Origin: a virus
Direction: 5' to 3' (one strand)
Length of the DNA: 29,246 nucleotides
IMG/VR virus record: IMGVR_UViG_3300027983_000079
Location: 1 to 29,246 of that record
Part shown: in pieces, positions 1-29,246 of the stretch
Position numbering within the stretch: position 1 is the first letter of the stretch
How the letters are laid out: the number at the start of each line of letters is the position of its first letter
Notes under the pieces: generated by a model
Told to the model about the DNA's origin: nothing
Databases searched by the model: none
Seen by the model: the letters and a program-made list of their open reading frames with translations, nothing else
Program-made: the position numbers and the translations under genes

Positions 1-279
1 GGTGATATAAAAGTATAATGCCGGGTCGTTCAGATTAACATCATCTGAAAAAACACCAATATTACTAGCTAATATTTTAGAAATATTTACCTCCAATAGA
101 TCATCACCATATCTTGGTTTAATCTTTAATGTTGCTAGTGTGACGAAATCTGAAAAGTTTATCACTTCAACCAAATATCTAAACCCTGGATTAGTAACAT
201 TTGTAGATGATGCGTAAATGTATACTGGATTATATACCGGTGTTAATCTTTGAGGCGACCCTGTTAGTGTTATAGCCAT
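1..279 (-). CDS. N-terminal part of a 574-residue virion protein, cut by the window edge
   Basis: The frame starts at the ATG at 279 and stays open for 93 codons to base 1. It encodes MAITLTGSPQRLTPVYNPVY and so on. Bases 21-146 are identical to the last 126 bases of the window, so on the circular molecule this frame continues into the gene ending at 27655, giving about 574 residues. The start lies two bases past the stop of the gp10-like gene (282), in one late operon. The last six codons here (ALYFYIT) differ from the other copy (VLYGFNN) because bases 1-20 diverge. The N-terminus (TPVYNPVYIYASS, then FRYLVEV) resembles tail or baseplate virion proteins of Bacteroidota phages. The precise function is unknown. 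Confidence 0.8.
   Translation of the reverse strand, partial: MAITLTGSPQRLTPVYNPVYIYASSTNVTNPGFRYLVEVINFSDFVTLATLKIKPRYGDDLLEVNISKILASNIGVFSDDVNLNDPALYFYIT
13..146. repeat. Terminal redundancy, left copy (circular closure)
   Basis: Bases 21-146 equal bases 29121-29246 exactly. Bases 13-19 also match 29113-29119, with one mismatch at 20. A terminal overlap of this size is typical of a circular or circularly permuted molecule assembled as a linear contig. The true circle would be about 29,120 bp. Confidence 0.85.
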
Positions 280-281
280 TA

Positions 282-602
282 TTATTTAAATATTTTTTCT
301 AATTCTTTTTTTAAAGCCTCATCTAATAATTTATCAAGATTATCATTAATAGAATCATTTATAATTTTATCAAAAAAGTGTCTTGGTGTAATATATCTGG
401 TTCCTTCGTCAGGGTATTTTCCATAATCTATCATTGAAAACTCGATAGAGTGTGAGTTGCCTGATTCCTTTACGTCATAATTAATAGAGTCGTATAGATT
501 ACCAGTCTTGATAACATTCTCCTTTACTATCTTATCAATAATCTTTTTCTTAGTACTCTCACCAAATTCATTTAAGAACTCCTCTAAATTAAACTTCTTC
601 AT
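282..602 (-). CDS. HK97 gp10-like head-tail/tail-completion protein
   Basis: This 106-residue protein matches the HK97 gp10-like neck/tail-completion family in length and pattern. It has a charged helical N-terminus, then TGNLYDSINYDV, a short beta section, and the family-typical DYGKYPDEGTRYI at about residues 58-70 followed by PRHFFDKII. Proteins of this family act at the head-tail interface or in tail completion. It is the last small morphogenesis gene before the large tail-tip genes, and its TAA is two bases before the next ATG. The start at 602 directly abuts a TATAACCAATTAT element. Confidence 0.75.
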   Translation of the reverse strand: MKKFNLEEFLNEFGESTKKKIIDKIVKENVIKTGNLYDSINYDVKESGNSHSIEFSMIDYGKYPDEGTRYITPRHFFDKIINDSINDNLDKLLDEALKKELEKIFK

Positions 603-615
603 ATAATTGGTTATA
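603..615 (-). promoter_or_regulatory. TATAACCAATTAT element, 0 nt from the start codon
   Basis: The minus-strand sequence TATAACCAATTAT abuts the ATG of the gp10-like gene. The same 13-mer, or a near match, precedes six other minus-strand genes. It may be a phage promoter giving a nearly leaderless mRNA, or a translation signal. Confidence 0.5.
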
Positions 616-633
616 TAAGTTTATTGTATGTTT

Positions 634-738
634 TTAAATAACACAGTACCAACCAATTTCATCTTCCTCAATCTCATACCAAAAAACGGTTGATACCATA
701 TTACAGCCTCAGTCAAAATATAATTTAGTAGTATCCAT
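634..738 (-). pseudogene. Degenerate copy of the 49-residue gene at 889-1038
   Basis: This segment starts with the same codons as its neighbour (ATG GAT ACT ACT AAA TTA TAT) and ends identically (EEDEIGWYCVI then TAA). Relative to the intact copy it lacks 45 bases, an in-frame deletion whose junction creates a TGA after nine codons. TGA is clearly used as a stop elsewhere here, for example at ATGA overlaps, so this copy should not give full-length product. An internal ATG at 699 could still start a 21-residue peptide, MVSTVFWYEIEEDEIGWYCV plus I. Confidence 0.7.
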
Positions 739-888
739 AAAAATCACAGTAGTTTTAAATTACCCCTAGACTACCAACTATGCTAACATACGATTTAGAG
801 GCTTAGTAGTTGATAGTTATTACTCATAACCTTAATCAAACTTACCTGTCTTCGATCCCTTACGCTTCAGGCTACTATGATTATGTTT
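739..888 (-). other. 150-bp spacer between the duplicated genes, with a stable minus-strand hairpin
   Basis: I see no convincing reading frame here. On the minus strand the arms at 817-807 (ACTATCAACTA) and 780-770 (TAGTTGGTAGT) form 11 pairs, one of them a G-U. They are extended by CTAA/TTAG (806-803 with 786-783) across a two-base bulge. The G-U is possible only in the minus-strand RNA. It may be a structured intercistronic RNA or a remnant of the duplication. The last bases before the pseudogene (encoding DFYGYY then stop) echo the C-terminus of the receptor-binding gene. Confidence 0.4.
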
Positions 889-1038
889 TTAAATAACACA
901 GTACCAACCAATTTCATCTTCTTCAATCACATACCAAAAAATGGTTGATTCCATATTACAGCCTCGGTACTCAGCTTCTGCTGCGGAATACGCCTCAGCC
1001 AATTCTTTAGAGTCGAAATATAATTTAGTAGTATCCAT
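889..1038 (-). CDS. Small acidic 49-residue protein, intact copy of a duplicated gene
   Basis: The product begins MDTTKLYFDSKELAEAYSAA and ends EEDEIGWYCVI. It is acidic, with an alanine/glutamate-rich helix at residues 11-25 and an aromatic C-terminal strand. I do not recognise it. Its ATG lies inside the last codons of the receptor-binding gene (14-base overlap with that gene's TACTACTAA end), which suggests translational coupling. A broken copy lies downstream at 634-738. A chaperone or accessory factor for the preceding fibre-like protein is a guess based on position only. Confidence 0.65.
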   Translation of the reverse strand: MDTTKLYFDSKELAEAYSAAEAEYRGCNMESTIFWYVIEEDEIGWYCVI

Positions 1039-1912
1039 AAAAGTTTCTTTGATTTGTTTCTATTATTGTTCTTTCAGCTTGTAAAAAGTCGTTGAAATAT
1101 ATTTGTTCCATTCGTCTTGTAGTAAGACCACTACCATCGTATGAATTGGGCCATATCTCAACCCTTTGGTTAGTAGATTGGTTAGTCCATACTGAAGAAG
1201 TAGTGAGGTCAACGCCAGTCATATTACTAATGGTTTCAACCCCATTATACACAAGCATATCGTTACTACCGCCTGAAATATCATTACCATTAGCAAAAGC
1301 ACTCGTAAATGGGATTGTCGACAAAACTTGTCTGATTTTATATCCAAGACCTAATATAAAATAAGTAGGACTACTTGTGGCATATGCACTCCACCTACCA
1401 ATAGCTCCAGTTTTCCTTGTTTGACCAATAGTGTCATCTGGAAGGTCACGACCGCTCATTTTACTAACATCAAAAGCAGCACAGTTACTACCAGTATAAG
1501 GTAGTGGAGACATAACGTATCTACCAAAAGTACTAAGTTTACCAGGCATTGCAGGCTTACCAAAACTATCGGTCTGCATAACACCTCCTACAATCATAGA
1601 GTGTTGCCTATTTCCCATTACGTCAAAGAAAAATGTTCCATTTATATGACTGTAAATTCTGGTTATAACTCCATTTCCACCATTAGATAGTCCAGTTGCA
1701 GTGCCATCAGTTAGTTGGGTAGGTGTGAAATCAAATTCCTGATTACCATTGCTCGGCATTCTTAATCTAACTACTGGACTACCTACATAAGAAGCCTTTA
1801 AGTATCTGGAAAATGATACAGCGTATGATGCTGATGATGTTATCTCATCTAAGATATAACTGGACGATGGTGCAGAGGCGAAGCTATTCCAATATGTAAA
1901 TCTCTTAGACAT
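1025..1912 (-). CDS. Lectin-like (LamG/ArfB-type) receptor-binding or tail adhesin protein
   Basis: This 295-residue protein looks like the concanavalin/LamG-like domains on phage tail fibres and adhesins. After a short N-terminus it has AYAVSFSRYLKASYVGSPVV at about residues 30-49, then RLRMPS and FDFTPTQLTDG, close to the family pattern of SxRxLxxSYxGxxxxVRR followed by a DIGF/LD segment. It ends ERTIIETNQRNFYGYY, again like the terminal helix and YYG of these domains. No catalytic motif was recognised, so glycan or surface binding is more likely than hydrolysis. Its start overlaps the upstream stop by eight bases. The 3' end was included in the duplication that produced the two 49-residue copies. 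Confidence 0.6.
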   Translation of the reverse strand: MSKRFTYWNSFASAPSSSYILDEITSSASYAVSFSRYLKASYVGSPVVRLRMPSNGNQEFDFTPTQLTDGTATGLSNGGNGVITRIYSHINGTFFFDVMGNRQHSMIVGGVMQTDSFGKPAMPGKLSTFGRYVMSPLPYTGSNCAAFDVSKMSGRDLPDDTIGQTRKTGAIGRWSAYATSSPTYFILGLGYKIRQVLSTIPFTSAFANGNDISGGSNDMLVYNGVETISNMTGVDLTTSSVWTNQSTNQRVEIWPNSYDGSGLTTRRMEQIYFNDFLQAERTIIETNQRNFYGYY

Positions 1913-3014
1913 AAGTTCCTTTTATTTTAGAGAATCCCAAATCAGTTGTTATCGTTCTATTTGATGATATTGTGTCACCGACATCTAATACGGTGGGATC
2001 AACGAATGTCACAAATGCACCACTGTTAATGCTGAATGTTATATCACCACTACTTCCATCATCTGTGGCACTAGTAAAAGTTCCTGCATTGTCCCAATCA
2101 ATTATCAAGTCTCCCGTCTGGTCATCACCAATTAGAAAACCGAACTGGATGAACAACTCTTGTACTTGGGGAATACAGAACACATCGGTTACACTTGGTT
2201 GAAAATAAGTAGAACCATCTGAATCAGTTACTTCGATATCAGGTAAAATTAATAAACCACCTGCAGCGATAACATCCAGATATGTTGCATCTGTATTCTG
2301 TACTGTTGCATCTCCACAAGGTGTTATATCACAAATTATCGAGTCACCATATGGAGTCGCCTGTGATGAACCGTCTGTTTGAGTCCACTCTACATCTCCT
2401 ATAAGAACCGATCCAAGGTTGTCATTAATCGCGGTCAAAACCCCATAATCAACACCGTAACTATTCTCTATATTTAAAGTGTATATCGTTCCCGATGCAG
2501 GACTTCCCATAAACGATCCATTGATATTAACTATCACTGGATCACAAGTAACTGGTACCGAACTCGTTAAACCAAATGGTATACTACAATCAGACCCCTC
2601 GGTTCCTACCTCTATATTCATATCACAATACCAACCGGCTGTGTAATCCATTATAACTGATTTAATTGCAACCAATCGTGGCTCATCTAATAGGGAAAAA
2701 CTATTATTCTGATTAAGTCTCAACCAATTTGTAAAATCTCTTGCAATGGATAATTGGTCTGATAGAACATCTCTCTCGTTGGAATCATCCTTCTCCAATA
2801 GGTCAAGGAAATATACTCGTATAGAATATGAACTGACTGAGTTCTCTAAAAATGTAACATCCTCAGGTACAACCCACATAATGGGCCATAGTACATTACT
2901 AGTTGCAAAAGGTCCAAGGTCGTCATAAAATCCTGATTCGAACCTTTTTATCTGAAGGTGTAGAGAAGCGAACTCATCATCTATTCTATCAATAAAAGAG
3001 TTATAAGTGTCCAT
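1905..3014 (-). CDS. Tail-completion-like protein with C-terminal Ig/carbohydrate-binding-like region
   Basis: This 369-residue protein appears to have two parts. Residues 1 to about 140 are helical and mixed (DTYNSFIDRIDDEFASLHLQ; IRVYFLDLLEKDD; DFTNWLRLN) and resemble tail-terminator or tail-completion proteins of Bacteroidota siphophages. The remainder is low in charge and rich in beta strands (Ser, Thr, Gly, Asp), including LPDIEVTDSDGSTYFQPSV, a pattern seen in virion decoration modules of such phages. It sits between the tail-assembly chaperones and the receptor-binding gene. A TATAACCAATTAT element lies 23 bases upstream. The assignment is from pattern and position only. Confidence 0.5.
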   Translation of the reverse strand: MDTYNSFIDRIDDEFASLHLQIKRFESGFYDDLGPFATSNVLWPIMWVVPEDVTFLENSVSSYSIRVYFLDLLEKDDSNERDVLSDQLSIARDFTNWLRLNQNNSFSLLDEPRLVAIKSVIMDYTAGWYCDMNIEVGTEGSDCSIPFGLTSSVPVTCDPVIVNINGSFMGSPASGTIYTLNIENSYGVDYGVLTAINDNLGSVLIGDVEWTQTDGSSQATPYGDSIICDITPCGDATVQNTDATYLDVIAAGGLLILPDIEVTDSDGSTYFQPSVTDVFCIPQVQELFIQFGFLIGDDQTGDLIIDWDNAGTFTSATDDGSSGDITFSINSGAFVTFVDPTVLDVGDTISSNRTITTDLGFSKIKGTYV

Positions 3015-3037
3015 AATTTTTAATATTTGTTGTTTAT

Positions 3038-3050
3038 ATAATTGGTTATA
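3038..3050 (-). promoter_or_regulatory. TATAACCAATTAT element, 23 nt upstream of the tail-completion gene
   Basis: This is an exact copy of the 13-mer in the gap between the second chaperone gene (start 3821) and the 369-residue gene. It is one of seven sites on the minus strand. Confidence 0.5.
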
Positions 3051-3068
3051 TGAATATATCTATTGTTT

Positions 3069-3821
3069 TTAACCCATCTTTAAATTCTTCATCATACCAA
3101 GTACATTAAAAGCCTGATAAACTTTCATTGACGTTGCCTCCAACATTTTAGTTGGATCATTGTTAGCTAATCTTAACAACATTATTTCCCAACCATATCC
3201 TGTAACGTTCTTATGTCCATAATATTCTTCTCTTTCCTTACCGGTCATATCCTTTAATATTTCCTTTTCCTCCGATTCGTTTAATTCCTTATACTTTTCC
3301 TCGAATAATCCTTCATAAGTCGTGTAAATACTGGTCTTAAACTTTAGATAATCTATTATAACACCATAAACATCTTCTATTATTGACATTTCAAAGACAG
3401 AATTTCTTATGTCTAACCAGTCACCATACTTTTCATAGATATCTTTATTCAAATAATCACCCTTCTTCTCTATTTTTCTGTATAATATAGAGAATATCTT
3501 CGGTAGGTTATAGATATATTCGTCCGAGAATAGGTGTTCAAGGTCAATAAACGCTCCGAACTCAAGTTCTTTAAACGGTACTAGATAAAAATCATCACCA
3601 TTAATATTAATATGTGTCTTATATTCCTTGGCTATAGGTTGGAATATAAATCCAATCTCTTTTTTCATCTCCAATATTACATCATAATCCAATGATTCTA
3701 TCTCATCCAGTGGTCTGTCAAAAACAATAGATAGTATTTCGAATACATCATCTACGTTCTCAACATTGTCTATAATTTCAATATAAGATGATAACGTTAT
3801 GACATCCCATCCTTTAAGCAT
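3069..3821 (-). CDS. Probable tail-assembly chaperone, second of two
   Basis: This protein of about 250 residues is rich in helices. It contains FYLVPFKELEFGAFIDLEHL (about residues 78-97), a pattern seen in tail-assembly-chaperone-like proteins of Bacteroidota phages, and ends with a helical segment (NDPTKMLEATSMKVYQAFNV). The ATG at 3821 overlaps the upstream stop in the eight-base ATGCTTAA, which suggests coupled translation. A TTG at 3830 is a weaker alternative start. The relative frame is +1/-2, which would fit a G/GT-type pair, but I saw no clear slippery heptamer, so separate initiation is preferred. Confidence 0.5.
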   Translation of the reverse strand: MLKGWDVITLSSYIEIIDNVENVDDVFEILSIVFDRPLDEIESLDYDVILEMKKEIGFIFQPIAKEYKTHININGDDFYLVPFKELEFGAFIDLEHLFSDEYIYNLPKIFSILYRKIEKKGDYLNKDIYEKYGDWLDIRNSVFEMSIIEDVYGVIIDYLKFKTSIYTTYEGLFEEKYKELNESEEKEILKDMTGKEREEYYGHKNVTGYGWEIMLLRLANNDPTKMLEATSMKVYQAFNVLGMMKNLKMG

Positions 3822-4320
3822 ATTTATCAATAAGTATTTTTAGAAAAGGTAATACATAATCAGCCGTCATATACTCGTTAAATATAATCTCTCTTTTGTT
3901 CTCACTCGTATTGCCGTCTGAATAAAGGGTTGCAGCCATTTTAGAAATATAGAAAATATTATCTTGTTTCATAGCCTGTGATATACTCTTAATCTGTCTA
4001 GCTTTAAATATAAACCTATCAGTATTGCCAACCAGTTTATAAACAACTCCATCGTGTGTAAATGATTCCTTGGGTACCTCCGTCTCTATATCTGCTTTAA
4101 CCGCCGATAAGATATCATCAATCACCTCAATATCAATATCCTCCAATTGGTCTTTACTTATCTCTCCGTCTATTAAACACTCTATCATAGATAATGATTT
4201 ATCAATAGGATCCATTTCTTTTTGTGCAACCGATGATAGTTGTTGAAATCTATCTAAGTTTAACTCCGACAATTCATTATAAACGTTAAAATCCTTTTCA
4301 TTAATTCTGATTACTCTCAT
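3814..4320 (-). CDS. Probable tail-assembly chaperone, first of two
   Basis: This 168-residue protein has a beta-rich start (MRVIRINEKDFNVYNELSEL) followed by helices, including a segment about recognising total length or counts of residues (DPIDKSLSMIECLIDGE). Its size and its overlap with a larger helical partner gene fit the role of a lambda gpG-like chaperone that coats the tape measure before tube polymerisation. The assignment rests on synteny and architecture. No diagnostic motif is visible. Confidence 0.45.
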   Translation of the reverse strand: MRVIRINEKDFNVYNELSELNLDRFQQLSSVAQKEMDPIDKSLSMIECLIDGEISKDQLEDIDIEVIDDILSAVKADIETEVPKESFTHDGVVYKLVGNTDRFIFKARQIKSISQAMKQDNIFYISKMAATLYSDGNTSENKREIIFNEYMTADYVLPFLKILIDKYA

Positions 4321-4367
4321 ATAATTTATTTTATTTTAATATATATATTGAGTATAAAATACGTCTT

Positions 4368-4871
4368 TTAGATAAAAATAATTGGTGAGTTATAAGGTGA
4401 TGAACTATTTGGTGGCATATCATCATTGTTATCGTTCTCATATTCTGTAAACAATGAACCGTTAGCACATAGGTATTTAATAAGTCGTTGCTCATAAAAC
4501 TCTGCTCTATCCATAATCAGGCTTCTTAGATAACGGAGGATCTCCAGGTCTGTCGATGCCGAATAATCCCCGTTCTGTGTCATAACACCTTTGTTTTTTA
4601 TTTGAAAATTTATAAAAGGTAGACACATCTCAGCAGTTCTATTAGCCAAAGCCGGCTTAATATAACTAAGTAATATTGATTCATCAGCCGTTAATGTATT
4701 TGCGATAAACTTATTCTGTAGATAAACATAAAAGTTGGTACCCAATATATCCTGTATATTTGAGTCCTGTGATATTTCAGCAGTTGGTTTAATCTCAATC
4801 CACTCAACCATTGGTCCGATAGGTGTAAAGGCTTTTATATATTGTTCTGTTATAAATAGTGTTAGTGCCAT
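4368..4871 (-). CDS. Head-tail connector/adaptor candidate
   Basis: This 167-residue protein starts MALTLFITEQYIKAFTPIGP and continues with IQDILGTNFYVYLQNKF, LLSYIKPALANRTAEMCLPF and a long helix ending EQRLIKYL. The order of an N-terminal FITE-YIK-FTPI segment, an ILG segment and then helices is typical of short head-completion (gp6-like) proteins found just after the portal in Bacteroidota phages. The C-terminus (about residues 142-167) is acidic, then Ser/Pro-rich, and probably disordered. It lies 69 bases downstream of the portal stop, in a gap filled by the 66-bp repeat. Confidence 0.5.
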   Translation of the reverse strand: MALTLFITEQYIKAFTPIGPMVEWIEIKPTAEISQDSNIQDILGTNFYVYLQNKFIANTLTADESILLSYIKPALANRTAEMCLPFINFQIKNKGVMTQNGDYSASTDLEILRYLRSLIMDRAEFYEQRLIKYLCANGSLFTEYENDNNDDMPPNSSSPYNSPIIFI

Positions 4872-4881
4872 ATTATTTCAT

Positions 4882-4947
4882 TTCTTCTTTTTTTGTGTAT
4901 AATTCTACCTCGTTTAAAACGAAGGTAGATCCAATCCCACTCATTGA
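4882..4947. repeat. 66-bp direct repeat, distal copy after the portal stop
   Basis: This segment is identical over 66 bases to 4974-5039, with an offset of 92. In its own frame it encodes SMSGIGSTFVLNEVELYTKK and then EEMK plus stop, a second, out-of-frame version of the portal C-terminus. Confidence 0.85.
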
Positions 4948-6164
4948 ATGAATCCTAGTACTTTTTCAATGACTTCTTCTTTTTTTGTGTATAATTCTAC
5001 CTCGTTTAAAACGAAGGTAGATCCAATCCCACTCATTGATAATAGTCCATTAATGATAGCCTCAATCTGTCTTTGTTCTGGTTGTATGGACTGCTTGTTA
5101 AAAATCTCAAAAGATATGTCTATATCACCATCTCCAAATCCTTTAGGAACTGGGAGCCCCATAACACTAGGACTTATTTTATGTGAGTAACAAATATTCA
5201 ATGATGCTTGCTCACCCGTAACAATAAATTGTTTATCTAAATTGGACGTTGCAACCGGTGTTATAGTCGGTGCATTTTCAGGCCCATTGGCCCAAAGTAT
5301 AGTTGGCTTACCTGTTCTCTCAGGCCCAATCGCATCTTGTACCGATTTTATGATGGATCTTTGGTCCTCACGTGTGTCCGGTATTTTATGGAACTGGAAT
5401 ATCATACCAGGATTAACACTATTCTTTAGATTAGAGTTATGAAAATTACCTATATTACCATCCAATTGGATCCACTCCTTACCTGGTATATAATCCGGTA
5501 GAGTGTAGAACTTAGTCTCTGGGTTTTTCTTAACATATCTTATCACCTCAACCTTTTGCTCCTTATCAGACCGGTTAAAGTTGGGGTATTCCTTTACCTG
5601 GTATCTTCCATATTCTCTCCAATCAAATGAATAAGAATACTTCAATATTTTACTAGGGTTAGTAGGGTCTGGGTTTAGTCTGACCGATGATGGTTGTAAT
5701 CTTTCAACCTTTATCAGTTTAGATTTTGTCGAGTTCCAATATAATTTTAAATAAACAGTGTTATGTAACAACCAGTCCAATGTAATCTCTAACAATAAAT
5801 TATTAAGATCACCATCACCTGATATAAAATTAATAAATTGTGACAACTCTACTTTTTTCATAGGGTCTAATAACTCAGATCCTTTCAACTCAAAGCCATT
5901 GCCACATATTAAATTCTTCTTAAAATCTATAATAGCCGAGTGTAACCCAGAGGTGTTATAAAGGCTATCAATTTCCTGTGGGAACAAGTTACCCGGTCCG
6001 AATCTTACATAACCATTTCCACTATAAGTCTCGATCCAAGGTTTAGACAATAGGTCAGATCCTCTACCATTTGTATAATAATCACCATAAGAGTGGAACT
6101 CCATTTTAGTTTCAACTATTGGTGTCTTAACATTTCTATTAAATTCAAAACCGAATATATTCAT
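4941..6164 (-). CDS. Portal protein
   Basis: This 407-residue protein is a phage portal, the dodecameric ring through which DNA is packaged. Supporting patterns are an N-terminal YVRFGPGNLFPQEIDSLYNT, LHSAIIDFKKNLICGNGFEL, a central DWLLHNTVYLKLYWN strand region, LQPSSVRLNP, and ISPSVMGLPVPKGFGDGDID followed by an amphipathic helix region. A directly repeated 66-bp segment (offset 92, not a multiple of three) surrounds the stop. The in-frame copy gives KKEEVIEKVLGFIQ-stop, whereas the second copy would end KKEEMK-stop. The present C-terminus therefore appears to have been changed by a recent duplication. The gene lies downstream of the capsid gene. Confidence 0.85.
   Translation of the reverse strand: MNIFGFEFNRNVKTPIVETKMEFHSYGDYYTNGRGSDLLSKPWIETYSGNGYVRFGPGNLFPQEIDSLYNTSGLHSAIIDFKKNLICGNGFELKGSELLDPMKKVELSQFINFISGDGDLNNLLLEITLDWLLHNTVYLKLYWNSTKSKLIKVERLQPSSVRLNPDPTNPSKILKYSYSFDWREYGRYQVKEYPNFNRSDKEQKVEVIRYVKKNPETKFYTLPDYIPGKEWIQLDGNIGNFHNSNLKNSVNPGMIFQFHKIPDTREDQRSIIKSVQDAIGPERTGKPTILWANGPENAPTITPVATSNLDKQFIVTGEQASLNICYSHKISPSVMGLPVPKGFGDGDIDISFEIFNKQSIQPEQRQIEAIINGLLSMSGIGSTFVLNEVELYTKKEEVIEKVLGFIQ
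4974..5039. repeat. 66-bp direct repeat, copy inside the portal gene
   Basis: This copy is read in the portal frame and encodes MSGIGSTFVLNEVELYTKK. It is separated from the distal copy by 26 bases that encode VIEKVLGF in the portal frame. Confidence 0.85.
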
Positions 6165-6179
6165 TATTTCTTATTATTT

Positions 6180-7172
6180 TTATAAATAGATATTATCTAT
6201 CTCACTACTATAATTAACAGGATATCCGCTGACAAAATATTTACCCTCTTCTAATATTCTACCAGTTGTGCCAGCAATAGATAATGTTGCTGTTATAGCC
6301 TCATAGACCTCATACTTACCCCAACCATATTCTAAATTAACCTCACCCAATGATGGGTCATCCCTACCTTCAATAAAGGTTTGTTGATAACCAATTTTAC
6401 TCATATCAAAGTCTAAAGGTAAATCAGGCCACTGAGTTACATCCAACCCGAACGTCCAACTTAGATCTTCATAAGGATATACACCAATATAAGCATCACC
6501 TACTGCTATAGTTGCACCATCACCATCGAACCATCTAGTATCAAGACTTCTTGGAACCGGTGACCCACTGAAGAAATCTATTATCTCTGGTTCGTCAATT
6601 AAACCGTCATAGGTAACACAGTCATAAGTAATAAATATATCAGCGAACTGAGGCACTATAAATGATGGTGTTCCTGTTAAATCTAATTCGAATAATATAT
6701 TAAATGTGTTTATAACACCATCATCAAATTCTAAACTAAATCTTACACTTAGTGTCCAGCTAGTGTTAGCGTCATACAAGAAGCTCTGTGGATCATCAAC
6801 ACCACCAGCTGATGAATCAATATTAATCAGAACCCCGTTCTCGTATTGCTCTATATCTAATCTAGCTACTGTTGGCGTTCCTGTCGAGTATCCAACGAAG
6901 AACTTCTCCATACCTATTGTTACACCACTAGCATCAAAATCTAAGTAAAGATCCGGAATAGAAAACGCTCTTTTACACTCTCCATCATCTTCAATTAAAT
7001 CAAATTGGTTATATCTTCTCGGGTATGATGACGTGTCAGTCATATTAAACAAAGTACTAACACCGCTATTATCATTAGTAAAACTAAATAGATAATTCGG
7101 AACCGGTATAACACTCTTCTCAGTCAATGTGAATATCACACTATTAGTAGCATCTTTATTTATTGTTATCAT
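6180..7172 (-). CDS. Ig-like beta-rich virion protein of unknown role
   Basis: This 330-residue protein opens MITINKDATNSVIFTLTEKS and continues NYLFSFTNDNSG and then SYPRRYNQFDLIED. The same arrangement opens many virion-associated proteins of Bacteroidota phages. It is beta-rich throughout, with many Asp/Thr/Gly and few Lys, and has no catalytic motif that I recognise. It lies between the tube and portal genes, 15 bases from the portal ATG, with a TATAACCAATTAT-like element 17 bases upstream and a hairpin terminator beyond that. A head decoration, neck or fibre role is possible. Confidence 0.55.
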   Translation of the reverse strand: MITINKDATNSVIFTLTEKSVIPVPNYLFSFTNDNSGVSTLFNMTDTSSYPRRYNQFDLIEDDGECKRAFSIPDLYLDFDASGVTIGMEKFFVGYSTGTPTVARLDIEQYENGVLINIDSSAGGVDDPQSFLYDANTSWTLSVRFSLEFDDGVINTFNILFELDLTGTPSFIVPQFADIFITYDCVTYDGLIDEPEIIDFFSGSPVPRSLDTRWFDGDGATIAVGDAYIGVYPYEDLSWTFGLDVTQWPDLPLDFDMSKIGYQQTFIEGRDDPSLGEVNLEYGWGKYEVYEAITATLSIAGTTGRILEEGKYFVSGYPVNYSSEIDNIYL

Positions 7173-7189
7173 ATGGAAAAAGTTCCTTT

Positions 7190-7202
7190 ATAATTGGTTA
7201 TG
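7190..7202 (-). promoter_or_regulatory. CATAACCAATTAT element, 17 nt upstream of the Ig-like virion gene
   Basis: This matches the recurrent 13-mer at 12 of 13 positions. It lies just downstream (in minus-strand sense) of a hairpin with a T run, as expected for a new transcription start after a terminator. Confidence 0.5.
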
Positions 7203-7230
7203 TTAAAAATTAAAATGTTTATAAAAAAAA

Positions 7231-7258
7231 CCCACCTGTTCGGATGGGTTTTTTATTT
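7231..7258 (-). terminator. Rho-independent terminator after the tail-tube gene, probably bidirectional
   Basis: The segment at 7231-7247 reads CCCACCTGTTCGGATGGG on the plus strand, a six-pair GC-rich stem with one bulged base. It is flanked by a run of eight A on one side and six T on the other, so either strand gives a stem followed by a U run. It separates the tail-tube gene from the next unit, which starts from its own TATAACCAATTAT-like element. Confidence 0.75.
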
Positions 7259-7273
7259 TATAACTAAATTTTA

Positions 7274-7792
7274 TTAGATTGTTATACCAATAGCTCCTAG
7301 TATTGACGGGTCAATCTCTGGCATCTGCTCAGCCTCCTCACTTAAAAATGCAAGAGAGTATTTAGAACCATCAGCCTTTGCAGCTCCCGAACCTTCACCC
7401 TGAGCCGTTAGATTAGATCCATTTACTAGACCTTGTACCCAATATAGACCGTTAGCGTCCTTCAAGATTATGAATAGGTCAGCCTGTCCAGCTGCTATCA
7501 ACTGTAGTGAGTTCCTTTTAGATACTTCTCTTCTAGGAATCATCAAGTTAGTTGTAGTAGCGTAGTGTGTCGAACCACTTTCCAATGAAATAACAGCATC
7601 TTCAACATAAGACGAAGAGTTTTTATTAAACACAAATTCCACAAAAGGGTCCGTTGCCGTAATAGCTGTTACCAGTCCGGCCGTCAATGTGTAAGCAGTG
7701 ACATTGTCGTAATTAGATACGTAAAATTTAGTGACCCCTCCGATGTTGTTATCACAACTCTTTGATATCCCTGTTAGTATATTACAAGCCAT
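7274..7792 (-). CDS. Probable major tail (tube) protein
   Basis: This 172-residue protein starts MACNILTGISKSCDNNIGGV, then KFYVSNYDNVTAYTLTAGLV, and later RNSLQLIAAGQADLFIILKD followed by a GLYWVQGL strand. Proteins with this order in Bacteroidota siphophages are commonly the tail tube subunit. The gene has its own terminator downstream and a strong hairpin upstream, so it is set apart for high expression like the adjacent capsid gene. An alternative is a head decoration protein, given its place right after the capsid. A search against structure profiles would separate the two. Confidence 0.5.
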   Translation of the reverse strand: MACNILTGISKSCDNNIGGVTKFYVSNYDNVTAYTLTAGLVTAITATDPFVEFVFNKNSSSYVEDAVISLESGSTHYATTTNLMIPRREVSKRNSLQLIAAGQADLFIILKDANGLYWVQGLVNGSNLTAQGEGSGAAKADGSKYSLAFLSEEAEQMPEIDPSILGAIGITI

Positions 7793-7819
7793 ATTTTTAT
7801 TTTCTTTTTTATTTGAAAT

Positions 7820-7843
7820 AGAGGGTGAACTTAATCACCCTCT
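7820..7843 (-). terminator. Nine-pair hairpin between capsid and tail-tube genes
   Basis: The sequence AGAGGGTGA, a six-base loop, and TCACCCTCT form a perfect nine-pair stem just after the capsid stop at 7857. It is not followed by a U run on the minus strand, so it may act as an attenuator or as a 3'-end stabiliser of the capsid message rather than as a classic terminator. Confidence 0.5.
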
Positions 7844-7856
7844 TCTCAATTATTCT

Positions 7857-8777
7857 TTATGAGTACAATACAACTTCTGATCCATATGCATAAGTTACTC
7901 CAAATTTCAATCTACCAACAACTCTGACAGTGTCGTCACCAGTCGTGTTAAGCATTGGGAGTATTCTAATGTCTTGGAAATCTGACAATAGGTCTGATAC
8001 CAAGAATAGGTTATTCAACTCAGCTGCCACCATTCTGTCAGGTGGAAGACCTTGTGCCAGTACCAACTCAATTCCCAAGAATGTTGGTTGTGCGTCTTTC
8101 GTGTAGAAGGCCTCAGCTGAAGCGGCTGCAACAGCTTGTTTGTAAGCTCTAAATACGTTACTTGATACAAATATTCTCAAGCTGGGTGAGAAGCTTACAG
8201 TCTCTGGGATAGCGTCAAAAACAAGGTTCATTTCAGCTATTACGTTAGCGCTTGTTATAACTGCTGCCGGAACATCAATTACATCAGCATCAGCTGTAAA
8301 TTGCTTTATCAATCCGTCACATAGACCCATTGGGTATATAGGGTTTCCTGTATCACCTTGCCATGTGATTACTTCAAAATCAGCTGACATTTTATTTGAC
8401 AATTCAGATGTTAAATAGTTTCTGAACTCAGAAGGTAGGAAATCACCATTGTTAGAGCCACTAGCAATCTCACTAGATACATAAGATGTCTCTAGAGTTG
8501 CCTGACAAATCTCAATGTTCACTTTAATCGCACAAGGTGTGAACAAAGTCTCACTAAGTGTTCCAGCTCCTTGGTCATTAAATGTACAAGAGTCTGTCTG
8601 TAGAACGTTACCAAGACCAGCTTTTCTTATTCTAGCACTATCTTTTACGTCAAATATTGGTGTAAATAATTCCTTAGAACCACCTTCAATCAAAGCCGCT
8701 CTATAGATCTCTGCCGAGTTAACTGGATTGGTTGTTGAAGTGTTCGTAATATCAAATCTTAATTCGTTATTCTTCAT
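7857..8777 (-). CDS. Major capsid protein, HK97-like fold
   Basis: This 306-residue protein is the likely shell subunit. The length, its position right after the protease/scaffold gene, and a layout with a helical N-arm (SAEIYRAALIEGG), an E-loop-like beta segment, a long spine-helix-like region (FRNYLTSELSNKMSADFEVI) and a C-terminal beta-rich A-domain ending GRLKFGVTYAYGSEVVLYS all fit an HK97-fold capsid protein. Three cysteines lie in the middle segment (CTFND, CAIKV, ICQ). A variant of the TATAACCAATTAT element lies 35 bases upstream, and a strong hairpin follows its stop. Confidence 0.75.
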   Translation of the reverse strand: MKNNELRFDITNTSTTNPVNSAEIYRAALIEGGSKELFTPIFDVKDSARIRKAGLGNVLQTDSCTFNDQGAGTLSETLFTPCAIKVNIEICQATLETSYVSSEIASGSNNGDFLPSEFRNYLTSELSNKMSADFEVITWQGDTGNPIYPMGLCDGLIKQFTADADVIDVPAAVITSANVIAEMNLVFDAIPETVSFSPSLRIFVSSNVFRAYKQAVAAASAEAFYTKDAQPTFLGIELVLAQGLPPDRMVAAELNNLFLVSDLLSDFQDIRILPMLNTTGDDTVRVVGRLKFGVTYAYGSEVVLYS

Positions 8778-8812
8778 TTTTGTTTTTTATTTTTTCTTTT
8801 TCTGTAACCTAT

Positions 8813-8825
8813 AAAATTGGTTATA
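8813..8825 (-). promoter_or_regulatory. TATAACCAATTTT element, 35 nt upstream of the capsid gene
   Basis: This is a one-base variant of the recurrent 13-mer, in the gap between the protease/scaffold stop (8842) and the capsid ATG (8777). The A-rich leader AAAAAGAAAAAATAAAAAAC follows it. Confidence 0.5.
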
Positions 8826-8841
8826 AAAAATGTATTTTTGT

Positions 8842-9267
8842 TTAATCGTTAGTAGAGAACTTCTGTCTGTATAATTTAATCTTCTCAGATCTCCTGTCAG
8901 TCGAAGCATTAACCTCCACAACATCAACCGGTAGATCCTTGGATTCAACCATTGACTTAATCTCTGCAATCATTGCAACTATATCATCAAGCTTTGGTTG
9001 TACCAAAGCCATAATAGCCTCTTCGTCAATTTTAGATTCAGTATCATCAATTTCTTCCACAACAATTTCTTCCTCAGCCTCAACCGGTAGTAATCCTTCT
9101 CCCGCAGTTGCACCAATCACTTCTTCGTCAGCCTCGACTACGATCGGGCCTTCTGATGCAGTCGCACCGATCGGGTCTTCTTCAAAGATGCTGCGGTCAA
9201 AGTTCCCAAATCTAAATCTCTCAATAAGAGCAATTTCTTTCGGTGTTAATGTTTCGATAATATTCAT
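8842..9267 (-). CDS. Nested in-frame scaffold protein (internal start)
   Basis: An internal ATG at 9267, codon 184 of the protease gene, follows the strikingly A-rich AATAAAAATAAAATAAAAGAA, which looks like the intergenic leaders of this phage rather than like coding sequence. Initiation there would give a 141-residue scaffold beginning MNIIETLTPKEIALIERFRF, in frame with the protease, as lambda Nu3 is nested in C. The acidic helical composition and a C-terminal basic end (RRSEKIKLYRQKF) fit a scaffold that docks on the capsid protein. The proposal rests on the leader sequence and precedent. Confidence 0.55.
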   Translation of the reverse strand: MNIIETLTPKEIALIERFRFGNFDRSIFEEDPIGATASEGPIVVEADEEVIGATAGEGLLPVEAEEEIVVEEIDDTESKIDEEAIMALVQPKLDDIVAMIAEIKSMVESKDLPVDVVEVNASTDRRSEKIKLYRQKFSTND

Positions 9268-9816
9268 TTCTTTTATTTTATTTTTATTAAACTCCTGATA
9301 ACTAAGTCCAAATATTCCTTCAACGGAAAACCCAAACTTACCACCCGACTTTATTTCATTTTCCCAAAAAACAGGGTCATCTACCTTAACCTCAACGAAC
9401 CAACTACCAACTGGAATATTCTCGAACCCATATAAATTGGACTTATCAAATTTCATATCCTCTTTAATCCAATTGGATTTTATGAAAGCGGACTCAACCA
9501 CGTCACCATGGTCAACATTAATCTTTTTATTAACAGAATCTTTATTAAACTTTTCAACCAGTTGTTCTATCACTTCTTTACTGAAAACAACATAGAACTT
9601 TTCATCACCAATTTCTCTATATAGAGGTAGGCCAGCGATCATAGCCGGGCCGATAACAACCTGTTTATCTTTATCGAACTTAAATGATGCTTGTGTTGTC
9701 TTAGAAAACGCTAGTCCCATTTCCATAATGGCCGGGTCAGCAACGAACGACACATAGTTTAAACCATTAGTCTCTTCATCAAAAACAATATTGTATACTG
9801 GTAAATTATCTATCAT
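8842..9816 (-). CDS. Capsid maturation protease (XkdF-like) fused to scaffold
   Basis: Residues 1 to about 178 resemble the XkdF-like phage serine protease family: NGLNYVSFVADPAIMEMGLA near the N-terminus, VVIGPAMIAGLPLYREIG at about 53-70, INVDHGDVVESAFIKSNW with candidate catalytic His103, and GGKFGFSVEGIFG with candidate Ser164. Residues 184-324 are a very acidic, Ala/Glu-rich, helical scaffold-like region containing two related segments (PIGATASEGPIVVEADEE; VIGATAGEGLLPVEAEEE). A protease-scaffold fusion just before the capsid gene is a common arrangement. The start at 9816 abuts a TATAACCAATTAT element. The catalytic residues are inferred, not proven. Confidence 0.75.
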   Translation of the reverse strand: MIDNLPVYNIVFDEETNGLNYVSFVADPAIMEMGLAFSKTTQASFKFDKDKQVVIGPAMIAGLPLYREIGDEKFYVVFSKEVIEQLVEKFNKDSVNKKINVDHGDVVESAFIKSNWIKEDMKFDKSNLYGFENIPVGSWFVEVKVDDPVFWENEIKSGGKFGFSVEGIFGLSYQEFNKNKIKEMNIIETLTPKEIALIERFRFGNFDRSIFEEDPIGATASEGPIVVEADEEVIGATAGEGLLPVEAEEEIVVEEIDDTESKIDEEAIMALVQPKLDDIVAMIAEIKSMVESKDLPVDVVEVNASTDRRSEKIKLYRQKFSTND

Positions 9817-9829
9817 ATAATTGGTTATA
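9817..9829 (-). promoter_or_regulatory. TATAACCAATTAT element, 0 nt from the protease start
   Basis: This exact 13-mer abuts the ATG of the protease/scaffold gene, in the short gap after the terminase stop at 9855. Confidence 0.5.
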
Positions 9830-9854
9830 ATTATTAGATAATTGTTTATTGATT

Positions 9855-11195
9855 TTAACTAAAGTTAAAATCGGATGACTTCATAGTATGTTGCTTTATA
9901 TGCCATATCATACCGTACGCCAAAGCGTCAGCAATATCAGGTGATCTCGAAAGTAGTCTCTTCATATCAGACTTACTGATAAGTTCTAACTTATTCATAC
10001 TCTCTCTTGGCTTGTGTTTAATGACTGATAGTTCGTCTTCTATCTCTTTTCTAAAATTGGTGGTTAGTAACTTGATCTTACCCTCTTTTACTAAATCTGA
10101 TAATTTGAAAAACAGCTCGGCTTTAAGGTTTTTATAACCATCATTCTGCATTGTCTTACCACCGTTATGGATCTCTCTTGCCGATGGTAGGTATTGTTTA
10201 ATATATTTACCAACTCCATCCGCGTCATAAGATATATCCGATGTCTTTATGTTATTCTCTAAGGATATTTTCTTAATCCTGTCAACCACCGTAACGTCAT
10301 CCGACTTATCATATTCAATGATCTGTTTAACGTTATAACCCTCCCATACAACGAATATACATTTATCTGACGTAAAGGCGATATCACAACTCATACGCAT
10401 AGTCTTATCATCAGTTAGAATAATCGAACTATCGTACATTAACTGAACGTCATCCTGTTTAAATAGGTTTGTATCATCATCACTGAAATCCCAATCACCC
10501 ATTAATAACCTTCTTCTTTCCGGTAATGATAGTGTTCTCTCTAGGTTCTCAATATAACCCTTTGGTAAATATTTATTATCCGATGGTAACACCTGTATAA
10601 ACTTTTGATAATATTTCAACTTGCCTTCTCTCCACGGTAGATAATATTGTCTATATAAAAAGTTCTTAGAAGGGTTACACGTGATCAACAATAGCGGCTT
10701 AATCCCATACTTATCATTTTTCCAACGACCTGCCCTGGATCCAAATATTTCTTTACCTTTCTCATCAACCTCACCACCTTCGTCTATGACCGCGAAGGTC
10801 AACAACAATCCACCTAGTCTTGTGTAAAGTGGGTCAGAAGGAAGGTAGTTCAATTCAACAAGCACTATCTCGCTCTTATTGGAAAATTTTATTATACCGG
10901 ACTGACTATTATAATTATAATCCACATCCAGTCTTAAACCCCAATCACCAAGACACTCCATCACTGACACCAATGTGGTCTTCTTTAAGTTCGTTAAACT
11001 ATTTCTAGCCAAACCAACTCTTATACCATCATATTCCATACACTTCATAATCAGCAACGCTGCTAGTAGGTATGACTTACCCGATCCAACCGAACCACCA
11101 TATACTATTTCAGTGGTCGTTGCATCACTAAATAATCTAAATACTATGTCTTGCTTTATAGAGGGCTTAAAATCATTCACCAGCTTCTGGATCAT
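9855..11195 (-). CDS. terL: Terminase large subunit
   Basis: This 446-residue protein is the packaging ATPase/nuclease. The Walker A motif GGSVGSGKS is at residues 33-41. The Walker B segment is LLLTFAVIDEGGEVD, with the catalytic Asp-Glu pair, and a coupling motif LLITCNPS follows. The C-terminal RNase H-like nuclease shows its acidic residues in MSCDIAF, SYDADGVGKY and RSPDIADALAYG. The length is normal for the family. The ATG at 11195 overlaps the small-subunit stop by 23 bases, indicating coupling. Confidence 0.95.
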   Translation of the reverse strand: MIQKLVNDFKPSIKQDIVFRLFSDATTTEIVYGGSVGSGKSYLLAALLIMKCMEYDGIRVGLARNSLTNLKKTTLVSVMECLGDWGLRLDVDYNYNSQSGIIKFSNKSEIVLVELNYLPSDPLYTRLGGLLLTFAVIDEGGEVDEKGKEIFGSRAGRWKNDKYGIKPLLLITCNPSKNFLYRQYYLPWREGKLKYYQKFIQVLPSDNKYLPKGYIENLERTLSLPERRRLLMGDWDFSDDDTNLFKQDDVQLMYDSSIILTDDKTMRMSCDIAFTSDKCIFVVWEGYNVKQIIEYDKSDDVTVVDRIKKISLENNIKTSDISYDADGVGKYIKQYLPSAREIHNGGKTMQNDGYKNLKAELFFKLSDLVKEGKIKLLTTNFRKEIEDELSVIKHKPRESMNKLELISKSDMKRLLSRSPDIADALAYGMIWHIKQHTMKSSDFNFS

Positions 11196-11526
11196 TTTTT
11201 GGTGTTATATAATTTACCACAAATTGCTTTGACGTTATCTCTATAGATTCATTATATCCTCTTTTTCTACCTCGGTACTTCATATAGAAAAGTATACTCC
11301 TCTCGGATCCCTCTTTTATCTTTTTAAACAATTGGTTCTCAACAAAATCACCCTGTATCTCATTAATCTCATCAACCTGTTTTTTAAAATCAGGGTCCAC
11401 CTTATACCAATTATAATAGGTCTCACGTGATATATTAGCCTCTTTACAGGCCGGTGTTACTATACCAAGGCTTTTTCCCAATGCTTTTAAAACGGCTGTT
11501 TTTTTTTTCTCTGTTTCGAAATTCAT
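11173..11526 (-). CDS. terS: Terminase small subunit
   Basis: This 117-residue protein lies immediately before terL and overlaps it. It has an N-terminal helix-turn-helix (about residues 18-41, LGIVTPACKEANISRETYYN then WY) followed by a charged helical middle (DPDFKKQVDEINEIQGDFVE) and an oligomerisation-like segment (KEGSERSILFYMKYRGRKRG). This is the usual architecture of HTH-type small terminases, which bind the packaging site. The pac/cos site itself could not be located. Confidence 0.8.
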   Translation of the reverse strand: MNFETEKKKTAVLKALGKSLGIVTPACKEANISRETYYNWYKVDPDFKKQVDEINEIQGDFVENQLFKKIKEGSERSILFYMKYRGRKRGYNESIEITSKQFVVNYITPKNDPEAGE

Positions 11527-11540
11527 ATAAATATATATTT

Positions 11541-11759
11541 TTATTTATCGTCAGAACTGTAACTCTGATCCCAAAGGATCAACATCTTCTTATAGACTCT
11601 GGATCTACAAGATGAGCAACTCTTACCGTGCTCTTGCATCCCAGGATAATATTCATTATGTAGCTGGAATAATCTATCTGTCTGATGGGCTAGTATATTA
11701 ATCTTACCTCTGAGTTCGATTAATAAGTCTCCTAAATCATTTTTAAAATCTGTTCTCAT
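11541..11759 (-). CDS. Small cysteine-pair protein of unknown function
   Basis: This 72-residue protein has an amphipathic N-terminal helix region and a CSSC motif (Cys48, Cys51) within EHGKSCSSCRSRVYKKM. Similar short proteins with a CxxC near the C-terminus often sit just upstream of terminase genes in Bacteroidota phages. With only one Cys pair, a zinc site would need a dimer or the nearby His. Its ATG abuts a TATAACCAATTAT element, so the terminase group may be transcribed from there. Confidence 0.6.
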   Translation of the reverse strand: MRTDFKNDLGDLLIELRGKINILAHQTDRLFQLHNEYYPGMQEHGKSCSSCRSRVYKKMLILWDQSYSSDDK

Positions 11760-11772
11760 ATAATTGGTTATA
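11760..11772 (-). promoter_or_regulatory. TATAACCAATTAT element, 0 nt from the start of the 72-residue gene
   Basis: This exact 13-mer is the most upstream of the seven and marks the beginning of the packaging and head gene block. The sigma-like gene is encoded just before it. Confidence 0.5.
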
Positions 11773-11777
11773 TTTTT

Positions 11778-12032
11778 TTAGAACTTGTTCTCAAGCATAT
11801 ATGCGAAAAGTGATACAATCACAGCCAATTGTGCATCCAACGTAAATATAAATGTTATATAAACTGACGAGCAGTATAAACAATATATCAGTTTATGTAC
11901 CCATTTCTTAACAGGTTTAAACGAATCATAATCCTCTTCTTTGAACCCCAATCTTCTTTTTAACTCAATGAGTGGCTCAGCCTTTACGAACAAAACACTC
12001 AGTCCCAAATATAACAATATACTAACTATCAT
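11778..12032 (-). CDS. Small membrane protein with a CxxC motif
   Basis: I place the start at the ATG at 12032, which overlaps the upstream TGA in ATGA. A longer frame from TTG at 12080 is less likely. The 84-residue product begins with a transmembrane segment (MIVSILLYLGLSVLFV), has a charged central region (ELKRRLGFKEEDYDSF), and then LIYCLYCSSVYITFIFTLDA and a further hydrophobic segment, for two to three membrane spans. The CLYC-SxYI pattern recalls small membrane proteins with a C-x-x-C-x-S-F/W motif (DUF1360-like). The function is unknown. A superinfection or membrane-modifying role is possible. Confidence 0.6.
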   Translation of the reverse strand: MIVSILLYLGLSVLFVKAEPLIELKRRLGFKEEDYDSFKPVKKWVHKLIYCLYCSSVYITFIFTLDAQLAVIVSLFAYMLENKF

Positions 12033-12673
12033 AAACCTTTTCTTAATTTTTCTTTCAAATCTTTCATCATCACCCAACAAGCAAGGTGTGGTGTTCCAGT
12101 ATATCTTGATAACTTACGTGAGCTGTTATAACCTTCCACGAAAACCAAATTATATAATCTAAAATCAATAGGGTCCAAGGTCTCAATGTTCGCCATAACC
12201 TGTGATATTATATTTTGGTGTTTATACTCTTTTTCTAAAACTTCTTCTAAAACTTCTTCATCACCAAACACGTCTTCAATATCTGACCAAGAATTCTCAT
12301 CTAGTGATTCCCTTTCATATATAAAATCATTCTTAAAATCTGTTCCTTTCCAAACAACCTGTTTACTCATCCAGTTTATCACAACGTTTTTAAGTCTATT
12401 GTTATAAACCTCTGATATGACTTTACTCTCATATGTTATTAAATATTCATAACAAGATATAATCAACGTGTCAACAAAGGTTCTATTTCTAAATTTATTA
12501 TTCTGTATCCTTGCCGATATTTCTTGCAACTCTACATAGTTATTTTTAAAATAATCATCTATAACTCTTTTGTAACCCCCAATCGGGGTAAATAAAACAA
12601 TACCTATTTTAAATCTAAATATTATATTTTCTATTATTTTTTTTGATATTCTCTTTATTATATTCTTCGTCAT
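12029..12673 (-). CDS. Sigma-factor-like HTH protein
   Basis: This 214-residue protein is helical. The N-terminal half (YKRVIDDYFKNNYVELQEIS, then FVDTLIISCYEYLITYES) resembles region 2 of divergent sigma-70-like phage proteins. An acidic linker follows (DIEDVFGDEEVLEEVLEKEY). The C-terminus (LDPIDFRLYNLVFVEGYNSS, then RKLSRYTGTP and a final amphipathic helix) has the layout of a region 4 HTH. The nearby TATAACCAATTAT elements make a late-promoter specificity factor attractive, but that link is inference. It overlaps both neighbours by ATGA. Confidence 0.5.
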   Translation of the reverse strand: MTKNIIKRISKKIIENIIFRFKIGIVLFTPIGGYKRVIDDYFKNNYVELQEISARIQNNKFRNRTFVDTLIISCYEYLITYESKVISEVYNNRLKNVVINWMSKQVVWKGTDFKNDFIYERESLDENSWSDIEDVFGDEEVLEEVLEKEYKHQNIISQVMANIETLDPIDFRLYNLVFVEGYNSSRKLSRYTGTPHLACWVMMKDLKEKLRKGL

Positions 12674-13020
12674 AATATGTAGTAAAATTTTTTGAACTCC
12701 GTAAAATTTTGTAGGGCCTCATAAAATTCTGATTCTAATAATTTCTCTTCTAATGATTCGTTAAAGTTTATTATACATTCAGTCACAAGAATTATTCTAT
12801 CATCACTATTGTTATCCAGGTAGTCAAATATAAAGGTAGTTGCACTATTACACTCATCAACAATTTTAAATAGTTCTGTCTCGGATAAAACCTTGTCAAC
12901 TGCCAATAAAAAAACATTTGATAATAATGATTTTATATTAGTGTTTAACCAAATGTCAGACTCATTACTTTCTACGAAAACAGGTATTTTACACTCTTTT
13001 TTTATCTCATCTAAACTCAT
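12670..13020 (-). CDS. Hypothetical acidic protein, coupled to the sigma-like gene
   Basis: This 116-residue protein begins MSLDEIKKECKIPVFVESNE. It is acidic and mostly helical, with a repeated pattern of Leu, Phe and Glu (NFNESLEEKLLESEFYEALQ). It has no motif I recognise. Its stop overlaps the sigma-like ATG (ATGA), so the two are probably translated together. An anti-sigma or partner role would fit the arrangement but has no sequence support. Confidence 0.65.
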   Translation of the reverse strand: MSLDEIKKECKIPVFVESNESDIWLNTNIKSLLSNVFLLAVDKVLSETELFKIVDECNSATTFIFDYLDNNSDDRIILVTECIINFNESLEEKLLESEFYEALQNFTEFKKFYYIL

Positions 13021-13069
13021 TATCTTATGTTATTTTTTACCCTTGTAATAAAAGATTAACTATTTCCCT

Positions 13070-13219
13070 TTATTTCTTATTTCTTATTTCTTTTAGAGCT
13101 AGATTAATATAATCAGTTCTCATTTCTTTAAGTATCTCTCTCATATAAGGATCTTGGATCATAATCAATGATGATTCCACATCTATTATTTTTTCTTTTA
13201 AAATTTCATACTTACTCAT
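13070..13219 (-). CDS. 49-residue charged helical protein
   Basis: The frame runs from ATG at 13219 to TAA at 13070. The product starts MSKYEILKEKIIDVESSLIM and ends LALKEIRNKK. It is strongly charged and predicted helical along its whole length. The A-rich leader (AAAATAAAAAGAAAAAT) and tight fit between neighbours support it as a real gene. Function unknown. Confidence 0.55.
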   Translation of the reverse strand: MSKYEILKEKIIDVESSLIMIQDPYMREILKEMRTDYINLALKEIRNKK

Positions 13220-13235
13220 ATTTTTCTTTTTATTT

Positions 13236-13616
13236 TTATCTAAAATCCTTAATAGATTCCCACATAAATGTCAACTGGTCAGATGGTGATAAATTTTTCG
13301 GTATTCTTCTTCGACCATACATATTATAAAAAGTTATCAGTTCAATGAATACCTCTCTAATATCAGCTCTACCATCACGGGACTCTATTCTTTCAATAAA
13401 CTCTATAAGGCTATCTAGTTCTGCTTTAGTGTATAATCTTTTAATATCTCTTCTATGTTTCATTTCTTTTCTATAAAATGAATTATAACAATCTATACAC
13501 CTTTTTATTCGGTTGGTCGTGCCCTTAACTAGTGTAAACTTTCCTATCGGTAGGTCTTTATGACAATAGATACACACCTTTCTTTCTTTATCTATCATCT
13601 CTGTAAATTTTTTCAT
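13236..13616 (-). CDS. Zinc-ribbon-like protein with four cysteines
   Basis: In this 126-residue protein, Cys15, Cys18, Cys40 and Cys43 (CIYC and CIDC) form a likely zinc site, followed by a basic helix (YNSFYRKEMKHRRDIKRLY). The C-terminal half is helical (LDSLIEFIERIESRDGRADI). This beginning resembles the zinc-binding start of HNH-type proteins, but no HNH catalytic motif follows. It may bind nucleic acid or be a recombination remnant. A compact promoter-like segment (ACTTTTAATCATTAATATAT on the minus strand, about 13624-13643) lies just upstream. Confidence 0.6.
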   Translation of the reverse strand: MKKFTEMIDKERKVCIYCHKDLPIGKFTLVKGTTNRIKRCIDCYNSFYRKEMKHRRDIKRLYTKAELDSLIEFIERIESRDGRADIREVFIELITFYNMYGRRRIPKNLSPSDQLTFMWESIKDFR

Positions 13617-13623
13617 ATTACAT

Positions 13624-13643
13624 TATATATTAATGATTAAAAG
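13624..13643 (-). promoter_or_regulatory. Early-type promoter-like element before the zinc-ribbon gene
   Basis: The minus-strand ACTTTTAATCATTAATATAT resembles the plus-strand elements ACTTTTTTAACTTAATATAT at 15288 and 20475. It lies seven bases before the ATG at 13616. The activity is inferred from the resemblance. Confidence 0.35.
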
Positions 13644-13659
13644 TGAATTTTTTCTATTT

Positions 13660-14982
13660 TTAATAAAAGAAATCATCCTCATTTTTAGTAGGTATATCAT
13701 CAAAGAAATTATCAGGAGCATCAAACTCACACACTATCTTTATAGAATCAATATCTATCTTCTCCTTTGTCCAGTTTCTCTTTATAGTTGCAAGAGATAG
13801 TCCTATTTCTAATTTAACATTTTTTTGAGTGGGTGGTATGTTTTTAGAAATACATTTCAACCTACCCTCTCTTATTACGTCGATTGTTCTGTTAGTTCTC
13901 AATGCTCCGTTTATCATAGGGCCATATTTCATTTTATCTTTTGGTGTTAAGTTTTTCATTTTATTAAAGTGTATTTTTTTTACTCTTGTCTTTATTCTTA
14001 TTTCTCCTGTTTTTCTTATATTATGACACAACATAGATATTAATCTAATTAACTCATCATTATTCATTTTGGGTCTGGAGTGTGCATTGACATAGTATAG
14101 ATATGAATATACTTGGTGATCGGTTATATTCTCATTAATATAGAATAATCCGTTTATAACTCTAGAGTATACACTATGCTTTTGACCATCTCTTATTTCT
14201 TTCGGTAAAAGTATTTTATAGTATTCTATTTCTTCTATGTTAAAATCTCCTTTTATTTCTTTATTGTAAGTTGTTTCGTACTTAATATGTTTATTTAATT
14301 CATTTAATGTTAACGGATTATCGAAGGTATCATTTACCTTAATAACACTACACTCTTCTTCCCCCCCGTTTCCATCAACCTTTTTAATCTTTTTAAAACC
14401 ATTAAAATCTTTAAAATCTTTAATCTGGTTATCAAACGATACCTTGTCAAAGGTAAATGATGCCTTTTCATTATAATAAACCTCTTTATCCGATGATATG
14501 ATCATCTTTCTAACTAAACCTGAGGCATTTTTATCAATATTAAACCCCTCATAAACCAATTTTCTACCAAAAAAAGAATATACATCATTAAAATTATCAT
14601 TATCTAAACCAATAACCTTCACCAAAAAAGAAATGCCTAGTCCACCAACACTTTTACAAAGAAAAGATATAGGAAAAACATCGATTAATCTTTTAATGGT
14701 ATCATTTACCATTTCAACGGTATCAAATCCATCTATATCATAATATAGATACCCACTTAATTTTATAAGTCCTTTATTATTTAAGGTGTTAAAGTAACCG
14801 TGAGGAGTTATACTCGAGACACTAAGCTTTAAACTATCATATCTCTTTTTATTTACTTTACCAAAAGATCTAATATTATCTATAAGTTCTATTTGTGGGT
14901 TTGATTTTACAATATCAACTAATTGTTCTATGTTTATACTTTGTTTAGAATATTTTCTTAAAGTTGGTAGTTTGTTAAACAT
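13660..14982 (-). CDS. VirE/BT4734-like replication protein, candidate primase
   Basis: In this 440-residue protein, residues 50-125 match the pattern of the BT4734-like (VirE N-terminal) domain of Bacteroidota elements: LKLSVSSITPHGYF, then LYYDIDGFD with the hhDhD pair Asp82/Asp84, then FLCKSVGGLGISFLVKV at 107-123. This layout recalls archaeo-eukaryotic-type primases, so primer synthesis or origin work is plausible. The C-terminal part is basic and may bind DNA (KTRVKKIHFNKMKNLTPKDK). It is the only replication-type gene seen. It starts beside the iteron-bearing gap, and its reading frame holds a 28-base copy of a palindrome found in that gap. Confidence 0.6.
   Translation of the reverse strand: MFNKLPTLRKYSKQSINIEQLVDIVKSNPQIELIDNIRSFGKVNKKRYDSLKLSVSSITPHGYFNTLNNKGLIKLSGYLYYDIDGFDTVEMVNDTIKRLIDVFPISFLCKSVGGLGISFLVKVIGLDNDNFNDVYSFFGRKLVYEGFNIDKNASGLVRKMIISSDKEVYYNEKASFTFDKVSFDNQIKDFKDFNGFKKIKKVDGNGGEEECSVIKVNDTFDNPLTLNELNKHIKYETTYNKEIKGDFNIEEIEYYKILLPKEIRDGQKHSVYSRVINGLFYINENITDHQVYSYLYYVNAHSRPKMNNDELIRLISMLCHNIRKTGEIRIKTRVKKIHFNKMKNLTPKDKMKYGPMINGALRTNRTIDVIREGRLKCISKNIPPTQKNVKLEIGLSLATIKRNWTKEKIDIDSIKIVCEFDAPDNFFDDIPTKNEDDFFY
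14324..14351. repeat. 28-bp repeat with palindrome, copy inside the primase-like gene
   Basis: This copy is identical to 15111-15138 and contains the inverted repeat AAGGTA-TCATT-TACCTT. Both copies are followed within about 15 bases by a run of at least seven C. It encodes part of the protein linker (VIKVNDTF). Confidence 0.7.
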
Positions 14983-15013
14983 TTGGTAGCTTTTTTTTTT
15001 GTGTTGGTTTTTA

Positions 15014-15074
15014 TATAAGGGTGGTAGTGAGGGTTATAAGTCCTCACCACCATTGCTACCAACAAACCCTTATA
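15014..15074 (-). promoter_or_regulatory. Large leader hairpin upstream of the primase-like gene
   Basis: The arms are TATAAGGG/CCCTTATA (15014-15021 and 15067-15074), TGGTAG/CTACCA (15022-15027 and 15056-15061), and TGAGG/CCTCA (15028-15032 and 15042-15046), around a nine-base loop. The 15055-15062 segment is also perfectly complementary to 14983-14990, the eight bases that abut the start codon. In the minus-strand mRNA these pairings compete, which is a possible translational switch. Confidence 0.45.
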
Positions 15075-15110
15075 CTATATATATAAAATAATCACCTGCC
15101 CCCTTTAATT

Positions 15111-15138
15111 AAGGTATCATTTACCTTAATAACACTAC
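15111..15138. repeat. 28-bp repeat with palindrome, intergenic copy
   Basis: This is an exact copy of 14324-14351 with the AAGGTA/TACCTT inverted repeat, followed by a tract of eight C. It is a candidate operator or replication-protein site. Confidence 0.6.
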
Positions 15139-15156
15139 TCTCTTCCCCCCCCACTT

Positions 15157-15203
15157 CCCACAGACCAACCAGACTCTAAGATTCCTGACCAACCTGAATT
15201 ATT
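15157..15203. repeat. 47-bp iteron unit 1 (GACCAACC at 15163 and 15187)
   Basis: This segment is identical to 15214-15260. Each unit carries GACCAACC twice, 24 bases apart, in the contexts CAGACCAACCAG and CTGACCAACCTG. Confidence 0.75.
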
Positions 15204-15213
15204 CCAACACACC

Positions 15214-15260
15214 CCCACAGACCAACCAGACTCTAAGATTCCTGACCAACCTGAATTATT
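15214..15260. repeat. 47-bp iteron unit 2 (GACCAACC at 15220 and 15244)
   Basis: This is the second unit, offset by 57 bases. It gives a 24-33-24 spacing pattern of the four octamers, all in one orientation, as in iteron-type origins or multi-site operators. Confidence 0.75.
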
Positions 15261-15264
15261 TTAA

Positions 15265-15308
15265 TCTTTCATTTTAGAAAAAAATGACTTTTTTAACTTA
15301 ATATATAC
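15265..15308 (+). promoter_or_regulatory. Plus-strand promoter segment for the methyltransferase and six-gene array
   Basis: These 44 bases are identical to 20452-20495. The core is ACTTTTTTAACTTAATATAT. The segment ends 18 bases before the methyltransferase ATG, leaving an A-rich leader (AAAAAAAGAAATAATATT). The perfect conservation outside genes suggests a promoter used by both operons. Confidence 0.6.
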
Positions 15309-15326
15309 AAAAAAAGAAATAATATT

Positions 15327-15827
15327 ATGGGCAATTATAAAGGTGATGACCGATTAGAAAAACATTACACACCTAAACATTTAATTGATGAACTTTTCTT
15401 ACTAAAAGATAAATATGTTGATTTTGATATAACTGAATATTTAGAAAATAGTGCAGGCTGTGGTAATATAGTCGATAGATTTGATAAGGATTATATTGCC
15501 ATTGACATATTCAACGAGAGTAAACGCGAGGATATAAAAGAGTGTGACTATTTAAAAGAAAAGATCGAATATAAAAAAGGTCGTGTGTCAATTATTAACC
15601 CACCATTCAATAAAGGATTAAAGTTCGTTTATAAGTCATTAGAAGAAGGTGATATGACTATCGCTATACTTTCAGTTAATAGTTTAATAAACATAGATTA
15701 TAGTAAGTATTGGTTGTTAGAAGGTCAGGTTTGGAAGAATAAGGACTTCGGTAGTTGTAAATTAAGTATATGTATAGTTGTCTTAAGAAAAAGAAAAGAA
15801 GGAGATAAATATGAGTACGAAAACTAA
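15327..15827 (+). CDS. Small adenine-type DNA methyltransferase
   Basis: This 166-residue protein has an N-terminal HYTPKHLIDEL (residues 13-23), the SAM-binding motif I as LENSAGCGNI (39-48), an acidic motif II (YIAIDIF), and catalytic motif IV IINPPFNKG with NPPF at 91-94. This is the gamma-type order of N6-adenine methyltransferases. No separate target-recognition domain is evident, so it may be a short solitary enzyme, perhaps protecting phage DNA from host restriction. It is the first gene of the operon containing the paralogue array and overlaps the next start by 17 bases. Confidence 0.75.
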   Translation: MGNYKGDDRLEKHYTPKHLIDELFLLKDKYVDFDITEYLENSAGCGNIVDRFDKDYIAIDIFNESKREDIKECDYLKEKIEYKKGRVSIINPPFNKGLKFVYKSLEEGDMTIAILSVNSLINIDYSKYWLLEGQVWKNKDFGSCKLSICIVVLRKRKEGDKYEYEN

Positions 15828-16161
15828 TCATATATCAAGTTCTCGTAAAGTTGGTGGTGATTATTTTAGACTTATGTTCGTAAGAGTATATAACACACCT
15901 TTAAAATACTATTTAGATAAGTTTAATCATAATGATTACCATATATTAAAATTTACTAATAATCAAAGGTTAATAACATATGATGAATTATTAGAGTTTA
16001 AATATTGTGGATATGTATTTTTCAAGAAGAGTTTTAACATTGAAAGTATATTAGAGTGGTGTAAATTTATAAATGATTTTGATAAATGTCACCCGCAATA
16101 TTTAGTAAAACCAACTCCTCCTTTCTCACCATCAAAAATAATCATTAAAAATGAAAACTAA
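15811..16161 (+). CDS. Tandem paralogue array, copy 1 (116 residues)
   Basis: This is the first of six adjacent related genes of unrecognised family. Shared blocks are an N-terminal KTNHIS-RKVGGDYF, the core TPLKYYLDKFNHNDYHILK, the core ITYDELLEFKYCGYVFFKK, then NIESILEW and the C-terminal PTPPFSPSKIIIK. Copy 1 has a two-residue N-terminal extension and a nine-residue insertion before the C-terminal tail. Its start follows GGAG at six bases, a rare Shine-Dalgarno-like site here, and overlaps the methyltransferase. No catalytic motif is visible. The mix of short helices and strands suggests a small globular domain with a proline-bearing tail. Confidence 0.8.
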   Translation: MSTKTNHISSSRKVGGDYFRLMFVRVYNTPLKYYLDKFNHNDYHILKFTNNQRLITYDELLEFKYCGYVFFKKSFNIESILEWCKFINDFDKCHPQYLVKPTPPFSPSKIIIKNEN

Positions 16162-16477
16162 TCATATATCAAACGGTCGTAAAGTTGGTGGTAATTATTT
16201 TTATCTTGTATATGACAGAAGAGTATCTAACACACCTTTAAAATACTATTTAGATAAGTTTAATCACGAAGATTATTATATATTAAAATCTACTAAGAAT
16301 CAAAGGTTAATAACATATGATGAATTATTAGAGTTTAAATATTCTGGATGTATATTTTTTAGAAAGGATTTGTATAATATTGAAAGTATATTAGAATGGT
16401 GTGATCTTAAATTATTTATATTTATAAATAAACCAACCCCTCCTTTCTCACCATCAAAAATAATCATTAAACAATGA
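16151..16477 (+). CDS. Tandem paralogue array, copy 2 (108 residues)
   Basis: It carries the full set of shared blocks. Its core KYSGCIFFRKDLYNIESILE is identical to copy 4. Before the core it has the unusual YLVYDRRVSN, and before the tail LFIFINK. The ATG lies inside the end of copy 1 (11-base overlap ATGAAAACTAA), so translation is likely coupled. The function is unknown. Confidence 0.8.
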   Translation: MKTNHISNGRKVGGNYFYLVYDRRVSNTPLKYYLDKFNHEDYYILKSTKNQRLITYDELLEFKYSGCIFFRKDLYNIESILEWCDLKLFIFINKPTPPFSPSKIIIKQ

Positions 16478-16800
16478 AAACTGATAATATAGCCAGTGTC
16501 CGTAAACTATTTACTAATTACTTTTGTTTATTTCATACTAAACTACGACATAATATGACGTTGGAAGAACATCTTACGAAGTTTAATCATAATGATTACC
16601 ATATAATTAAAGCGTCCGGAAAACAAAAGGTTGTAACTTATGATGAATTATTAGAATTTAAATATAGTGGATATATATTTTTTAAGAAGAGTTTGTATAA
16701 TGTTGAAAATATATTAGAATGGTGTAATTTATTCTCGTTTCAATATTTAGTAAAACCGGTTCCTCCATTCTCACCATCTAAAATAATCATTAAAGAATGA
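16474..16800 (+). CDS. Tandem paralogue array, copy 3, the most divergent (108 residues)
   Basis: It keeps FNHNDYHI, TYDELLEFKYSGYIFFKKSL and the tail PPFSPSKIIIK, but the N-terminal third is different (VRKLFTNYFCLFHTKLRH, then MTLEEHLTK in place of TPLKYYLDK), and the core has KQKVV where the others have NQRLI. It is therefore either an older copy or one under divergent selection. It starts at an ATGA overlap with copy 2. Confidence 0.8.
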   Translation: MKTDNIASVRKLFTNYFCLFHTKLRHNMTLEEHLTKFNHNDYHIIKASGKQKVVTYDELLEFKYSGYIFFKKSLYNVENILEWCNLFSFQYLVKPVPPFSPSKIIIKE

Positions 16801-17126
16801 AAACTAATCATATATCAAACAATCGTAAAGTTGGTGGTGATTATTTCTATTTAAAATATTTAAGAGAGTCTAATACACCTTTAAAATACTATTTAGATAA
16901 GTTTAATCACGAAGATTATTATATATTAAAATCTACTAAGAATCAAAGGTTAATAACATATGATGAATTATTAGAGTTTAAATATTCTGGATGTATATTT
17001 TTTAGAAAGGATTTGTATAATATTGAAAGTATATTAGAATGGCGTGATCTTAAATTATTTACATATTTAGTAAAACCAACTCCTCCTTTCTCACCATCAA
17101 AAATAATCATTAAAAATGAAAACTAA
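16797..17126 (+). CDS. Tandem paralogue array, copy 4 (109 residues)
   Basis: This copy begins MKTNHISNNRKVGGDYFYLK and shares KYLRESNTPLKYYLDKFNHE with copy 6 and its core with copy 2. It has an Arg where the others have Cys in EWCD (EWRD). It starts at an ATGA overlap with copy 3 and overlaps copy 5 by 11 bases. The long identical nucleotide blocks, including synonymous sites, point to recent duplication or gene conversion. Confidence 0.8.
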   Translation: MKTNHISNNRKVGGDYFYLKYLRESNTPLKYYLDKFNHEDYYILKSTKNQRLITYDELLEFKYSGCIFFRKDLYNIESILEWRDLKLFTYLVKPTPPFSPSKIIIKNEN

Positions 17127-17445
17127 TCATATATCAAGTGCTCGTAAAGTTGGTGGTGATTATTTTAGACTTATATTCGTAAGAGCATCTAACACACCTT
17201 TAAAAGACTATTTAGATAAGTTTAATCACGAAGATTATTATATATTAAAATCTACTAATAATCAAAGGTTAATAACATATGATGAATTATTAGAGTTTAA
17301 ATATTGTGAATATGGGTTCTTCAAAAAAGACTTGTATAATATTGAAAGTATATTAGAATGGTGTGATACTTTTATGATAAAGTTTTTAGTAAAACCAACT
17401 GCTCCTTTCTCACCATCAAAAATAATCATTAAAAATGAAAACTAA
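17116..17445 (+). CDS. Tandem paralogue array, copy 5 (109 residues)
   Basis: The N-terminal block (SSARKVGGDYFRLIFVRASN) is close to copy 1, while the next block (FNHEDYYILKST) is like copies 2, 4 and 6, so the gene is a mosaic. Changes at the core end (KYCEYGFFKKDL) and before the tail (DTFMIKFLVKPTAPF) are specific to it. Both junctions are 11-base overlaps. Confidence 0.8.
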   Translation: MKTNHISSARKVGGDYFRLIFVRASNTPLKDYLDKFNHEDYYILKSTNNQRLITYDELLEFKYCEYGFFKKDLYNIESILEWCDTFMIKFLVKPTAPFSPSKIIIKNEN

Positions 17446-17758
17446 TCATATAATAAAAATTAATAAAATTGGTGGTGACTATTTCTATTTAAAATATTTA
17501 AGAGAGTCTAATACACCTTTAAAATACTATTTAGATAAGTTTAATCACGAAGATTATTATATATTAAAATCTACTAGGAATCAAAGGTTAATAACATATG
17601 ATGAATTATTAGAGTTTAAATATTGTGGATGTATATTTTTTAGAAAGGATTTGTATAATATTGAAAGTATATTAGAATGGTGTGATCTTAAATTATTTAT
17701 ATATTTAGTAAAACCAACTCCTCCTTTCTCACCATCAAAAATAATCATTAAGGAATAA
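17435..17758 (+). CDS. Tandem paralogue array, copy 6 (107 residues)
   Basis: This is the last copy. It differs at the N-terminus (HIIKINKIGGDYF) and is otherwise nearly the same as copy 4. It ends KIIIKE and TAA, converging with the stop of the minus-strand HTH gene one base later (17759). I see no clear terminator hairpin between the two. Confidence 0.8.
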   Translation: MKTNHIIKINKIGGDYFYLKYLRESNTPLKYYLDKFNHEDYYILKSTRNQRLITYDELLEFKYCGCIFFRKDLYNIESILEWCDLKLFIYLVKPTPPFSPSKIIIKE

Positions 17759-17941
17759 TTAAAAAAGTTCTAATAGATCAATAGAACCTTCTATTTGGTA
17801 GAATTCGATAAGTCTTCTAGGTGGGACTATGTTTGTAGTTCTCCAAGTAGATACGCTCATTTTACCAATATTGAAATATACTTCAACTTTTTGATCGTAT
17901 TTCTTTTTTATGTATAGTTCTATGAATAGGAAGTCAATCAT
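17759..17941 (-). CDS. Small HTH-like regulator coupled to the methyltransferase
   Basis: In this 60-residue protein, the region VYFNIGKMSVSTWRTTNIVP with PRRLIEFYQIEGS (about residues 21-53) looks like the recognition part of a Cro/HTH-type DNA-binding protein. The ATG overlaps the TGA of the methyltransferase gene (ATGA). A small HTH gene tied to a methyltransferase recalls the control (C) proteins of restriction-modification systems, though these usually precede the nuclease gene. It lacks a dimerisation extension. Confidence 0.5.
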   Translation of the reverse strand: MIDFLFIELYIKKKYDQKVEVYFNIGKMSVSTWRTTNIVPPRRLIEFYQIEGSIDLLELF

Positions 17942-19500
17942 TTTGTTGCATTTTCAATTAGTTCTATTTCTTCTTGTGATAATACAAAGTATTTGTACAG
18001 TTTTTCATCTGTCCAATATTCAGAAAGGTTTACTTTTGGCAATTGGTTCAGTGTTATTCTTTCGTTATATTGGGTATATTGAAATAATTTATATAAAAAC
18101 TTATAAACTTTGGTGTTAAATAACAGACAAGCATATTCGCCTATTTCTTCATTTTTTAAAATATAAACTTGACTATAATTAGTGCTAATCATAGCATTTG
18201 AATCATCTATCATTTTTAGTGATGATATTCTGTGTGTAAATATTTTTCTGTCCTTTAGATATGGTGAATATTTATCAGAATATAATATCCCCTTACTTGG
18301 ACCACAATAAACAGGTATGTTATATATATTTGATTTTTTATTTTGTAATGACTTACCATAATGGTCCTTTCTATCCATCCTAAAATCAAACTTATCTATT
18401 ATAGATATTTTACTTAAAATTGAAAATATAATATTATTTATAGTCTTTGGTAATAAATTAAAATTTGATAGGTCTACATCTGTAATAATATTATTACATT
18501 TAATTTTTGTCGCATTTTCGTATGGTTTGTTTTCTATGAGAAAAAATGAAAAATCAACTCCAATCCCATCGAAGAATTTATTCACATCATATGATATAAA
18601 CAGAGTATTTTTTTTATTGAAAATATCATTAAATAAATTGGTTGAGTTGTGTGGATTTTTTGTGCCTGATGCCCAAGATGATGGGGTAACAAAACTTAAA
18701 TATCCATTTTTATTAATTTTATTAAGAGACTTCTCAATAAAAATTCTCCATAACTTAACATTAGATGAAGTTTTTGATATAATTGAGTTATTCTCCATTT
18801 GATATGGTGGATTACCAACCACAATATCCACTTTATCAAGTTCCCAAACCTCTTTCATATGTTTATCAAATCCTTCTTCTAAAAAGGAACCTGTATAAAT
18901 ATTTAATTTATACTCATCATATGGATCAACTAAACACATATATAAAAACATATTCTTTGGTTGCAACTCACAAACATAAATCATATTTTCAATAATATGT
19001 TTATATCTAAGTTCCTCATTTGGTTCCCATTCTTTTAGACCATCCATTAATTTCCAAATAACCATAAGTGGATATGGTCCAGTTCCGTTTGCTGGATCTA
19101 ACCACTTTAAATTAGGATTTGACCAAACTTCTTCAGGTAGAGTAGATATCATCTCTTTTATAAGTTCGAGTGGGGTCATAACTTCACCGAATTTCTTCTT
19201 TTCAACTTCACCGACCTTAACATATTCACTAAGCATTAAAATAACTTCTTTTAGATGATCTATTTTAGTTAGTTTTTCTCTTTGTATAAAAGATCTAATC
19301 TTCATAAATAGATTTCTATCCTTATCTAAAAAAGCTAAAATAGCCAATCTCTTCTCATTAAGAGGTAATCCTTTAATCTTTTCAACTAAAATTGGATCAA
19401 GTGTATCTAACATCATCTTATCAATGACTTCCTCGAAAATATTCTTATCCCCCTTTTCTGAGTATTCGTTATAATGTGATACTGAGTATGTTCCTATCAT
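17938..19500 (-). CDS. Eco57I/TaqI-like adenine methyltransferase with specificity domain
   Basis: This 520-residue protein has a helical N-terminal region (1-100), then motif X-like FGEVMTPLELIKEMI (104-118), SAM-binding motif I LDPANGTGPYP (134-144), and catalytic NPPY (230-233, within DIVVGNPPYQ). Downstream sequence (SFVTPSSWASG, later NIPVYCGPSKGILY) and a long C-terminal region look like a target-recognition domain, as in gamma-type single-chain enzymes. No N-terminal PD-(D/E)XK was recognised, so a separate nuclease would be needed for restriction. A candidate is the divergent gene at 19598. Confidence 0.8.
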   Translation of the reverse strand: MIGTYSVSHYNEYSEKGDKNIFEEVIDKMMLDTLDPILVEKIKGLPLNEKRLAILAFLDKDRNLFMKIRSFIQREKLTKIDHLKEVILMLSEYVKVGEVEKKKFGEVMTPLELIKEMISTLPEEVWSNPNLKWLDPANGTGPYPLMVIWKLMDGLKEWEPNEELRYKHIIENMIYVCELQPKNMFLYMCLVDPYDEYKLNIYTGSFLEEGFDKHMKEVWELDKVDIVVGNPPYQMENNSIISKTSSNVKLWRIFIEKSLNKINKNGYLSFVTPSSWASGTKNPHNSTNLFNDIFNKKNTLFISYDVNKFFDGIGVDFSFFLIENKPYENATKIKCNNIITDVDLSNFNLLPKTINNIIFSILSKISIIDKFDFRMDRKDHYGKSLQNKKSNIYNIPVYCGPSKGILYSDKYSPYLKDRKIFTHRISSLKMIDDSNAMISTNYSQVYILKNEEIGEYACLLFNTKVYKFLYKLFQYTQYNERITLNQLPKVNLSEYWTDEKLYKYFVLSQEEIELIENATK

Positions 19501-19597
19501 AATTTCTTGATGGTGTTTCTTTTTTTGTGACTTATATTCTAAAAAAGAAAAAAGTCTATATTTTTAATTAATATATATTAAAAACAAACAAACAAAT
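19501..19597. promoter_or_regulatory. Divergent promoter region between methyltransferase and nuclease genes
   Basis: This 97-bp AT-rich gap contains GTCTATATTTTTAATTAATA (from 19554), similar to the other plus-strand promoter elements, and then an A-rich leader AAAAACAAACAAACAAAT before the nuclease ATG. No operator-like palindrome stood out. Confidence 0.4.
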
Positions 19598-20179
19598 ATG
19601 GACAAATATTATATACAAGGTCTAAGAGAACGGCTCGCACTAAAAGAGATATACTCTCAACTACCAACAAAAAATAGATATGAGTGGTGTCACTCACCCG
19701 CTGAAGGTAATGATAAATGGGACTCTATCCTGTTCTGCTTTAACAGTGAAAATAAACTAACACACCGGTTTATAATCGAGTGTAAGGTTCGTAACAATTA
19801 TTACCCAACACTATTACTAGAAAAGATAAAATATAATGACTTAAAAAAAGAAGCAAAGAAAAGAGATCTAAAAACAAAGAAGGAGTGTTACATCGATATA
19901 AAAACAACAATCGTCTACATCAACGTAACACCCAAAGGATCTTACTGGTTCTCACTTAAATCGGACAAGATAAATTGGGTACAAGAACTTCATTGGAAGA
20001 AAACAAATGAAAAGTCTCTAGGGAAGATATTAAAGGACGTTGTATACCTGGATACCTCTACCGCGAGATCATTCAGCCTTACTACACAGGACTGTCTTAT
20101 AAACGAAATGGTAGACGTAAAGGAAGATATGAAAAAGGCTCATAGAGAGTTCTGCTTGTACGAGTATATTATGTCATAA
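19598..20179 (+). CDS. PD-(D/E)XK-type nuclease candidate
   Basis: In this 193-residue protein, the arrangement WDSILF with Asp42, then FIIECKVR with Glu61 and Lys63, fits the catalytic D-ExK of PD-(D/E)XK nucleases. It is followed by LLLEKIKYNDLKKEAKKR, a basic helix common in this group. A further beta strand (TTIVYINVTPKGSYWFSL) completes the likely core. It is divergent from the Eco57I-like methyltransferase, which suggests a restriction partner. Other options are a recombination exonuclease or host-DNA degradation. No relatives could be checked. Confidence 0.6.
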   Translation: MDKYYIQGLRERLALKEIYSQLPTKNRYEWCHSPAEGNDKWDSILFCFNSENKLTHRFIIECKVRNNYYPTLLLEKIKYNDLKKEAKKRDLKTKKECYIDIKTTIVYINVTPKGSYWFSLKSDKINWVQELHWKKTNEKSLGKILKDVVYLDTSTARSFSLTTQDCLINEMVDVKEDMKKAHREFCLYEYIMS

Positions 20180-20217
20180 TCATCTCAATTGTTAAATAAA
20201 AAACCAATACTTAAAGA

Positions 20218-20250
20218 ACTTTTATATATTTTTTTAATATATATAGTATA
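20218..20250 (+). promoter_or_regulatory. Promoter-like TA-rich element before the 42-residue gene
   Basis: The stretch ACTTTTATATATTTTTTTAA then TATATATAGTATA resembles the other plus-strand elements and ends 20 bases before the ATG at 20271. The A-rich leader GATAAAAAAAAACAAACGAG follows. Confidence 0.4.
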
Positions 20251-20270
20251 GATAAAAAAAAACAAACGAG

Positions 20271-20399
20271 ATGAAAAACGAAATAGAAAACGAAATACTT
20301 TTATTACAAAGCGATGAAAAATTAAAACTTTTATATGGGCTTAAGATTGAGAAATTGGAAGCTGACATTAGAATGTTAATACAGCTGCTAAAATTTTAA
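20271..20399 (+). CDS. 42-residue leucine-zipper-like peptide
   Basis: The frame ATG to TAA encodes a highly charged helix starting MKNEIENEILLLQSDEKLKL and containing LKIEKLEADIRMLIQLLK with leucine/isoleucine at heptad positions. It has its own promoter-like element and A-rich leader, and is followed by a hairpin. A 41-base part (20340-20380) recurs with one difference in the gene at 21672, so the coiled-coil end is shared. A dimerising accessory peptide is a reasonable guess. Confidence 0.6.
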   Translation: MKNEIENEILLLQSDEKLKLLYGLKIEKLEADIRMLIQLLKF

Positions 20400-20426
20400 A
20401 TAAAGGATGTTTGTTTGTTTGTGACT

Positions 20427-20463
20427 GGCCCAATTACCCAAAGTAGTTGGGTCTTTCATTTTA
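20427..20463 (+). terminator. Hairpin terminator after the 42-residue gene
   Basis: GGCCCAA (20427-20433) and TTGGGTC (20447-20453) form seven pairs including one G-U, and are followed by CTTTCATTTT. The stem merges into the next promoter segment, which begins at 20452. Confidence 0.5.
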
Positions 20464-20495
20464 GAAAAAAATGACTTTTTTAACTTAATATATAC
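20452..20495 (+). promoter_or_regulatory. Second copy of the 44-bp promoter segment
   Basis: This copy is identical to 15265-15308. Here the ATG of the next gene (20499) lies only three bases after the segment, so that mRNA would be leaderless or nearly so if transcription starts at a similar place. Confidence 0.6.
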
Positions 20496-20498
20496 TTT

Positions 20499-20681
20499 AT
20501 GAAAAACAAAATAGAAGAAATACGATCACACTATAACTTACACGGTAATCAAAGGATATTCAATCTAAACGATGATAGATGTGAGTTTGAAATGTACCTA
20601 GGGGATGTCATTATGACGTTGCCATATCCTCTTAGAATGGCCCGTGATACAAAAATAACAAAATTATTAGAACCAGTATGA
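20499..20681 (+). CDS. Hypothetical 60-residue protein
   Basis: The product begins MKNKIEEIRSHYNLHGNQRI and ends ITKLLEPV, with a helical first part and a short strand and loop (YLGDVIMTLPYPLRM). I do not recognise it. It is the first gene after the duplicated promoter and is followed 19 bases later by the 221-residue gene, so both are probably in one operon. Confidence 0.6.
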   Translation: MKNKIEEIRSHYNLHGNQRIFNLNDDRCEFEMYLGDVIMTLPYPLRMARDTKITKLLEPV

Positions 20682-20700
20682 AAAATATAAATTATAAATT

Positions 20701-21366
20701 ATGTCACGCATAACCAATGACTGTGTAGCCGAAAACACTCTGTCCTTTCAGATAGGTGGAGTATGTACACCGCCACCTTTTTGTGATTCAACCGATAGAA
20801 CCGATGAGATTTTATTAGCTCTTAAAAAGTGTTGTGACCGAAGAACTATTACTATAACAAAGATAGTAAAACAAACAGAAATAAAGTTTGTTGAAATCCA
20901 GACAACTAAGTATATTACTTTAAAGCCCGGTCAACCAACCCCGTCATCACAACCTTTACTTATTATACCAAGAGGATCCATAAAACCCTTACCGGACTGG
21001 ACTATCTATAATGATGACTGGTATTATAAGTTTAGTAACTATAGATGGTATTTTAAAGGTACAGGTATATATGTTCCAACAAACAAAGAGATTGGTTATA
21101 ACGAATGGAAATACTTTAATAGTCCAAGTGCCTGGGAATCATTAGATCGTTCATTTGGGATCATTCAAGACACACCAGTTATTAACTCACATATTAATAA
21201 GAAGGGGTATAATGATAAAGGGCCCAAGACTATTAAAATAATAGGCAATAAAACCATTATAAACGGGGTTGTTACAAAAGATAGATGGGTTGATATACCT
21301 GTTAGAAATAAAAGAGATCCAAATGCTAGGTCAAAAAGAATAAAAAAATTATTAGAATCACTATGA
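20701..21366 (+). CDS. Hypothetical 221-residue aromatic-rich protein
   Basis: The N-terminal part has three cysteine sites (CVAEN, CTPPPFC, CC at about 43-44), the middle is proline-rich (KPGQPTPSSQPLLIIPRG), and a tryptophan/tyrosine-rich segment follows (NDDWYYKFSNYRWYFKGTG). The C-terminal tail is basic (RDPNARSKRIKKLLESL). No family recognised. The aromatic-rich segment looks like a small beta domain, and the basic tail might bind nucleic acid. Its stop overlaps the next start in ATGA. Confidence 0.6.
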   Translation: MSRITNDCVAENTLSFQIGGVCTPPPFCDSTDRTDEILLALKKCCDRRTITITKIVKQTEIKFVEIQTTKYITLKPGQPTPSSQPLLIIPRGSIKPLPDWTIYNDDWYYKFSNYRWYFKGTGIYVPTNKEIGYNEWKYFNSPSAWESLDRSFGIIQDTPVINSHINKKGYNDKGPKTIKIIGNKTIINGVVTKDRWVDIPVRNKRDPNARSKRIKKLLESL

Positions 21367-21608
21367 AAATATGTTTAAAATGTCAGTGTGAGTTACAAGA
21401 TACCGAGTTCAAATTATTGAAAACCGGTAAACTATATTCTTATTGTTACACCTGTTCAAGGATTTATGCAAAATTATACTATATTGAGAACCGTGAGAAG
21501 AGACAGGAATCTGATAAAAGGTACCAGTCTAAGAATAGAGAAAAGATAAATCTTTATTACAGAGAATATTATAAAAAGAATACTGATAAGTATAATAAAA
21601 AAAAGTAA
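21363..21608 (+). CDS. Zinc-finger-like basic protein, HNH-type beginning without the nuclease
   Basis: In this 81-residue protein, Cys4, Cys7, Cys28 and Cys31 (CLKC and CYTC) form a likely zinc site followed by a long, very basic helix with repeated REK/KNREK units. This matches the zinc-binding and helical start of phage HNH homing-type proteins, but the sequence ends before any HNH motif. It may be a truncated homing nuclease or an independent nucleic-acid-binding protein. A looser parallel is the zinc-ribbon gene at 13236-13616. Confidence 0.6.
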   Translation: MKICLKCQCELQDTEFKLLKTGKLYSYCYTCSRIYAKLYYIENREKRQESDKRYQSKNREKINLYYREYYKKNTDKYNKKK

Positions 21609-21671
21609 TTGAAAATGTAAAACGAAAAAACGGAACAGAGGTTTAAAACTATAAAAATTATTAAAAGAATA

Positions 21672-21812
21672 ATGGGAGCATCATCAGGTATACGTCAAGA
21701 GTTTTTATATGAGAGTTATAGTGCCGTCAACGGACTAAAACTTAAGATTAAGAAATTGGAAGCTGACATTAGAATGTTAATGGAGGTGTTAAAATCCATC
21801 AAAAGGGATTAG
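21672..21812 (+). CDS. 46-residue peptide sharing the coiled-coil end of the gene at 20271
   Basis: The frame ATG to TAG encodes MGASSGIRQEFLYESYSAVN followed by GLKLKIKKLEADIRMLMEVL and KSIKRD. The segment 21741-21781 matches 20340-20380 at 40 of 41 bases, while the upstream halves are unrelated. Its end overlaps the end of the minus-strand gene at 21799 by 14 bases, where the two transcription units converge. Confidence 0.55.
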   Translation: MGASSGIRQEFLYESYSAVNGLKLKIKKLEADIRMLMEVLKSIKRD

Positions 21813-21966
21813 TTGGTTTATTAGTTTTTTCCCTTTCCTTTACTTCTTTAAACCCGGTAACAGAACCATTATAAAATCTAATATTATATAATATTATCGT
21901 ATGGAAATCACTCACTGTTTTTTGGTAATCCACACACACCTTATCTAACTCTTCTCTTATATTCAT
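21799..21966 (-). CDS. Hypothetical 55-residue protein at the end of the late operon
   Basis: The frame from ATG at 21966 to TGA at 21799 encodes MNIREELDKVCVDYQKTVSD and so on, ending EVKEREKTNKPTNPF. Its ATG overlaps the TGA of the membrane gene (ATGA), supporting a real coupled gene. Function unknown. Its location after a membrane/coiled-coil gene suggests a lysis-related accessory, but nothing in the sequence shows it. Confidence 0.55.
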   Translation of the reverse strand: MNIREELDKVCVDYQKTVSDFHTIILYNIRFYNGSVTGFKEVKEREKTNKPTNPF

Positions 21967-22349
21967 TTCGGTCTAATAGTTGTTTTTATATACTCCCTCA
22001 TTATTTCAGTGGATGTTATAAGAGCCGGTAGTATTTTATCTCTAATATCTCGTTCTAAACTATCATTGGACACTATCAACCTTGTTATTTCGTTTTTCAT
22101 ATCCAATATTTGTGTGTCCTTGTCTGATATCCTAGCATCATAAGACGTTTTTATAAAAGCATAAAAGGCTATTGTCATAGATGATATAACTCCTGTCATA
22201 ATCACGACTCCCCAACGCAACCAAGAAAACTCATCTATTGATAAAGGTGGTTCCAATGATTGAGAATAAACAATGGATGGTATACTAATCATCGCCATCA
22301 TCATTATCAGACCTAGGTGTACCCTGTAACTTATCTCTTTTGCGGTCAT
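21963..22349 (-). CDS. Membrane protein with coiled coil, holin- or spanin-like
   Basis: In this 128-residue protein, residues 10-28 (VHLGLIMMMAMISIPSIVY) and about 46-66 (WGVVIMTGVISSMTIAFYAF) are hydrophobic spans, the first followed by SQS like a signal peptide end. Residues 73-128 form a charged heptad-like helix (DKDTQILDMKNEITRLIVSN). Two membrane spans plus a coiled coil just after the tape measure gene would suit a holin or inner-membrane spanin. No endolysin lies beside it, so this stays tentative. Confidence 0.5.
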   Translation of the reverse strand: MTAKEISYRVHLGLIMMMAMISIPSIVYSQSLEPPLSIDEFSWLRWGVVIMTGVISSMTIAFYAFIKTSYDARISDKDTQILDMKNEITRLIVSNDSLERDIRDKILPALITSTEIMREYIKTTIRPK

Positions 22350-22458
22350 ACTTCTTTTTATCCTTTTTTATTTGCATCTTCATCCTTATCACAATCTGTT
22401 GTTTAAGAGCTCTGTCAATTTCTTTTTTATCCACCTGATAGTAATGAGTTATTTTCAT
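22285..22458 (-). CDS. 57-residue overlapping protein between tape measure and membrane gene
   Basis: A frame from ATG at 22458 to TAG at 22285 encodes MKITHYYQVDKKEIDRALKQ and then a very basic helix (KMQIKKDKKKYDRKRDK) ending in an acidic tail (RSDNDDGDD). It overlaps the tape measure end by 32 bases and the next gene by 65 bases in different frames. It fills a gap that would otherwise be empty, and its charged helical make-up resembles small proteins placed after tape measure genes. The start and expression are uncertain. Confidence 0.45.
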   Translation of the reverse strand: MKITHYYQVDKKEIDRALKQQIVIRMKMQIKKDKKKYDRKRDKLQGTPRSDNDDGDD

Positions 22459-24508
22459 ACTCGCTTACCGTATTCTGAGTTCCCGTTATTTCTGTCTCAC
22501 TTATAGTTACATTAGCATTGATAATGGGCGTCGGCGCTGTGTTACTTCCACCTCCTATATTATTCAAATTGTTACCCGATCCGGTAAAACTAACATTTGG
22601 TCCTTGACTAGTTCCACTAGTTGATGGCGGTGATGGAACCTCTGGAGTAGGTGGTGGTGCCGATCCACCAGTTGGGGAATATTTAGCCGAAGCAATTGTT
22701 GCAATCTGAACAGCACCAGTTATGGCAGCAAGAGCAGCTCCAGCCCAACCAACAGGCCCAGGTGTGCTTAACTGTCCAACAACAGCAAGTGCTGTAGATA
22801 TAACAGCATTTACGATCCCGATCGCCTTGTTCGCCTTAAATTGCTTCTTTCTAAGTTTCTCTTGTAATTCATCATTACCTTCAGCATTAGCAATTTGAGT
22901 ATCGAATATTAAATCCGATAACCCTTGTGCAGCACCAGCAAAGCCTTGCGCAGCCTGAAGTCCTTGGGCAACAGTATCTAATGTTGCCTGCCTCTTTTCT
23001 TCTTCTGCCTTTTTATTAATATCAACTAATTCTGCCGTTCTTTGTTCTTCAAGCCCTTTAAGCATTTCACTTTCTTCACCGTACTTTTCAATAAAGGCCT
23101 CACGCTTCATATCGAAAGCAAGGTTAAGTGCCTTTATCTCCTTCTCGGTACCTTCTGGCATAAGTGATATCTCATCTTCTCTACGTTGGAATTCAGCGTC
23201 TAATTTTGTCTTAGCGTCAGCTCTCTCTTTTGCATCGGAGTCAGCTTTCTCTTTGTCAACAGCAATTTGATATTGTGCGTTGGCCACAAGTTTAGCCTTC
23301 AATAAATCCTTATAGCTTTGGCCTTCTATTAGATTAGCAACTTCAGCAGCTTGTAATTTACGATTAATACTATCTATTTCGTTAGCTATTACTTCAGATC
23401 CTACATTAGTTTTTAAATTAAGTAGTTCCGTCTCACCATCAATTTGAGCGTTAATCGTATCTAATGCTTCTTTTCTTAGACTTATATTGTTTGTTTTCTG
23501 TTCCGAAAGTGCACTAACTATACGCTCATCAACTTCAAGTAATGCGTTTTTAGCATCTAACACAGCAGCTGCAGCTTCAACAGTACTATCACCAGCAGAA
23601 ACCTCGGCGTTTGCTCTAGCTAAAGCTGTTTGTAGAATGGCCTTCTCTCCATTAGCTTGTTTTATAAGTATTGCCGCTAACTTATCATTAGCATCTAACC
23701 TCTCCTCTATTGATTTAGATTCATCATCTCTGATTTGTCTTTGCTCCTCTGCCGCTTTTTGACTAAGTAATCGTAGTTGTTCTATTCTTTGAGCAAGAGA
23801 GGCCATTGCATTATCCAGCTGGGTAATTGCCTCTCCTTGTTTAATAACAGACCCTGTGTAAGCTATAGTCTTTGTCGCAAGTCCTTCTACTCCTGTCGTA
23901 ATCTTTAGTATCGCATTAGTAGCAACCTCACCAGCCTCTCCCCATTTACCCGAAAGTGCTAATGATGCAGCCTTTCCTAATTCTGGTAATAATTCTATTA
24001 AACCAACAACACGGTTTATTAAATTCGTTTTAATAGAATTGGCAAGATCTATAACAGCCTGTTTGGGATCTTCGAATGCCGATTTAAGCATTTCTATTAA
24101 AGGTTCACCTAAACTTACTATATCATTAAGAACTATATTGAAAGAATTGGTGGCAGTAGATAAGGCATCTGCAAACTTTTTATTTTTCTTTAAAGCATCA
24201 GAAAGAATTTCGAATACCTTTAATGCTATACCAATAATACCTAGAGACTTTATTACATTACCTATTCCTTGAGCAATACCCTTTAGTCCTTTTTTAGAAG
24301 CCTCATTTGCAGCGCTTGCTTTAGCTGTGGCATCAGCGGCTTTCTTTTGTGAATCCGTAAGCTTGTCTATTGCATTTTCTAATGCGAAAATCTCTTTCTG
24401 CGTACCTTTACCAGTAGTGTTTAGATCATTTAAATGATCTTTCAGCCTTTCTATAGACCCTTCTGCATCTTTAGTGTCGACTACTACGCCGACTACAAGT
24501 TTCTTCAT
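22427..24508 (-). CDS. Tail tape measure protein
   Basis: In this 693-residue protein, long alanine/glutamate/lysine-rich coiled-coil stretches run from about residue 15 to 550. Hydrophobic segments lie near 75-105 (GNVIKSLGIIGIALKVFEIL) and near 565-600 (IGIVNAVISTALAVVGQLST). A low-complexity Pro/Ser/Gly/Asn tail follows. This is typical of tape measures, which set tail length and help DNA entry. A TATAACCAATTAT element lies 22 bases upstream. It is short for a siphovirus, implying a tail of roughly 100 nm by the usual length-per-residue rule. Confidence 0.85.
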   Translation of the reverse strand: MKKLVVGVVVDTKDAEGSIERLKDHLNDLNTTGKGTQKEIFALENAIDKLTDSQKKAADATAKASAANEASKKGLKGIAQGIGNVIKSLGIIGIALKVFEILSDALKKNKKFADALSTATNSFNIVLNDIVSLGEPLIEMLKSAFEDPKQAVIDLANSIKTNLINRVVGLIELLPELGKAASLALSGKWGEAGEVATNAILKITTGVEGLATKTIAYTGSVIKQGEAITQLDNAMASLAQRIEQLRLLSQKAAEEQRQIRDDESKSIEERLDANDKLAAILIKQANGEKAILQTALARANAEVSAGDSTVEAAAAVLDAKNALLEVDERIVSALSEQKTNNISLRKEALDTINAQIDGETELLNLKTNVGSEVIANEIDSINRKLQAAEVANLIEGQSYKDLLKAKLVANAQYQIAVDKEKADSDAKERADAKTKLDAEFQRREDEISLMPEGTEKEIKALNLAFDMKREAFIEKYGEESEMLKGLEEQRTAELVDINKKAEEEKRQATLDTVAQGLQAAQGFAGAAQGLSDLIFDTQIANAEGNDELQEKLRKKQFKANKAIGIVNAVISTALAVVGQLSTPGPVGWAGAALAAITGAVQIATIASAKYSPTGGSAPPPTPEVPSPPSTSGTSQGPNVSFTGSGNNLNNIGGGSNTAPTPIINANVTISETEITGTQNTVSEYENNSLLSGG

Positions 24509-24530
24509 ATCTATATTATTTTGTTTCTAT

Positions 24531-24543
24531 ATAATTGGTTATA
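24531..24543 (-). promoter_or_regulatory. TATAACCAATTAT element, 22 nt upstream of the tape measure gene
   Basis: This exact 13-mer is the last of the seven in transcription order. It isolates the tape measure and membrane-protein group from the tail-tip genes. Confidence 0.5.
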
Positions 24544-24571
24544 CTCTATTAACAAATGTTTTTACACTCTC

Positions 24572-24691
24572 TTACAGGTTCAATAAGGCCATCTTATAGT
24601 CAACCCCATTAATCCTGACCTGTAAATATGTTGCGATAGATCCGGCCGAGCCAGCAGTTGTCAACGGAAATGGCGATGAACCTATTGCTAA
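24572..24691 (-). pseudogene. 39-codon frame without a usable start, after the 985-residue gene
   Basis: Directly after the TAA at 24692, and in the same frame, a stop-free stretch reads LAIGSSPFPLTTAGSAGSIA and then TYLQVRINGVDYKMALLNL-stop. The beta-rich QVRINGVDYKMALL end looks like the small virion domain that often follows phage fibre genes. The first codon is TTA where an ATG would be expected (MAIGSSP). A TTG ten codons in could start a 30-residue peptide. Options are a gene that lost its start, stop readthrough of the upstream gene, or a non-canonical start. Confidence 0.4.
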
Positions 24692-27649
24692 TTACACCCT
24701 GTATATTAAATTACATATCCAGTTTATATCAGTTGCCGCCTCACCAGTTACCTGTACTAAAACATCTGTTCCCAATATAACGATATCACTGGTCGCGGTT
24801 GTAAACTCGGTTTTTTCAACAACGTCTGTCTTGTCCACTAAAGTCAATACACCACGATCGTTTTTAACGCCCGCCGTGACCTCACTAAAATATGCGGTAG
24901 ACCCATCATTTTCAATTCCCGTTATATAAGCTTTGTACCATCCCACATTATCAACCGGTGTCGAAGCATCTATCGTGATCAGGTCAGTGACTGTGGCGTC
25001 GACCGTTGTGATCGATAATGTTTGAAATGACTCTCCGCCTGAACCAAAGTTTATCGTTGATCCTTGCTCACCTATTTGTATATAATCATTTTGTTCTATA
25101 TCTAAATTATCAGCTCCGATAATAGTAACATTATGACCACTGACTTTATTATTATTACCTTGAATCATATTATTATAACCACCTACATTATTACTCTTAC
25201 CGAATATGGCGCTATTTCTTGTACCTGGTTGTATAATATTACTAGTACCCCCTATAATAAGTCCGGTTGTTCCCGATCCGATTATATTCCCACCACTACT
25301 TAATATAGAACCAATGTTTATAGCAACGGTGACATTTTCAGAAGATGTTCCTTTTGTAAATATCTTATTATTAGGTACAAATTTTTCGACCTGTGTGTCG
25401 GCTGTTATAAGCTCAACCTTAGTCAACTTCTTTTTATTCATATCAAAATCTGTTATCTCATTGATATTCCACCAAGAATCGTGTATGTAAATCCTCTCAT
25501 TCAGGTTTATTGTAATTATGTCGTTATAAGATAGGTCAAAATAGGCCGTTAGAATATGACCGTGTTTAAATATGTTCATCTGTTTTTTGTAAAATCTGTT
25601 AAAAAGATTATTATCGGTCAAATTATTATTATTTGGTATATTATAGTAATCACAAAATCCAAAGTTAATATCTTCGACTGGGTTCTGTGGGTTCGGATAA
25701 AAGTGGCCAGCATATCGGTAATCATATTTATAGAAAAAGTTACCCGGTATATTACCACGACCATTATAATATACCCAAGAACCCTGTAACTGGTCCCCGA
25801 TATAAAGTATCCTTATATTATTCTTAGGTGTCCTTGAATCAATATAAGGTACTGTTAAATCGAACCCGTTCTTAGGCCCAGTTGTTATCAATGTTGGTGA
25901 GAATATAGTCTCTAATTTATCAGTTCCTTTAATAAACTCATTTTCAAAAGTATATTCTAATTGACCATACATTTCTTTGGTCTCATCCTCATAAACCTTT
26001 AAAGGTAAATCAGTTGTGTCTGCTTTATAAGTAAATAATTTCCTCTTAGCTTGTGTGTTGGATAAAATCGTGACGTCAATAGATTTTGTATCAACCTTTT
26101 TTGTCCAGTTTAATTCAACACCATCTTCATAGAACTTATCCCTTGTCTTAATAATAAGCTTTGTCGGATCAAATCTATCTTCTTTAATATAAAGGTTGTA
26201 CATCTTTATAATTGATAGAATAAAATCTGACTGTTTAATTTTCTTAGGTATAAGTTTATTAGCTAGTATAATAGAGTTCTCACCCAATGATCCATTAGAT
26301 TTATTAGATATTACACCAAAATTGGATGACTGTGGATCCATCTTAATGGTCAGGTTCATAGCATAATATAGACCACTGGTCGGTGAGAAGTATCGTGCCG
26401 GTGGGTCCGAAGGTGGTGCTTGTGTGAGTGTGTATAGTTCTAATTCTATTGTCTCAGCTCCCATAAAACTACCTGAGTCATATAAAAAGCTGCAATTAAA
26501 TTGGTTGTTCATAAGGAAATCGGTACCCATATTATATGGACCTGATACGTCCGATGATGGTATCCAAAAAACATCCTCATTATATGGTATACCAATAATA
26601 TTACCGCCTATGTCCCTCACCACAGCCCTTTGTTTAACGATTATCTCGAAATTAACTAGGTTTATTAATTGAATATCATTTGGTGGCGTGTGTGGAGCAG
26701 GGTTGCTTATAACCACCGATATTTTAGAAAAATATTTAGCATCGAACTCAATAGAACCACTATAACCACTCACATTATAACGTCCAGTGGTGGTGTCATA
26801 CCTACTATTAGGATCATTCCAATCCTCACTCTGATTATCATCATCGTTCCATACTATTGTTCTTTTTGGATTTGTTGTACCACCCGATATTGGAACATTG
26901 AAGATGGACAAGTTTGCAGTAGCCAATCCGAATCCAGCTCTGAACTTAAATATGTCATCATTCTGTGGTTTAAATTTATCACCATTATAAGGTATAATCA
27001 ATTTATCAAATCTAAGTGTGTATAACTCATCGAACTCATAGGTATAACCGGCATCCAAGAATATCTTATCCCAATATACTTTAGTATAAATAGCTGGTAT
27101 AAAATCCTGTGGTAAATAATCAGGCTCACCCGTAACACTGACGTTCGGATTAAACCCAAGGAAATATTGATATCCATCAGTACAAATACCCTGTGCCATA
27201 GATCTCTCAACCTCGGTAATAGTCCAGGTGTGATTATACTCATTTAAATCAATATCTTCTAAATATTTACCAGAAATAGTTTCGTAAAATGATGACGTGT
27301 CAGATTTAATATAACAATCATATATAATCGTAAAGTCCTCAGAGTTTTTATAAGATCTATTTATCTTTCTAACCTGGAAAATACCCTCGAAGCTAGTAAG
27401 ACCATCTACCATAATTCTACAATTTTCTTTCAAAATTGGATTAAAGGTCAGTGTCTGTAAATTGACATTATACATATTACCAAGTATGTCATTATTCTTT
27501 TGTGTTCCAGGTAACTTTACGGTCTTTGACCACACACCTCCTCTGTTGCTAATATCCTTAACATCATTTAAGTTAAAGTTTAAAGCAAGTGGAATATCAT
27601 CTTCTAGATCTAACTCCCCGTATCCAATAATTTCTAATGTTGTTACCAT
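24692..27649 (-). CDS. Large tail-tip/fibre protein with YadA-like beta-roll repeats
   Basis: In this 985-residue protein, the start (LEIIGYGELDLEDDIPLALN, then NRGGVWSKTVKLPGTQKNND) follows a pattern common in distal tail/host-specificity proteins of Bacteroidota phages, and residues 1 to about 770 continue as a beta-rich hub domain. Residues 777-880 carry about a dozen short repeats with N-x-I/V-x-G (NIIGSGTTGLIIGGTSNIIQ; NNVGGYNNMIQGNNNKVSG), typical of left-handed beta-roll, YadA-head-like adhesins. A C-terminal beta domain (about 881-985) ends the protein. A role in host binding at the tail tip is likely. The gene starts five bases after the 574-residue gene. Confidence 0.6.
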   Translation of the reverse strand: MVTTLEIIGYGELDLEDDIPLALNFNLNDVKDISNRGGVWSKTVKLPGTQKNNDILGNMYNVNLQTLTFNPILKENCRIMVDGLTSFEGIFQVRKINRSYKNSEDFTIIYDCYIKSDTSSFYETISGKYLEDIDLNEYNHTWTITEVERSMAQGICTDGYQYFLGFNPNVSVTGEPDYLPQDFIPAIYTKVYWDKIFLDAGYTYEFDELYTLRFDKLIIPYNGDKFKPQNDDIFKFRAGFGLATANLSIFNVPISGGTTNPKRTIVWNDDDNQSEDWNDPNSRYDTTTGRYNVSGYSGSIEFDAKYFSKISVVISNPAPHTPPNDIQLINLVNFEIIVKQRAVVRDIGGNIIGIPYNEDVFWIPSSDVSGPYNMGTDFLMNNQFNCSFLYDSGSFMGAETIELELYTLTQAPPSDPPARYFSPTSGLYYAMNLTIKMDPQSSNFGVISNKSNGSLGENSIILANKLIPKKIKQSDFILSIIKMYNLYIKEDRFDPTKLIIKTRDKFYEDGVELNWTKKVDTKSIDVTILSNTQAKRKLFTYKADTTDLPLKVYEDETKEMYGQLEYTFENEFIKGTDKLETIFSPTLITTGPKNGFDLTVPYIDSRTPKNNIRILYIGDQLQGSWVYYNGRGNIPGNFFYKYDYRYAGHFYPNPQNPVEDINFGFCDYYNIPNNNNLTDNNLFNRFYKKQMNIFKHGHILTAYFDLSYNDIITINLNERIYIHDSWWNINEITDFDMNKKKLTKVELITADTQVEKFVPNNKIFTKGTSSENVTVAINIGSILSSGGNIIGSGTTGLIIGGTSNIIQPGTRNSAIFGKSNNVGGYNNMIQGNNNKVSGHNVTIIGADNLDIEQNDYIQIGEQGSTINFGSGGESFQTLSITTVDATVTDLITIDASTPVDNVGWYKAYITGIENDGSTAYFSEVTAGVKNDRGVLTLVDKTDVVEKTEFTTATSDIVILGTDVLVQVTGEAATDINWICNLIYRV

Positions 27650-27654
27650 ATTTA

Positions 27655-29246
27655 TTAAATATTAATTGTGTTGTTATTACTCATACCGATATTAACTGTG
27701 TATTTTCTTAACTTCGTATTGTTTTTCATTTTTCTTTCATATGTACTATCCATTATGTTAACAGCAACATATTGGTCATCAATTAATATAAAAGCCATAG
27801 GAGATGTTATAAGCTCTTCAAAATATATAGACAACTCTTCGGTCATATAATCTGTGTTAATCTCCCAGGTCTCTTCTAATGCAACGTCATACACTCTCTT
27901 TGAATGTTCGGACGTGTTGTAAGCATAAGCAGCACCTGATAGTCCACCAATAAAGCTATTATAGCTTTGTCTCTCTATATTAACCCTTTGTTTATTATTC
28001 AATGTAAAATTCATAGGTATATATGACCCGAATCTATCCATAAACAGCATTGGGTAATTCGTATATCTTTCATCACATAAACACGCAACCGAAAATGTCA
28101 AAGTGTCTGATTGTGTTACGAATCCATTTTCTATCTGTATAGAATATAAGGATACATCACAATCAATAATTGGATATGATCCAAATATAGTTGAGTATAC
28201 CGCGTTGTTTAATCCTCTTGGGCCGACTGATAAGTTCTGAATCTCTGTTTGGTTCCCTGCTATGTTGGGGTTCAATATACTGAACTCACCATTCAACACT
28301 CCACCAGAATCATATGTCTTAACATTATATCTAAACATACCACCGGATAATTTCTTACCCCAAATATTAACAAAAACATCATTCTCTAAACTAACTTCAT
28401 ATTCATTAGCCACTGTCGTTAACCAACTCTGACCTGTACCCGCCGGGTCATAGGGTGAAAAATTCCAATTAATCCATTCGTTGTGTCCCATAACACCGTT
28501 GAAAACATAGTTCTTTGTGTTGAATAGCTGCGGGTCTGAAAAACTTCTACCGTCTGCATATGATATAGAACCCGCGTGTGTGGATGAGTTGTCTAAGTAC
28601 TCTTGGTTCACCTCAACATAGTAATACCCATCATAAGGGCCACCCACGACCGTACCTGTTCCTTCAACAAGGTGTAATCCATCATATTGTTGGTTCAGTG
28701 TTAAAACACCAGGATTAACAGGTGATGATCCTTGATATGGGAAATCAACTGTTACCGAGGTTGCATCAACCGCCGTCACCGTAAAATACCCATTATATTG
28801 TGAGTATAAAAATCCTGGATCCTGTTCAATGAAAACCGTGTAACCCGGTGATATAAAAGTTGTTAAGTTAGTGGGTGTTAAAAATTTAACTATTCCACCA
28901 GACGCAAAGTTATTATCAGTAAATGACCAACTCTGTGCAGCGTCCACAACATCTACCTGATCATTCGATAAAAATAGTGGGGCTATGAGTGATACCAACC
29001 AGACAACATCACCAGTTCCGAAGATAACATCTTCAAAATCCCAAATATATTCATACTCCTCACCTATGTTAACCGAGTATCTGAATCCTGATGATACCGT
29101 GTTATTGAATCCGTATAATACCGGGTCGTTCAGATTAACATCATCTGAAAAAACACCAATATTACTAGCTAATATTTTAGAAATATTTACCTCCAATAGA
29201 TCATCACCATATCTTGGTTTAATCTTTAATGTTGCTAGTGTGACGA
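27655..29246 (-). CDS. C-terminal part of the 574-residue virion protein (5' end at 1-279)
   Basis: The frame remains open from 29246. An apparent start at TTG (29196) is only a window effect, since the same frame continues upstream on the circle to the ATG at 279. The sequence is beta-rich, with repeated Asp/Gly/Thr loops (TVTAVDATSVTVDFPY; DGYYYVEVNQEYLD). Its C-terminus has an insertion- or domain-like segment (ERKMKNNTKLRKYTVNIGMS). The position before the beta-roll fibre suggests a baseplate or tail-tip partner. Function otherwise unknown. Confidence 0.75.
   Translation of the reverse strand, partial: VTLATLKIKPRYGDDLLEVNISKILASNIGVFSDDVNLNDPVLYGFNNTVSSGFRYSVNIGEEYEYIWDFEDVIFGTGDVVWLVSLIAPLFLSNDQVDVVDAAQSWSFTDNNFASGGIVKFLTPTNLTTFISPGYTVFIEQDPGFLYSQYNGYFTVTAVDATSVTVDFPYQGSSPVNPGVLTLNQQYDGLHLVEGTGTVVGGPYDGYYYVEVNQEYLDNSSTHAGSISYADGRSFSDPQLFNTKNYVFNGVMGHNEWINWNFSPYDPAGTGQSWLTTVANEYEVSLENDVFVNIWGKKLSGGMFRYNVKTYDSGGVLNGEFSILNPNIAGNQTEIQNLSVGPRGLNNAVYSTIFGSYPIIDCDVSLYSIQIENGFVTQSDTLTFSVACLCDERYTNYPMLFMDRFGSYIPMNFTLNNKQRVNIERQSYNSFIGGLSGAAYAYNTSEHSKRVYDVALEETWEINTDYMTEELSIYFEELITSPMAFILIDDQYVAVNIMDSTYERKMKNNTKLRKYTVNIGMSNNNTINI
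29113..29246. repeat. Terminal redundancy, right copy
   Basis: This is the partner of bases 13-146. The reading frame of the minus-strand virion gene runs uninterrupted through the overlap, which supports genuine circular continuity rather than a chance repeat. Confidence 0.85.

What the first reader, a model, noticed from the sequence alone, without database searches (positions are those of the whole stretch)
15811..17758. Six tandem, overlapping paralogues of an unrecognised protein of about 108 residues behind a phage methyltransferase
The sequence directly shows six consecutive genes sharing KTNHIS...YLDKFNH...ITYDELLEFKY...NIESILEW...PPFSPSKIIIK. Each start lies inside the previous gene (overlaps of 17, 11, 4, 4, 11 and 11 bases, counting the methyltransferase junction), so the array behaves as one translationally coupled unit under one promoter. 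Nucleotide blocks are identical even at synonymous sites, while the N-terminal third and the stretch before the tail vary. Copy number may be selected for dosage or diversity. An anti-defence, inhibitor or decoy role is inference from position next to methyltransferases.
Basis: partly seen in the sequence, partly recalled or inferred. Interest (0 to 1): 0.9.

Follow-up and report, generated by a model that had tools for sequence, protein, structure and literature searches.

The report
Expandable hypervariable partners of phage methyltransferase
A virus of Bacteroidota-type bacteria carries six overlapping, fast-diverging copies of an unknown small protein directly behind a stripped-down DNA methyltransferase gene, and eleven related viruses carry one to five copies in the same place, which suggests a set of swappable recognition parts for one modifying enzyme.

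Summary
(1) The family recurs in 11 other IMG/VR contigs, always directly behind the same ~165-aa methyltransferase, with 1, 2 or 5 copies; copies cluster by phage, so arrays expanded repeatedly. (2) The methyltransferase is a bare N6-adenine-type catalytic core (AF2 pLDDT 89; aligns only to the catalytic halves of M.TaqI and M.BseCI) without a recognition domain; relatives in other phages carry an extra C-terminal domain where ours has the separate small genes. (3) Copies diverge at alternating residues of predicted beta strands, the same positions in independent arrays; between two phages with identical methyltransferases the small proteins carry about ten times the amino-acid change of neighbouring genes. 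Small proteins are mostly basic, the methyltransferase acidic. Best reading (about 45%): trans-acting recognition subunits of one catalytic subunit, a split, expandable multispecific methyltransferase. Main rival (about 25%): a repertoire of protein-binding counter-defence factors. Homology to known recognition domains was tested and is not established. DNA-mimic decoys and diversity-generating retroelements are disfavoured.

The parts
15327..15827 (+). Small N6-adenine-type methyltransferase, 166 aa: HYTP (motif X), ENSAGCG (I), NPPF (IV); bare catalytic core, no recognition domain
   Evidence: PHROG phrog_799 E 4.8e-10, PADLOC MTase_II E 4.7e-10; AF2 pLDDT 88.9, pTM 0.85; aligns to M.BseCI residues 9-244 and M.TaqI 21-239 only
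15811..16161 (+). Small protein copy 1 (116 aa), overlaps the methyltransferase end by 17 nt, start preceded by aaGGAGataaatATG
16151..16477 (+). Small protein copy 2 (108 aa), 11-nt overlap
16474..16800 (+). Small protein copy 3 (108 aa), 4-nt overlap, the most diverged copy (about 60% aa identity)
16797..17126 (+). Small protein copy 4 (109 aa), 4-nt overlap; used for the structure model
17116..17445 (+). Small protein copy 5 (109 aa), 11-nt overlap
17435..17758 (+). Small protein copy 6 (107 aa), 11-nt overlap; 95% DNA identity to copy 4
16815..16829 (+). Hypervariable patch 1 in copy 4 (residues 7-11; 7, 9, 11 strongest)
   Evidence: the same patch differs between L012 copy 1, L012 copy 2 and L013
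16848..16868 (+). Hypervariable patch 2 in copy 4 (residues 18, 20, 22, 24, alternating with conserved F17 and L19 on predicted strand 16-21)
17711..17752 (+). Conserved C-terminal tail KPTPPFSPSKIIIK (shown in copy 6); low confidence in the monomer model, so perhaps a docking segment
   Evidence: conservation; pLDDT under 50 for residues 97-109 of copy 4

Best explanation
The locus encodes a split, expandable DNA methyltransferase. The 166-aa protein is the catalytic subunit, and each ~108-aa protein is an interchangeable recognition subunit that docks on it through its conserved core and tail and presents a hypervariable beta-sheet face to DNA, so that one catalytic subunit can methylate as many sequence motifs as there are copies. 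New specificities arise by tandem duplication followed by very local codon change and exchange between copies, probably to protect phage DNA against changing host restriction systems. Shown here: gene order, overlaps, obligate association, copy-number variation, missing recognition domain in the enzyme, location of hypervariability, opposite charge. Inferred: physical complex, DNA as the thing recognised, one specificity per copy, anti-restriction purpose.
For: 12 of 12 loci have the small genes directly behind this methyltransferase, and no copies were found elsewhere in the 11 related records searched. 24 of 27 methyltransferase-copy and copy-copy junctions are overlaps. The methyltransferase is a bare core; M.TaqI and M.BseCI align only over their catalytic parts. 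Related phage methyltransferases (Felixounavirus, Vequintavirus, Vibrio, Erwinia, Helicobacter phages; the first group 29% identical to the L020 enzyme) are mostly 253-302 aa, with an extra C-terminal region exactly where ours has separate genes. Hypervariable columns are shared by independent arrays; L012/L013 differences fall on columns hypervariable in other arrays (P 1e-4 to 2e-3 for the top 25 columns) and exceed other genes (8/277 vs 10/3439 nonsynonymous changes, P 2e-5; synonymous not raised, P 0.5). Small proteins mostly basic, methyltransferase acidic. Precedent: HsdM and HsdS genes overlap and are coupled, and their fusion works (PMC3510504); Bacillus phages protect against many systems with several recognition domains in one methyltransferase (PMC12707154).
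Against: No significant homology between the small proteins and the C-terminal domains of the one-piece relatives (HMMER E 0.02-0.05 at best against a handful of sequences; hhalign probability 0.1-3%), and no fold match to any solved structure. 43% of residues at the most variable positions are hydrophobic, which suits a protein-binding face at least as well as a DNA-binding one. L011 has the methyltransferase without copies, although it sits at a contig end. Top structural matches of the methyltransferase include rRNA adenine methyltransferases (METTL5, Erm, KsgA), so an RNA substrate is not excluded. The complex itself could not be modelled.
Confidence: 0.45

Rival explanations
1. Counter-defence binder repertoire: the small proteins bind and neutralise variable host (or competing-phage) proteins with the hypervariable sheet face, each copy suiting a different target; the methyltransferase is a separate anti-restriction gene in the same operon.
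For: Hypervariable face rich in hydrophobic residues; copy-number change and local diversification; a published case of T4 overcoming a defence system through recombination under experimental evolution (PMC9391042 abstract).
Against: Strict 12 of 12 adjacency to one particular methyltransferase over diverse phages is not expected if the two act independently; no PADLOC or other family hit.
Confidence: 0.25
2. Methyltransferase regulators: the small proteins are activators, stabilisers or restrainers of the enzyme (in the manner of TRMT112 for METTL5), and variability reflects coevolution or drift rather than recognition.
For: Closest structural relative of the enzyme is METTL5, solved in complex with its small partner TRMT112; obligate adjacency; opposite charge.
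Against: A partner of one enzyme should not be duplicated up to six times with change concentrated on one face while the enzyme itself is unchanged (0 of 513 bp between L012 and L013).
Confidence: 0.13
3. Dosage or passive tandem duplication: copies are selected for amount only, or are transient by-products of recombination at the short repeated junction ATGAAAACTAAT.
For: Repeated junction sequence and duplication units carrying pieces of neighbouring genes; copy number 1 vs 2 in close relatives L012, L013, L017.
Against: Copies stay open over 27 genes, keep an invariant core, and differ at the same positions; identical copies would serve dosage better.
Confidence: 0.1
4. Structural or packaging role unrelated to methylation.
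For: The locus lies among structural genes in L012, L013 and L017.
Against: In the window it is on the strand opposite to the structural block and behind a methyltransferase; in L010, L015 and L033 it precedes the terminase genes; the only constant neighbour is the methyltransferase.
Confidence: 0.05

Closest known systems
Type I HsdM/HsdS modification enzymes
   Same: Catalytic N6-adenine subunit followed by an overlapping, coupled gene; in HsdS the specificity is separate and highly variable (PMC3510504, PMC12707154)
   Different: Recognition part would be one ~108-aa domain, not a two-TRD protein with spacer helices; up to six copies per locus; no Pfam match for any copy
Multispecific methyltransferases of Bacillus temperate phages
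   Same: One catalytic unit serving several recognition units, in phages, for protection against many restriction systems (PMC12707154)
   Different: Those are C5-cytosine enzymes with recognition domains inside one polypeptide; here N6-adenine-type motifs and separate genes
phrog_5172 / phrog_799 phage N6-adenine methyltransferases (Felixounavirus, Vequintavirus, Phapecoctavirus, Mimasvirus)
   Same: Homologous catalytic core
   Different: They are one-piece proteins of mostly 253-302 aa with a C-terminal domain; ours ends after the core and is followed by separate small genes of unproven relation to that domain
METTL5-TRMT112 and PH1948 adenine methyltransferases
   Same: Best structural match of the catalytic core (Z 15.7, rmsd 2.3-2.4 over 145-149 residues); METTL5 works with a small protein partner
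   Different: METTL5 acts on rRNA with one invariant partner; TRMT112 did not appear among sequence matches of the small family

Membership tests
N6-adenine-type phage DNA methyltransferase (phrog_799 / phrog_5172) for ORF 15327-15827 | Catalytic core with motifs X, I and IV (YTP, E-N/P-SAG-G, NPPF) and class I methyltransferase fold | tested here: met
N6-adenine-type phage DNA methyltransferase (phrog_799 / phrog_5172) for ORF 15327-15827 | C-terminal domain in the same polypeptide, as in one-piece relatives | tested here: not met
   Ends after strand 145-155 plus a short tail; relatives are mostly 253-302 aa
Type I HsdM/HsdS | Modification gene overlapping a downstream specificity gene | tested here: met
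   (arrangement only; that the downstream gene gives specificity is inference)
Type I HsdS specificity subunit | Two recognition domains joined by conserved helices, Methylase_S family | tested here: not met
   107-120 aa, one domain, no Methylase_S match at E up to 1
Multispecific phage methyltransferase | Several recognition domains in one polypeptide | tested here: not met
   Separate overlapping ORFs
Multispecific phage methyltransferase | Methylates several different motifs | not testable with these tools
   needs methylome data
Target recognition domain of gamma-class N6 methyltransferases | Detectable homology or shared fold with a known recognition domain | tested here: inconclusive
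   hhalign probability 0.1-3%, HMMER best E 0.02-0.03; no PDB fold match
Target recognition domain of gamma-class N6 methyltransferases | Hypervariable residues on one face of a conserved scaffold | tested here: met
   (pattern only; the ligand of the face is unknown)
Diversity-generating retroelement variable protein | Reverse transcriptase nearby | tested here: not met
   No RVT_1 in 12 records, several of them fragments; changes not confined to A
DNA-mimic anti-restriction protein (Ocr, ArdA type) | Strongly acidic small protein | tested here: not met
   pI 8.5-9.8 in 20 of 22 copies, the others 6.6 and 7.8

The most novel reading that the evidence does not exclude
A phage DNA modification enzyme whose sequence specificity is held in an expandable gene array: one catalytic subunit plus up to six exchangeable, hypervariable recognition subunits of a new protein family, with specificity evolving by tandem duplication and focused codon replacement.
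Probability: 0.38. Interest if true: 0.88.

Novelty: new variant of a known kind. Interest (0 to 1): 0.72.

Why it matters
If true, a phage keeps a library of plug-in specificities for one small methyltransferase and renews it by duplication and local change, a new solution to the many-restriction-systems problem. It would also give a very small (about 108 aa) natural set of recognition modules, 27 variants here, whose specificities could be read out directly to work out rules of DNA recognition by methyltransferases. Even if the modules bind proteins instead, they are a new hypervariable binding scaffold under strong selection in phages.

Tried and rejected
Known family: Pfam, PHROGs, PADLOC and PDB sequence searches gave only chance-level hits (the GST and lysozyme hits are partial, E 0.014 and worse). 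Fold searches of the small-protein model in PDB and BFVD: nothing significant (best Foldseek E 1.0 and 0.45, VIA Z 2.2); absence of a match does not prove a new fold. Annotated phages: no relative of the small protein for three different members. Bacterial genomes: no relative in the genome-contig scan; its exact-pattern step can miss distant ones. Retroelement diversification: no reverse transcriptase. Assembly artefact: rejected, copies diverge 5-31% and recur in other assemblies. One-piece (Rosetta-stone) relative: one-piece methyltransferases were found, but their C-terminal domains are not significantly similar to the small protein, though they are collinear by eye (D-Y/F-xxx-K/R ... Y-x-F-x-K). 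Folding the methyltransferase joined to copy 1 by a one-base frame shift: the tool does not allow it, not pursued. A dN/dS excess over neutrality inside L012 alone is not significant (11 nonsynonymous vs 1 synonymous, P 0.7); the argument rests on the excess over neighbouring genes and the shared positions. The changed bases may come in a few patch events (gene conversion), so sites are not fully independent. Promoter and terminator scan at chance level.

Full report
What was checked. The six genes exist exactly as described: 15811-16161, 16151-16477, 16474-16800, 16797-17126, 17116-17445, 17435-17758, overlapping by 17, 11, 4, 4, 11 and 11 bases counting the junction with ORF 15327-15827. Protein identities to copy 1 are 60-81%, DNA identities between copies 69-95%. 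The window is a whole IMG/VR record, and its ends repeat (13-146 = 29113-29246, 99.3%), so it is probably a complete, circular or terminally redundant genome of about 29.1 kb. Terminase relatives (Flavobacterium phage 11b, Bacteroides phages) and a BT4734-like protein point to a Bacteroidota host.

Relatives. Starting from the methyltransferase and then from growing alignments of the copies, the viral contig scans gave eleven further contigs with the small family: L009, L010, L012, L013, L014, L015, L016, L017, L019, L020, L033. In all of them the small gene(s) follow the same ~165-aa methyltransferase immediately. Copy numbers: window 6; L015 5; L010, L012, L014, L016, L019 and L020 2 each; L009, L013, L017 and L033 1 each; 27 copies in 12 loci. 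Of the 27 methyltransferase-copy and copy-copy junctions, 24 overlap; the exceptions are gaps of 1, 2 and 31 bases. No extra copies lie elsewhere in the 11 records searched (several are fragments, and L033 was not in that search). L011 has the methyltransferase without copies, but at a contig end. A tree of the 27 copies groups them by phage, so duplication happened independently in several lineages, or copies within a phage are homogenised.

How the arrays change. L012, L013 and L017 are close relatives with the same gene order but 2, 1 and 1 copies. In L012 the second copy is preceded by a duplicate of the last bases of the methyltransferase gene, including the ribosome-binding-like GGGAGATAAGT and the start, so the duplicated unit of about 373 bases was tail of methyltransferase plus gene. 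L015 copy 4 ends with sequence also found at the start of the downstream gene, and in L019 the gene behind the array begins with the same MEFNKI as copy 2: unequal exchange has dragged neighbouring sequence into and out of arrays.

Where the copies differ. Within each array the amino-acid differences peak at residues 7, 9, 11; 18, 20, 22, 24; and less strongly around 30, 46/48, 65/67, 78 and 92 (copy-4 numbering), and column variability is positively correlated between independent arrays (Spearman rho 0.13-0.35, P below 0.05 for most pairs). In the AF2 model (pLDDT 77, pTM 0.71, 22 sequences) strands lie at 6-8, 16-21, 41-45 and 65-70, so 18 and 20 (and probably 22 and 24) alternate with the conserved F17 and L19 and would form one exposed sheet face with the 7-11 segment and neighbouring loops; coordinates could not be inspected, so this is inference from the strand assignment. 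Comparing L012 and L013, the methyltransferase has no change in 513 bp and the seven other genes compared, methyltransferase included, have 10 nonsynonymous changes in 3439 sites, while one small gene has 8 in 277 (P 2e-5), with no rise in synonymous change (P 0.5). These differences fall on columns that are hypervariable in the other arrays. The 7-11 patch reads IVNFRLV, IENRRPV and IKNGRPV in the three genes, amid nearly unchanged sequence.

The methyltransferase. PHROG and PADLOC searches call it a DNA methyltransferase (phrog_799 E 4.8e-10, MTase_II E 4.7e-10); no Pfam model passes its cut-off. The model (pLDDT 88.9, pTM 0.85) is a class I core with nothing after the last strand but a short tail. 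VIA-align puts METTL5 and PH1948 first (Z 15.7), then Erm, KsgA, M.BseCI (Z 13.9, chain residues 9-244) and M.TaqI (Z 13.7, residues 21-239): only the catalytic parts of the two DNA enzymes are matched, and their recognition domains have no counterpart. Homologues in annotated phages (Felixounavirus, Vibrio, Erwinia, Xanthomonas, Helicobacter, then Vequintavirus, Phapecoctavirus and others) are mostly 253-302 aa with an extra C-terminal region. When the Helicobacter phage enzyme is used as query, most of the listed matches stop near the end of the core (query residue about 177-201 of 298), the behaviour expected if the C-terminal part is a diversified recognition domain. The small proteins take that place as separate genes. 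Sequence similarity between the two was tested by HMMER and hhalign and is not significant, although the alignment found is collinear.

Interpretation. A catalytic core without a recognition domain, always followed by coupled genes for small, mostly basic proteins (methyltransferase pI 4.8-6.6, small proteins mostly 8.5-9.8) with a conserved core, a conserved tail and a hypervariable face, is most simply read as a split methyltransferase with exchangeable recognition subunits. The overlap of methyltransferase and partner genes has a known parallel in hsdM/hsdS, where the genes overlap, are translationally coupled and can be fused without loss of function (PMC3510504). Several recognition units serving one catalytic unit to protect phage DNA against many restriction systems has a parallel in Bacillus phages (PMC12707154), but there in one polypeptide. 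The combination seen here, a tandem, copy-number-variable set of separate hypervariable units, was not found in the literature searches made, which cover open-licence papers only.

What is not shown. There is no evidence yet that the proteins form a complex, that DNA is the ligand, or that copies differ in specificity. Hydrophobic residues are common at the variable positions (43%), which keeps a protein-binding repertoire, for example against host defence proteins, as the main rival. An RNA substrate is not excluded either, given the structural closeness to rRNA adenine methyltransferases.

Verdict. The finding is a new protein family with a striking evolutionary pattern; the mechanism is a reasoned proposal at about 45%, with direct and easy tests.

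Noticed in passing
window 13-146 and 29113-29246: The record's ends repeat over 134 bp at 99.3% identity, so the 29.2-kb record is probably a complete genome.
   Followed up: partly
window 15157-15203 and 15215-15261: A ~47-bp direct repeat (CCACAGACCAACCAGACTCTAAGATTCCTGACCAACCTGAATTATT) just upstream of the methyltransferase operon, in the divergent intergenic region; possible control or replication element.
   Followed up: no
window 4883-5058: Tandem repeat of a 92-bp unit (1.9 copies, TRF score 266), with a 66-bp exact core, across the 3' end of the portal-like gene 4941-6164.
   Followed up: no
window 627-713 and 882-968: 87-bp segment present twice at 94% identity near the left end of the record.
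   Followed up: no
window 17938-19500 and 19598-20179: An Eco57I-type methyltransferase (PF07669, E 6.5e-13) on the opposite strand to the array, and beyond it a 193-aa protein whose D...ECK pattern looks like a PD-(D/E)XK nuclease; L014 has a similar-looking protein at 827-1414.
   Followed up: no
L015:1486-1530 and 1886-1930; L019:7989-8010 and 8335-8356: Array copies share their end or start sequence with the next unrelated gene (KQDET; MEFNKI), a footprint of unequal exchange at array borders.
   Followed up: partly
L072:1480-2719 (Escherichia phage nomine): A Vequintavirus methyltransferase gene (272 aa) overlaps by 38 nt a 152-aa ORF also annotated as a methyltransferase; its sequence shows no obvious methyltransferase motif.
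   Followed up: no
L014:3524-4766: Two neighbouring paralogous repeat proteins with repeated LEGSPxSVGGxFxCxxNQLTT units behind a sigma-like gene.
   Followed up: no
L012:102-3395 and L017:38-1579: Long asparagine-rich repeats (SNSGxIxxNSN units) at the C-terminal end of a structural protein, differing between close relatives.
   Followed up: no
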